Origin: Pseudomonadota bacterium
GTDB lineage: Bacteria; Pseudomonadota; Gammaproteobacteria; Burkholderiales; JABEVD01
Assembly: GCA_021848825.1 (NCBI GenBank)
Contig: JAJZTQ010000001.1
Location: forward strand, 124,001-188,000
DNA length: 64,000 bases
Reading direction: 5' to 3'
A program made the position numbers and the translations under genes. Positions 1-64,000 of this stretch are shown here, one piece after another; within the stretch, counting starts at the first letter, position 1, and the number at the start of each line of letters is the position of its first letter. Below the pieces are notes generated by a model. That model had not been told where the DNA came from and did not search any database. It saw only the letters and a list, made by a program, of their open reading frames with translations.

Positions 1-247
1 TCTTGACCGGGACGGTATCGGTGGGCTTGAGCACCAGATTCCGCTCGGCCTGCCCTGAAAGCAGGCCATTTTCGTACATCTTCGTGAGGTATTTGAGCTT
101 GACGAGGTCGTTGTTGACGAAAATCTTGAACTGGCTGCTGAGATTGCCAAGGCTCACGAGTGCAACCGTCAATGCAATGACAACGAGGAGGGTCGCCGAG
201 CCGTTTCCAATCAGGAGCTTTGCTCTGGTACTTAGATTTCTGAACAT
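1..247 (-). CDS. Methyl-accepting chemotaxis protein, N-terminus (truncated by window start)
   Basis: Minus-strand translation from ATG at 247: MFRNLSTRAKLLIGNGSATLLVVIALTVALVSLGNLSSQFKIFVNNDLVKLKYLTKMYENGLLSGQAERNLVLKPTDTVPVK; short cytoplasmic N-tail, TM helix and 4HB-MCP-like periplasmic start; open to the window edge. Confidence 0.7.
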   Translation of the reverse strand, partial: MFRNLSTRAKLLIGNGSATLLVVIALTVALVSLGNLSSQFKIFVNNDLVKLKYLTKMYENGLLSGQAERNLVLKPTDTVPVK

Positions 248-466
248 CCTGTTAGTTACCTCCGTGGGGCTGACATTCAAAAACTCATTACTATGAATTT
301 TATTTTATTATCGGCATTTGCACCACAAACTTTAACTCTTACTCAAGTATATGAAAAAAATAGAACGATCTATCAAGAATTATCCTACACTGCAGCTTCA
401 TGCGGGATCTATAGCCAGAAAGAGTGATATCGATGTCGGCATGATTACTATCGGATTGGGGGATGC

Positions 467-853
467 ATGGACTCTGAAAGATATCGCAACGGATTTCAGA
501 AACTGAAGGAAATTCATGGCAATAAGGGCGAAGAGGCGATCGGTTCGCTGAAGGAAATTGCGCCTGATCTATCGCGCTACATCGTCGAGTTCGCTTTCGG
601 CGATGTCTATTCGAGGGGGGCGCTCTCCCTCAAGGAAAGGCAGATCGTCACCGTTTCCGCGCTCGCAGCGCTCGGCAATGCCTCCCCCCAGTTGAAAGTG
701 CATATCCATGGCGCGCTCAACGTCGGGTGCACGAGGCAGGAAATCGTCGAGATCATGATCCAGATGGCTGTTTATGCGGGTTTTCCTGCTGCGCTCAATG
801 GCATTTCCGCTGCAAAGCAAGTGTTTGCCGAAAGGGATGCCGGCCAGATTTGA
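467..853 (+). CDS. Carboxymuconolactone decarboxylase family protein
   Basis: 128 aa ORF with CMD-like pattern (LSLKERQIVTVSALAALG...LKVHIHGALNVGCTRQEIVEIMIQMAVYAGFPAALNG). Confidence 0.85.
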   Translation: MDSERYRNGFQKLKEIHGNKGEEAIGSLKEIAPDLSRYIVEFAFGDVYSRGALSLKERQIVTVSALAALGNASPQLKVHIHGALNVGCTRQEIVEIMIQMAVYAGFPAALNGISAAKQVFAERDAGQI

Positions 854-1020
854 CTCCGCTTAGAACGTAACCATAATATAATAATGGTTATCAAAAAAGG
901 GGAAGATCATGATTGCCGAATTGATCATGCCTTTCGGCATGGGATTCATGCTCGGGATCGTCCTTTTCATCGCGCTGGAGCGCGCAGGATGCATCGACAG
1001 ATGGCTGGGCCTTGAGTCTT

Positions 1021-2100
1021 CTAGGCCTGGAGAAAAGGATAGTCTGTGTAGCCTTTTTCCTCGCCGACATAAAGTCTCCCGTAGTCCGGTTGATTGAGGG
1101 CGGCGCCCTTTTTGAACCTTTCCACGAGATCCGGATTGGCGAGCATCATCCTTCCGAAGGCGATGGCATCGGCCTTTCCGGACTTGACCGCCTGTGTTGC
1201 AGAGGCGAAGTCGTAGCCATTGTTGAGGATCAGCTTTCCCTTGTAGATGTCGCGCAGTCTCTCGTAGTCGAAGGGGACCCATTCTTCCTTCGGCGCGCCG
1301 CCTGTTCCCTGCAATATGTCGAGGAAGGCGAGATTCATGGGATTGAGCGCATCCACCACCTGTTCGAATGTCTCCTGGGGATGTTCATCGGCAATGTCGT
1401 TGAAAGTCGTGACAGGGGAAAGCCTCACGCCGACTCGCCCACTTCCCGCTTCGGCACACACCGCATCCAGCACTTCGAGAAGAAGGCGCGCCCTGTTTTC
1501 GATGCTTCCGCCATAAGCGTCCATCCTTCTGTTCGTCGAGGAGCGCAGGAACTGGTCGAGCAGATAGCCGTTTCCGGCATGGATCTCAAGACCGTCGAAA
1601 CCTGCTTCCATGGCATTCCCGGCAGCCCGGACATAGGCGGAAACGAGCCCCGGAATTTCCGAAATTTCCAGTGCCCTCGGCGTGACGTAATCATGCATGC
1701 CGGTATAGGTGACGGCCTGACCTGAGGGCCTGACGGCGGAAGGCGCGACAGGCAGAATCCCGCCTGGCTGAAGCTCGGGATGGGAGATTCTCCCGACATG
1801 CCAGAGCTGCACGGCTATTTTTCCGCCTGCATCATGCACGCTTTTGGTGACTTTCTTCCATCCTTCGACCTGTTCAGGGCTGTGGATGCCAGGCGTCCTG
1901 GGGTAGCCATGCCCTTCCGGGCATATCGGCGTGGCCTCGGTCAGGATCAGTCCTGCTGTCGCGCGCTGGCGATAATATTCGGCCATCAGATCGGTGGGGA
2001 CATTGCCTTCTCCAGCCCGGTTGCGGGTCAGCGAAGACATCACGATTCGATTGGAAAGCCTGATTTCGCCCAGACTCAAGCTTGAAAAGAGATCGGTCAT
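1021..2100 (-). CDS. NADH:flavin oxidoreductase, Old Yellow Enzyme family (NemA-like)
   Basis: 359 aa from MTDLFSSLSLGEIRLSNRIVMSSLTRNRA; OYE motifs QLWHVGRISHP, GFDGLEIHAGNGYLLDQFL. Confidence 0.93.
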   Translation of the reverse strand: MTDLFSSLSLGEIRLSNRIVMSSLTRNRAGEGNVPTDLMAEYYRQRATAGLILTEATPICPEGHGYPRTPGIHSPEQVEGWKKVTKSVHDAGGKIAVQLWHVGRISHPELQPGGILPVAPSAVRPSGQAVTYTGMHDYVTPRALEISEIPGLVSAYVRAAGNAMEAGFDGLEIHAGNGYLLDQFLRSSTNRRMDAYGGSIENRARLLLEVLDAVCAEAGSGRVGVRLSPVTTFNDIADEHPQETFEQVVDALNPMNLAFLDILQGTGGAPKEEWVPFDYERLRDIYKGKLILNNGYDFASATQAVKSGKADAIAFGRMMLANPDLVERFKKGAALNQPDYGRLYVGEEKGYTDYPFLQA

Positions 2101-2197
2101 TGCCTGCTCCTGAAATGGATTTGCAAGATTTATCACATCGAGAATGCCTGTTCAAGCATTTTGTCCGATAATCAAGAATGGTCGAATCGGAGAGAAC

Positions 2198-3568
2198 ATG
2201 TCGAAATTCCTCAACCTTTCCCGCGCCGCGAAGCTGATCGGGGTGCCGCGCGCCATATTGCAGCAGTATGTGAAGGAAGGCAGGCTGGAGTCGTTCGACG
2301 GCATGATTTCGACCGAATCGCTGCTTGCGGCCTTTCCCGAAAGCAAATTCGAGGAAGACCCCGTCTTCGAACGCATCACCCGCATCAAGGAGGAATCCTT
2401 CGGCAAGCGGATAAGGGAAAGGATCCTGCCTGACAGGGAAGTCCTCTCGGCGAGGCTCTATGAGCAGAGCAGGGAGCTTGCGGACTACAGGCGGCATCTC
2501 GAGCGATATCATGCCATCGTGGTCGAAGCGCAGGAGAAATTGAGGGTGATTTCAAGTGCTCGCCCTGAAGTCGCGGATCTGGCAAAATGGCTGGATCATG
2601 AACTCGGGGAAGCATTGGTGACGGAGGCGCCGGACGCACTGGATGCGATGGAAAACTACCTGCGGATCGTTTCTGCGCATGTCAGAATCGAGCCGAGCGG
2701 AAGGGAATATTTCGTCGATGGGGCCGACACGCTGCTTGAAGCTGCGCTGCGCGCCGGCATCGCCTTCAACTACGGCTGCAGCGGCGGAAATTGCGGCCTT
2801 TGCAAGGCGAGGCTGGTTTCGGGCGAAACCAGGCAGGTCCGCCATCAGGACTATATCCTGAGCGAAGCCGAAAAGCGCTCGGGCTTCATCCTGGCCTGCT
2901 GCCATACTGCAGTGAACGATATCGTCATCGAAGCGCTGGAAGCGGGGCAGCCTGAAGACATTCCCGTTCAGGAAATCGAGGTCAAGGTGAAATCCGTGGA
3001 GCAGGTAGGCGCGATCTCGAGAATCACCCTCCAGACGCCGAGATCAAGCCGCCTGCGCTTCCTTGCGGGGCAGAGTGTTTACCTTTTCGATCAGGAATAT
3101 CCCATCGCAAGCTGTCCGTGCGACGACCGGAATCTGGAATTCCATGTCCTTCCAAATGATGTGCTTTCGAGGCTGCAAAAGGGAGAGACCGTGCTGCTGC
3201 AAGGCCCTTATGGAAAATTCGTGCTGAACGAGCGCTCGGGGAGGGAACCGCTCTTCATCGCATCGGAAACAGGATTCGCGCCGATCAAGAGCCTGATCGA
3301 GCACGCCATGGCGCTCGATATCTATTCGGCCATCATGCTCATCAGAACATCGCATGATGGCTATCTTTCCAATCTGTGCAGGGCATGGGAAAGCGCATTG
3401 GACAATTTCGATTATGTCGAAACGGAAGAGATTCATGCTGCATTGCCTGATCTTGCAGCGAGGGATGTCTATCTTGCAGGCCCTGCCGCTTTCGTCGAGG
3501 AAATGAAAAAATCCCTCATGGCAAAGGGGCTCCCGGCAAGTCAGCTCTTCACCCCATCAGGTGCCTGA
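2198..3568 (+). CDS. HTH-[2Fe-2S] ferredoxin-FAD/NAD reductase fusion protein
   Basis: 456 aa; N-terminal excisionase/MerR-like helix-turn-helix ([24 protein letters not shown]), plant-type ferredoxin motif CSGGNCGLC...CC, then FNR-like C-terminus. Confidence 0.8.
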
Positions 3569-4556
3569 CCTGGTCGCGCTCCCATAAGAGCTGTCTGCAG
3601 GATTCGTCCATCCTTTCCCGCATGAAAGGGGTAATCTCCAGGTTCTCGACGATGGCGTATCTTCCCTGACTGCATTGCACGGGAAATCCGTAGATCACGC
3701 CTTGCGCTATGCCGTAGCTGCCGTCGGAGGCCACACCCATGCTCACCCAGTCGTTTTCAGGCGTGCCGAGCAGCCAGTCTCTGACATGGCATACCACGGC
3801 ATTGGCAGCGCTGCCGACCGAGCTAGATCCGCGCGCTTCCAGTATTTCCGTTCCCCTGTTCTGGATGGCGGGAATGAATTCTTTTTCAATCCATTGGGGA
3901 TCGTGGATGAACTGGCTTGCACTGATTCCGTCCACCACTGCGTGGTAGAGATCGGGAAACTGGGCAGAAGAATGGTTGCCCCAGGCGATGGCCTTTCTCA
4001 CGCTCGTCACCGGTCTTCCGGCATGGCTGGCGATTTTGGAGAGCGCCCTGTTGTGATCAAGGCGCATCATCGAGGTATAGTTCGCGGCGTCGAGACGCTT
4101 TGCATGGCTGGCTGCAATGAGCGCATTGGTATTGGCAGGATTGCCCACTACCAGCACCTTTGCCTTTGGGGAGGCAACCTTGTCGAGCGCCTTTCCCTGG
4201 GTTCTGAATATCTCGCCGTTGATGGTGAGGAGGTCGCTTCTTTCCATCCCCTTCGTTCTCGGACGGCTTCCCACCATGATCACGATGTCCGCCCCGGCAA
4301 AACCATCCTCGGGCACATCGGTGATCAGCATGCCGGAGAGGAGCGGGAATGCGCAGTCGTTCAGTTCCATGGCGACGCCTTTCAAGGCATCGAGCATGGC
4401 GGGGATTTCGAGCAACTGAAGGATGACGGGCTGTCTGTAACCCAGCATGTCGCCCGAAGCAATGCGGAAAATCAGGTTGTAGCCGATATGGCCTGCTGCG
4501 CCGGTGACGGCGATTCTGACAGGTTGTCTCATCTTCTTCTCCTTGTCATTGTCCAT
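3549..4556 (-). CDS. mdh: Malate dehydrogenase
   Basis: 335 aa; [20 protein letters not shown] Rossmann start and LDH/MDH family pattern ([32 protein letters not shown]). Confidence 0.95.
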
Positions 4557-4618
4557 TCATACTACACGCTTCAAGATGCTTCCGGAATCACCTATACTTG
4601 ACGTTCGAAAGGAAGGAA

Positions 4619-4990
4619 ATGAAGCCTCGCCCGATTTATCTCGACCTCTTTCTGATAAGATTGCCCTTGCCGGGATTCGTTTCCATCCTCCACAGGATAA
4701 GCGGATTCATGCTCTATCTCTCCATTCCCTTGCTGCTTTATCTCTTGCAGGATAGCCTTTCCTCGGAAGCGCATTTTTCCGAATTCAGGACAATGCTTTC
4801 ATCGCTGCCGGCGAGGCTCGGGATGATTTTCCTGACATGGGCCCTTTCACATCATGTCCTGGCCGGAATACGCGTGCTGCTTCTCGATGTCGACATCGGC
4901 ATTTCGCTTCAATCGGCGAGAAGAAGCAGCAAATGGGTTCTCGCGGCAAGCCTCCTCACGACTTTGATTGCTTCGCTATGGCTGGCGTGA
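4619..4990 (+). CDS. sdhC: Succinate dehydrogenase cytochrome b556 subunit
   Basis: [30 protein letters not shown]...[15 protein letters not shown]; first gene of sdhCDAB order. Confidence 0.9.
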
Positions 4991-5331
4991 GAAGGACAGT
5001 GCTGGGCGCGCATTACGGCATCACGGGTTGGCTTGTGCAGCGCATGTCGGCCGTGATCATGACGCTTTTCGGGGTCGTTTTGCTGTCCTTCATTCTGTTT
5101 CATGCTCCAGCCGGTTTCGCAGAATGGAAAATGCTTTTTTCCCATGGCTGGGTGAAAATCGGCCTGCTGATCTTTTTCATCTGCCTTTCCCTGCATGCGT
5201 GGATAGGCGTGCGGGACATCCTGATGGATTACGTTCATGCCGTCGGCATCAGGCTGATGCTCGAGACAGGCGTACTGCTCTCTCTTGCGGCCTACGTACT
5301 ATGGGCATGGTCTATATTGTGGGGAAGATGA
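4978..5331 (+). CDS. sdhD: Succinate dehydrogenase membrane anchor subunit
   Basis: 117 aa from ATG 4978, three TM helices, [12 protein letters not shown]...[15 protein letters not shown]; overlaps sdhC and sdhA. Confidence 0.88.
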
Positions 5332-7085
5332 TGGAGAAAAGGAAATTCGATGTCGTCATCATCGGTTCAGGCGGGGCAGGCATGCGCGCAGCGCTCCATC
5401 TTTCTTCTGCAGGAAACACGGTTGCAGTGCTCTCCAAGGTTTTCCCGACGCGCTCCCATACGGTTGCAGCGCAGGGCGGGATCACGGCAGCGCTCGGCAA
5501 TGTCACGGATGACAACTGGCTCTGGCACATGTACGACACGGTAAAAGGCTCGGACTATCTCGGGGACCAGGATGCCATCGAATACATGTGCAGAATGGGG
5601 CCGCAGGTGGTCTACGAAATGGAGCACTTCGGTCTGCCTTTTTCGAGACTCGAGAATGGCAGAATCTACCAGCGCCCTTTCGGCGGACAGTCGAGGCATT
5701 TCGGCGGAGATCAGGCGACAAGAACCTGCGCTGCAGCGGATAGGACGGGGCATGCCCTGCTGCACACCCTCTATCAGAAGAACGTGCAGGCAAAGACGCA
5801 TTTCTTCGTTGAATACATGGCTATCGATCTGGTCAGGGATGACGAGGGAAGGGTGCTGGGCGTGGTTGCGCTCGACATGGAAAAGGGGGAACCGATTCTT
5901 TTCGAGGCGCGAGCCACCCTGCTCGCGACAGGCGGCGCCGGAAGGATATTCAGGGCGAGCACGAATGCCTTCATCAATACCGGAGACGGCCTGGGGATGG
6001 CCTCCAGAGCCGGCATTCCGCTCGAGGACATGGAATTCTGGCAGTTTCATCCGACAGGCGTGCTCGGCGCGGGCGTGCTCATCTCGGAAGGCGTGAGAGG
6101 AGAGGGAGGCTATCTCGTCAATTCGGACGGCGAGCGATTCATGGAGCGCTATGCGCCGCATGCGAAGGATCTGGCGGGGCGCGACGTCGTGGCCAGGGCG
6201 ATCGCCATTGAAATACATCAGGGCAGAGGATGCGGCAGGAACAGGGATCATGTTCTGCTGAAGCTCGATCATCTGGGGCGCGAAAAGATACTGGAGAGGC
6301 TTCCCGGCATACGCGAGATCGCCATCAAGTTCGCCCATGTCGATCCGCTTTCTTCCCCGATTCCCGTCGTTCCGACCGCGCATTACATGATGGGCGGCAT
6401 CCCCACGCATTACCATGGGCAGGTTGTCGTTCCTGCAAAAACGGGACCCGAGGAAACGGTTCACGGGCTTTACGCCATAGGCGAGTGCGCCTGCGTTTCC
6501 GTCCATGGCGCGAATCGCCTCGGCGGAAATTCGCTGCTCGACCTGCTCGTTTTCGGCCGCGCTGCAGCCGACCAGATCGTCGAATTCCTGAAGGAGAATC
6601 CGACTTCCCCCGGGATTCCTGAAGGCGGAACGGAACCTGCAGCGTCGAGGCTCGCGCGCTGGGAAAGAAGGAAAGGAGGCGAGCGCGTCGCTGATGTCTA
6701 CAACGAGATGCAGGCCATCATGCAGTCCCATTGCGGCGTATTCAGGAAGGCGGAAGTGCTTGAAGAAGGCCTGCAAAGACTCGAGCAGGCGAAGACGAGG
6801 CTGGATAGCGCGGCGATAGATGACCAAAGCAAGATATTCAATACGGCCAGAATCGAGGCGCTGGAACTGGAAAATTTGATGGAAGTCGCTTTCGCCACGA
6901 TAAGGTCGGCCATCGCCAGGACGGAAAGCAGGGGGGCGCATGCGAGGGACGACTATCCTGAACGAAACGACAGGAACTGGCTGAAGCATTCCCTTGCCTA
7001 CCGCGATGGCACGATGGATTACAAGCCTGTCAGGCTGAAACCGCTCACCGTGCCTTCCTTTCCGCCGAAGGCGCGCAGCTATTGA
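5328..7085 (+). CDS. sdhA: Succinate dehydrogenase flavoprotein subunit
   Basis: [28 protein letters not shown] motif, [40 protein letters not shown]. Confidence 0.97.
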
Positions 7086-7092
7086 GGAAACC

Positions 7093-7788
7093 ATGCGTTT
7101 TTCGATATACCGATTCGATCCGGACACCGACGCCGATCCCTGCATGAAGGATTACGATCTGCAGATCGAGGACAAGGACATGATGCTCCTCGATGCGCTC
7201 ATCCTGATCAAGGCGCAGGACGATTCGCTTTCCCTCAGAAGATCATGCAGGGAAGGAGTCTGCGGCTCGGATGCGATGAACATCAACGGCAGGAACGGGC
7301 TCGCCTGCATCACGCCGCTCGCAGGGCTCAAGGAGCCTGTCGAGATCAGGCCGCTTCCCGGGCTTCCCGTGATCAGGGACCTGATCGTCGACATGGCGCC
7401 CTTTTTCCGCCAGTACCATTCCATCAGGCCTTATCTCGTCAACAACGATCCGCCGCCGGAGACGGAGCGCCTGCAGTCTCCGGACGAGCGCGCCGTGCTC
7501 GACGGACTTTATGAATGCATCCTCTGCGCATGCTGCACCACTTCCTGCCCTTCTTTCTGGTGGAATCCGGAAAAATTCGTGGGCCCTGCAGGGCTTCTTC
7601 AGGCATGGCGATTCATCGCCGACAGCAGGGATCAGGCGACGTCGCAGCGTCTGGACGATCTCGAGGATCCCTTTCGGCTTTTCCGCTGCCGCAGCATCAT
7701 GAATTGCGTCGATGCCTGTCCGAAAGGATTGAATCCGACTGCTGCGATAGGAGAAATCAAGCGCATGATGGTCGGAAGAAAGGTATGA
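7093..7788 (+). CDS. sdhB: Succinate dehydrogenase iron-sulfur subunit
   Basis: CREGVCGSDAMNINGRNGLAC and CILCACCTTSCPSFWWN, C-terminal FRCRSIMNCVDACPKGLNP. Confidence 0.97.
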   Translation: MRFSIYRFDPDTDADPCMKDYDLQIEDKDMMLLDALILIKAQDDSLSLRRSCREGVCGSDAMNINGRNGLACITPLAGLKEPVEIRPLPGLPVIRDLIVDMAPFFRQYHSIRPYLVNNDPPPETERLQSPDERAVLDGLYECILCACCTTSCPSFWWNPEKFVGPAGLLQAWRFIADSRDQATSQRLDDLEDPFRLFRCRSIMNCVDACPKGLNPTAAIGEIKRMMVGRKV

Positions 7789-8006
7789 GCCTGATCCGAT
7801 GGCGTTCTCGCAGGGGGATGCTGGAACTCGACATGCTGCTCTGTGCATTTCTGGATAAATACGATCTGGATGAGGCGCAGCAGAAGGCCTATCTCGCCCT
7901 TCTCGAATACCCGGACATGCAACTCTGGGATATCATATCGGGAAAAGGGGTTGCAGATGCGGCTGAATATGCCATCGTCGAGCTCATAAGAACATTGAAT
8001 CCATAG
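7785..8006 (+). CDS. sdhE: FAD assembly factor SdhE (succinate dehydrogenase assembly)
   Basis: 73 aa from ATG 7785: [59 protein letters not shown] hallmark. Confidence 0.92.
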
Positions 8007-8014
8007 GAAGAATC

Positions 8015-9316
8015 ATGGAAAAAAAGCGCATCGCCACGCTGTCGTTGGAGGACGGCACAGAGATCGAATTGCCCATCATGTCCGGAACCCTCGGGCCAGA
8101 TGTGATCGATATCAGGAATCTCGCAAAAACCGGGATGTTCACCTACGATCCGGGCTTTCTTTCGACCGCGAGCTGCAGTTCAGGCATCACCTACATAGAC
8201 GGAGAATTGGGCTGTCTCTATTACAGGGGGTATCCGATAGAGCAGCTCGCAGAGCAATCGAGCTTCCTGGAAGTCTGTCATCTGCTGCTCTACGGCGAGT
8301 TGCCGATGGCGGCCGAGAAGCAGAAATTCGAGAGCGAAATCAACCGCAGGACCATGGTTCACGATCAGCTCATGAGCTTCTACAAGGGCTTCAGGCGGGA
8401 TGCCCATCCGATGGCGGTGATGGTGGGGGTGGTGGGGGCGCTTTCGGCCTTTTATCACGATACGCTCGACATCACCAATCCGGAGCACCGTGAAGTCTCG
8501 GCATTGCGCCTGATCGCGAAGGTGCCGACCATTGCGGCGATGTGCTACAAGTACAACATCGGCCACCCCTTCATGTATCCGGACAACAGGCTAGGCTATG
8601 TCGAGAATTTCCTGCACATGATGTTCGCGACCCCCTGCGAGCAGTATGTGGCCAACCCCAAGCTCGTCAGGGCGCTCGAGCGCATATTCATCCTCCATGC
8701 CGATCACGAGCAGAATGCCTCGACTTCGACGGTCAGGCTTGCAGGCTCTTCCGGGGCCAATCCTTTCGCCTGCGTAGCAGCGGGGATTGCTGCGCTCTGG
8801 GGGCCTGCCCACGGCGGGGCGAACGAGGCCGTGCTCAAGATGCTGGAAGAGATAGGCGACATTTCGCAGATACCGAAATTCGTCGCGAGAGCGAAGGACA
8901 GGAAGGACAGCTTCAGGCTGATGGGGTTCGGCCACAGGGTCTACAGGAATGTGGATCCGAGGGCCAGGGTGATGAGGGAAACCTGCTACGAAGTCCTCGC
9001 AGAACTCGGACTCCAGAACGACAGGATGTTCGAAATGGCGATGGAGCTAGAAAGGGTGGCATTGCAGGACGATTATTTCATCGAGCGCAAGCTTTACCCC
9101 AATGTCGATTTCTATTCTGGAATCGTCCTGAAGGCGCTCAATGTTCCGCTCAACATGTTCACGGTGATCTTCGCGATTGCGAGGACGATAGGCTGGATTT
9201 CCCAATGGAACGAGATGATTTCGGATTCGGAGCGCAAGATAGGCAGGCCCAGGCAGCTCTATAGAGGTCCCGAAAGGCGGGATTTCGTCCCGATCTCGGA
9301 GCGAACGAAGAGATGA
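8015..9316 (+). CDS. gltA: Citrate synthase
   Basis: 433 aa; type II citrate synthase motifs ([39 protein letters not shown]). Confidence 0.97.
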
Positions 9317-12018
9317 AGGAAAGCTGGCTCTCCGGGGCGAACGCGGCTTATGTCGAAACCCTTTTCGACGATTTTCTGGCAAACCCGGAATCGGTTGCCG
9401 AAGCATGGCGCAGCGCCTTTTCGGTGCTGCCTGAAAGCGCGCCTGAAAAGGGTGCCGACCGGCGGCAGATTGCAGTGCTCCAGCTCATCAATGCCTATCG
9501 CTTTCTCGGATTGCGCAAGGCGAATCTCGATCCATTGAATCGCCAGAAAGCGGGACAGCCGGAAGAACTCGATCCTGCCCATTACGGCCTCGATGATTCG
9601 GACATGGACGTGATCTTCGACACGGGATCATTTGTCGGACAAAAGGCCGCGTCTTTGCGCGAAATTCTGGATGCGCTGAAAAAAACCTACTGCGGATCCA
9701 TAGGCATCGAATACATGTACATCAGCGAAAACGCCCAGAAGCGCTGGATACAGGGAAGATTCGAGGGCAGGCGCTCGCAGCCCGATTTTCCGCCGCAATT
9801 CCGCAAGCATATATTGCAGAGGCTGACCGAGGCGGAAACCTTCGAGCGCTACCTGCATGAAAGATATGTCGGGCAGAAGCGATTTTCCCTGGAGGGAGGG
9901 GAAAGCCTGATTCCCCTTCTCGATCATCTGCTGCAGAAAGCCGGTTCGGCGGGCGTGCAGGAGGTCGTGATCGGCATGGCCCACAGGGGAAGGCTCAACG
10001 TGCTCGCCAACACACTCGGCAGGATGCCTGCGGAACTCTTCTCGGAGTTCGAGGGCAAGGAAGCGGGGGCGCTCTCTTCAGGAGACGTCAAATATCATCA
10101 GGGATTCTCGTCCGACATCAAGACGTCGAATGGGGCCATGCATGTCACCCTTGCGTTCAATCCTTCGCATCTCGAGATCGTCAATCCCGTGGTCGAAGGC
10201 TCGGTCAGGGCGCGTCAGCACAGGAGACGCGACTTCGATGGAAAGCAGGTTCTGCCAGTCCTGATCCACGGGGATGCCGCCTTTTCTGGCCAGGGCGTGG
10301 TGATGGAGACCCTCAATCTTTCCAAGACCAGGGGATACGGCACGGGCGGCACGGTGCATGTGGTTATCAACAACCAGATCGGCTTCACCACGTCGGACCC
10401 GAGGGACACGCGCTCCACGCTCTACTGCACCGATGTGGGCAAGATGGTGGAAGCCCCGATTTTCCATGTCAACTCGGATGATCCGGAGGCGCTGCTGATG
10501 GTGACGGAAATCGCCCTGGATTTCAGGAATTTTTTCCAGAAGGATGTGATCATCGACATGGTCTGCTACAGGCGCCATGGACACAACGAGCAGGACGAAC
10601 CGCTCGTCACGCAGCCGCTCATGTACAAGATCATCAACGCTCATCCGGGGACGCGAGAACGCTACGCGAAAAAGCTGGAAGAGCAAGGGGTGATCGAAAA
10701 AGGCGAGGCTGAAAGGATGATCGAGGCATTCAGGTCGGCCCTGGACAGCGGACAGCATCCCAATGCCAACTTCCTGAAAGAGGCAAAAAATCCGTTTTCC
10801 TCCAACTGGTCGAGATTCAGGGAAACGAAGTGGAGCGACGAGGCCGATACCGCAATCCCGATCGATGCGCTCAAGCACCTTGCCGAAAGGTTGACGGACA
10901 TTCCGGAAAAATTCAGGCTCCATCCCAGAGTCGAGAAAATCATCTCGGACAGGCGCGATATGGGGATGGGAAAGCTCCCGATAGACTGGGGCATGGCGGA
11001 GAACCTCGCCTATGCATCGCTTCTCGAGGCGGGTTACCCTGTCAGGATTTCGGGACAGGATGTAGGTCGGGGCACTTTCTTCCACAGGCATGCCGTGCTC
11101 CATGACCAGAACAGGGAAAAATGGGACGAAGGCATCTACATTCCGCTGCAGCATGTTGCTGATGGTCAGGCGGATTGCGCCATCGTCGACTCCGTGCTTT
11201 CGGAGGAAGCCGTGCTCGGCTTCGAATACGGCTATGCGACTGCCGAGCCCGACGAACTCGTGATATGGGAAGCGCAATTCGGCGATTTCGCAAACGGCGC
11301 GCAGGTCGTCATCGACCAGTTCATCACCTCGGGCGAGGCGAAATGGGGAAGGCTTTGCGGACTCGTGATGATGCTTCCTCACGGACATGAAGGTCAGGGG
11401 CCGGAGCACTCGTCGGCCAGGATAGAGCGCTATCTTCAGCTCTGCGCAGACTACAACATCCAGATCTGCGTGCCATCCACCCCTGCCCAGATGTTTCATC
11501 TGCTTAGGCGCCAGATGATCAGGCCGTACCGAAAGCCCCTGATTCTTTTTACGCCCAAAAGCCTGCTGAGGCACAAGGATTCGGTATCGACGCTCGACGA
11601 GCTTGCAAGCGGGAAATTCCTGCCCGTGACCGGGGAAGAAGACGATTCGATCGAAACGGAAAAGGTGAAGCGGATCATATTCTGCGCAGGGAAGATCTAT
11701 TTCGAGCTTGTCAGGGCAAGGAGGGAGAAGGGCATTTCGGACGTGGCGATCGTGCGCATCAACCAGCTCTATCCTTTTCCTCATGACGACTTCAAGGCCG
11801 AAATCGATCGCTATCGCCATGCGAAGGAGATACTCTGGTGCCAGGAAGAGCCGAGGAACCAGGGCGCATGGCGCCAGATCGAGCATTATCTCCTGAGGCA
11901 TATCGGGGAAAAGAAACTGCTTTCTTCCATGCGATCCTCGTCCGCTTCCCCCGCAGCGGGCTATTATGCGAAATATCAGGCGAGACAGAAGGAACTTGTC
12001 GACGCCGCTTTTGCCTAG
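9313..12018 (+). CDS. sucA: 2-oxoglutarate dehydrogenase E1 component
   Basis: 901 aa; [46 protein letters not shown]. Confidence 0.97.
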
Positions 12019-12026
12019 GAGAACCC

Positions 12027-13139
12027 ATGCTGATCGAAGTCAAAGTTCCGCAGCTTTCTGAATCCGTATCGGAGGCAACCCTGCTTACCTGGAACAGGAA
12101 GGAAGGCGAATATGTCGAAAGGGGGGAAAACCTGATCGACATCGAGACGGACAAGGTCGTGCTCGAAACGCCTGCGGTACAGGCAGGATTGCTTTCCAGG
12201 ATATTGAAGGAGGAAGGGAGCATCGTCACCAGCGGGGAAGTCATCGCGATGCTGGATACCGAAGGCAAACCGCCCGAAGCAAAGGCGCCGGCGCCGGCGC
12301 CGGAGAAGCCAATCCTGATGCCTGCTGCGAAAAGGCATGTCGAGGCGCTGGGGCTTAATGCAGAAGAAATGAAGGGCAGCGGAAAGGGGGGGCGCATCAC
12401 CAAGCAGGATGTGATTGCCCATGCCAAGCCTGAAGGCGAAAGAGGCACAAGGCGCGTTCCGATGTCGCGCGTCAGGGCAAGGATCGCGCAAAGGCTGGTG
12501 GAATCCCAGAGAAATGCCGCTATCCTCACCACCTTCAACGAAGTCGACATGCATGCCGTCGTCGAGTTGAGAAGCCGATATCGCGAAAGATTCGAGAAGG
12601 AGCACGGCGTCAAGCTCGGATTCATGTCCTTTTTCGTCAAGGCAGCGGTTTCCGCGCTGCATCATTTCCCGATGCTCAATGCCTCGATCGAAGGAAACGA
12701 CATCGTCCATCACGACTATTTCGACATCGGCATTGCAGTGGGGACCGAGCGCGGACTGGTCGTTCCGGTGTTGCGGGATGCAGACAAGCTTTCCTTCGAG
12801 GACATCGAGAAGCGCATCGTGGATTTCGGCAAGCGCGCCAGGGAAGGCAAGCTTGCGCTAGACGAGCTCGAAGGCGGGACATTCTCGATCACCAATGGCG
12901 GCATTTACGGGTCCATGCTTTCCACCCCCATCATCAATCCTCCCCAGAGCGCGATACTCGGGATCCATGCGATGAAGGAGAGGCCGGTTGTCGAGGACGG
13001 CAAGATCGTCATCAGGCCGATGATCTATCTTGCGCTGTCCTACGATCACAGGCTCATAGACGGGCGGGAGGCGGTGCAGGCGCTGGTTGCGATCAAGGAG
13101 GACATCGAGGATCCGACCAGGCTCTTGCTGGAGATCTGA
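12027..13139 (+). CDS. sucB: 2-oxoglutarate dehydrogenase E2 (dihydrolipoyl succinyltransferase)
   Basis: ATG 12027: [22 protein letters not shown], lipoyl site ETDKVVLE, catalytic [12 protein letters not shown]. Confidence 0.96.
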
Positions 13140-13140
13140 G

Positions 13141-14541
13141 ATGTACGATGTCGCCGTGATAGGTGCAGGCCCGGGGGGGTATGTCGCAGCGATACGCTGT
13201 GCGCAGCTCGGCTTGAGGACAATCTGCATCGACGACCGGGAAAAGGACGGCAAGGCGGCCCTGGGCGGGACCTGCCTGAACGTCGGCTGCATCCCTTCCA
13301 AGGCATTGCTCGAATCCTCCGAGCATTTCGAGAAAGCGAAGCTCGATTTCGCGCTCCACGGAATATCGACAGGTGAAATGTCGATCGATCTTGCCGTCAT
13401 GCAGAAAAGAAAACAGCAGATCGTGGATGCCCATACTTCCGGAATCGCTTTCCTTTTCAGGAAGAACGGGGTCGAATCGATGCTGGGGCGAGCGCGCATC
13501 GCCTCTGCTGGCGAAAGCTGCAGCATCGAGGTTTCGGGAAAGAGGATCGAAACTGCGCATGTCATCATCGCCACGGGATCCAGCCCGCGGACAATCGAAG
13601 GCATTCCTTTCGGCGAGAAAATAGTCGACAGCACCGGGGCGCTCGCCTTTAGAGCCATACCCGAAAAACTGGGGATCGTCGGCGCAGGCGTGATAGGCCT
13701 GGAACTCGGCAGCATCTGGAGGAGATTGGGGAGCGACGTGACCCTGTTTGATGCGCTCCCGGATTTCCTTCCTCTGGCGGACCAAAGCATTTCGAAGGAG
13801 GCGTTGAGAATTTTCAGGAAACAATCCGGATGGCGCATCCGTCTCGGAACAAGGCTGATTTCAGCCGAGGAGCATGAAGATGGGGTCGCAGTGAAATTCG
13901 AGGAAAACGGCAAAGCGGTGGAAGAAAAATTCGAAAGGCTGATCGTGGCTGTCGGACGGACGCCGAATTCGCAAGATATCGCCCATCCTTCGCTGAATCT
14001 CGACATCGATGAGCGCGGTTTCATCGCCGTCGACGAGCGCTGCAAAACAAGTCTGAAGAACGTCTACGCCATAGGAGACGTGGCCGGTGGAGCGATGCTC
14101 GCCCACAAGGCTTCGGAAGAAGGCGTCATGGTTGCGGAATCGATTGCCGGATCGAAGCCGGTTCATGATGCCTCGCTCGTGCCGAATGTCATCTATACGG
14201 ATCCCGAGATAGCCTGGGTCGGGAAGACGGAAAGCCAACTGAGAAAAGAGGGGATCGAATACAGGATAGGCCAATTTCCCTTCTCTGCAAACGGCAGGGC
14301 CCGGGTGATCGGCAGTGCGCAGGGTTTCGTCAAAATGCTGGCTGAGGCCGACACCGACAGATTGCTCGGCGTGCACATCATCGGGCCTCAGGCGTCAGAG
14401 CTGATCTCGGAGGCCGTTTTGTCGTTGGCGTTTTCCGCGTCGAGCGAGGACATCGGGTGCACCATCCATGCTCACCCCACGCTTTCGGAAGCGCTCCGGG
14501 AAGCGGCCCTGGCCGTGACGGCGCGGGCGCTACACATTTGA
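13141..14541 (+). CDS. lpd: Dihydrolipoyl dehydrogenase
   Basis: ATG 13141: MYDVAVIGAGPGGYVAAIRCAQLGL, redox disulfide GGTCLNVGCIPSK. Confidence 0.96.
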   Translation: MYDVAVIGAGPGGYVAAIRCAQLGLRTICIDDREKDGKAALGGTCLNVGCIPSKALLESSEHFEKAKLDFALHGISTGEMSIDLAVMQKRKQQIVDAHTSGIAFLFRKNGVESMLGRARIASAGESCSIEVSGKRIETAHVIIATGSSPRTIEGIPFGEKIVDSTGALAFRAIPEKLGIVGAGVIGLELGSIWRRLGSDVTLFDALPDFLPLADQSISKEALRIFRKQSGWRIRLGTRLISAEEHEDGVAVKFEENGKAVEEKFERLIVAVGRTPNSQDIAHPSLNLDIDERGFIAVDERCKTSLKNVYAIGDVAGGAMLAHKASEEGVMVAESIAGSKPVHDASLVPNVIYTDPEIAWVGKTESQLRKEGIEYRIGQFPFSANGRARVIGSAQGFVKMLAEADTDRLLGVHIIGPQASELISEAVLSLAFSASSEDIGCTIHAHPTLSEALREAALAVTARALHI

Positions 14542-14580
14542 TTTGCCACCTGTTAATATTGAAGTTTTCGGCATAAAGAG

Positions 14581-14931
14581 ATGCAGTCTTTCACCTGGCA
14601 GGAATTGCTGATCGGCGTGATCGTCGCCCTGGCGTTTTACGTCACGGAACTGCTCGTATTTCTCGGTGCATCCGGAAGGAAGAAAGAAATCCGTTTCGAT
14701 CGAGGAGAGATCGAAGACCTGAAGGAAGCGCTGGCCGAATTGCGCGCCCAGCAGGGCCTCATGCAGAAGGAAATCGAGCGGCTGAGGGATGCCTCCGATA
14801 CGCCTGCGCCTTATGCCCAGGCGATCAGGATGGTGAGGCAGGGCATGGGGCCGGCAGAAATCGCTGCAGCCTGCGACATTTCCAAGGGGGAAGCAGAACT
14901 CATCGCATCCCTTCACAGAGGAAAGAGCTAG
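14581..14931 (+). CDS. DUF2802-like small membrane-anchored protein
   Basis: 116 aa; N-terminal TM, coiled-coil, C-terminal AIRMVRQGMGPAEIAAACDISKGEAELI helix-turn pattern. Confidence 0.65.
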   Translation: MQSFTWQELLIGVIVALAFYVTELLVFLGASGRKKEIRFDRGEIEDLKEALAELRAQQGLMQKEIERLRDASDTPAPYAQAIRMVRQGMGPAEIAAACDISKGEAELIASLHRGKS

Positions 14932-14932
14932 C

Positions 14933-15259
14933 TCAGACGACTTCGTCTATGGCAGTCGTGACGTCGCTCTTTCTCTGATTCTTCCTGCGCCTATCCGTCC
15001 CCGATCTCAGGTCGTAGAGCACGGGCGTGCTCTGCAATCTCCTGCAGTATTTTCGCCGCTCATCCTCGCTGCGCTCGTGAAAAACCTGTTCCTGCTGGAC
15101 GGGGTTGCGGGGAACAGGCTTCCTGACTGGCTTGAAGTTGAAAGGGATAGTGGCGGGCGCTTCGGAAGCCGCTTCAGCCGGCTTCGGCGCATAAACGCGT
15201 TTGACTTCATGCTCTTCCCCGGTCTTTATCGGGGGGCTGTTCACCGGAACGAACTGCAT
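14933..15259 (-). CDS. Hypothetical protein
   Basis: ATG at 15259 with upstream purine-rich SD; ends 2 bp from convergent DUF2802-like gene; RSGTDRRRKNQRK motif. Confidence 0.55.
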   Translation of the reverse strand: MQFVPVNSPPIKTGEEHEVKRVYAPKPAEAASEAPATIPFNFKPVRKPVPRNPVQQEQVFHERSEDERRKYCRRLQSTPVLYDLRSGTDRRRKNQRKSDVTTAIDEVV

Positions 15260-15348
15260 GGGTTCTCCTTCAAGGAGATTATAGACAAAAACGTTTTTGA
15301 ATGCGCTCCGATTTGATATGATTGGGGCTGCCAAATGAACGCCAATCC

Positions 15349-16182
15349 ATGCCAAATATCGACCTGCATTGCCATTCCAACATCTCTGACGGTGTCCTTT
15401 CTCCAGGCGAACTGGTTCTGCGTGCCGCCGGAAATGGCGTCGATATTCTTGCCCTGACCGACCATGACGACTGCGACGGCCTCACCGAGGCGAGGCGCGC
15501 TGCGCGCTCGAGCGGCATCAGGCTCTTGAATGGCGTCGAGATTTCAGTGACCTGGAGAGGCAGGACCCTGCATATCGTCGGGATAGAAATCGATCCTGAA
15601 AATCCGGATCTCGTTCAGGGCCTGGAATCGATCAGGAAGGGGCGGGCGGAGCGCGCGAGACTGATTGCGGAAGGCCTGTCCAGGGCAGGGATTTCGGGAA
15701 GCCTCGAAGGGGCCTATGCATTCGCCGCCAACAAGAACCTGATCGGCAGGACGCATTTTGCCCGGTATCTTGTCGAGAAAGGGTATGCAAAGGATGTTCA
15801 GGGCGTTTTCAGGAAATATCTGGTGAGCGGCAAGCCTGGATATGTCGCTCATCAATGGGCCGAACTGGGGGAAGCCGTGGGCTGGATAAGAAAAAGCGGC
15901 GGGCTCGCCGTGATCGCCCATCCCGGGCGCTATGAATTGAGCGCGGGGGCATTGAATGCGCTGCTTTCGGAATTCAGGGAAGCAGGCGGGATCGGTCTGG
16001 AAGTGGTGACGGCCAGTCATACCCTCGACGTGGCGATGCGATTTTGCGAGTTGGCAAGGCGTTTCGATCTTTTCGCATCGCTAGGGTCCGATTTTCACAG
16101 CCCTCAGGAGAGCAGGATGGATGTCGGCAAGCTCCCCCCTCTGCCCTCAGGGTGCAGGCCGATCCTGGAGGCGCTTCACTGA
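15349..16182 (+). CDS. PHP-domain phosphoesterase (3',5'-nucleoside bisphosphate phosphatase / TrpH-like)
   Basis: MPNIDLHCHSNISDGVLSPGELV; metal ligands DLHCHS, ALTDHDD, IAHPGRY, GSDFHSP. Confidence 0.9.
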   Translation: MPNIDLHCHSNISDGVLSPGELVLRAAGNGVDILALTDHDDCDGLTEARRAARSSGIRLLNGVEISVTWRGRTLHIVGIEIDPENPDLVQGLESIRKGRAERARLIAEGLSRAGISGSLEGAYAFAANKNLIGRTHFARYLVEKGYAKDVQGVFRKYLVSGKPGYVAHQWAELGEAVGWIRKSGGLAVIAHPGRYELSAGALNALLSEFREAGGIGLEVVTASHTLDVAMRFCELARRFDLFASLGSDFHSPQESRMDVGKLPPLPSGCRPILEALH

Positions 16183-16808
16183 TGGCGCAGTTTTTTTCCG
16201 TTCACCCGAAGAATCCCCAGCAGCGCCTCATCAGATTGGCAGTGGAGATATTGAACGAAGGCGGCGTCATCGTCTATCCGACCGATTCCTGTTATGCCCT
16301 GGGCTGCAGGATAGGCGACAAGGAGGCCATGTCGAGAATACGCGCCATCAGGCAAGTGGACGAAAAGCATCACTTCACGCTCGTCTGCAAGGATCTTTCC
16401 AGCATCTCCCATTATGCGCAGGTCGACAACAGGCAATACAGGCTCCTCAAATCTTCCACGCCGGGAAGCTATACTTTCATTCTCAAGGCGACAAGGGAAG
16501 TGCCGAAAAGGCTGCAGCACCCGAAGCGCAACACGATAGGCATCAGGGTTCCGGACAATGTGGTGGTGCAGCATCTGCTCGATGCCCTGAATGAGCCGAT
16601 CTTGAGCACGACCCTGCTCCTTCCGGGAGAGGATATGCCATTGAACGACGCCGAAGTGATCAGGGAAAGGCTAGAAAATCAGGTCGATCTCGTCATGGAT
16701 GGCGGCCCATGCGGGATAGAAATGACTACCGTGGTCGATCTGACAGAAGATCCGCCGGCTTTGCTGAGGAAAGGGGCGGGTTCGCTGGCTCCCTTCGGGA
16801 TATCATGA
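16182..16808 (+). CDS. L-threonylcarbamoyladenylate synthase family (YciO/Sua5-like)
   Basis: ATG 16182: MAQFFSVHPKNPQQRLIRLAVEILNEGGVIVYPTDSCYALGCRIGDKEAM. Confidence 0.92.
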   Translation: MAQFFSVHPKNPQQRLIRLAVEILNEGGVIVYPTDSCYALGCRIGDKEAMSRIRAIRQVDEKHHFTLVCKDLSSISHYAQVDNRQYRLLKSSTPGSYTFILKATREVPKRLQHPKRNTIGIRVPDNVVVQHLLDALNEPILSTTLLLPGEDMPLNDAEVIRERLENQVDLVMDGGPCGIEMTTVVDLTEDPPALLRKGAGSLAPFGIS

Positions 16809-17455
16809 TGGATGCATCGAATTTCATACAGGCGGCAGCGATTTATGCCATTCCCATCATATTCGCGATCACCTTCCATGAGGCGGCGCATGGCTATGTG
16901 GCGAAGCATTTCGGCGACATGACGGCCTACATGCAGGGCAGGGTGAGCCTCAACCCCTTTCATCACATCGATCCGATCGGCACCATCGTCATCCCCCTTG
17001 TTTCCCTCGCCTTGGGCGGATTTCTATTCGGCTGGGCAAAACCCGTGCCAATCAATTTCGGCGCATTGAGAAATCCGAAGAAGGACATGCTCTGGGTTGC
17101 CATAGCGGGACCCGGATCGAATCTCATCATGGCGTTGTTCTGGGCGTTCATGCTCAAGATCGCAACCATGATGCCCGGCAGTTATTTCGCTTCCCCGCTT
17201 ACCGTCATGGCCAACATGGGCGTGCAAATCAACATCGTGCTGATGATGCTCAACCTGCTGCCGATTCCGCCTCTGGACGGCGGCCGGGTGATGGTCAGTC
17301 TGCTTCCTGCAAGACGGGCCTACCAGCTTGCCAAAATCGAGCCATACGGCATAATCATACTTGTCGTACTGCTTTTTTCAGGCATTCTCGGCGGAATCAT
17401 CGGGCCCCTGATCAATATCACCAGAGGCCTGATCTTGCAACTGTTTGGCTTATAA
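16805..17455 (+). CDS. Site-2 protease (M50) family membrane protein
   Basis: HEAAHG zinc motif and NLLPIPPLDGGRV motif, multiple TM helices. Confidence 0.93.
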   Translation: MMDASNFIQAAAIYAIPIIFAITFHEAAHGYVAKHFGDMTAYMQGRVSLNPFHHIDPIGTIVIPLVSLALGGFLFGWAKPVPINFGALRNPKKDMLWVAIAGPGSNLIMALFWAFMLKIATMMPGSYFASPLTVMANMGVQINIVLMMLNLLPIPPLDGGRVMVSLLPARRAYQLAKIEPYGIIILVVLLFSGILGGIIGPLINITRGLILQLFGL

Positions 17456-17467
17456 AAAAGGTATAAA

Positions 17468-18670
17468 ATGTTTGCCGACCGAATCCTGTCAGGAATGCGT
17501 CCAACCGGGCACCTTCATCTTGGTCATTATCACGGCGTGCTGAAAAACTGGGTCAACCTGCAGCACGAGCATCCCTGCCTTTTCTTCGTTGCCGACTGGC
17601 ATGCATTGACCACCCATTACGACATGCCCGAAGTGATCGAGGAAAGCGTTTGGGACATGCTGATAGACTGGCTCGCTGCAGGGGTCGATCCGGCGCAGGC
17701 CACGCTGTTCATCCAGTCGAAGGTGCCGGAACATGCGGAATTGCATCTTCTTCTCTCCATGATCACGCCGCTCGGCTGGCTGGAGCGCGTGCCGACCTAC
17801 AAGGACCAGCAGCAGAAGCTTGTCGAGAAGGACCTGGGTACCTACGGATTTCTGGGCTACCCGCTCTTGCAGAGTGCGGATATCCTGATCTACAGGGCGA
17901 CCCATGTGCCGGTCGGAGAGGATCAGGTTCCTCATATCGAATTCACGAGGGAGATTGCAAGGCGTTTCAACCATATTTTCGGCCGCGAGATAGGGTTCGA
18001 GGAGAAGGCCAGAAGCGCCGTGAAGAAGCTCGGCTCGAAAAAGGCGAAACTCTATACGGAACTCAGGTCGCGCTTCCAGGAGCAGGGCGACGTGGAGGCG
18101 TTGGAAGCGGCAAAATCGCTTCTCGACGAGCAGCAGAACCTCAGCATAGGCGACAGGGAAAGACTCTACGGCTACCTGGAAGGGGGGGGCAAGATGATCC
18201 TTTCCGAACCCCAGGCCATGCTGACGAGCGCATCCCGCATGCCCGGGCTCGATGGTCACAAGATGTCGAAATCCTATGGCAACACCATATCGCTCAGGGA
18301 AGAGCAGAAGGATGTCGAGAAGAAGATCCGGACGATGCCGACCGATCCTGCAAGGGTGAGGCGCACCGATCCCGGAGACCCTGAAAAGTGCCCGGTCTGG
18401 CAATTCCATATTGTCTATTCGACCGAGGAAACCTGCGACTGGGTGCAGAAGGGATGCAGAAGCGCGGGAATCGGATGCATCGAATGCAAGCAGCCCGTGA
18501 TCGACGCCGTGCTGAAGGAACAGGAGCCCATGAGGGAAAGGGCTCAGCGCTATCTCGACGATCCCCTGCTTGTCCGCAACATCATCGCGGACGGCTGCGA
18601 AAAGGCCAGAAAGCTTGCCCAGGAAACCATGAGGGAGGTCAGGGAAGTCATGGGGCTCGATTACAGTTGA
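17468..18670 (+). CDS. trpS: Tryptophanyl-tRNA synthetase
   Basis: ILSGMRPTGHLHLGHYHGVL, KMSKSYGN. Confidence 0.97.
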   Translation: MFADRILSGMRPTGHLHLGHYHGVLKNWVNLQHEHPCLFFVADWHALTTHYDMPEVIEESVWDMLIDWLAAGVDPAQATLFIQSKVPEHAELHLLLSMITPLGWLERVPTYKDQQQKLVEKDLGTYGFLGYPLLQSADILIYRATHVPVGEDQVPHIEFTREIARRFNHIFGREIGFEEKARSAVKKLGSKKAKLYTELRSRFQEQGDVEALEAAKSLLDEQQNLSIGDRERLYGYLEGGGKMILSEPQAMLTSASRMPGLDGHKMSKSYGNTISLREEQKDVEKKIRTMPTDPARVRRTDPGDPEKCPVWQFHIVYSTEETCDWVQKGCRSAGIGCIECKQPVIDAVLKEQEPMRERAQRYLDDPLLVRNIIADGCEKARKLAQETMREVREVMGLDYS

Positions 18671-18696
18671 TCACGGCGAAGATTCATGGGGAGGCA

Positions 18697-19431
18697 ATGC
18701 TAGAATTGCCTCAGGATCTTTACATACCGCCTGATGCCTTGGAGGTCGTTCTCGACGCCTTCGAAGGTCCGCTCGACCTGCTTCTTTACCTCATCAGAAA
18801 GCACAATCTCGACATTCTGGATATCAGCATGTCCGATCTCACCCGGCAGTACATGGCTTACATCGAAGCTGCCAAGGCGCGTCACGAGCTTGCCGCAGAA
18901 TACCTGCTGATGGCCGCGCTGCTGATCGAAATCAAGTCCCGGATGCTGCTGCCGAAACCTGCCGAAATGGACGGCGAAGTCGATCCCAGGATGGAACTGG
19001 TGAGGCGTCTGCTCGAATACGAAAAAATGAAGCTCGCCGCCGCGGCAATCGATGCGCTCGATCAGGCCGGGCGCGATTTTTTTCTGCCCGCCATCGAGCA
19101 GGACCGGGACGATATTCCCGAACGGCAGGAAGTCGATGTCGATGAGCTGAGGCGGGCATGGCTCGATGTCGTGGCGCGCGCCGGGGTGCAGCATCCCCAC
19201 AAGGTGAAGCGGGAGGAACTGTCCGTAAGGGAGCATATGTCGAGAATCCTGAAAGGGCTCAGAAACAGGGATTTCGCCGAATTCTTCGAATTGTTCGATA
19301 TCCATGCCGGCATTGCCGTTATGGTCGTCACTTTTCTCGCGCTGCTCGAGCTCGTTCGTGAAAGCCTGGTCACGATCGTTCAGGTGGATCCCTTTGGTGC
19401 GATATACGTGAGAGCGGCCAATGAGTCCTGA
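18697..19431 (+). CDS. scpA: Segregation and condensation protein A
   Basis: ATG 18697: MLELPQDLYIPPDALEVVLDAFEGPLDLLLYLIRKHNLDILDI. Confidence 0.93.
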   Translation: MLELPQDLYIPPDALEVVLDAFEGPLDLLLYLIRKHNLDILDISMSDLTRQYMAYIEAAKARHELAAEYLLMAALLIEIKSRMLLPKPAEMDGEVDPRMELVRRLLEYEKMKLAAAAIDALDQAGRDFFLPAIEQDRDDIPERQEVDVDELRRAWLDVVARAGVQHPHKVKREELSVREHMSRILKGLRNRDFAEFFELFDIHAGIAVMVVTFLALLELVRESLVTIVQVDPFGAIYVRAANES

Positions 19432-19939
19432 CAAAGTGGTCGAGGCGGTGTTGCTGGCAAGCGAGGAACCGCTTTCAGTCAAGACGCTTGGCAGACTGTT
19501 CGAGGAGAGGATGAGTGGCGCTGCAATCGAAAATATCCTCTCCGATCTGCAGGAAAAATGGAAGGATTCCGGACTGCAGCTCTCCGAATCGGCCGGGGGG
19601 TGGCGTTTCAGGACAAGCGCGGAGATGAAGCCCTATTTCGATCGTCTCCATGCCAAGAAGGCACCGCGCTATTCTAGGGCTGCGCTGGAAACACTGGCGA
19701 TCATCGCCTACAGGCAGCCCGTGACAAGGGGGGATATCGAGGAAATCAGGGGAGTCGCGGTTTCAGCCCAGATTCTCAAGGCCTTCGAGGAGAGGGAATG
19801 GATCGAGGTCGTAGGCCACCGCGAAGTCCCCGGAAGACCTTCCCTTTATGCCACAACCGTCAGATTTCTCGACGATCTCAACCTGAAATCCCTTTCAGAC
19901 CTGCCTCCTCTTGAGGACATCGGTTCTGTCGCATCTTGA
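19421..19939 (+). CDS. scpB: Segregation and condensation protein B
   Basis: VEAVLLASEEPLSVKTL, ALETLAIIAYRQPVTRGDIEEIRGV. Confidence 0.95.
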   Translation: MSPDKVVEAVLLASEEPLSVKTLGRLFEERMSGAAIENILSDLQEKWKDSGLQLSESAGGWRFRTSAEMKPYFDRLHAKKAPRYSRAALETLAIIAYRQPVTRGDIEEIRGVAVSAQILKAFEEREWIEVVGHREVPGRPSLYATTVRFLDDLNLKSLSDLPPLEDIGSVAS

Positions 19940-19999
19940 CAAGCATTGAAGTCGCTCAAAATCTATCTATAAAATCGATAAAATTAAGAGAATCGAGGC

Positions 20000-20029
20000 T
20001 TGACCTCCGAAGCGCCGCGTAGTTATACT
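20000..20029 (+). promoter_or_regulatory. Putative sigma70-type promoter (TTGACC-N18-TATACT)
   Basis: TTGACC 20000-20005, 18-nt spacer, TATACT 20024-20029. Confidence 0.45.
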
Positions 20030-20103
20030 GCCTGAAAATAAACGCTGGCCGACATAAAGCGAGTGCGGCGAACAATACAAAACAGATTGAACGAGGAGGG
20101 TTC

Positions 20104-20220
20104 ATGAAGGCCAATATCAAGCGCGGTACGCGTATTGCCATGGAGAGGAGCGGCCCTTTCATCAAGGGGCCGGCCCTCTTTTCGTCTTGTCTTTCATCGA
20201 TCTTCGATAAAACGGGTTGA
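20104..20220 (+). CDS. Putative 38-aa leader/small ORF upstream of the ACIII operon
   Basis: Strong SD (cgaggaggg) before ATG 20104: MKANIKRGTRIAMERSGPFIKGPALFSSCLSSIFDKTG; intrinsic-terminator-like hairpin lies inside it. Confidence 0.35.
   Translation: MKANIKRGTRIAMERSGPFIKGPALFSSCLSSIFDKTG
20144..20182 (+). terminator. Rho-independent terminator-like hairpin
   Basis: AGAGGAGCGGCCCTTT-CATC-AAGGGGCCGGCCCTCT followed by TTTT; near-perfect long stem. Confidence 0.6.
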
Positions 20221-20266
20221 GCCGGCAGCCTCGGTCCAGGGACTGCGGCTCCCGCAAGCCAAATAG

Positions 20267-20290
20267 TGATAAGTATCATTATCATTATTC
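20267..20290 (+). promoter_or_regulatory. Fur-box-like site upstream of actA
   Basis: TGATAAGTATCATTATCATTATTC (reverse complement GAATAATGATAATGATACTTATCA), overlapping GATAAT-type hexamers. Confidence 0.45.
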
Positions 20291-20396
20291 TTTCCATTAA
20301 CAATACGGGTTTCGGTCTCGATGGCGGTGAATGTCGAGTGGTCAATTTGATTGGATAGATCTTATGGTATGCATTTTCAAGTCTGGAGCAGGGAAC

Positions 20397-21005
20397 ATGA
20401 TCCATCGATTGCTGGCAGCAATGTTTTTCGTCTTCGCTTTCTCTGGAATGGCAAATGCCGAGCCATTCAAGTGGGGCGGGCCGATCGGTTCGCAAACGTC
20501 TGACGGTTACAACGCCCTTGGGCCTGTCGTCCAACAGCCCATCGAGTTTCCCCATTACAGGCATGCGCGGGATATGGGGATCAACTGCATGTACTGTCAT
20601 ACCGGGGCAAGGCGGGGTTACGTATCGGTGATCCCCAGGATCGACAAGTGCATAGGGTGTCACCAGAGCATCGAGTCGGTCAGGAACAAGCCAAGGATCA
20701 AGAAGCTTTTCTGGTACTGGGATCACAAGGAGCCCATTCCGTGGAAGAAAGTCAACGATCTTCCTGACTATGTCCGCTTCAACCATGAGCGTCATATCCA
20801 GCGTTTCTATTTCAGGCAAAACAGACCCGTCAGGGAAGTCTGCGGCTATTGCCACGGCGATGTCGCGAACATGACGGTCGATAGAAGGGTCAAGGCCCTT
20901 TCCATGGGCTGGTGCATCAGCTGCCATGAGAAGGATCACAGGGAAAATGATGTCAGCATGAAAACCAGCCATGGGCCATATGAGTGCTGGCAGTGTCACA
21001 AATGA
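20397..21005 (+). CDS. actA: ACIII pentaheme cytochrome c subunit ActA
   Basis: Signal peptide MIHRLLAAMFFVFAFSGMANA; five CxxCH motifs (CMYCH, CIGCH, CGYCH, CISCH, CWQCH); first gene of act order. Confidence 0.92.
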   Translation: MIHRLLAAMFFVFAFSGMANAEPFKWGGPIGSQTSDGYNALGPVVQQPIEFPHYRHARDMGINCMYCHTGARRGYVSVIPRIDKCIGCHQSIESVRNKPRIKKLFWYWDHKEPIPWKKVNDLPDYVRFNHERHIQRFYFRQNRPVREVCGYCHGDVANMTVDRRVKALSMGWCISCHEKDHRENDVSMKTSHGPYECWQCHK

Positions 21006-21068
21006 GCGTTTGCGAAATCAGTCGCGGACGGGTTTTCACCCTAAATATTGCTAAGGGATGATCGAGTT

Positions 21069-23285
21069 ATGAGTGAAAGTGGCATTAATCGCAGGGATTT
21101 TCTGAAGGTGCTGGGATTGGGCGGAAGTTCACTGGCGCTCACCGGTTGCGGCAACACGGATATCCGTTCGGGTGACGAGGTCATTATGCCGAACGTGCAG
21201 CCTGAGGATTTCGTCGTGCCTGGTCTCAGCGTCTACTACGCCTCCACTTGCAGGCAATGCGGTTCCGCCTGCGGCGTCATGGGGCGCGTGAGGGAAGGGC
21301 GGGTGCTGAAAATGGAAGGCAACCCCGCATCGAGAATAAGCGGCGGAAAGATCTGCGGCCTCGGGCAGGCCGCAGTGCAGGTCCAGTACAATCCAGACCG
21401 ACTCACCCAGCCGATGATGAAAGTCGGGAGCAGCCTGCAGCCCATCAGCTGGGACAAGGCCATGGCGCTTCTGGACGAAAAGACGGGGCCCAAGAGCGGC
21501 ATCAAGGGCGAGGAATTTGGCTTCCTGACGGGGGCGATGAGCGGCCACCTCAATGTGCTCACCCAGAATTACATGGAAAGCCTGGATTCCAGGAACCATT
21601 ATGTCTATGAGGCGCTTTCCCCTGCCATCAGTCTTGCCGCGAACAGGCGGGTTTATGGCGTCGATCAGCCCAGGCTTCATTTCGACAAGGCGAAGCTGAT
21701 CGTTTCTTTCGGGGCGGACTTCCTCGGGACAGGCGCTTCTCCAGTTCATTTCGCGGCCGAGTATGCGAAATTCAGGAAGGCGCCGCGCGGCACCCTGGTG
21801 CAAATCGAACCGAAGATGACCATGACCGGGGGCAATGCGGACCGATGGATCGCCATCATCCCCGGCACGGAAGGCGTATTCGCGTTGGGAATCGCGAACC
21901 AGCTTTTGAAGCACAGCGAATTCACCGGCACGGTTCCAGCCGATATAGTCGACCTCGTTTCAAAATACGACGCAGACACCGTAAGCCGCATCACCGGCGT
22001 ACGCTCCGAGCTGGTGGGCCATGTCGCATCGCTCCTCTGGGAAAAAACGCCGAGTCTCGTCATTTCAGGCGCTTCAGTGGAAGGTCATGCCCATGGCGTG
22101 CAGAATGCGGTGGCTGTCCAGCTCCTCAACCAGATTCTCGGCAATGTCGGCAAGACCATAGACGGTCAGGCGCAATCGCCCTTTCCCCAGCTTTCTCCCG
22201 CGGCAGGGAGCTTCTCGGCATTGAAGGCCATGAACGAGAAAATGGGGGCGGATGAATTCAAGGCGGTATTCATCCATGGCGCAAATCCCGTATTCACGGC
22301 ACCAAGCTTCATGGGTTTCCGGGACAATCTTCGCAAGGTCCCATTCAAGGTCGCTTTCGTCAATGCGCTCGATGAAACGGCGGAGGAATGCGATCTCGTC
22401 CTGCCCATCTTCACGGCTGTGGAGGAATTCGGTTCGAATGTCGCCTGGTACCAGCCCGAAGGGGTGGAGATCACCATTCAGCAGCCGTTGATGAATCAGC
22501 TTTATCCGGATACCCGGTCCATGGGCGACATCATGCTGAACCTCGTAAAAGCGCGCAAGGCGGACGAATACAAGGCGTGGCCTGATTTCTTCTCCTATCT
22601 CAAGACTGCAATCATCAACATCAAGCCAGTCGTGAAATATACCGATACGGACGAACACTTCTGGTACGACACCCTGAGCAATGGCGTCATCCATGTCGAC
22701 GGCGCCCCACAGCAGGTTTCGGCGAAATTCGCGGCAACGGATCTTCGTCTGCCGGCCTCTGCGAATGCACAGGATCCCGTTTATCCGTTCTATCTGGTTC
22801 CCTCTGAGCGCCATTATTTCAGGGACGGACGTCATGCCAATTGCGGCTGGCTGCAGGAGTCCCCTGATCCGATGACGACCATCGTCTGGGATTCGTGGGC
22901 CGAGATTCATCCCAAGACCGCAGCGAGCATGGGGATCAAGGAAGGGGACTGGCTCGAGATCGCCTCGCAAAACGGCATGCTGAAGGTGAAGGCCTATGTC
23001 TTTCCCGGGATTCATCCTGATGCGATTTCGATTCCGCTCGGACAGGGCCATGAGTCGCTGGGGCGGTATGCGAAAGGCGTGGGAGTCAATCCTTTCAGGA
23101 TCCTGAACCCCGTTTTCGAAAAGGATACCGGGGAGCTCGCCCTGTATGGCACCAGGGTGTCGGTCAGGAAGACCGGAAACAGCGAGATCGTCGTCAAGGA
23201 CGAAGGGCCCGTCAATACCCAGATGGGGCGCAAGCTTGTCGTGACGTTACCGGCTGACGTGGCTCAGCTTTCCAAGGAGATTTAA
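21069..23285 (+). CDS. actB1: ACIII molybdopterin-oxidoreductase-like subunit (ActB N-terminal half, ActB1)
   Basis: Tat/lipoprotein-like N-terminus INRRDFLKVLGLGGSSLALTGCGN; CRQCGSACGV cluster motif; MopB-like fold; position in act operon. Confidence 0.9.
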   Translation: MSESGINRRDFLKVLGLGGSSLALTGCGNTDIRSGDEVIMPNVQPEDFVVPGLSVYYASTCRQCGSACGVMGRVREGRVLKMEGNPASRISGGKICGLGQAAVQVQYNPDRLTQPMMKVGSSLQPISWDKAMALLDEKTGPKSGIKGEEFGFLTGAMSGHLNVLTQNYMESLDSRNHYVYEALSPAISLAANRRVYGVDQPRLHFDKAKLIVSFGADFLGTGASPVHFAAEYAKFRKAPRGTLVQIEPKMTMTGGNADRWIAIIPGTEGVFALGIANQLLKHSEFTGTVPADIVDLVSKYDADTVSRITGVRSELVGHVASLLWEKTPSLVISGASVEGHAHGVQNAVAVQLLNQILGNVGKTIDGQAQSPFPQLSPAAGSFSALKAMNEKMGADEFKAVFIHGANPVFTAPSFMGFRDNLRKVPFKVAFVNALDETAEECDLVLPIFTAVEEFGSNVAWYQPEGVEITIQQPLMNQLYPDTRSMGDIMLNLVKARKADEYKAWPDFFSYLKTAIINIKPVVKYTDTDEHFWYDTLSNGVIHVDGAPQQVSAKFAATDLRLPASANAQDPVYPFYLVPSERHYFRDGRHANCGWLQESPDPMTTIVWDSWAEIHPKTAASMGIKEGDWLEIASQNGMLKVKAYVFPGIHPDAISIPLGQGHESLGRYAKGVGVNPFRILNPVFEKDTGELALYGTRVSVRKTGNSEIVVKDEGPVNTQMGRKLVVTLPADVAQLSKEI

Positions 23286-23286
23286 A

Positions 23287-24135
23287 GTGTCGATTACGAA
23301 TCTTTTGAACAACTGGTCATTCTACAGGCAGAAACGCCCTTTCCGGGGTCAGTACGACCTCAACAAGCAATACAGCGAATACAAGTGGGCGATGGCGCTC
23401 GATCTCGACATCTGCACCGGCTGCAATGCCTGCACCACTGCCTGCTACGCTGAAAACAACCTTCCCGTGGTGGGGAAGGAAAGATACCAGCATGGTTATG
23501 CCATGCACTGGATCAGAATCGAACGATACTGGGATGAAAACATGGGTGAATTTCCGGAAAGCGGCACTTCGTTCCTGCCCATGATGTGCCAGCAATGCGA
23601 GGAGGCCCCTTGCGAAACGGTCTGTCCGGTCGGCGCCACGAACCATACCAATGACGGTCTGAATTCACAGAATTACCACCGCTGCATCGGTTCGCGCTAT
23701 TGCTCGGTGAACTGCCCGTACAAGGTGCGCTACTTCAATTTCTGGAACTACCCCTCGACCGCCTGGCCTTCGCCGCTTCAGGATCAATTGAATCCCGACC
23801 TGACCGTCCGCACGAAAGGGGTGATGGAAAAATGCACTTTCTGTGTCCAGCGCCTCAACGAGGCGAAAAGCAGGGCAAGGACGGAATACAGGCTGGTGAA
23901 AGACGGCGAAGTCGTTCCTGCCTGCGTCCAGGCCTGCCCGACGAATGCGATCACCTTCGGCAATATTGTCGATCCAAAATCGAAAGTGGCGAAGATGTGG
24001 AAGAACCAGCAGGTTGATCTTTACAAGGATGAACAGGAGAAGGACAGCAGCATGAGGGGATACCGGATTCTGGAGGACCTGAGACCGTTCCCCTCGGTGA
24101 TGTACATGGAACGTGTAAGGGATATGGAAGCATAG
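23287..24135 (+). CDS. actB2: ACIII [4Fe-4S]/[3Fe-4S] ferredoxin-like subunit (ActB C-terminal half, ActB2)
   Basis: CTGCNACTTACYAEN, CQQCEEAPCETVCP, RYCSVNCPYKVRYFN, CTFCVQRL...CVQACPTNAITFG. Confidence 0.92.
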   Translation: MSITNLLNNWSFYRQKRPFRGQYDLNKQYSEYKWAMALDLDICTGCNACTTACYAENNLPVVGKERYQHGYAMHWIRIERYWDENMGEFPESGTSFLPMMCQQCEEAPCETVCPVGATNHTNDGLNSQNYHRCIGSRYCSVNCPYKVRYFNFWNYPSTAWPSPLQDQLNPDLTVRTKGVMEKCTFCVQRLNEAKSRARTEYRLVKDGEVVPACVQACPTNAITFGNIVDPKSKVAKMWKNQQVDLYKDEQEKDSSMRGYRILEDLRPFPSVMYMERVRDMEA

Positions 24136-24183
24136 CGTTGATGATCCCGTATGGACGATGTTTCTAATTCAAGGAATTTTGTA

Positions 24184-25632
24184 ATGGTCAATACTTACGA
24201 AGAAACAGAAGTAGCGGTAGAGAAGAAATTCGTAAAGAAGGAACATGATATCAATGCAGATATCGAATGGGCCAAAATCAACAAGGACATCCTGCGCAGC
24301 CTGGAACGGCCTAGGGCCATTTTCTGGGTGATATTCGTGGCTTCCTTTGCGCTCTTCATGGTCGGCGTATCCTGCGAAGTCTACCAGTATCAGACCGGGT
24401 TGGGCGTTGCGAATCTGGATAACCCGCATGTGTGGGGGCTTTATGTTGCCACATTCATCTGGTGGATCGGCATGGGGCACTCCGGGACGCTGCTTTCCGC
24501 GCTGCTCCACATCATGCACGCGGACTGGAGAAAGCCGATATACCGGTATTCCGAGGCGATGACCACCTTCACCCTGTTGACCGCCGCGATGTTCGTTCTC
24601 GTTCACTTGGGCAGGATCTGGCAGTTCTATTATGTCGTCGCCTATCCCAACGAACGGTGGACTTGGCCCAACTTCCAGTCTCCCCTGGTTTGGGATGCGA
24701 CTGCCATCGGCACATATCTCACGTCTTCGTTGATCTTCCTCTACATCGGGATGATTCCGGATCTGGCCATCTGCCGCGACAACGCCATTGGATTTCGCAA
24801 GAAGATCTACCTCTTCTTGTCTCTCGGATGGATGGGAACGGACAGGCAATGGGCGAACTTCAGGGTCACCTATCTGACGCTCGCCTGTTTCCTGATGCCG
24901 CTTGCAGTCTCCGTCCATTCCATCGTTTCCACGGACTTCGCGGCGTCCCAGCAGCCCGGCTACCACATCACTTCCTTCCCGCCCTATTTCGTTGCGGGCG
25001 CGATCTATTCCGGACTGGCCGTGATCATCACGTTGTTCATCGTGCTGAGATACACGTTCAGGTTCGAGGAATACATGACCATTCCCATTCTCGAGAAGCT
25101 CGCCAAGCTGACTTTTGCTGCCGCCATGGTCTGGACCTACCTCAACCTGATCGAATATGCATCGACGTGGTATGGCAACGACATGTATGCCAAACAGGCG
25201 TTGATATACAGGGCGACGGGAAACTTCGCGCCTTTCTGGTGGATGATGAATTTCCTGGGTTCGGTGCTGCCTTTCGCGCTCGCCTTCAAGAAGGTGAGGA
25301 CGAATATTCCGGTCATGCTCGTCCTTTCCATCTTGCTTAATTTCGGCATGTGGCTGGAGCGCTGGATGATCATTTCCCCGACGCTCGCGCACGGCATCTA
25401 TCCCTGGACATGGGATCACGACCAGTGGCCGAGTTTCGTCCAGTGGGGGATCGTCGCGGGCAGCTTCGGATGGTTCAACATGCTGTTCATGCTCTACTGC
25501 AAGATATTCCCCTCGATCTCGATGTACGAGGTGAAGGAAATGCTTTACGAGCGTCGCTCTTTCAAGACCAAGAAGGTCGCGGAAGAGGTCAGCAATCCTG
25601 AATTGGCGGTAGAAGGGGGGCTTGCATCATGA
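24184..25632 (+). CDS. actC: ACIII NrfD-like quinol-interacting membrane subunit ActC
   Basis: Multi-TM NrfD/PsrC family; upstream alternative start at 24151. Confidence 0.92.
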   Translation: MVNTYEETEVAVEKKFVKKEHDINADIEWAKINKDILRSLERPRAIFWVIFVASFALFMVGVSCEVYQYQTGLGVANLDNPHVWGLYVATFIWWIGMGHSGTLLSALLHIMHADWRKPIYRYSEAMTTFTLLTAAMFVLVHLGRIWQFYYVVAYPNERWTWPNFQSPLVWDATAIGTYLTSSLIFLYIGMIPDLAICRDNAIGFRKKIYLFLSLGWMGTDRQWANFRVTYLTLACFLMPLAVSVHSIVSTDFAASQQPGYHITSFPPYFVAGAIYSGLAVIITLFIVLRYTFRFEEYMTIPILEKLAKLTFAAAMVWTYLNLIEYASTWYGNDMYAKQALIYRATGNFAPFWWMMNFLGSVLPFALAFKKVRTNIPVMLVLSILLNFGMWLERWMIISPTLAHGIYPWTWDHDQWPSFVQWGIVAGSFGWFNMLFMLYCKIFPSISMYEVKEMLYERRSFKTKKVAEEVSNPELAVEGGLAS

Positions 25633-26153
25633 GCAAATCACATGTGATGGCGTTGTTTTCCGATTTCGATCAGGCAAGCGCTGCGATCAGGGATCTGAAG
25701 TCTGCGAATCTGGAAGGATTCAAGCTGGATGACGTGACGCTCAAGTCGCCGATCGAGCATCCTGAAATCGAGGAATTGCTCGGCAAGCGACCGGTCTATG
25801 TGCGGATATTCACTTTTTTCGGTGCGCTCTTCGTCCCGCTGCTCGGTTTCCTGTTCGTGGCTTCGTCCCAGGCGACCTTCCTGCTGCAGCCCAAGGGCGG
25901 GAAGGCTGTCATCCCGCTTCCTCCAAATTTCGTCCTCACCTACGAATTTTTCATCCTGGGGGGCGTTTACATGACTGCGCTCGGATTTTTCATCTGCGCG
26001 AAATTGCCGATGAAGCGGAACAAGCTCTACAACGCCCATGTTTCGGCTGATCAGATCGGCATCCTGATCAAGGCAGAAGACGCCATCATGCCTGCCATCA
26101 AGGATCTTTTTACGAAGCACAAGCCGCTCGAAATCATGTGGGGGGAGAATTAA
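25629..26153 (+). CDS. actD: ACIII membrane subunit ActD (DUF3341)
   Basis: MSKSHVMALFSDFDQASAAIRDLKSANLEGFKLDDVTLKSPIEHPEIEE with two TM helices. Confidence 0.9.
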   Translation: MSKSHVMALFSDFDQASAAIRDLKSANLEGFKLDDVTLKSPIEHPEIEELLGKRPVYVRIFTFFGALFVPLLGFLFVASSQATFLLQPKGGKAVIPLPPNFVLTYEFFILGGVYMTALGFFICAKLPMKRNKLYNAHVSADQIGILIKAEDAIMPAIKDLFTKHKPLEIMWGEN

Positions 26154-26738
26154 ATGGTGAAAATGAGCAGGTGGTTGGCCGGTTTGGCCATGATCGTTCC
26201 TTCGGTCGCCATGGCATGGCCTTGGTCCACGGACATGATGGATCAGATCAGCATCAAGCCCCAGCACGGGCCGATGGGCGTTCGTCCCTTTCCCGAGCAT
26301 TCTGTGCCGATACCCGGCACCAAGACCTCGACGAGAATCGCCGATATGGACCAGGCCGATGCGGCGCCGAACCCGGTTCCGGCTACGCCTCAGTCCATTC
26401 ACAACGGCATGAAGCTTTTCGAGATCATCTGTACGCCCTGCCACAACTATTCAGGGAAAGGGGATGGGCCGGTCGGCATGAAGCTGATACTTCAGCCATT
26501 TGACCTCACTTCGGACAGGATTCAGCATGAAGTGCCGGAAGGGCACATATTCGGCTACATGACTTTCGGCGGTGCGGTGATGCCGTCGTACGCCAACGAC
26601 CTTTATCCCAACGAGCGCTGGGACATCGTCAACTTCGTTCGTCACGGCCTGGTGCAGTATTCGAAGAACTGGCTCAAGACGCATTACAGCACTGACAAGG
26701 GCAACATCAACTATACGGTCAATGGCAATTTAAAGTAA
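26154..26738 (+). CDS. actE: ACIII monoheme cytochrome c subunit ActE
   Basis: Signal peptide, single CTPCH, GGAVMPSYANDLYPNERWDIVNFVRH. Confidence 0.9.
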   Translation: MVKMSRWLAGLAMIVPSVAMAWPWSTDMMDQISIKPQHGPMGVRPFPEHSVPIPGTKTSTRIADMDQADAAPNPVPATPQSIHNGMKLFEIICTPCHNYSGKGDGPVGMKLILQPFDLTSDRIQHEVPEGHIFGYMTFGGAVMPSYANDLYPNERWDIVNFVRHGLVQYSKNWLKTHYSTDKGNINYTVNGNLK

Positions 26739-26753
26739 GGGAGTGAACTGATT

Positions 26754-27761
26754 ATGATTTCTTTTGCCAGCTGGTCCGTCCTGACGGTCGATTTTCTGAT
26801 TGTTTTCTTTCTGGCTTTCGGCGGCATCACGCTTGCCGCATTGCTGCATCTCGTCAATGCGAAATGGCGCTTCGATGTCAGATTCCTGACGGTTTCGTTC
26901 TTTTCGCTCTATCCCCTGGCATTCGTGCTGCTCTTGATTCTTCTCTGGGGCGGGAAGACGACTTTCCCCTGGGTGACGTCTTCCGAACCCAGGCCGTTCT
27001 GGAACAATCTCCTTTTCCTCTCGATACGCGACGTCGCTGCATTCATCGTCATCGGCGTGCTGGGCACGGCCTTCGTCAAGCTGCAGTCGATAGCGGATCG
27101 GGATCCGGAAAGCAAGGCAGCGTTCAGAAACGTCGCGCTGCTGATACCGTTTGCCTATGTGCTGTTCGGAACGATGTTCTCATGGGACTTCGAAATGACG
27201 CTCGTTCCCTACTGGGAAAGCTCGATCTATTCGATCTATTTCTTCGTCAGCAACTTCGGCATGTTTCTTTCCGTATGCGTCTCCACCATTTATTTTCTCA
27301 ACAAGTCGGGGTCATTGACGAAGCCGGTGGGGGAATATGTCTATAATTATTTCGCCCAGATGATGCTCGGATTCACCATACTCTGGATCTACACCTTCTT
27401 CGCGCAATACCTGATCATCACCTACGCCAATCTGCCCGAGGAAACCGGCAGGATCTTCCACATGCAGTACGGCAATTACGGCGGACTTTTCTGGACCTTC
27501 TTCTTCATGAAGTTCGTGTTTCCTTTCGCCATGCTTGTTTTTCCATACAACAGGCACAATGCAGGGCCCATCCTGCTGGTTGCAGCGAGCATCACGATAG
27601 GGACCTGGATAGAGCGTTATACCTGGATTTCAGGGACCTCCAATTCAGCCCATATGCCCATGACTTCGCCTTTCGACATCGGCGTCACGGCGATTGTTTT
27701 CGGCCTTGCCTTCATGATCGTCAGGACGGCGATGAAGCGATACAAGCTGATCAAGGCCTGA
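26754..27761 (+). CDS. actF: ACIII quinone-binding membrane subunit ActF
   Basis: About 10 TM helices, last gene of actAB1B2CDEF. Confidence 0.9.
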   Translation: MISFASWSVLTVDFLIVFFLAFGGITLAALLHLVNAKWRFDVRFLTVSFFSLYPLAFVLLLILLWGGKTTFPWVTSSEPRPFWNNLLFLSIRDVAAFIVIGVLGTAFVKLQSIADRDPESKAAFRNVALLIPFAYVLFGTMFSWDFEMTLVPYWESSIYSIYFFVSNFGMFLSVCVSTIYFLNKSGSLTKPVGEYVYNYFAQMMLGFTILWIYTFFAQYLIITYANLPEETGRIFHMQYGNYGGLFWTFFFMKFVFPFAMLVFPYNRHNAGPILLVAASITIGTWIERYTWISGTSNSAHMPMTSPFDIGVTAIVFGLAFMIVRTAMKRYKLIKA

Positions 27762-27776
27762 TCCGGATTGAAATTG

Positions 27777-27808
27777 CCCGACCACTTTTGAGTGGTCGGG
27801 TTTTTTTT
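27777..27808 (+). terminator. Rho-independent terminator of ACIII operon
   Basis: CCCGACCACT-TTTG-AGTGGTCGGG followed by T8. Confidence 0.92.
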
Positions 27809-27837
27809 CGCCCATCTATCTGATATCATTCGCTCGC

Positions 27838-28010
27838 CTCAGGTGTCCGGCCGCTCAAAGTGGTCGGGTGAAACGGGAAACAGGTGAAATGCCTGTGCTG
27901 CCCCCGCAACGGTAAGAGTGCATGGGCCATCGAATGCCACTGTGATGATTCATGGGAAGGCGATGGCTTTTCTCGAGCCCGGAGACCGGCCTGATGCATG
28001 AGAGGATGTC
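27838..28010 (+). ncRNA. Cobalamin (B12) riboswitch
   Basis: Conserved GGGAAACAGGTGAAATGCCTGTGCTGCCCCCGCAACGGTAAG and CGAGCCCGGAGACCGGCCTG elements directly upstream of btuB. Confidence 0.93.
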
Positions 28011-28101
28011 GCGGGGATGCGGTGGATCCGGCTTGGGATTTCCTGCGCCCGCGATTTCCATTTTTGGTTGTACGCGGGGTCGCGTACGCGAGGAGATCCA
28101 G

Positions 28102-29886
28102 ATGAAGCGCTTTTTTCTTTTTTTTCCCTTTCTTTCCCTGCCTGCCTGGGCAGATGACATGTTCGACGGCAACGAGATCGTCGTCACGGCAAGCAGAATG
28201 CCTGAGCCGATATCTTCGGCGGTAGAGGACGTGACGGTCATCACTCATGAAGAGATCGTCAGAGGTGGTCAATCGACGCTCGCCCAGCTGCTGCAGTTCC
28301 AGACCGGAATCGAAATCACGTCAAACGGTGGCATTGGGCAGCCGAGCGCGGTGCAGATCAGGGGATCCGGAAGCAGCCATACCCTTGTTCTTGTTGACGG
28401 CATGCGGATCGATTCGGCGACGACCGGCACCACGGCCATCGAAAATATCCCGCTCGACCAGATCGACCATATCGAGATCGTGAAGGGACCTGCAAGCGGC
28501 CTTTACGGCTCGGAGGCGATAGGTGGCGTCATCCAGATATTCACGAAAAAGGCCAAGGGGAACGGTTTCACGGCGTCAGCCGGCTACGGCGGCTATGACA
28601 CGAAGAGCTTGAGCGCAGGACTCCAGGAAGTATCGGGAAAAAACGATCTGAGCCTCAATGCCGGATATCTTCAAAGCGGGGGTTTTCCGGCCACTCGTCC
28701 GGGCAATTTTTCGTACAACCCGGCGAATGATGCATACAGGAATGCCAATGCGAGCCTCGATTACGCGCTTCATCTGACGGCGGAGGATGAGGCGGGAATC
28801 AGATTGTTTCAGAGCGCAGGCAATACCCAGTTCGCAGATACCCAGGTCATCGGGCTCAACCATGACGTGCTCTCAAGCTATTCGGTCTACAGCAAGAACA
28901 GGATTACGGCTTCATGGGAGAGTCTGCTGACTGCGGGAAGCGGTGAGGACCATCTTGTTTCATCGGGAAATTTTCCAGGCTATTTCACGACGAACCAGAA
29001 CCAGCTTTCATGGCAGAACGATTTTACCCTCGAACATGGAAAGATCATGGCCGGGCTTGAAGAGCTCGATCAGCATGTGACGAGCGATACCGCGTATCTG
29101 CTCACCTCCCGCAGCATCAGCTCCGCCTTTGCAGGTTATCAGGGCAACCTGCAAGATCGTCATTTCATGCAGGCCGACATCAGGGTGGACAAGAACAGTC
29201 AGTTCGGCACCTATCGCACCGGCAATGCCGGCTACGCCTACCGGTTCGATTCGGGATACAAGGTCAGGTTCGACATGGGAACGGCATTCAAGGCGCCGAC
29301 CTTCAACGATCTCTACTATCCGGGCTTCAGCAACCCCAATCTGCTTCCTGAAAAATCGACAAGCCGCGAAGTGGGGCTCGATTATGTTTCAGCATCGAGG
29401 CATCTCGGATTGACCTATTTCGACAACCAGATCCGCGACATGATCATCCTCGACCAGTTTTTCGTTCCGCAGAATATCGATTCCGCCCGGATACACGGCG
29501 TCGAGGTTTCCTATCAGGAATCGTTTTCAGCCTACAGGCTCGATTGCGGGCTCACCCTCCAGAACCCGGTCGACAGCCAGACCGGCTACCTGCTGCAGCG
29601 CCACGCCAGGCAGTTCGGCAGCGTCAAGCTCTCGCGCGAGCTCGATGCATGGCGCGCCGGTCTCGAATGGTTCGCAAGCGGCTATCGCTTCGACTCCGCC
29701 AGCCAGAATCCGGCAACGCGCCTCGGCGGCTACAATTTCCTGAATCTCACCGCGAGTCGGGATCTTTCCAAGTCATGGCGGCTGGACGCGAGATGGAACA
29801 ATCTCTTCAACAAGCATTACGAACTCGTCCAGTATTACAATACGCCAGGATCCAATCTCTTCGTCAGCCTCACCTACAAGATGTGA
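28102..29886 (+). CDS. btuB: TonB-dependent vitamin B12 receptor
   Basis: Signal peptide; TonB box-like EIVVTASRMPEP; plug domain VQIRGSGSSHTLVLVDGMRI; downstream of B12 riboswitch. Confidence 0.93.
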   Translation: MKRFFLFFPFLSLPAWADDMFDGNEIVVTASRMPEPISSAVEDVTVITHEEIVRGGQSTLAQLLQFQTGIEITSNGGIGQPSAVQIRGSGSSHTLVLVDGMRIDSATTGTTAIENIPLDQIDHIEIVKGPASGLYGSEAIGGVIQIFTKKAKGNGFTASAGYGGYDTKSLSAGLQEVSGKNDLSLNAGYLQSGGFPATRPGNFSYNPANDAYRNANASLDYALHLTAEDEAGIRLFQSAGNTQFADTQVIGLNHDVLSSYSVYSKNRITASWESLLTAGSGEDHLVSSGNFPGYFTTNQNQLSWQNDFTLEHGKIMAGLEELDQHVTSDTAYLLTSRSISSAFAGYQGNLQDRHFMQADIRVDKNSQFGTYRTGNAGYAYRFDSGYKVRFDMGTAFKAPTFNDLYYPGFSNPNLLPEKSTSREVGLDYVSASRHLGLTYFDNQIRDMIILDQFFVPQNIDSARIHGVEVSYQESFSAYRLDCGLTLQNPVDSQTGYLLQRHARQFGSVKLSRELDAWRAGLEWFASGYRFDSASQNPATRLGGYNFLNLTASRDLSKSWRLDARWNNLFNKHYELVQYYNTPGSNLFVSLTYKM

Positions 29887-30734
29887 TGAGAAATCTTTCC
29901 TTCTTGCTGCTCCTCTGCCTTGCCTTTCCGGCATGGGGAGGGGTGGCCGAAAGAGACGATGCGGGGAAAACGCTTTTTCTCGATAAGCCTGCGAGAAGGA
30001 TCATCAGTCTTGCTCCCAGCATCACCGAACTGCTTTTCGCGGCTGGCGCGGGAAAGTTCCTGGTCGGAGCAGTCGAATACAGCGATTATCCAGCGGGAGC
30101 GGTGACGCTTGAGCGGGTGGGGAATGCCGGTGCGATCGACATCGAAAGGATCGCAGCGCTCCATCCCGATCTCGTCGTGGCATGGAAAAGCGGCAATCCG
30201 CTTCTTCAGCTGAGAAAGCTGGAAAGTCTCGGTATACCAGTCTTTCGTGTCGATCCCGAGCATTTGTCGGACATTCCGGATGAAATCGAAAAGCTCGGAT
30301 TCCTGTCAGGCACTGAAGAAACAGCCAGACAGGCCGCTCATGCTTTCAGGCTTCAATTGGAGAGGCTGAAGAAGCGCTATTCAGGAAAATCGAAAGTGAA
30401 AGTCTTCTACGAGATCTGGAACGATCCGCTGATGACAGTCAACAAGCATCACTTCATTTCGGACGTCATGACGCTTTGCGGCGCAGTGAATGTCTTCGGA
30501 AATCTTCCATCACTCGTGCCGACGGTGAGCGTCGAGGCGGTCATCAAGGCTGATCCTCAAATCGTCATCGCAAGCGGGCAGGGATACCGCCGGCCCGTGT
30601 GGCTCGACGAATGGAAGAAGTGGAAAATCAGCACCGGCTTCATTCCTGCAGATCTCATCAGCAGGCAGAGCCCGCGCATCCTGATCGGCGCAGAGCAGCT
30701 CTGCAGGCAGATCGACGCCATCAGAGACAGGTAG
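29886..30734 (+). CDS. btuF: Periplasmic cobalamin-binding protein
   Basis: ATG 29886 overlapping btuB stop; RRIISLAPSITELLFAAGAG, class III SBP. Confidence 0.9.
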   Translation: MRNLSFLLLLCLAFPAWGGVAERDDAGKTLFLDKPARRIISLAPSITELLFAAGAGKFLVGAVEYSDYPAGAVTLERVGNAGAIDIERIAALHPDLVVAWKSGNPLLQLRKLESLGIPVFRVDPEHLSDIPDEIEKLGFLSGTEETARQAAHAFRLQLERLKKRYSGKSKVKVFYEIWNDPLMTVNKHHFISDVMTLCGAVNVFGNLPSLVPTVSVEAVIKADPQIVIASGQGYRRPVWLDEWKKWKISTGFIPADLISRQSPRILIGAEQLCRQIDAIRDR

Positions 30735-30745
30735 TTCGATTGTGA

Positions 30746-33258
<2,513 letters not shown>

Positions 33259-33261
33259 TAG

Positions 33262-34560
<1,299 letters not shown>

Positions 34561-34842
34561 ATGCGCATCCTGCTCCTGATTCTGCTATCCCTCATTGCCC
34601 TCGTGCAGTATTCGCTTTGGCTGGGCAAGGGAGGATGGCTTCAGGTATGGGATCTTGATCGGCAGATCAGTGTTCAGCAGGCCAAGAATACGGCCATGCG
34701 GGCCAGGAATGCGGCAATCGAAGCCGACGTGAAGGATCTCAAGCAGGGACACGCTGCGATAGAGGAGAGGGCGAGGCATCAGCTCGGCATGATCAAAGAT
34801 GGCGAAATATTCTTTCAGGTGATCAAGCCGGCGAAAAAATGA
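34561..34842 (+). CDS. ftsB: Cell division protein FtsB
   Basis: 93 aa short TM plus coiled-coil, immediately after eno. Confidence 0.88.
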   Translation: MRILLLILLSLIALVQYSLWLGKGGWLQVWDLDRQISVQQAKNTAMRARNAAIEADVKDLKQGHAAIEERARHQLGMIKDGEIFFQVIKPAKK

Positions 34843-35243
34843 TTTCGGTCGAACTCAAGCCCTCTTACATCCTGGCTTTGCTGCTTGCTGCAGCGCATTC
34901 CGGCGCGATTTTCCTGATCCTCGCGCTGCCCATTTCCTACCAGCCCATTCTTGTTCTGCTGCTCCTGGCAAACATGATCCATTCGATCATGCATCATGCG
35001 CTTCGCCTTTTTCCTGCATCGCCTTCTTCCTTGAGGATAGGCGAGAAATCCTGCACGCTTTACCTTCGAAACGGCAGGGAAATCGATTTCTCGTTCGCAG
35101 GAAACACTTATGTTTCTCCTTCCCTGACCGTGCTCAACTTCAGGGAGGCAGGATCGCATTTCATCAGGTCCGTTGTCATCCTGCCTGACTGCATCGAGAG
35201 GGAATCCTTCAGGCGACTCAGGGTACGGCTCAAATGGAAATGA
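34839..35243 (+). CDS. YgfX/CptA-like small membrane protein
   Basis: 134 aa, two N-terminal TM helices and soluble tail (LYLRNGREIDF), 4-bp overlap with ftsB. Confidence 0.5.
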   Translation: MISVELKPSYILALLLAAAHSGAIFLILALPISYQPILVLLLLANMIHSIMHHALRLFPASPSSLRIGEKSCTLYLRNGREIDFSFAGNTYVSPSLTVLNFREAGSHFIRSVVILPDCIERESFRRLRVRLKWK

Positions 35244-35699
35244 TCACATCATCTTCCAGCTGCCGTCCGCCTGCCGGCATGCCTTGCCATAAACGGTTTC
35301 CTGCTTCCCGCCTATGATGGCTTTGGTCGTGAAATCGCGGCATGGGCCGCTTTCCGTCTCGTATGTTTTGGTCGGGGTGACGGTATAGGTGTTTCCGGTA
35401 TCGGGATTGCGCCAGGTCGTTGATTGTCCTGTGCGGTCGGTTTCCATGGCGCGAGCCGTTTTCAATCTGTCCGTGTCATCCATGGATTTGCCAATCGCGC
35501 TGCCGAGATAGGCGCCGGCCAAGGTTCCGGCGATGATCGCGACATTTCGCCCTGTTCCCTGCCCAACCTGTGAACCAAGAACTCCGCCCAGGACGCCTCC
35601 TGTAATCGTACCGACATCCTGCTTGGTGGGCTGCTCTGAGCAAGCGGCAAGGGCAATGGCGAGCAGGGCGACCTTGATCCGATTCGATTCCATTTTCAT
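35244..35699 (-). CDS. Glycine-zipper lipoprotein / surface antigen-like
   Basis: MKMESNRIKVALLAIALAACSE lipobox; GGVLGGVLGSQVGQGTGRNVAIIAGTLAGAYLGSAIG glycine zipper. Confidence 0.8.
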   Translation of the reverse strand: MKMESNRIKVALLAIALAACSEQPTKQDVGTITGGVLGGVLGSQVGQGTGRNVAIIAGTLAGAYLGSAIGKSMDDTDRLKTARAMETDRTGQSTTWRNPDTGNTYTVTPTKTYETESGPCRDFTTKAIIGGKQETVYGKACRQADGSWKMM

Positions 35700-35753
35700 G
35701 CTCCCTGAATGATCTGATTCGATTATAGGCAATGGCCAGCATCATTCAAGGCA

Positions 35754-36101
35754 TCAGCTGAAGGCGGTTTCTTCTCCTATGTCTTCCGCTGCATCGATGA
35801 CGATGGAATGAAGTGAAACGTCGAACCATTTCCAGAAAAGCTTGAGGCTTCTGTCGACAGGCCAGGTATTTTCCTCGTCCGACCATTCGGAAAGCTCGGC
35901 TTCGAAGATTCTGCCGTAGATATGATCTATCGCCGCGAGCGCATCCTCAATTTCATCGAAATCGGGGATGAGATAAACAGTCGAGTCGGCCCTCAATTGT
36001 TCCAGCGTGATGTCTATTTCCGATCCCGGGAGATTCCTGATCCAGTCCAGGAAAGGTTCCTTCGGCTTGACGATGGCGACGCTGCGATCGACTGCATACA
36101 T
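35754..36101 (-). CDS. Hypothetical protein
   Basis: 115 aa acidic ORF from MYAVDRSVAIVKPKEPFLDWIRNLPG with SD. Confidence 0.6.
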   Translation of the reverse strand: MYAVDRSVAIVKPKEPFLDWIRNLPGSEIDITLEQLRADSTVYLIPDFDEIEDALAAIDHIYGRIFEAELSEWSDEENTWPVDRSLKLFWKWFDVSLHSIVIDAAEDIGEETAFS

Positions 36102-36170
36102 TTTTTCTCCTTCAAGCGATGATGCTTCATTGTATAACATCCAAGATGACAGCATGAAGAAGGGGAATCC

Positions 36171-36190
36171 TCCCGGGGTCCCGGGAGGAG
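36171..36190 (-). terminator. Hairpin terminator candidate
   Basis: CCTCCCGGGGTCCCGGGAGG inverted repeat just past the stop of the SBP gene; no strong T-tract. Confidence 0.45.
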
Positions 36191-36194
36191 GGTA

Positions 36195-37142
36195 TTACGG
36201 ATGGTAAGGCTTGAAGCCGTATCTTTGGAAAATCGCCAACGCCTTGGGGGACTTCAGAAATTCGACCCATGCCTTTGCCGCTTCAGGATTTGGTGCATCC
36301 TTCACGACGCCAGCAGCGTAGATCGCCGTCGAATTCTGATTGGCGGGAATGCGCACGAAACTGATGGGATTGTTCGCATACTTCTCCTGGAAGACTGCTT
36401 CCGAACCCCAGGTCACGCCGGCATCGGCCTTGCCCTGCATCAAATACATCGGGCTCTGCCTGTGATGGATATGGGTCAGGATGGCCTCCCCATTCTTCAC
36501 CTTGGTCTCGTAAACCGTTTTCACGAGTTCGTCTCCGCCGGCCTTCTTGAGCGCAGCCTTGATCTGCCTGCCGATGCCTTCGAATGCGGGATTGGGCATG
36601 ACGAGGCGGACGCCGGGCTTGCCGAGATCCTTGAGCGAAGTGATGTGGGCAGGATTGTTCTTGGGAATCATGATCGCGAGGTCATTGGTGGCGTACGGTT
36701 CGGCAGAATGCACATAGCCCTTGTCGACCATCTGTTTGACCCGCTTCATGCCTGCCGCATAGACATCGGCTTTCACCGTCCAGGTCATGTTGCCGACCGT
36801 GATGGTGCCGCCTTTCTCGATTTGCGCAGCAACCAGTCCGGGAGGAATGGTTTCGTAATAGATCTTGCCCTTTAGTTCAGGATGGGCCTCTTCGAAAGCC
36901 TCGACAAGCGGGGCCATGGCGAAATAGTAGTTTCCGCCGACGAAAATCGAGAGCTTGGCGTTGAAGGGATTGCCGTGGAAATCCGGCAGGTTGTCCACCT
37001 CGGGAACCGTGAATTCAAGTCCCCTTTCCTTGACCGGATTGTTCTTGTTGTCGCTCCAGGGCGGGTATACATCGGCGACGGCCTGAGCCGTCGCCAGAAT
37101 GATCCCCAACCCTGCCAGCGTCGAGAATGATTTCTTCAGCAT
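36195..37142 (-). CDS. Periplasmic substrate-binding protein (ModA/sulfate-binding-like)
   Basis: Signal peptide MLKKSFSTLAGLGIILATAQAVA; SBP domain (LGKPGVRLVMPNPAFEGIGRQI, MYLMQGKADAGVTWGSEAVF). Confidence 0.8.
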   Translation of the reverse strand: MLKKSFSTLAGLGIILATAQAVADVYPPWSDNKNNPVKERGLEFTVPEVDNLPDFHGNPFNAKLSIFVGGNYYFAMAPLVEAFEEAHPELKGKIYYETIPPGLVAAQIEKGGTITVGNMTWTVKADVYAAGMKRVKQMVDKGYVHSAEPYATNDLAIMIPKNNPAHITSLKDLGKPGVRLVMPNPAFEGIGRQIKAALKKAGGDELVKTVYETKVKNGEAILTHIHHRQSPMYLMQGKADAGVTWGSEAVFQEKYANNPISFVRIPANQNSTAIYAAGVVKDAPNPEAAKAWVEFLKSPKALAIFQRYGFKPYHP

Positions 37143-37152
37143 TGAAACACCT

Positions 37153-37941
37153 TTATCTTGCATACTGGAATCCGTGGGATCCCAGTTCAGGAATGGTTCC
37201 GACGATGCCGGGGGTGAGGATCACGCCGGGGATCAGATGGTTGGTGAATTCCGCGACCATTTGCGGAACGGTCAGCTTGTCGGGGTTGACGCCCTTCTTG
37301 TGAAGATTGTGCGAGACTTCGAAAATCGCATTGTGGCAGCCCAGGAATACAGCGCCCCTTGCCTGCAGGACAGCAATCGAATTGTCCTCGGGAGCAAAAA
37401 CGCCGCTCTCGTCTTCGAAATTCTTCGGATCGGCATGCGCTGCTTCAGGAATCTTCAGGAACACGTTTTCCTTGAATTTGTCCCCGGTGAGCTTGGAGAG
37501 CTGATACTTGTCCCAAAGATACTGATCGTAGAGCGCGAGATGGGCGGGGCCGTGGGTAGCCGATACGCAAAGGAAATCGGGGTGTTTGTACGCCCAGATC
37601 TGGCAGTTCATGGAATTGCGCATCAGGTTGAGCCAGGGGCCGGCGATGTCCGTGTTGTCCCAGACCTGCTTCGTCTTGCCCTTGTATTTCATCAGGATGG
37701 TGAGCGCTTCATGATCCCACTGATCCGGGGTCGTCAGGATCATGGGGACTTCCTTGAAATCACGGCGGCGGGGAGCCTTGGCCAGCGCAGCAGTCAGTTG
37801 CTTCAGCGATTTTGCTCCTTCCTGCACGAAAGAGGGAAGGGCTTCTTCGGCAGCCTGTGCGACTCCGCTTCCTGCGAGCGCAACCCCTGCGATGCTGGAT
37901 TTTGCCATGATGCCCAACATGTCTCTGCGCGAAATATCCAT
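37153..37941 (-). CDS. Tat-exported DsrE-like protein
   Basis: MDISRRDMLGIMAKSSIAGVALAGSGVAQA Tat signal; ARGAVFLGCHNAIFEVSHNL...LIPGVILTPGIVGTIPELGSHGFQYAR resembles periplasmic DsrE-like proteins. Confidence 0.65.
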   Translation of the reverse strand: MDISRRDMLGIMAKSSIAGVALAGSGVAQAAEEALPSFVQEGAKSLKQLTAALAKAPRRRDFKEVPMILTTPDQWDHEALTILMKYKGKTKQVWDNTDIAGPWLNLMRNSMNCQIWAYKHPDFLCVSATHGPAHLALYDQYLWDKYQLSKLTGDKFKENVFLKIPEAAHADPKNFEDESGVFAPEDNSIAVLQARGAVFLGCHNAIFEVSHNLHKKGVNPDKLTVPQMVAEFTNHLIPGVILTPGIVGTIPELGSHGFQYAR

Positions 37942-38115
37942 GATCAGGTTTCTCCTTTCTATTGGTCAATTGTGCCGCTGATGTGCGGCCTGCTGATACA
38001 GATGCAAATTAGTCCTAATTATCAGGCCACTGAAGCATAAACACAAAGCCGATAGATGCATAACAGATTATGCGGGTATAATCGATTCAAATAATAGTTG
38101 AGGAACGGAGTCGTA

Positions 38116-39072
38116 ATGCGGATCACCCTGAGGCAGTTGCAGATTTTCGTAGCCGTCGCTCGCACATCGAGCACGACTGAAGCAGGAAAACATCTTCCCT
38201 TGTCGCAATCGGCAACCAGCGCAGCGATCAATGACATAGAGAGCCTCCTGAATACCCAGCTTTTCGACAGGGTAGGAAAAAGGCTCGTGCTCAACGACAA
38301 TGGCAGGCTGCTCTTGCCCAATGCGCTTTCGCTGATCGAGAGCGCCATGGATCTCGAGCAGCAGTTCTCGGAAGCGCATTCCAGCCAGCCTTCGCAGCTT
38401 CGCCTCGGGGCGAGCACCACCATAGGCAATTATATCCTGCCAGGACTGATATCAGGCTGCAGAAGGCAGCAGAATTTGTCCGAATGCGAGGTGGCGCCCA
38501 ACATGCTCCTGTCCATCGCAAACAGCCCCAAAGTGGCTGAAGCGGTGGCCAATTACGAAATCGACGCGGGCTTCATCGAGGGGCAGTGCAAGGAACAGAG
38601 CCTCGATGTGATTCCCTGGCTGCAGGACGAACTGCTGATCGTTGCTTCCCCGCATCATGCATTGGCAGGAGTGGGAAAAGTGACGCTCGATTCTTTGCAG
38701 AAGGCGTTCTGGCTGATGCGGGAATCGGAGTCGGGCACGAGGCAGGTGGTCGAATATGAACTGCTTCGTCATTTGAATCATCTCAATATCGGCATGGAAT
38801 TCGGCGGAACGGAGGCCTTGAAGCGGGCTACCGTGGAAGGGCTTGGCATCAGCTGCGTATCGAGATGGGCGGTCGCCGACTATCTTGCTTCCGGGCAGCT
38901 TGTCGTGCTCGATACGGAATTGCCCAAGCTGACCCGGAAATTCCATATCATCCTGCACAAGCAGAAATTCCTTTCCGACAATCTGAAGCATTTCCTTAAC
39001 CATTGCGCGGGAAGCGAAATGTTCAAGACTGCCGTGAAGTCGAACGGCATCAACCGCCTGTCGCCGACATGA
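38116..39072 (+). CDS. LysR-family transcriptional regulator
   Basis: MRITLRQLQIFVAVARTSSTTEAGKHLPLSQSATSAAINDIESLLNTQLFDRVGKRLVLNDNG HTH. Confidence 0.93.
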   Translation: MRITLRQLQIFVAVARTSSTTEAGKHLPLSQSATSAAINDIESLLNTQLFDRVGKRLVLNDNGRLLLPNALSLIESAMDLEQQFSEAHSSQPSQLRLGASTTIGNYILPGLISGCRRQQNLSECEVAPNMLLSIANSPKVAEAVANYEIDAGFIEGQCKEQSLDVIPWLQDELLIVASPHHALAGVGKVTLDSLQKAFWLMRESESGTRQVVEYELLRHLNHLNIGMEFGGTEALKRATVEGLGISCVSRWAVADYLASGQLVVLDTELPKLTRKFHIILHKQKFLSDNLKHFLNHCAGSEMFKTAVKSNGINRLSPT

Positions 39073-40030
39073 ATCGGATGATCTTTTCCGGAGATTCCCT
39101 GAATTCATGGCGCTCCGGTTTCAGTTCCATCGCTGTCGCCAATGCATGCTGAAGCGCGTCTTCATTTGCGCCTGACCTCAGAAGGGATCTGAATTCGAAT
39201 TTATCTTCCTGGCCGAGGCAAAGGTAAAGCGTGCCATCCACGCCGAGTCGAACCCTGTTGCAGCTTTCGCAGAAATGCTGGGAAATCGGGGTGATGAAAC
39301 CGATGCTGAATTTTCCGTCCAGGCTTTGCAGATAATGGGCAGGACCTCCCCCGGGAAGCACGGCGGGAACCAGGCCGAATTTCTCTGCGAGCGACTGCCT
39401 GACGGGCTGGAGATCGAAAAAGCCCTGGCGCCTTCCCGTTTCTCCCATCGGCATCCGTTCAATCAGCCGCAGCACCAGTTCCCGATTAATGCAGAAATCG
39501 GCCATTTTCTCGATCTCATGTTCGTTGACGCCGGCAAGGACGACCATGTTGATCTTGATCATGTCGAAACCCGCCGCCCTTGCAGCATCGATTCCGGAAA
39601 TGATTTTCCCCAGTACATCCCTTCCGGTCAGTTCCCTGATGCGCGCGGAATCCAGGGAATCGAGGCTGATGTTGATTCGATTGACGCCTGAGGTCTTCAG
39701 CTTTTCGGCATGCTGATCGAGCAGCGTCGCATTGGTGCTGAGGGAAAGATCTTCCAGTCCGCTCAATTCGGAAAGCCTCGCTGCGAGATCCTCGAGGTTT
39801 CTTCTCATCAGGGGTTCGCCGCCCGTCAGCCTGATCCGCTTCACGCCATTATTGACGAAAAGTCTCGCCAGTCTTGCCGTTTCATCGAAATTCAGCCAGC
39901 TTTCCGGTTCCTTGAATGATTTGTGGCCTTTCGGCAGGCAGTAGCTGCACCTCAGGTCGCACCTGTCGGTCACGGAGAGCCTGAGATACTCTATTTTCCG
40001 CCCGAAGCGGTCTTTCAAAGTGGCTTCCAC
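39050..40030 (-). CDS. moaA: GTP 3',8-cyclase
   Basis: DRFGRKIEYLRLSVTDRCDLRCSYCLP radical SAM motif; GTG start at 40030 preceded by AAAGGA-type SD. Confidence 0.95.
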   Translation of the reverse strand: MEATLKDRFGRKIEYLRLSVTDRCDLRCSYCLPKGHKSFKEPESWLNFDETARLARLFVNNGVKRIRLTGGEPLMRRNLEDLAARLSELSGLEDLSLSTNATLLDQHAEKLKTSGVNRINISLDSLDSARIRELTGRDVLGKIISGIDAARAAGFDMIKINMVVLAGVNEHEIEKMADFCINRELVLRLIERMPMGETGRRQGFFDLQPVRQSLAEKFGLVPAVLPGGGPAHYLQSLDGKFSIGFITPISQHFCESCNRVRLGVDGTLYLCLGQEDKFEFRSLLRSGANEDALQHALATAMELKPERHEFRESPEKIIRFMSATGG

Positions 40031-40044
40031 GGCTTTCCTTTCGG

Positions 40045-40068
40045 CGTTATATCTGAAAAAATATAACA
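40045..40068. promoter_or_regulatory. ModE-box-like operator
   Basis: CGTTATAT-CTGAAAAA-ATATAACA, dyad with 8-nt spacer between divergent moaA and mobB. Confidence 0.6.
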
Positions 40069-40077
40069 CCGTGGGCA

Positions 40078-40593
40078 ATGACAAAGAAGTACCTGATGAA
40101 AATATTCGGATTCGCCGGCTTCTCCGGAAGCGGGAAAACGACCCTGATCGAAAAGCTGATCCCGATCTTCAATGAAGATGGATACGCTGTTTCGACGATC
40201 AAGCATGCCCATCACGACTTCGATATCGATATCCAGGGAAAGGATTCCTGGCGGCACAAAAGGGCGGGCGCCAAGGAAGTGCTAGTCGCTTCGGGGAAGC
40301 GATGGGCGCTGATGCACGAGCTGGGCGAAGAGAATGAGCCTTCCCTTTCGGCCCATTTGGCGAGAATTTCACCATGCGACATCGTCTTCGTGGAAGGCTG
40401 CAAACATGACCCCATCCCGAAGCTCGAAATCCACAGAAAGGCAGCGATGAATCCCTATCTTTTTCATGAAGACCCAAATATCGTCGCAATAGCCTGCGAT
40501 ACGTTCATCGAAACCAAGCTTCCCGTTCTCGATCTTGATCGCGTCGATCTGATCGCCGCATTCATCAAACAATATCTCTGGATGGCGCGATGA
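40078..40593 (+). CDS. mobB: Molybdopterin-guanine dinucleotide biosynthesis protein B
   Basis: MKIFGFAGFSGSGKTTLIEKLIP P-loop; STIKHAHHDFDID. Confidence 0.93.
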   Translation: MTKKYLMKIFGFAGFSGSGKTTLIEKLIPIFNEDGYAVSTIKHAHHDFDIDIQGKDSWRHKRAGAKEVLVASGKRWALMHELGEENEPSLSAHLARISPCDIVFVEGCKHDPIPKLEIHRKAAMNPYLFHEDPNIVAIACDTFIETKLPVLDLDRVDLIAAFIKQYLWMAR

Positions 40594-41774
40594 GCATCCT
40601 GTCAAAGGAAGAAGCGCTCGGTTCTCTGCTCTCTGAAGCGAGGGGCGTTCGCGAGACCGAGCGCATCGCTATTGAAACAGCGCTCGGGCGGATACTCGCC
40701 GAGGATCTGGTTTCTGGAGTGGACGTCCCGGCGTTCGACAACAGCGCGATGGACGGCATCGCGATTGCGCTCGATGGTCAAGAAGAGTTCGAGATATCCC
40801 AGCGCATCGCTGCAGGGGAGGAGCCTGCTCCCCTGCGAAAAGGAACGGCAGCCCGGATCTTCACCGGCGCAAAGATCCCGGAAGGGGCGCAAGCCGTCGT
40901 CATGCAGGAGGATGTGGTGTTCGATGGGGACAAGGCGCTGCTGCAAAGGAAACCGCAAGCGGGCGAAAACATCAGGAGGAGGGGGGAGGATATCGCAAGG
41001 GGAAGCGTCTTTCTGCGTGCGGGAACGAAGCTCAGACCCCAGGAACTCGCCCTCGTTGCATCTGTCGGCATTGCGGAAACGAGGGTCTATCGGAAGCTGA
41101 AGGTCGCCCTGTTCTTCACGGGAAGCGAGCTTGTCATGCCGGGCATTCCGCTGCCACCCGGGAAAATCTACAATTCCAACCGCTATGCCCTGATCGCCCT
41201 CCTGGAATCACTGCATTGCGAGATACTCGATCTGGGCATCGTTCCTGACGATCTCGAAGCCACCGTTTCCATGCTGATGACGGCAAGGGAAAAGGCGGAC
41301 CTCGTCATGACCTGCGGGGGCGTATCTGTCGGGGAAGAGGATCATGTCAAGGCCGCGGTAGAAAAGCTCGGCAGTCTCACCCTCTGGAAAGTCGCCGTGA
41401 AGCCGGGCAAGCCTTTTGCATTCGGCGATCTTTCAGGCATCCCTTTCATCGGGCTTCCCGGCAATCCCGTTTCGGCTTTTCTGGTTTTCTGCACTTTCGC
41501 CAGACCCTATCTTTTGCGCAGTCAGGGAGCAGCGAAATGCCTGCCTTCCGGCACCCTGCTCGATGCGGAATTCGAAGCGAAGGCAGGGAAGAGGCTTGAA
41601 TGGCTCAGGGCCCGACTTTCGGAGGAATCCGGCGTCGTCGTTCACGAAAACCAGGGTTCGGCCGCATTGTCGCCCCTGTCATGGGCGGAAGGGATCGTCG
41701 AGATCCCCGCAGGCACAACGATATCGCGGGGGCAGAAAGTGCGTTTCTATTCCTTTGCGGAGCTCCTTTCTTGA
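40590..41774 (+). CDS. moeA: Molybdopterin molybdotransferase MoeA
   Basis: VPAFDNSAMDGIA, GAKIPEGAQAVVMQED, TCGGVSVGEEDHV, LPGNPVSAFLVF. Confidence 0.96.
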   Translation: MSILSKEEALGSLLSEARGVRETERIAIETALGRILAEDLVSGVDVPAFDNSAMDGIAIALDGQEEFEISQRIAAGEEPAPLRKGTAARIFTGAKIPEGAQAVVMQEDVVFDGDKALLQRKPQAGENIRRRGEDIARGSVFLRAGTKLRPQELALVASVGIAETRVYRKLKVALFFTGSELVMPGIPLPPGKIYNSNRYALIALLESLHCEILDLGIVPDDLEATVSMLMTAREKADLVMTCGGVSVGEEDHVKAAVEKLGSLTLWKVAVKPGKPFAFGDLSGIPFIGLPGNPVSAFLVFCTFARPYLLRSQGAAKCLPSGTLLDAEFEAKAGKRLEWLRARLSEESGVVVHENQGSAALSPLSWAEGIVEIPAGTTISRGQKVRFYSFAELLS

Positions 41775-42010
41775 AGATACGCTATTTTGCAAGGCTGAGG
41801 GAGGCTTTCGGAGAATCCGAGGAAATCAAGCTGACGGCAGAAACCGAAGTTTCAGAAGTCGCGGCGCTTTTGAAGGAAAGGGGCGGGCAATGGCTTGACG
41901 AGCTTTCCAGGCCTTACAGGGTGGCGATCAACGGGAAAATGGCGGCGATGGATGCCAAAGTTTCCGATAGCGATGAACTCGCCATTTTCCCGCCTGTGAC
42001 AGGAGGATGA
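41771..42010 (+). CDS. moaD: Molybdopterin synthase sulfur carrier subunit
   Basis: TTG start 41771, LKIRYFARLREAFGESEEI...FPPVTGG (C-terminal GG). Confidence 0.93.
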   Translation: MKIRYFARLREAFGESEEIKLTAETEVSEVAALLKERGGQWLDELSRPYRVAINGKMAAMDAKVSDSDELAIFPPVTGG

Positions 42011-42011
42011 G

Positions 42012-42461
42012 ATGAAGGTCGTGATCCAGCAAAGCGATTTCGATGTGGCTCGGGAAATGGCGGAAATCAGGAAAAGCCATCCTGAGATCGGCGCGATGGT
42101 GAATTTTGTCGGACTCGTCCGCGATTTCGGAGAGGCCGGAAGGGTCAGGGAAATGATGCTCGAGCATTATCCGGGCATGACCGAAAGATGTCTTGAAGCG
42201 CTTCTGGTCGAGGCCAATGAGAGATGGAAAATCGTCGATGCGACGGTGGTGCACAGGGTGGGGAGCCTGCTTCCTGGCGACCAGATCGTGCTCGTCCTTG
42301 TCGCGAGCCATCACAGGAAGGAAGCATTCAGGGCTGCGGAATTCCTGATGGACAGGCTTAAGACCGAGGCGCCCTTCTGGAAAAAGGAGCATACCGTGGA
42401 AGGCTGGCGCTGGGTCGATGCGAAAGCATCCGACGAAGCCGCGTCCTCAGAATGGATGTGA
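42012..42461 (+). CDS. moaE: Molybdopterin synthase catalytic subunit
   Basis: MMLEHYPGMTERCLEALL, VVHRVGSLLPGDQIVLVLVASHHRKEAF, FWKKE. Confidence 0.95.
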   Translation: MKVVIQQSDFDVAREMAEIRKSHPEIGAMVNFVGLVRDFGEAGRVREMMLEHYPGMTERCLEALLVEANERWKIVDATVVHRVGSLLPGDQIVLVLVASHHRKEAFRAAEFLMDRLKTEAPFWKKEHTVEGWRWVDAKASDEAASSEWM

Positions 42462-42788
42462 GTTCAATTCCTCGCTCATTCTCGCCAGGAAATGCTCGTG
42501 CTCCGCTTCGATTTTCCTGTAAAGGGCGATCAGCTCAAAGGCTTCCCTGGTGAGCTTCGATCCCCCTCCGCCTTTGCCGCCGGAGGCGCATTCGACGACC
42601 TGGAATCCGGCATTCCTGTTCATGGCGTCCACCGCATCCCATGCCGATTTGTAGCTCATCTTCATCAGCCTGGCAGCTTTCGCGATCGAGCCAGTCTCTG
42701 CGATATGCAGCAGCAGCTCGACTCTACCTTTTCCCAGGAAATTCCTGCCATGCCTCGTCAGCCATATCCTGCCGTGCACTTTCGTCAA
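42447..42788 (-). CDS. ModE-like winged-helix regulator (DNA-binding domain only)
   Basis: Likely TTG start at 42788 with GGAGGG SD; HGRIWLTRHGRNFLGKGRVELLLHIAETGSIAKAARLMKMSYKSAWDAVDAMN. Confidence 0.85.
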   Translation of the reverse strand: MTKVHGRIWLTRHGRNFLGKGRVELLLHIAETGSIAKAARLMKMSYKSAWDAVDAMNRNAGFQVVECASGGKGGGGSKLTREAFELIALYRKIEAEHEHFLARMSEELNSHPF

Positions 42789-42853
42789 TTTGATTTCCCT
42801 CCGGAGTCGCGTAATATGCCACCGGATGGCAGGATGGTCAACGAGGGGGCAGG

Positions 42854-43321
42854 ATGGGGGAACTGACGCATTTCGATTCGAAGGGGGATGCCCATATGGT
42901 CGATGTATCGGGAAAGAGCGAGACCGCGCGGATCGCGATCGCAAGCGGCTCGATCAGGATGAAGCCGGATACGCTTGAAATCGTCAAAAGCGGAAAAGGC
43001 AAGAAGGGCGACGTGCTCGGCGTGTCGCGGATAGCCGGCATCATGGCGGCAAAACGAACATCGGAACTGATCCCGCTCTGCCATCCCATTTTTCTTGCCA
43101 GCGTCTCAGTCGAATTCGAATTCGGGGAAGAAAGGCTTGTCTGCACGGCGCAGGCGGAGACGGTAGGGAGAACAGGGGTCGAGATGGAGGCATTGATCGC
43201 AGTTTCCGTTTCCCTCTTGACAGTCTACGACATGTGCAAGGCTGTCGACCGCGGCATGAAAATAGGGGAGATTTCCCTGCTCGAAAAAAGGGGCGGGACT
43301 TCGGGCGACTGGCATGCATGA
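42854..43321 (+). CDS. moaC: Cyclic pyranopterin monophosphate synthase
   Basis: [56 protein letters not shown]. Confidence 0.96.
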
Positions 43322-43895
43322 AATCACGGCAATCCTGCTTTCAGGCGGAAACGGGAGCAGGATGGGCGGGATCGACAAGGGATTGCTGATGCTCAGCGGC
43401 ATGACGCTGGCCGAGCGGGCAGTGAAAAGGATTTTGCCTCATGTGGAAGAACTGCTGATTTCAGCGAACAGGAACATTGGATACTATTCCCGGTTCGGGA
43501 GAGTGTTTTCGGACGAAGGAGACGGCCCGCTTTCAGGCCTGAGGGCCGGAATGCGTCATGCAGCATCAGACCTCGTGCTTTCGATTCCCTGCGACACGCC
43601 TTTCTTTCCCGAAGATCTTGTCGAGAAACTGAAAGACGCCGTGATCGGACGCGGCGCTCAGATCGCCCTGCCTGAATCGAAAGGAAAAACCCATCATGCC
43701 TTCATGCTTTGCAGAAGAGCGCTTCTTGAAGATCTTTCGCAGTTTCTGGACTCCGGAGGGAGGAAGGTGCTCGAATGGCAGAAAAGGCACGATTGCGTGC
43801 AGGCGGATTTCCCGGATGAAGGCGCCTTCTTCAATATCAATACGCCTGAAGAGTTGAGGATTGCCGAAGCTATTTGTTCGGGCGGAAAGCCGTGA
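43314..43895 (+). CDS. mobA: Molybdenum cofactor guanylyltransferase
   Basis: [22 protein letters not shown] nucleotidyltransferase motif. Confidence 0.94.
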
Positions 43896-44397
43896 TCACG
43901 TCCACCCTGGAATCGATGAAGGGGCCGCCTATGAGATCGATGCAATAGGGGATTGCAGGGAAAATCCCGTCGAGCGTCTCCTTGATGGCCTTAGGCTGGC
44001 CCGGAAGATTGAGGATAAGCGCATTTTTCCTGATCACCCCTACCTGCCTCGAAAGGATGGCGGTCGGCACGTATTTCAGGCTGATCGCCCTCATCTGTTC
44101 CCCGAAGCCATCCATTACCCTGTCGGCAACGGCAAGCGTCGCTTCAGGCGTCACATCACGGGGCGCAGGGCCGGTCCCGCCTGTCGTCAGCACCAGCGAA
44201 CAGCCTGCCTTGTCGACGAGTTCGATGAGCGCATTCTCGATCAGTTCGCGCTCGTCCGGAATCAGCCGGCAGACGGCTTCCCAAGGTGAGGAAAGGGCGT
44301 TTTCGAACCATGCTCTGAGCGCAGGAATGCCCTTGTCTTCGTATATTCCTTGTGATGCCCTGTCGCTGATGCTGACGAGACCTATTCTTGCTGCCAT
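43870..44397 (-). CDS. mog: Molybdopterin adenylyltransferase (MogA/MoaB)
   Basis: MAARIGLVSISDRASQGIYEDKGIPAL; SLVLTTGGTGPAPRDVTPEAT. Confidence 0.93.
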   Translation of the reverse strand: MAARIGLVSISDRASQGIYEDKGIPALRAWFENALSSPWEAVCRLIPDERELIENALIELVDKAGCSLVLTTGGTGPAPRDVTPEATLAVADRVMDGFGEQMRAISLKYVPTAILSRQVGVIRKNALILNLPGQPKAIKETLDGIFPAIPYCIDLIGGPFIDSRVDVITAFRPNK

Positions 44398-44427
44398 GCC
44401 GCTTCCCAAAAAGAAACCATTTTACCA

Positions 44428-44808
44428 TCAGACCGGATTGCCTTCCTCGTCGAGATAGAATTCGTTCAATGCGCGTTCGACTTCAGCCATCAGGGTCAGC
44501 ACCGGACCGCCTCCCATCATGATCGCGACAGCGCAGATCTCCATGATCTCATCAAACGTGACGCCGACCTGTCTGCAGTTTCGGATGTGCAGCGCGATGC
44601 AGTAATGGCATTGCTGGGTGAGCGCCATGCCGAGCGCAAGCCTTTCCTTTTCCTTCACGCTCAATACCCCTGCCTTCATGGCCTCGTTCATGAAAGACTG
44701 GATTTTTCCCATGAGCTTGGGCCTGTATTCCGTGAAAAGCTGCAATCCTCGCTGGGCGTGTTCGAGAATGTCTCTTTCGCTGTCCGATCCCTTCGGCTTT
44801 TTTTCCAT
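44428..44808 (-). CDS. Carboxymuconolactone decarboxylase family protein
   Basis: 126 aa; LSVKEKERLALGMALTQQCHYCIALHIRNCRQVGVTFDEIMEICAVAIMMGGGP. Confidence 0.88.
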   Translation of the reverse strand: MEKKPKGSDSERDILEHAQRGLQLFTEYRPKLMGKIQSFMNEAMKAGVLSVKEKERLALGMALTQQCHYCIALHIRNCRQVGVTFDEIMEICAVAIMMGGGPVLTLMAEVERALNEFYLDEEGNPV

Positions 44809-44844
44809 CGCTTTCTCCCTGGTTCAAACTATCATTTAATATAA

Positions 44845-45615
44845 TTGGTTAAAAACAATTTCAAGGAGACAGTGTTGAATAAAGCCGGTGTGCTTCTGCT
44901 TTTCCTTCTTGCAGCCGCAACTGCCCATGCCTTCGATTTGGGCAACCTGATCAACAAGAGCCGGGAGATCGGAAAATCGATTCAGGGAAATCACGACCTT
45001 TCCGGGATCAGCAGCAAGGACCAGATCGGGGGGTTGAAGGAGGCGCTCATCCAGTCCGCCCAAACAGCAGTGAAATCCCTGGGCAAAAAGGACGGCTATC
45101 TTGGAAACCCGAAAGTCCGCATTCCGCTTCCGGAAAAGCTGCAGAGGCTGGACGATCTGCTTTCCCGCGTCGGAATGGGAAAATACGGGGATGACCTGAG
45201 AACGTCGATGAACCGGGCAGCAGAAGCCGCGGCGCCGGAAGCGAAGGATTTGCTCATCGGGGCAGTCAGGAATATGAGCATCGAGGACGCGACGGGCATC
45301 CTGACCGGCGGCAGCGATGCAGCAACGCAGTATTTCCGGAGCAAGACCGAGGGCCAGATCGCCGCCAGATTCAGGCCTATCGTGGAGAAGGCCATGAAAA
45401 AAGTGAAGCTCGCCGAGAAATACGACGAATTCGCAGGGAAAGGCGCGAGACTTGGCCTGATCGACTCGAAAAGCGCGAGCCTCGAGGATTACGTTACCGG
45501 GAAGGCGATCGACGGGCTTTTCCTGGTGATGGCAGAAGAGGAGCAGGCGATACGTTCAGATCCCCTGAAGGCGACCGGCGCGCTTGCCAGGAAAGTCTTC
45601 TCCGCAGTCAGGTAA
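44845..45615 (+). CDS. DUF4197-like exported protein
   Basis: Signal-peptide-like N-terminus; GGLKEALIQSAQTAVKSLGKKDGYLGNPKVRIPLPEKLQRLDDLLSRVGMGKYGDDLRTSMNRAAE. Confidence 0.8.
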   Translation: MVKNNFKETVLNKAGVLLLFLLAAATAHAFDLGNLINKSREIGKSIQGNHDLSGISSKDQIGGLKEALIQSAQTAVKSLGKKDGYLGNPKVRIPLPEKLQRLDDLLSRVGMGKYGDDLRTSMNRAAEAAAPEAKDLLIGAVRNMSIEDATGILTGGSDAATQYFRSKTEGQIAARFRPIVEKAMKKVKLAEKYDEFAGKGARLGLIDSKSASLEDYVTGKAIDGLFLVMAEEEQAIRSDPLKATGALARKVFSAVR

Positions 45616-45719
45616 AGACGCCAGGTAGTCCGAACGGATCAGAAAATCCGGGAACGGATTCGAAGTGGGGCAATATTCCTGCCTTAGCCTTACCCTTATT
45701 TCGAAAATCCGTCCCTATA

Positions 45720-47846
45720 ATGAAAAAGATTCTTTTCCTGATGCTGGTCATTCCGGCAGTCGTTCGGGCAGCGCCCTTCACGCCCGCTGGTGTCGCTGAA
45801 GGTCTGGCTGCAGGTCAGCCCCAGGAAGTGATCGTGGAATACGACAGCAGCGCTGTAGAGCGCGAGATTTCCGGCCTGAAGGCGAAAGCGCGCCTGGTGA
45901 AGGATGACAGCGGCATTCTAGCCCTTCGCGAAAAGCGCTACGGGAAACTCAGAAGCGACGTGGATGCATCCCTTCCCCAGGGACAATACGATGTCCTGAG
46001 TGCTTATAGCCATCTTCCGATGAGCTTCATGCGCATCAAGACGCCTGCCGCCCTGGATGCATTGAAGAAGAATCCGATGGTGAAGGCCATATTCAGGAAC
46101 ACCATTCTCCATCCGATTGCCACTTCCAACCTCAACCTCATCAATCAGCCTGCCGTTCAGGCGGCAGGCGAAACCGGCACCGGCTCCACCACGCTCGTCA
46201 TCGATACCGGCGTCAACTATACCTTGCCGGCATTCGGGTCCTGTACTTCCCCCGGCGTGCCATCGGGCTGCCTGGTCAGTTATTACCAGAATATCGCCGA
46301 CACCAGCACTTCGCTCGATTCAAGCGGCCATGGCACGAACGTGTCGGGCATCGTCGCGCTCGTCGCGCCGACCGCTCATATTGCCGCCATCAATGTTTTC
46401 GGCGCCTCGTCGACGACGACGAGTTCGCTCATCATCAGCGCAATCAACTGGGGCATTTCGAATCAGGCGGCATACAACATCACCGCCATAAATATGAGTC
46501 TTGGCGACGGCTCGGACAACACTTCCCCCTGCAGCAATCCTCAGCTCAATCCCTATGTCACGCCGGTGGCGAACGCCAAGGCGGCAGGCATCATTTCCGT
46601 TGTGGCAAGCGGCAACGATGCCTATACCACCGGCATAGAAGGACCTGCGTGCACGCCTGGCGCCGTATCCGTCGGTGCGGTTTACGACTCGAACATCGGC
46701 GGCGTCACCTATTCGATCTGCTCCGATTCGACCACTGCTGCTGACAAGGTGACCTGCTTTTCCGACAGTGCGAGTTTTCTGACCATGCTTGCACCCGGTG
46801 CGAAGATCACTGCTGCAGGCTATACCATGTACGGCACTTCCCAGGCAACCCCGCATGTTTCAGGGGCGATTGCCGTGCTGCGTTCCATCTATCCTTCTGA
46901 AACGGCAGATCAGATCGTCGCGCGGCTCACTTCGACCGGGGTGCCTGTCACGGATCCGAGAAACGGCATCACGACGCCGAGGCTCAATCTGCTTGCCGCG
47001 GCGACACCAGCGAACGACATGTTCGCGAACAGGACGGCGCTTTCAGGGGCTTCCGGAACGGATTCGACGGACAACAATATCCTTGCGACAAAGGAGGCGG
47101 GCGAGCCCAATCATGCAGGGAACGCCGGCGGGAAATCGGTATGGTGGAAGTGGGTCGCGCCTCTTTCCGGGCAGGTTTCCTTGGACACGCATGGCAGCAC
47201 TTTCGACACGCTTCTTGCAGTGTATACGGGAACCAGCGTCTCGGCACTTGCGCCGGTTGCGTCGAACGACAACGACGGCAGCCCGAACAATACCAGCGGC
47301 CTGTTTTTCCAGGCAACGGCAGGCGTGGAATACGAGATCGCCGTCGACGGCTACAACGGCGCGTCTGGCGACATCACGCTCAATTATGGCCTCAACACTT
47401 CTGCTAGCGCTGATCTTTCGGCCGGATTAACCGGCAGCGTGACGCCTGCCGGCCTGGTCTATACTGCGATGGTCACAAACAACGGGCCACAGCCTGCGAC
47501 CAATGCCGTTCTGACGATCACCCTCGATCCCGCCCTGAGCTTCGTTTCGGCATCCGGTTGCGCAGCTTCAGGATCGGTCGTCACCTGCAATGCGGGCACG
47601 CTCTCTAGCGGCGCATCGGCTTCCTTCCAGATCACTGCCACTTCATCAACGACTGGAAAGTTCGTCACCTCGCTTAGCGCTTCCTCCGATCTGCCTGATC
47701 CCGACACATCCAACAACTCGGCATCCCTCGCCATCACAACGGCAATGCTCGCCAATGATGCCGATGTGCCCATGCTTCCTCCCTGGGGAATCGCGCTGAT
47801 GGGGACATCACTCGCTCTTCTGGGCGCGAGGCTCTCCAGGAAGTGA
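45720..47846 (+). CDS. S8 subtilisin-like serine protease with IPTLxxWG-like C-terminal sorting signal
   Basis: DTGVNY / GHGTNVSGIVA / GTSQATPHVSGA catalytic blocks; DUF11-like repeat; C-terminus DVPMLPPWGIALMGTSLALLGARLSRK. Confidence 0.9.
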   Translation: MKKILFLMLVIPAVVRAAPFTPAGVAEGLAAGQPQEVIVEYDSSAVEREISGLKAKARLVKDDSGILALREKRYGKLRSDVDASLPQGQYDVLSAYSHLPMSFMRIKTPAALDALKKNPMVKAIFRNTILHPIATSNLNLINQPAVQAAGETGTGSTTLVIDTGVNYTLPAFGSCTSPGVPSGCLVSYYQNIADTSTSLDSSGHGTNVSGIVALVAPTAHIAAINVFGASSTTTSSLIISAINWGISNQAAYNITAINMSLGDGSDNTSPCSNPQLNPYVTPVANAKAAGIISVVASGNDAYTTGIEGPACTPGAVSVGAVYDSNIGGVTYSICSDSTTAADKVTCFSDSASFLTMLAPGAKITAAGYTMYGTSQATPHVSGAIAVLRSIYPSETADQIVARLTSTGVPVTDPRNGITTPRLNLLAAATPANDMFANRTALSGASGTDSTDNNILATKEAGEPNHAGNAGGKSVWWKWVAPLSGQVSLDTHGSTFDTLLAVYTGTSVSALAPVASNDNDGSPNNTSGLFFQATAGVEYEIAVDGYNGASGDITLNYGLNTSASADLSAGLTGSVTPAGLVYTAMVTNNGPQPATNAVLTITLDPALSFVSASGCAASGSVVTCNAGTLSSGASASFQITATSSTTGKFVTSLSASSDLPDPDTSNNSASLAITTAMLANDADVPMLPPWGIALMGTSLALLGARLSRK

Positions 47847-48401
47847 GAGGCAAAGCGCAATCGCGCTTCCGATCGAAAGGGCAAGCCTGCCTCCGCCATT
47901 CATGAAATTCATCCAGCCGACGAGGGAAGTATCCGCGCCGGGACCGAGGTTGGCGGCAACAAGATCCTGAACACTTCCCAGGAGAACGAGCGGAACATCC
48001 ACGCATTCAAGGAGAAGCAGGCAGGGAAGGGCGAGCAGAACGCGGATCATGCGCACCGATGCCGATCCTGCCGGCCATGCGAATGCAATGGGGAATATCA
48101 GCAAGGCGTGCTGAAGAGCCTGTCCGACGAGCGTCGATGCGGAAATGCTGGTGCCGGGATAGAGGACGCCGCGCCCGACCAGGTAATCGCCGACAGCCAG
48201 GGAAAGCGCGACGACATTTTCTCCATGAGATTTCGCGATCGTCAGGCTCTGGATCTGGAAATCCTGCGCTGCCATGGCGATTTCCCATTTGTAGAGGGGC
48301 AGGAAAAAAACGGCATAGCGGTTGCCGAATAGGATGGAAAGCGCAAGCAGAAAGAGGTAGGAAAGGGCAAACAGGAAGATGGGTTCAATCAGCCGCTTCA
48401 T
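47808..48401 (-). CDS. Exosortase-H-associated membrane protein (candidate)
   Basis: Start ATG 48401 overlaps the exosortase 3' end by 17 bp; multi-TM protein MKRLIEPIFLFALSYLFLLALS... Confidence 0.65.
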   Translation of the reverse strand: MKRLIEPIFLFALSYLFLLALSILFGNRYAVFFLPLYKWEIAMAAQDFQIQSLTIAKSHGENVVALSLAVGDYLVGRGVLYPGTSISASTLVGQALQHALLIFPIAFAWPAGSASVRMIRVLLALPCLLLLECVDVPLVLLGSVQDLVAANLGPGADTSLVGWMNFMNGGGRLALSIGSAIALCLSLPGEPRAQKSE

Positions 48402-48873
48402 TTGCCCACCAGAGAAAATAAATGGCGCTGAGCGCAATGATGAGCGTAGGGGCGACATATCCGTGCAGCAGATCAAACCATTCGTGATTTTCCCTTGCGG
48501 CGAAAAAAAGGGAAATGATCCGGCATTGGTTGAGCAGGTATACGACAATGAGGCCTGAAACGATGCCGCTCATCTTTCTTTTCCATCCGGCGGAAAATGC
48601 GAGCATCGCGGCAGACAAAAGAAAGAATGTTTCGGTGCCTTCGCATCCGTTGAGTATGGAGAGCGAACCCTGCGGGGAGACGATGCGGTGCCCTGCCGGG
48701 ACAGCGTTTGATTCCGGGTCGATCAGGTCGATGATCGCGGCACTCGGCATCACGGTCAGAACGTCGATCACGGCATGCCTGGCCGCGCTGCTTGCCGAAT
48801 AGGCAGTCTGCAGCAGGAAGAAGACAAAGAGGAAGAGGGCGGCAAAACGCAGGCCGGTTTTTCTGGCGATCAT
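48385..48873 (-). CDS. xrtH: Exosortase family protein (XrtH-like)
   Basis: Conserved Cys/Arg/His blocks: LNGCEGTETFF, LLNQCRIISLFF, DLLHGYVAPTLI. Confidence 0.82.
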   Translation of the reverse strand: MIARKTGLRFAALFLFVFFLLQTAYSASSAARHAVIDVLTVMPSAAIIDLIDPESNAVPAGHRIVSPQGSLSILNGCEGTETFFLLSAAMLAFSAGWKRKMSGIVSGLIVVYLLNQCRIISLFFAARENHEWFDLLHGYVAPTLIIALSAIYFLWWANEAAD

Positions 48874-48914
48874 TCAGGCATTTTGCAGAACCGACGTTGC
48901 GCTTTTGTGAAAGA

Positions 48915-51062
48915 TCATCCTTCCTGGACGATGACACCTCCGCCTCTTGTCTTCGCCTGATACATCACCGCGTCCGCGTGCCTCAACAGCGTCTCGATAT
49001 CCTCGCCATGATGGGGATAGACCGCTATGCCGATGCTCGAGGATATCGTGACGGATTGTCCGTCAAACTCGAAAGGCGCATTGAGGGCATGCAGGATCTT
49101 CTTGCCAACCTCCACGGCGTCATTTCCCGTTTCGATGTTCTGAAGCAATACGACGAATTCGTCCCCGCCCATTCTCCCTGCAGTATCCGACTCGCGTATG
49201 CATTGCTCGAGGCGCCTGGCCGTTTCAGCGAGAAGCATGTCGCCTGCGTGATGCCCCAGCGTATCGTTCACTTCCTTGAACTTGTCGAGATCGATGAACA
49301 TCAGCGCGAACTGCTCGTTTTCCCTTCTGGATTGGGCGATGGCCTGTTGAAGACGGTCCGAGAAGAGCGATCTGTTGGGAAGATTGGTGAGGATGTCGTA
49401 ATGCGCCAGATGGAAAATCTGGCTTTCGGCCATTTTCCTTTCGCTGATGTCTGAAAAGAGAGCGACATGGTGAGTGAGATTGCCGTCCCTGTCTCTCACC
49501 TGGTGGATGGAAAGCCATTCGACGTAGATTTCTCCGTTCTTTCGCCTGTTATGGATTTCCCCTGACCAGCTGCCCTGTGCCGTCAGCTTGTCCCGCATTG
49601 CCCGATAAAAGTCATCGCCATGCAGGCCGGAAGAGAGAACATGCGGATTCCTGCCGACCACTTCTTCTTCCGAATAACCGGTGATGACCGTGAAAGCCGG
49701 GTTGACCGCCAGGATATCGTTTTTCGGGTCGGTCACAATGATGGCTTCGTCCACCGTTTTGAAAACCATTGCTGCGAGGAGCTGAGCTTCCTCCGCTTTC
49801 TTGCGCTCGGTGATGTCCGAAGATATCCCTATGACGCCCAATGCCTTGCCGGACTGGTCGCGCAGCCCGACCCTGGTGATTTCGAGCAGATGGGAACGGC
49901 CATCGGCAAAATCGAGCTTTTCCTGGGAAGTATGGGAAGGACTATCACAAAACTTCAGGTCATTGACGGCAGGGGACATCTTTTCTCCGATGGCATCGGA
50001 AAGCGTCTTGTTCATGAATCCCAGCCCTCCGTCGCACTCGGTGAGCCATATTCCGATAGGCGCATTGTCGAGAATGGCCTGCAACCTCGCACCGCTTTGC
50101 AGAATCTTCTGCCGCGAGTCGGCGAGCTGCTGCACCAGCGGGTTCATCAGCCAGTAAAGCAGCAACCCGCCGAGAATCAGCAGGAATGCGATGAGCATGG
50201 CGATACGGGCCAGCTGCCCGGTTATCGGCTTGTATAGTTCGGCCCGATCGACCTTGAGCACCATGCCGAGGCCCAGCTTGGCTAACGGGGAATAGGCAGC
50301 CACGACTTCTTGTCCCCGGTAATCCTTGGCCAGTATGATGCCGGTCTTGCCTTCAAGGGCATAATTCATCGGCAGGGCACTGTCATCGATCACGCGATCG
50401 ACACGCTGGAACTTCTTCCCGAATGTCCCGCTCAGGAAGCAGTCCATCTTGCCAGGATTGCTTCCGATGGGCGCGCAAAGGGCGAATTCGCCTGTTCTGC
50501 CTATGGTAGCCAGATTGGAAAATGCCTTGCTCAAGGGCCGAAGTTCGGCTTCCGTGACGATGGTCCCTATTTTGCTTCCATTCGAATCCTCGATATTCAT
50601 CCTGGCGCGCAGCCTGAATTGATCATTCCAGAGCAGCGCCAGGCTGTCGTCCGAATTGAGCGAGACATTGAAATCCGGATGCTCGGAAAAGCGCCCTGCG
50701 CTCGCAATCGGGTCGTCTTTTGCGTCGTAGAAGGATATGGCCCCGAATCCATGCGTTAGAAAGGAAAGAGCGATGCGCTGAAGGTTGATCCTGCTTTTCG
50801 AGTCTTCCGGATTCGATTCGACTGCTTTCAGGCTGTCCAGGACGAAAGGCCTCGTCGCGATCATTTTCGTACCGGCCAGGCCCTGTTCGAATTGGCTGTC
50901 GATGAGATAGGCGCTGTTTTCGAGCGAACTGGCGAAGCTTTTGCTCAGGATCGATTCGGTCCGGTGCAGCATCACGGCATAGACCGAAATGCCGGTTGCC
51001 AGGGTCAGCGCCATCAGGATCAGGAAGCCGATGAGACTGATGATATGTTCATCGCGTTTCAA
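48915..51062 (-). CDS. Membrane diguanylate cyclase with periplasmic sensor, PAS domains and GGDEF
   Basis: Two TM segments flanking an extracytoplasmic domain; PAS blocks (DITERKKAEE, DISERKMAES); GRMGGDEFVVLLQN with upstream RESD I-site. Confidence 0.93.
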   Translation of the reverse strand: MKRDEHIISLIGFLILMALTLATGISVYAVMLHRTESILSKSFASSLENSAYLIDSQFEQGLAGTKMIATRPFVLDSLKAVESNPEDSKSRINLQRIALSFLTHGFGAISFYDAKDDPIASAGRFSEHPDFNVSLNSDDSLALLWNDQFRLRARMNIEDSNGSKIGTIVTEAELRPLSKAFSNLATIGRTGEFALCAPIGSNPGKMDCFLSGTFGKKFQRVDRVIDDSALPMNYALEGKTGIILAKDYRGQEVVAAYSPLAKLGLGMVLKVDRAELYKPITGQLARIAMLIAFLLILGGLLLYWLMNPLVQQLADSRQKILQSGARLQAILDNAPIGIWLTECDGGLGFMNKTLSDAIGEKMSPAVNDLKFCDSPSHTSQEKLDFADGRSHLLEITRVGLRDQSGKALGVIGISSDITERKKAEEAQLLAAMVFKTVDEAIIVTDPKNDILAVNPAFTVITGYSEEEVVGRNPHVLSSGLHGDDFYRAMRDKLTAQGSWSGEIHNRRKNGEIYVEWLSIHQVRDRDGNLTHHVALFSDISERKMAESQIFHLAHYDILTNLPNRSLFSDRLQQAIAQSRRENEQFALMFIDLDKFKEVNDTLGHHAGDMLLAETARRLEQCIRESDTAGRMGGDEFVVLLQNIETGNDAVEVGKKILHALNAPFEFDGQSVTISSSIGIAVYPHHGEDIETLLRHADAVMYQAKTRGGGVIVQEG

Positions 51063-51153
51063 ACGGGAATCCTTTTTAAATGAGATATTCTCTCATTCGC
51101 TAATGGAGACGGCAATCGAGTTCGAGTATCATGGCTGTTTAGAGGAGGAGGAT

Positions 51154-51981
51154 ATGGACGAGGTGATCGCAATCAAGAACCGGTACGGGAGCGCTTCCAT
51201 TGCCATGCAGGGCGCGCAGTTGCTTTCATGGGCGCCGGAAGGAGAAAAACCCGTGATATGGCTTTCGAAAGAGGCGAAGTTCGTGAAGGGGAAATCGTTC
51301 AGGGGAGGGATCCCGATCTGCTGGCCCTGGTTCGGCCCCCATCCTTCCGATCCGGCTCTTCCTGCGCACGGCTTTGCCAGGAATCTGGATTGGCAGCTCA
51401 AAGACAGGCGGGAGACAGAAGCAGGAACCCTCGTCGTCCTGGCGCTTGCTCCGAACGAATCATCCTGGCCGCATCAAGCGGAGCTCGAATACAGGATCAA
51501 GGTTGGGAAACAACTGGAACTCGAGCTCGTCACCCGCAACAAGGGAAGCGACTCATTCGTTCTGGGTTGCGCCTTGCACACCTATTTTCACGTGAGCGAT
51601 GTCAGGAATGTGAAGGTCCTGGGGCTGGAGGAAACGCAGTATGTCGACAAGGTGAAAGGCGGCGAAAAAATCCAGGAAGGCGCGCTGACCATCGATTCCG
51701 AAGTGGACAGGATCTATCTCGACACGGATTCGAGCTGCGTGATTCAGGATCCGGGCATGAACCGTTCGATCAGGATAGCCAAGTCGGGGAGCCGTTCGAC
51801 CGTGGTATGGAATCCATGGGCCGAGAAATCGGAGAAACTGGGGGACATGGGCGCCGATGGCTATCTCGGCATGCTCTGCGTGGAAACCTGCAATGCCCAC
51901 GACGATGTCGTGACCGTACCGGCTACAGGAGAACATTGCCTCAGAGCCGTCTATTCCCTGTGCGACCTGAGCATCCTGTAG
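51154..51981 (+). CDS. D-hexose-6-phosphate mutarotase
   Basis: SD AGAGGAGGAG before ATG 51154; FRGGIPICWPWFGPHP, AHGFARNLDWQL. Confidence 0.92.
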   Translation: MDEVIAIKNRYGSASIAMQGAQLLSWAPEGEKPVIWLSKEAKFVKGKSFRGGIPICWPWFGPHPSDPALPAHGFARNLDWQLKDRRETEAGTLVVLALAPNESSWPHQAELEYRIKVGKQLELELVTRNKGSDSFVLGCALHTYFHVSDVRNVKVLGLEETQYVDKVKGGEKIQEGALTIDSEVDRIYLDTDSSCVIQDPGMNRSIRIAKSGSRSTVVWNPWAEKSEKLGDMGADGYLGMLCVETCNAHDDVVTVPATGEHCLRAVYSLCDLSIL

Positions 51982-54536
51982 GCTGAGCGTTTGATGAAAT
52001 CGTTGAGGATGAGCCAGGAGAGGGCGTAGACCCATATCCACAATGCATGCTTCCAGCCTATCGGTTCGACCATGAAGCCGTAGACCACGACGAGCGTCCC
52101 TGCCAGGGCAGACCAGAAGCTCGCGTGGAGCAGAAGAGGGGAAGGGTAAGGCTTCTTCCAGAACCATTCTTCCGTTCTCGTGATGAAGATGGTCGCATGC
52201 CCAGCCACGACGAGCTTCAGGAAGATCATCGATTGTATCGCCTCTTTCGAGAAACCCGTTTCGAGCAGGATGTAGAAGAGACCGAAAGAGGCGACCACGC
52301 CGGTCAGGCCCAGAACAGTGGAAACTGTCAAAAGTTCAGGCATGCTCCACTTCACGGGTGTTTTCTGGATCTTCGTTCTGTCGTAGGCGATGGTGAGGAT
52401 GGGAAGATCGTTGAGCAATGCAAGCAATATGATCATCAATGCCGTGACGGGGTAGAAATCGAACAGCACGATGCTGAGCGTCATGAAGAGGATCACGCGG
52501 ATCGTCTCGGCAATCCTGTAGATCGAATAGCTTTTCATGCGCTCGAAGGTGATTCGCGCTTCCTTCACGGCTTCGTTGATCACGGATAGGCCGGGTGCAG
52601 TCAAGATGATGTCGGCTGCAGCCCTTGCAGCATCTGTGGCATTTGACACGGCAATGCCGCAGTCAGCGCGCTTCAGTGCAGGGGCGTCGTTCACGCCGTC
52701 CCCCGTCATGGCGACGATATGCCCGCCTTTCTGCAGCGTGTCGACGATCCTGAACTTGTCTTCAGGAACCACTTCGGCGAATATCGTCACCTTTTCGATC
52801 ATCTCGATGATGGCCGATTCATGGGTGTGGATGAATTCGCGCTCGAGCAGGCTCGTGTCGTATAAGCCTTCCACTGTCTCCATGACTTCCTTGGCGAAAT
52901 GAGCGGCATCAGGCATCGCAACATCGGGATTGAGCTTCTGGTAGATGGCTTGGGCAAGCACTTCTGCAAGCGAGAGAAGTTCATTCTTCGCGCTCCCAGT
53001 AAGCTGGGAAGATTTAAGGGCGTGCTTGGGAAGACCCAGTATCCCGCCTATTTCCCTTGCAATCGCCAAGTTGTCCCCAGTGACCATCTTCACGCCCACG
53101 CCATGCTCGGAAAGCTCCCTGATCACTTCCCTGGAGTCTTCCCTGGGCGGATCGTAGAGCGGAATGAGGCCGATCAGTGAAAAATTTTCCGTCTTCTTCC
53201 CGACCGCGAGCGTCCTGTATCCCTTCGATGCAAGGAGATCGACCATCCTGAGGATATTGATTGCCTGGTCTTGGGAAAGATTGGCTAGCCCGAGCAAAAC
53301 CTGGGGCGCACCCTTGATCGCAACGAAGCCTTCGTCGTTTTTTTTCACCGTGGATTCAGTTCGCTTTGCCACTGGGTCGAAAGGGGAAAAAGAGGATTGA
53401 TGCCAGGATTGCCAGTCGAGATCCGGGAAATGCTCGGCTATGTAATGAAATATCGGCATTTCTATGGGATCCCGGTTCTCGATGCGGGAAGCAAGGGCTG
53501 CGGTCAGGAACAGGGCGCGCTCGTCGTAGCCGTCGAAAGCGATGGGCTCCGCAACCTGCATCTCGTTTTTCGTCAGCGTCCCCGTCTTGTCGGAACAGAA
53601 TACGTCTACGCCGGCAAGTTCCTCGATTGCCGTGAGCCTGGAGACGATGGCTTGGCGCCTCGCCAGATTCACAGCACCGACAGCCATGGTCACCGAAAGC
53701 ACGGCTGGCAGGGCGACAGGAATCGCTGCGACAGTGAGGACCAGGGAGAATCGCGCGATTTCCAGAAAATGCTGATGCCTGAATAGCGAAACGAGAACGA
53801 TCAGGGTGACGAGGGCGATCGTGACCAGGATCAGGAAGTTGCCTATCCTGATCACCATTTTCTGGAAATGGCTGCGCTCTTCCAGACTCGCCCTGGCCAC
53901 AAGCGAAACCACGGTCTGGAAATTGGTGTTGTTTCCCGTATTCAGCACCACCGCCAGCATTTCGCCCTGCTTCACGATGGTATTGGCATAGGCGAGTTCG
54001 CCCGTCTTCTTGCTGACCGGCAGCGACTCCCCGGTGAGGGAGGATTGATCGATGAGGAGATATTCTCCTTTCATGAGCTGCATGTCGGCAGGAACGATGT
54101 TGCCTATCCTGAGCTTGACGATGTCGCCCGGAACAAGTTCTCTTGCGGGCATGCCCCTGAAAATGCCTTTCCTCAGAACGATCACTTCATTCGCGAGCCG
54201 GCTTTTTAGCGCCTTCAGCGCGTTCAGGGCGCGGTGTTCCTGGAAGAAATCCAGCCCGGCATTGACGAGCAGCATCACCAAGATGATGATGAAATCGTCC
54301 CATTTCTGAACCAGCGCAGAAAGGAGCGCGGCGATTTCGATCATCCATGGAATCGGGCCCCAGAGCCTTCGGAAGACGCGGTGCCAGAGCGGTTCCTCCT
54401 TTTCTTCGATTTCGTTGTAGCCGTATTGATCGATTCTTTTCTCTGCCTCTTTCCCATCCAGCCCCATTTCGGGATCCACTTCCAGCCTTGCAAGGGTTTC
54501 TGGCACCTCGCTGTTTGCATAATCGTCCGTTTTCAT
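51951..54536 (-). CDS. Plasma-membrane-type proton-efflux P-type ATPase
   Basis: 861 aa; DKTGTLTKNEMQVAEP, MVTGDNLAIAREIG, MTGDGVNDAPALKRADCGIAV; P-IIIA-like topology. Confidence 0.93.
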   Translation of the reverse strand: MKTDDYANSEVPETLARLEVDPEMGLDGKEAEKRIDQYGYNEIEEKEEPLWHRVFRRLWGPIPWMIEIAALLSALVQKWDDFIIILVMLLVNAGLDFFQEHRALNALKALKSRLANEVIVLRKGIFRGMPARELVPGDIVKLRIGNIVPADMQLMKGEYLLIDQSSLTGESLPVSKKTGELAYANTIVKQGEMLAVVLNTGNNTNFQTVVSLVARASLEERSHFQKMVIRIGNFLILVTIALVTLIVLVSLFRHQHFLEIARFSLVLTVAAIPVALPAVLSVTMAVGAVNLARRQAIVSRLTAIEELAGVDVFCSDKTGTLTKNEMQVAEPIAFDGYDERALFLTAALASRIENRDPIEMPIFHYIAEHFPDLDWQSWHQSSFSPFDPVAKRTESTVKKNDEGFVAIKGAPQVLLGLANLSQDQAINILRMVDLLASKGYRTLAVGKKTENFSLIGLIPLYDPPREDSREVIRELSEHGVGVKMVTGDNLAIAREIGGILGLPKHALKSSQLTGSAKNELLSLAEVLAQAIYQKLNPDVAMPDAAHFAKEVMETVEGLYDTSLLEREFIHTHESAIIEMIEKVTIFAEVVPEDKFRIVDTLQKGGHIVAMTGDGVNDAPALKRADCGIAVSNATDAARAAADIILTAPGLSVINEAVKEARITFERMKSYSIYRIAETIRVILFMTLSIVLFDFYPVTALMIILLALLNDLPILTIAYDRTKIQKTPVKWSMPELLTVSTVLGLTGVVASFGLFYILLETGFSKEAIQSMIFLKLVVAGHATIFITRTEEWFWKKPYPSPLLLHASFWSALAGTLVVVYGFMVEPIGWKHALWIWVYALSWLILNDFIKRSAYRMLRSHRE

Positions 54537-54548
54537 TTCGATCCTTAC

Positions 54549-55349
54549 TTATCGGGAAAGCGCGTCCACGCTCAGCATGATCACCTCGATCTCTTCGGTG
54601 ATTTCCTCCTGCCTCAAGAGATTGTAGTGCTGCTTGAGCCTTTCTATGCGCTTGTCCATCTGTCTGATCGCATTTTCCATATGGTCGAGCCTGTACCTGT
54701 TTTCGGCCATCAGGCTGCTGCAGAGGGCTTCGTGCAGCGCCGCGTAGAGGTAATGGCCGGAAAGCTTTTCGTAGAATTCAAAAGGTTCGAGATAGAGCAG
54801 CGGCTCGTAAGGATAAGCTGCTTCGGCCGTCTTCTCGGGAAGGGGGAGCAGCCTTCTCTTTGTCACCGCTTCGTCGCCGTGATAGTAGGCGGTGATGCCG
54901 AGGGCTTCTTTTTCGGGGAGCGCACCCTGAAGCATGGCGAGGCGATCGACGATCTTCGTCAGAACGGATTCCACCTCCTCGGCGACATTCGGCCCTTCGA
55001 TCAGGGCCAGTCTTTTTTCCAGCCTTGAATCCAGTTTGCTCCCTATCGCAATGACAGGGATTTCATGGTCGCTTGTTTCGACCAGCCTTTCGTTGAAGTC
55101 ACCGCAAAGCCCTCTTTCGGAACCGATCAGGAGCGCCGTCTCAACCAGTTTGCGCTTTCGCTCGACGCCGTGGAAATGCATGAAATCTGCAGCAGCCCGC
55201 TCTATCGATTTGACCGCGAGCTGTTGCGCCGAAAGGAATCCTGAAAGCTTCCTGATTTCCATGAAAGCGAGATTCTTCATTGCGGACATGATGCCTCTTA
55301 TCTCGTCCAGGCTTGCCAGCGTTGCCTGGAGATCGAGCTGTTTGCTCAT
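54549..55349 (-). CDS. atpG: N-type F-ATPase gamma subunit
   Basis: 266 aa divergent gamma; [27 protein letters not shown]; last ATPase gene of operon. Confidence 0.85.
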
Positions 55350-56755
55350 TCCCCCTCCAGTGCGGATCTCACTTCCGTCAGCCAGCTCTCGCGCGACTCT
55401 GAAAGAGAAAGTCCGGGCAGCTTGGTCATGCGCTTTCCGTTTTCGTTCAGGTCGTCACGCTCGATCAATCCTTCGTTGTAGGCGACGAGCCAGGCGAGCT
55501 GCTGCTCGATCGGCATGGGCGCGAGCCGCTCCTGCTTCAATAGTTCCCTGAGAAGCTGCCCTTTCCTGATTCTTTCTTCCATCCCGGCTTCCAGTTTCGA
55601 CCCGAACCTCGTGAAGACTTCCAGTTCGAGAAACTGAAGATAATCCAGCTTCATTCTTCCCGCTTCCCGTTTCACTGCAGGATGCTGGGCATTCCCTCCT
55701 ATCCTCGAGACGGATTTCCTGATGTCTATCGCGGGAAGAAATCCTTCCGCGAAAAGCTTCGAATCGAAATAGATCTGACCGTCGGTGATCGAGATCAGAT
55801 TCGTCGGAATATAGGAAGCGATTTCTCCCTGCTCGGTCTCGACGATGGGAAAAGCCGTCATGCTTCCGCCGCCATGATGGGATGCGAGGCATGTCGAGCG
55901 CTCGAGCAGCCTCGCATGAAGATGGAAGATGTCCCCGGGGTAGGCTTCTCGGCCCGGCGGGCGCCTGAGCAGAAGGGAGAGTTCCCTGTAGGTTCTGGCA
56001 TGGGTGGTCAGATCGTCGTAGATGACGAGCGTGTCCATTCCGCTCCACATCCAGGATTCGGCGAGCGTGCAGCCTGAGAAGGGGGCAAGATACTTCAATC
56101 CGGGCATGGCCGTCGCTTCCGCCACGATGACTGTGGTATAGGAAAGCGCGCCATGTGTTCTCAATGTCTCTATGGTGTTGACCACAGCCGAGCGCTTCTG
56201 TCCGATGAGAACGTAAACGCAGCGCGTTTCCTTCTGGTTTATGACGGTGTCGAGCGCGATGGAACTCTTTCCCGTGCCGTTGTCTCCTATCAGGAGCTGC
56301 CGCTGTCCGCGGCCTATCGGAATCAGCGTATCGATGATCCTGTTTCCCGTGTAGAGCGGTTTTTCGACGAAATCCCTGCTGAGTATGGGAGGGGAGAGCA
56401 CATCGATCTGCCTTCTCGCCTGAAGATCGGGCATGGGCATGCCGTCAAGCGGAAGCCCCATCGGGTCGATCACGCGCCCGAGAAGGGCGTCGCCCACCCC
56501 TATCGACAGCCTTCTTCCTGAAAGAAAGGCTGATTTCCCGGCCGTCAGATTTTCCGTCTGCCGCAAGAGGATCGCGCCTATCCTTGATGCGGCAAGATGG
56601 AACACGAGCGCCTCGCTGCCATCCTCGATTTCGATTATCTCGTCCATGCTCGCAGAAGGCAGCCCGGTGATCCAGATGATGCCGTCGCCCACCGAAATGA
56701 CTGTGCCCTGTTCGGAAATCCTGAGGGCGAATTCGTAATCAGGAAAGCGGCTCAT
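55346..56755 (-). CDS. atpA: N-type F-ATPase alpha subunit
   Basis: [28 protein letters not shown]-loop; short alpha (469 aa). Confidence 0.94.
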
Positions 56756-57476
56756 TTCTGAAAATCTCGCCGAAATGGGCGAGTTCCTCCTTCAGATTGG
56801 CATCGAGCACCCAGGGGCCCAGGCTGACCTTCAAGCCGCAGACGAGTTCGGGATTTTCGCGATATGTGGCTGACAGGGGATGACCCAGCAGCGCTTCCAT
56901 TTTTCCCTTGAGAAGGGTCCTTTTTTCTTCGGGAAGGGGAAAAGCGCTCGACACATCGAGTGTCCCTTTTGCGTCGATCTGAAGATTCGAGGCCCGTCCC
57001 AGATCTTCCATGAAGACATCGAAGAGCAGGGATTCGAGTTGAGGGGAGGCGAGCCTTGCCAGAAGCTTCGAAGAAAAGGCTGCGCCGAGGAGCAGGGCCT
57101 TTTTTTCCGTTGCCCGTTTCAATTCATCCGCATCCCTGGCGGCGATCGCAATCCGTCTTGCCTTTTCCTTGCTCAAATCGCTATCGAGTTGGACGAGAAG
57201 TCTTTCCCTTTCCGCTTCGATATCCGCAGAGAGTTGCGATTCGAGCGATTGCCTGTGCGTTTCCCATTCCTCGAATTTCCTTTCGTTTCGCTCTTTCAGG
57301 CGCTCAGCTTCTTCCCTTGTTCTTCTCGCTTCGCTGAGGGAAGCTTCTATCGCTTTTTTCCTTGCCGCAATGGCATTGACGATGGGCAGATAGAGGAACC
57401 GCTTGAGGATCCAGACCAGGATCAGGAAATTGACGATTTCGAGCAGGAAGGTGCTCCAGTCGAGTTCCATGGCCAT
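56739..57476 (-). CDS. atpF: N-type F-ATPase b subunit
   Basis: [48 protein letters not shown]; long C-terminal extension. Confidence 0.9.
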
Positions 57477-57479
57477 CCC

Positions 57480-57749
57480 CTATTTGTGCAGCAGGTATGC
57501 CAGAAGCGGATTCCTGAACAGCACGATCAGCACGATCACGAGGACATAGATGGCAAGCGACTCGATCATGGCGAGCCCGATGAAGAGCGTTCTCGTAATC
57601 GATTTTTCTGCTTCCGGCTGGCGGGCGAGCGCATCGAGCGCCTGGCTGATGGCCCGCCCCATGGCGATGGCAGGGAACATCACGCCTATGGCGATGGCCA
57701 GCACTGCTCCTAAAGTCGAAAGGATGGTAAACCAGGTCATTTCACTCAT
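57480..57749 (-). CDS. atpE: N-type F-ATPase c subunit
   Basis: Two TM hairpin with ARQPEAEKSI loop and GLAMIESLAIYVLVIVLIVLF carboxylate helix. Confidence 0.93.
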   Translation of the reverse strand: MSEMTWFTILSTLGAVLAIAIGVMFPAIAMGRAISQALDALARQPEAEKSITRTLFIGLAMIESLAIYVLVIVLIVLFRNPLLAYLLHK

Positions 57750-58407
57750 TTTTCTTCCTTTGCTGGGAGGCGATCGCGCCCGAGACATAGATCAATGCTA
57801 GCATGCCGAAGATGTAAGCCTGGACGACGGCTTCGACGATATGCAGCATCAGGAGCGGGATCGGCACGAAAAGTCCGCCGACGAGCAGAACGAGGAGCGC
57901 CGCCATCTCGAGGCTCATGATGTTGCCGAACAGCCGGACGGCCAGGGCAACAGTTCTGGAGATCTCGCTGATCAGATGGAAAGGCAGAAGGATAGGGCTG
58001 GGGCTCATGTAATGAAGCAGGTAACGCTTCACGCCTTCGCTCTTTATGCCGTACCAGTGCACGGAAAGGAAAACCAGGAAAGCCAGTGCTGCGGTGACGG
58101 ATAGGTTCCCGGTCGGCGCCGAGATGCCGGGAATGATGCCTGAAAGGTTGGCGACAAGGATGAATATCCAGAGTGTGCCGATGAAGGGAAGCAGCATTTC
58201 CGATTTTCCGGGAAGCACTTCCTCGATGGCATCCATCATGACCGTGACGGCGCCTTCGAGTATGGTCTGGGTCGGGCCGGGCTCCTCCGACAGATGCCTC
58301 GTCGAGAGCCATGAAAAAAGGAACAGCAGGGACATGATGCCCCATGTCAAGACGATGCTCATCGCGATTGAGATCGGTCCGATGTGGAATGACAGTTCCG
58401 GGTTCAT
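57742..58407 (-). CDS. atpB: N-type F-ATPase a subunit
   Basis: MNPELSFHIGPISIAMS...SRTVALAVRLFGNIMS (essential Arg helix). Confidence 0.94.
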   Translation of the reverse strand: MNPELSFHIGPISIAMSIVLTWGIMSLLFLFSWLSTRHLSEEPGPTQTILEGAVTVMMDAIEEVLPGKSEMLLPFIGTLWIFILVANLSGIIPGISAPTGNLSVTAALAFLVFLSVHWYGIKSEGVKRYLLHYMSPSPILLPFHLISEISRTVALAVRLFGNIMSLEMAALLVLLVGGLFVPIPLLMLHIVEAVVQAYIFGMLALIYVSGAIASQQRKKNE

Positions 58408-58672
58408 CCATGCTCCCTGATGAAAAGATAGACGTTGAGGCTGCCGAGGGCGACGCCGAGCACGATGAGGCTGATGCTCCATCTGAAGGAATAGCCTGGA
58501 AGCTGGTTATCCAGCCAGTTTCCGAGATAGGCGCCAAGGATCACCGGAAGCACGAAAAGCAGGGCCAGCGTGCCGAGATAGATGGTCTGGGCGAGAAGCG
58601 AAGGGCGCTCCCTTTCGGCTTGTTTTATCCGCCTTGCCTGCTCTTCGACCCTTCTTTTCAGCTTGTCGTCCA

Positions 58673-58676
<4 letters not shown>
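58404..58676 (-). CDS. atpQ: N-ATPase accessory subunit AtpQ (AtpI/AtpZ-like)
   Basis: 90 aa, two TM helices, between atpC and atpB; GAYLGNWLDNQLPG. Confidence 0.75.
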
Positions 58677-60435
<1,759 letters not shown>

Positions 60436-60599
60436 TCATTATATGACCTGCCTCGTGCACTCGAATGAGGCACAGTGCACCGCGATCGATGGGAAACATC
60501 ACAAAAGAATCTAAACCAGTGTGAAATATTTTTTAAAATCAATGAAATTATCCTGGCATGATGGTTGCTTGTCGGTCAGGGGAAAACTCGGGGGATTTC

Positions 60600-60695
60600 A
60601 TGGATACCTGGATCGGGATCGGCGCAGTGGCGCTTGAATTTTTCGTGATATTTTCCTTCATCGTGGTGGAGGAAATCATGGCTGGAAAGAAGTGA
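60600..60695 (+). CDS. Putative 31-aa single-TM small protein
   Basis: MDTWIGIGAVALEFFVIFSFIVVEEIMAGKK, ATG preceded by GGGG/GGGGG purine tract; below the ORF-track length cut-off. Confidence 0.4.
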   Translation: MDTWIGIGAVALEFFVIFSFIVVEEIMAGKK

Positions 60696-60728
60696 AGCGA
60701 TGCGGAATGAGCTTGCGGACGGAAAAAA

Positions 60729-61997
60729 ATGAAAACAGAGACGATAGGGATGCCGGCCAGGCTGCCGCTGGAGGAAATTTCACAATTCGTTCTTGAGGAA
60801 AAGAGCAGGGTATCCGGGAGATTCGGCGAGATCCTCGTCAGGAGCGCTTTCCAGCCGATCTACAGCCTCGCGCACAGGCGTCCTGTCGGCTTCGAGGCGC
60901 TCTTGAGACCCTATAGCGAGGAAAGGCTGCTCTCCCCGCTCGCCCTGTTCAGCACGGTAAAGGAAGATTCGGAAAGCGTCATGCTCGACAGGCTTTGCAG
61001 GCTTGTACATGTCCGCAATTTCCTTCTGCAGGGGGATGAAACCAGCTGGATCTTCCTCAACATCAATCCGAAAGTGACGGTCGTCGGAAGAAGATACGGG
61101 GAATTCTTCGCTTCCCTCCTGGAGGAAAACTGCGTTGCGCCGCACCGGGTCGTCGTTGAAATACTCGAGAGCCAGATTCAGGACGAGGCGCTGCTTTCGG
61201 ACGCAGTCAGCTATTACAAGGAACTCGGCTGCCTGGTCGCGATAGACGATTTCGGTTCGGGTGAATCGAATTTCGACCGGCTCTGGCGAATCGGCCCGCA
61301 TATCGTGAAGCTTGACAGGAGCATCATTTCACAGGCCGCCACCAACCTCAAGGTGAGGCGCGTTGTACCGAATCTCATCAAGCTGATCCATGAAACGGGA
61401 AGTCTTGCCCTGATGGAAGGCGTGGAAAACGAGGATGAGGCGATGATATCGATGAATTCAGGCGCAGATTTCGTCCAGGGATACTATTTCGCAAGGCCTG
61501 CGGAGATGCTTTCCGAAGCTTCCAAGGGGGTGGCGGCCTTGCTCGGAATTTGCGAGAAATTCAAGCAGGTATCGGTAAGGGAGCAGGACCAGTACCAGAA
61601 AGAGCTGGGGCCCTACATCAAGGCGTTCGAAGGAATGGTTCGTTTGCTTTCAGCCTCGATTGACATGAAGAAGGCGAGCGCGGATTTCCTCCAGCTTGCA
61701 AGGGCCGAGCGCTGCTTCGTGCTTGACAACGAGGGAAGGCAGCTCGGAAGCAGCTTCGTGTCCGACAAGACCCTGTGCACTGAAGATCCCCGGTTTCTGC
61801 CGCTTCATGACGCAAAGGACGCCATATGGCTGCGCCGCCATTATTTCAGGCGGGCGATAGCGAAACCCGGAGAGGTGCAGATCAGCCGGCCTTATCTTTC
61901 GATAGCAAGCGGAAACATGTGTGTGACGCTTTCGATTGCACTCGAAGGCGAAAACGCCAGGCTCGTCCTCTGCGGCGATATTTTCTGGGATGACTGA
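60729..61997 (+). CDS. EAL-domain protein (putative c-di-GMP phosphodiesterase)
   Basis: GFEALLRPYS, VEILESQ, IDDFGSGESNFDRL, HIVKLDRS, QGYYFARP. Confidence 0.88.
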   Translation: MKTETIGMPARLPLEEISQFVLEEKSRVSGRFGEILVRSAFQPIYSLAHRRPVGFEALLRPYSEERLLSPLALFSTVKEDSESVMLDRLCRLVHVRNFLLQGDETSWIFLNINPKVTVVGRRYGEFFASLLEENCVAPHRVVVEILESQIQDEALLSDAVSYYKELGCLVAIDDFGSGESNFDRLWRIGPHIVKLDRSIISQAATNLKVRRVVPNLIKLIHETGSLALMEGVENEDEAMISMNSGADFVQGYYFARPAEMLSEASKGVAALLGICEKFKQVSVREQDQYQKELGPYIKAFEGMVRLLSASIDMKKASADFLQLARAERCFVLDNEGRQLGSSFVSDKTLCTEDPRFLPLHDAKDAIWLRRHYFRRAIAKPGEVQISRPYLSIASGNMCVTLSIALEGENARLVLCGDIFWDD

Positions 61998-62269
61998 GAT
62001 CCTGCTCCCCTGAAAACGGCAAGCTGACAACCCAGTTTCATTTCAACATTCCCAGATCCCGGCGCGTAAAGGGCCTTATGGATTCCCATGGCGAAAATTC
62101 GCTGTCAAAGTCTTTATGGATTTATCAGATAGATAAGGCCGGAAAATTAAGTAGAAGTTAAGCAAAATTTGAGTAAAATTCCGGAAGCGATTCGGGGCGT
62201 GGACACAGGGATTCTCGAAATAGCGATACAGAGCCGCCCGATCTAGACGAGATAACATGGAGAAAACAA

Positions 62270-64000
62270 ATGAATTTGGGAACAGCCTCGCTGAAGTTGT
62301 TGGGTGCCGCATTGGCGGCGATGGTCGCAGGCTCCGCACTGGCTGATGCGCCTTCGTCCGACCTCGCCCTGGTCAAGAAGGGCGAATATCTGGCTCACCT
62401 GGGCGACTGTGTTGCCTGTCATACTGCGCCTGGCGGCAAGCCGCTCGCCGGCGGGCTGGAAATGAAAACGCCCTTCGGTGTCATTCATTCCACCAATATC
62501 ACGCCGGACAAGGCGGACGGCATCGGCGCCTATACTTTCGAAGAGTTCGACCGCGCGATGCGGCGCGGCGTGGCGCGCGATGGCCACAATCTTTACCCGG
62601 CCATGCCCTATCCTTCATTCGCGAGAATCGCGCAGGATGACATGAGGGCCCTCTATGCCTATCTCATGCATGGCGTGGCGCCCGTATCCGAGCCCAACAA
62701 GCCCAATGACATGAAGTTCCCGTTCAATATCCGCCTGGGGCTCGCAGGCTGGAACATGGTCTTCCTGGATAAAGGCGCCTTCCGCTATGATCCTGCCCAC
62801 AGCCCGCAGTGGAATCGGGGCGCCTATATCGTCCAGGGTCTGGGTCACTGCGGTTCCTGCCATACGCCGCGCGGACTGGGTTTCGAGGAGAAGGCCATGA
62901 GCGATTCCGGCAGCGACGGCAGGTACTTCCTGGCAGGAGCGGATGTCGAGCACTGGCGCGCCGTCAATCTGCGCAATATCTGGACCGGCCCCGAGATCGC
63001 ACAGTTCCTGAAGACGGGTGAGAATAATCGCGGTACGGCCTACGGCGGCATGGCCGAAGTGGTCCACTTCAGCTCTCAGCACTTCACGCCTGGGGATCTG
63101 GCCGCGGTCGGCGAGTACATTCATTCGCTTTCACCCAATCCAGATGAAGCGCCGGGAGCTAACGCCGTGTCGGTGGACGTTGCACAAACCAGCAAGGAGA
63201 TCTATGCCACCCGCGGCGGCCTGGGCTATGTGCAGTTCTGCGCCACCTGCCACCAGAGCGACGGCAAGGGCGCGACCCGCTTCTTCCCCACGCTGGCAGG
63301 CAATACTTCCATCCAGGCAAACGATCCGGCTTCCCTCATCCACGTCATGCTGACGGGCTCCGCATCGCCTCAAACCCTCTCGTCCCCGCATGTTTTCTCG
63401 ATGCCTTCCTATTCCGTGCTGAATGACCAGGAACTCGCGGAAATCGCCACTTTCGTCCGGACGCACTGGGGCAACAAGGGAAGCCCTGTGACGGCGGAAG
63501 AGATTCACAAGATGCGAAAGGCTTTGGAACTGAAGCATGTTGAACCGCCGAAATTCAATCCGCCTCGTTATGCAGATATGCTGAAGAGCGCCAATGCAAG
63601 CCAGCTGATCTACGGCATGCAGCTGATGCGCGATACCAAGCGCCTGCTGCCGAACTATGTGGGAGGCGGACTGAACTGCGACAGCTGCCATATCAATGGC
63701 GGAACGATGGCGCTTGGCTCACCCTATGTCGGGGTCGCGGCCCAGTTTCCGAGCTACAATCCCCGCGCCGGCCGCATCATCGACTTCAAGGATCGCGTCA
63801 ATGGTTGCATGCTGCGTTCGATGGCAGGAAAACCGCTGGACAAGAACTCGAACGAGATGAACGCGATGATTGCCTACATGGACTGGATGCGAAATGGCTA
63901 TCAGATGAAGCAGAAGATCCCTGGCCGCGGCGTCGGGAAAATCAGCAAGAGCATCGTGCCCAACGCGGCGAACGGGAAGGAAGTCTACAATCATTCCTGC
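62270..64000 (+). CDS. Multiheme c-type cytochrome: tri-heme alcohol/gluconate-dehydrogenase-type region fused to TsdA-like region (truncated by window end)
   Basis: Uninterrupted 577-codon frame from ATG 62270 to the window edge: signal peptide MNLGTASLKLLGAALAAMVAGSALA; CVACH (62408), CGSCH (62849), CATCH (63239), CDSCH (63677); TsdA-like DFKDRVNGCMLRSMAGKPL; not in the ORF track because no stop lies in the window. Confidence 0.88.
   Translation, partial: MNLGTASLKLLGAALAAMVAGSALADAPSSDLALVKKGEYLAHLGDCVACHTAPGGKPLAGGLEMKTPFGVIHSTNITPDKADGIGAYTFEEFDRAMRRGVARDGHNLYPAMPYPSFARIAQDDMRALYAYLMHGVAPVSEPNKPNDMKFPFNIRLGLAGWNMVFLDKGAFRYDPAHSPQWNRGAYIVQGLGHCGSCHTPRGLGFEEKAMSDSGSDGRYFLAGADVEHWRAVNLRNIWTGPEIAQFLKTGENNRGTAYGGMAEVVHFSSQHFTPGDLAAVGEYIHSLSPNPDEAPGANAVSVDVAQTSKEIYATRGGLGYVQFCATCHQSDGKGATRFFPTLAGNTSIQANDPASLIHVMLTGSASPQTLSSPHVFSMPSYSVLNDQELAEIATFVRTHWGNKGSPVTAEEIHKMRKALELKHVEPPKFNPPRYADMLKSANASQLIYGMQLMRDTKRLLPNYVGGGLNCDSCHINGGTMALGSPYVGVAAQFPSYNPRAGRIIDFKDRVNGCMLRSMAGKPLDKNSNEMNAMIAYMDWMRNGYQMKQKIPGRGVGKISKSIVPNAANGKEVYNHSC

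Follow-up and report, generated by a model that had tools for sequence, protein, structure and literature searches.

The TsdBA system feeds cytochrome c oxidases, and we know of no settled account of how TsdA enzymes that lack TsdB transfer their electrons to the respiratory chain. In A. vinosum TsdA, Cys96 is a ligand of heme 1 (PMC6879331, PMC5146829), and the C. jejuni enzyme, which carries Asn at the position of A. vinosum Lys208, acts in vivo to reduce tetrathionate (PMC5146829). Among the dehydrogenase cytochromes, the triheme subunit II of alcohol dehydrogenase (ADH) reduces ubiquinone in acetic acid bacteria (PMC9171043). Sequence comparison confirmed that the gene analysed here encodes an ADH/GADH/FDH-type triheme subunit followed by TsdA in one polypeptide. 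We found no description of such a fusion in the open-access literature searched, a mention in Kurth et al. 2016, on the electron-accepting units of TsdA, being possible.

The gene and its surroundings

The window, that is the whole stretch of 64,000 nucleotides that was analysed (G000:C13:124001-188000), ends inside this gene, with about 159 kb more of the contig lying past its edge. On the plus strand the frame 62270-64000 runs without a stop up to the edge, as the earlier note had described (577 codons), and extension of the contig past base 64000 resolved it, with no frameshift, into a gene of 679 codons (L002:2271-4310) whose first stop, a TGA 309 bases beyond base 64000, ends at G000:C13:188309 (L002:4310). 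The full protein holds five CxxCH motifs, starting at residues 47, 194, 324, 470 and 577; the fifth (CAVCHGKNGEG), which had been anticipated at the end of the frame, begins at 63998 and straddles the window edge. The minus-strand ORFs over 62270-64000, suspected earlier to be spurious, are overlapping frames without support, and we dismiss them because the plus frame is kept across species at 44-91% identity. The signal peptide proposed in the note is predicted here as well and agrees with the hydropathy profile, in which it is the sole hydrophobic stretch of a protein showing neither a transmembrane segment nor a hydrophobic tail. The features are as follows.

62259..62262, plus strand: GGAG, plausible ribosome binding site 7 bases 5' of the ATG (direct reading)
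62270..64000, plus strand: pentaheme fusion cytochrome, in-window part (577 of 679 codons), continuing to G000:C13:188309 (ORF reading)
62270..62344, plus strand: predicted cleavable signal peptide MNLGTASLKLLGAALAAMVAGSALA, with probable cleavage after ALA (sequence and hydropathy)
62345..63544, plus strand: triheme cytochrome c module of the ADH/GADH/FDH type, ending near residue 425 (homology and fold)
62408..62422, plus strand: heme motif 1, CVACH, residue 47 (invariant in 30/30 fusions)
62603..62605, plus strand: Met112 (YPAMPYP), candidate distal ligand to one of the ADH-module hemes (30/30 fusions; by homology, not structure)
62849..62863, plus strand: heme motif 2, CGSCH, residue 194 (sequence and alignment)
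63050..63052, plus strand: Met261 (GGMAEV), candidate distal ligand (30/30 fusions; homology)
63239..63253, plus strand: heme motif 3, CATCH, residue 324 (sequence and alignment)
63401..63403, plus strand: Met378 (FSMPSY), candidate distal ligand (30/30 fusions; homology)
63545..64000, plus strand: TsdA module, first part (from residue 426), truncated at the window edge (homology and fold)
63677..63691, plus strand: heme motif 4, CDSCH, residue 470, corresponding to TsdA active-site heme 1 (alignment)
63806..63808, plus strand: Cys513, aligned with A. vinosum Cys96, the Cys that ligates TsdA heme 1 (alignment)
63998..64000, plus strand: heme motif 5, CAVCH, residue 577, first codon; the motif corresponds to TsdA heme 2 (the rest at L002:4002-4013)
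Beyond the window edge: Met626, heme 2 ligand by alignment

The fusion gene stands alone, with an EAL-domain gene about 270 bases upstream; downstream come a small ORF that no Pfam family matches with confidence, and a Maf gene. No sulfur genes lie directly beside it in the host genome. A promoter scan near the gene returned zero sigma-70-like sites, which says little given that shuffles average 1.2, and the GC-rich hairpin with a T run found 3' of the stop (L002:4388-4409) belongs to a type that shuffled sequence gives about as often. A PHROGs search returned no match. Elsewhere in the window, translations read by eye place an ATP synthase operon on the minus strand (54549-60432): beta and epsilon come first, followed by a 90-aa membrane protein and then by a, c, b, alpha and gamma. 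No delta was seen, and the operon looks like the alternative N-type F-ATPase.

Identity of the two halves

Searches against known structures and profiles placed both halves of the protein as the earlier note had expected, and neither fell into an unrelated cytochrome family. Residues 11-417 are similar to the membrane alcohol dehydrogenase cytochrome c subunit of Gluconobacter (PDB 8gy2_B, E 6e-107), the next PDB matches being the glucose, fructose and aldehyde dehydrogenase cytochrome subunits, and three CxxCH in the family arrangement together with the conserved Mets identify this half as an ADH/GADH/FDH cytochrome c subunit. Residues 432-661 match A. vinosum TsdA (4wq7/4v2k, E 1e-43), and residues 428-657 the TsdA part of TsdBA (5lo9, E 5e-29). 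The Pfam families Cytochrom_C and SoxA-TsdA_cyt-c (PF21342, 49.7 bits against a cut-off of 27, with CxxCH at 470 and 577) both scored above their cut-offs. An AlphaFold model of a 91%-identical orthologue (L023; mean pLDDT 70, falling under 50 in parts of the TsdA half; pTM 0.71) recovered in a fold search the structures already found by sequence, 5lo9 included (8gy2_B with TM 0.80 and 4wq7 with TM 0.72, normalised to target). Two other identities were rejected: SoxA, with 55.3 bits against the 110-bit threshold of NCBIfam TIGR04484, and TsdBA of the 5LO9 type, the N-terminal part being triheme and ADH-type and not a diheme TsdB.

The alignment showed the five CxxCH motifs, Met112, Met261, Met378, Cys513 and Met626 to be invariant in 30/30 fusions, Cys513 and Met626 also being invariant in 4/4 unfused pairs of the same genes. 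Cys513, in the position for which the note had proposed a Cys ligand, aligns with Cys96 of A. vinosum TsdA, and Met626 with its Met209.

Distribution and origin

An intact fusion was present in at least 21 of the 400 sampled genomes of the order, with a partial fusion in three more, and the fusion was found also in Thiobacillus, Sideroxydans and Pseudomonas protegens. Plasmid-borne copies occur in Cupriavidus metallidurans (pMOL30), Ideonella, Burkholderia, Rhizobium and Thioclava. In maximum-likelihood trees built separately for each half, all 30 fusions included form one clade (100/99 for the ADH half and 95/96 for the TsdA half); the two modules that the note had read as one polypeptide thus occupy a single frame and behave as a stable unit. 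To judge from these trees the fusion seems to have arisen once. The copies from Pseudomonas and Alphaproteobacteria are nested in a clade whose other members are betaproteobacterial, a sign of horizontal transfer.

Four organisms carry an ADH-type cytochrome and tsdA as adjoining unfused genes (Paenochrobactrum, L040; Paracoccus versutus pBEN, L066; G237; G135). In the first two the genes overlap by ATGA, and the tsdA of the unfused pairs carries its own N-terminal export signal or anchor. Because the fusion TsdA has its closest kin in the TsdA proteins of these adjoining pairs (joint clade 99/98), the operon probably preceded the fusion, and the simplest history is an operon, then a single fusion, then its spread, plasmids included.

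On pMOL30, a metal-resistance plasmid, the fusion gene (L061:7749-10001; protein WP_155877860, locus HXI73_RS00415 in C. metallidurans CH34) lies near czc genes and near genes for an integrase and a MerT-family protein, and is annotated simply as a c-type cytochrome. The labels given to relatives go no further than c-type cytochrome or cytochrome C, so that the function of the fusion, including the copy on pMOL30 of the laboratory strain C. metallidurans CH34, is invisible to genome surveys.

Genomic context of the relatives

The neighbourhoods described here are selected loci and not a counted enrichment. In G228 the fusion is accompanied by Sulf_transp and rhodanese genes (two of each), by a HiPIP gene, and by a further, unfused TsdA that has a diheme cytochrome with it; DsrE genes lie near it in Sideroxydans (two) and in g113, and directly upstream of it in G306; in P. 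protegens an ArsR-rhodanese gene is near. A second, distant TsdA stands beside the fusion in two genomes (L071:10455-11441 and L075:5162-6852), the divergent one at L075 adjoining a TsdB-like diheme cytochrome, so that the two systems occur together in these genomes. The earlier note had suggested looking among the neighbours for a dehydrogenase large subunit or an oxidase: no dehydrogenase lies beside the host fusion, but a bo3 ubiquinol oxidase operon was found about 4.5 kb from the fusion in two relatives (L072 and L073, from G306 and G220), with an MFS transporter and a DsrE gene in between.

In Ideonella, Thioclava and Rhizobium the genes that immediately follow the fusion encode a sensor kinase (phosphonate-binding, HisKA and HATPase_c domains) and a LuxR-type regulator. 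This domain order is the one that was used to find the sensor pairs ThsSR, for thiosulfate, and TtrSR, for tetrathionate (PMC5408782), and TtrRS controls tsdBA in Vibrio (PMC11293645). The top NCBIfam match of the kinases is TtrS (NF040750), nearly full length, and since their scores of 318-333 bits fall below the cut-off of 750 we call them TtrS-like rather than TtrS. The three pairs (L062:10051-12482, L063:10087-12536 and L065:10018-12422) are candidate thiosulfate/tetrathionate sensors of non-enteric bacteria.

The host genome carries soxB, soxA and soxY in a cluster (L084, G000:C48:60000-79000) together with two DsrE-like genes and one gene each of porin-like, rhodanese-like and sigma factor type; a separate 140-aa SoxA-like monoheme cytochrome in this cluster scored 57.9 of 110 bits, well under the SoxA cut-off.

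Proposed function, electron path and alternatives

With one ORF, five heme sites, two homologies, conserved ligands and a single origin seen in the sequences, and with the sulfur-related genes near the fusion in relatives and the sox genes of the host in its favour, the protein is probably an exported (periplasmic) pentaheme thiosulfate dehydrogenase with a built-in relay, possibly reversible as a tetrathionate reductase; its activity, direction, heme order and electron exit we infer as follows. The TsdA half would convert two thiosulfates to tetrathionate at its His/Cys-ligated heme, and the two electrons would pass to the second TsdA heme (His/Met) and from there to the covalently joined ADH-type triheme module, which would fill the place that TsdB has in TsdBA and deliver them to the respiratory chain. 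A likely exit in the host is the reduction of ubiquinone, the role that this module has in alcohol and gluconate dehydrogenases, with another cytochrome as a possible acceptor.

The host oxidases found comprise two bo3 and one bd, both full-length COX1 proteins being of the CyoB type; no cbb3 CcoO (FixO) was found in the host genome, and a cytochrome c1 match is present. Short COX1-like frames of about 210 aa occur at G000:C39:7931-8281, near ccoG- and ABC-transporter-like genes, and at G000:C35:2112-2426. That only quinol-oxidase genes were recognised in the host speaks for the quinone exit there, and we would grant quinone as the electron exit a probability slightly above one third. A general rule that carriers have quinol oxidases only had to be rejected: PF02433 matches above cut-off occurred in 16 of the 21 fusion carriers, six of these matches being short and weak, and the CyoB model found nothing in nine of the 21. 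Carriers with cbb3 but without CyoB, and the lack of a transmembrane segment, mean that quinone reduction is no general rule. Ubiquinone lies at about +90 to +110 mV at neutral pH. The thiosulfate/tetrathionate couple, at +198 mV (PMC9562282), is above it, and the transfer from thiosulfate to ubiquinone would be uphill unless removal of the product or an acid periplasm helps.

With a probability that we place just short of even, the same enzyme would have soluble cytochromes, HiPIP or an oxidase as its sole electron acceptors, quinone never being among them, a reading compatible with the thiosulfate dehydrogenase proposed above. It agrees with the missing membrane-anchoring segment, with the HiPIP gene nearby in G228 and with the presence of cbb3 but no CyoB in most g35 genomes; the oxidase complement of the host, lacking CcoO and with CyoB-type COX1 proteins, speaks against it, as does the fact that the triheme module is a known ubiquinone reductase elsewhere.

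It is rather unlikely that the fusion mainly runs backward, as a tetrathionate reductase for tetrathionate respiration or detoxification in which the quinol pool or bc1 would supply the ADH-type module with electrons for the TsdA half. The position of A. vinosum Lys208 is Val in the host fusion and Asn, Val, Asp or Ala, never Lys, in the 30 fusions, resembling in this the C. jejuni enzyme, a tetrathionate reductase, so that the sequence does not tell in which direction the enzyme runs. Tetrathionate could also be what the linked TtrS-like sensors detect; however, TtrRS also drives the thiosulfate-oxidising tsdBA of Vibrio (PMC11293645), ThsS senses thiosulfate (PMC5408782), and the host combines sox genes with terminal oxidases.

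That the triheme half serves a separate alcohol or sugar dehydrogenase, with the TsdA half as a second, independent input or exit, is very improbable. The strong similarity of this half to dehydrogenase cytochrome subunits would suit such a role, but the host genome (99.7% complete) gave neither a GMC dehydrogenase nor a convincing candidate for a quinoprotein dehydrogenase, its single PQQ_2 match, beside der and hisS-like genes, looking like BamB; no partner subunit (GMC/FAD or PQQ) was recognised in that genome or among the neighbours of the fusion, and no dehydrogenase gene was seen adjoining it on the annotated plasmids. The earlier note had written of a quinol- or alcohol-linked relay: the quinol link is possible, and the alcohol link is unlikely. 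Finally, an assembly or frameshift artefact joining two genes, which the cut at the window edge and the unfused neighbours in some species might have suggested, can be rejected almost with certainty, since the same single frame occurs in independent isolates and complete genomes (P. protegens FD6, C. metallidurans pMOL30), conservation spans the junction and all fusions form one clade.

Returning to the thiosulfate dehydrogenase, this widespread natural fusion names a built-in partner for TsdA and offers five hemes on a single chain, a system that allows one to measure how electrons pass to a relay from a Cys-ligated heme engaged in sulfur chemistry, and its probable operon-then-fusion history makes a clear case of domain fusion. 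If the relay reduces ubiquinone, thiosulfate oxidation would be coupled in a new way to quinol oxidases. A bolder reading, which we hold to be less likely than not, is that of a single-origin, horizontally spread and previously unnamed enzyme class, a one-polypeptide c-type-heme thiosulfate:quinone oxidoreductase that re-uses the ubiquinone-reducing triheme subunit of sugar and alcohol dehydrogenases, which would set the fusion apart from the DoxDA-type thiosulfate:quinone oxidoreductase and from TsdBA.

Comparison with known systems

With TsdA of A. vinosum (4WQ7/4V2K) and C. jejuni the fusion shares the fold, and both heme motifs, the heme 1 Cys and the heme 2 Met align; it differs from TsdA in the 400-residue triheme module in front and, from the A. 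vinosum enzyme, in lacking Lys at the Lys208 position and in a segment after the heme 2 Met about 8 residues longer. TsdBA of Marichromatium purpuratum (5LO9) likewise has an N-terminal multiheme electron partner and a C-terminal TsdA, but its partner is the diheme TsdB, whereas that of the fusion is the ADH-type triheme cytochrome, hence five hemes instead of four, and its sequence match is limited to the TsdA part. ADH subunit II (8GY2) and the gluconate and fructose dehydrogenase subunits (7W2J) have three CxxCH at similar spacing, aligned Mets and about 40% identity; unlike them, the fusion has no dehydrogenase subunit gene adjoining it or recognised in its genome, and its C-terminus runs into TsdA without a hydrophobic tail. 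The unfused pairs (L040, L066, G237 and G135) present the same two proteins in the same order, with the nearest TsdA, but as two overlapping genes and with a tsdA bearing its own export signal or anchor. By its N-terminal domain the fusion is not TsdBA, nor is it an ADH complex subunit in the usual sense; it may work like TsdBA, but with a different, larger and possibly quinone-reducing partner.
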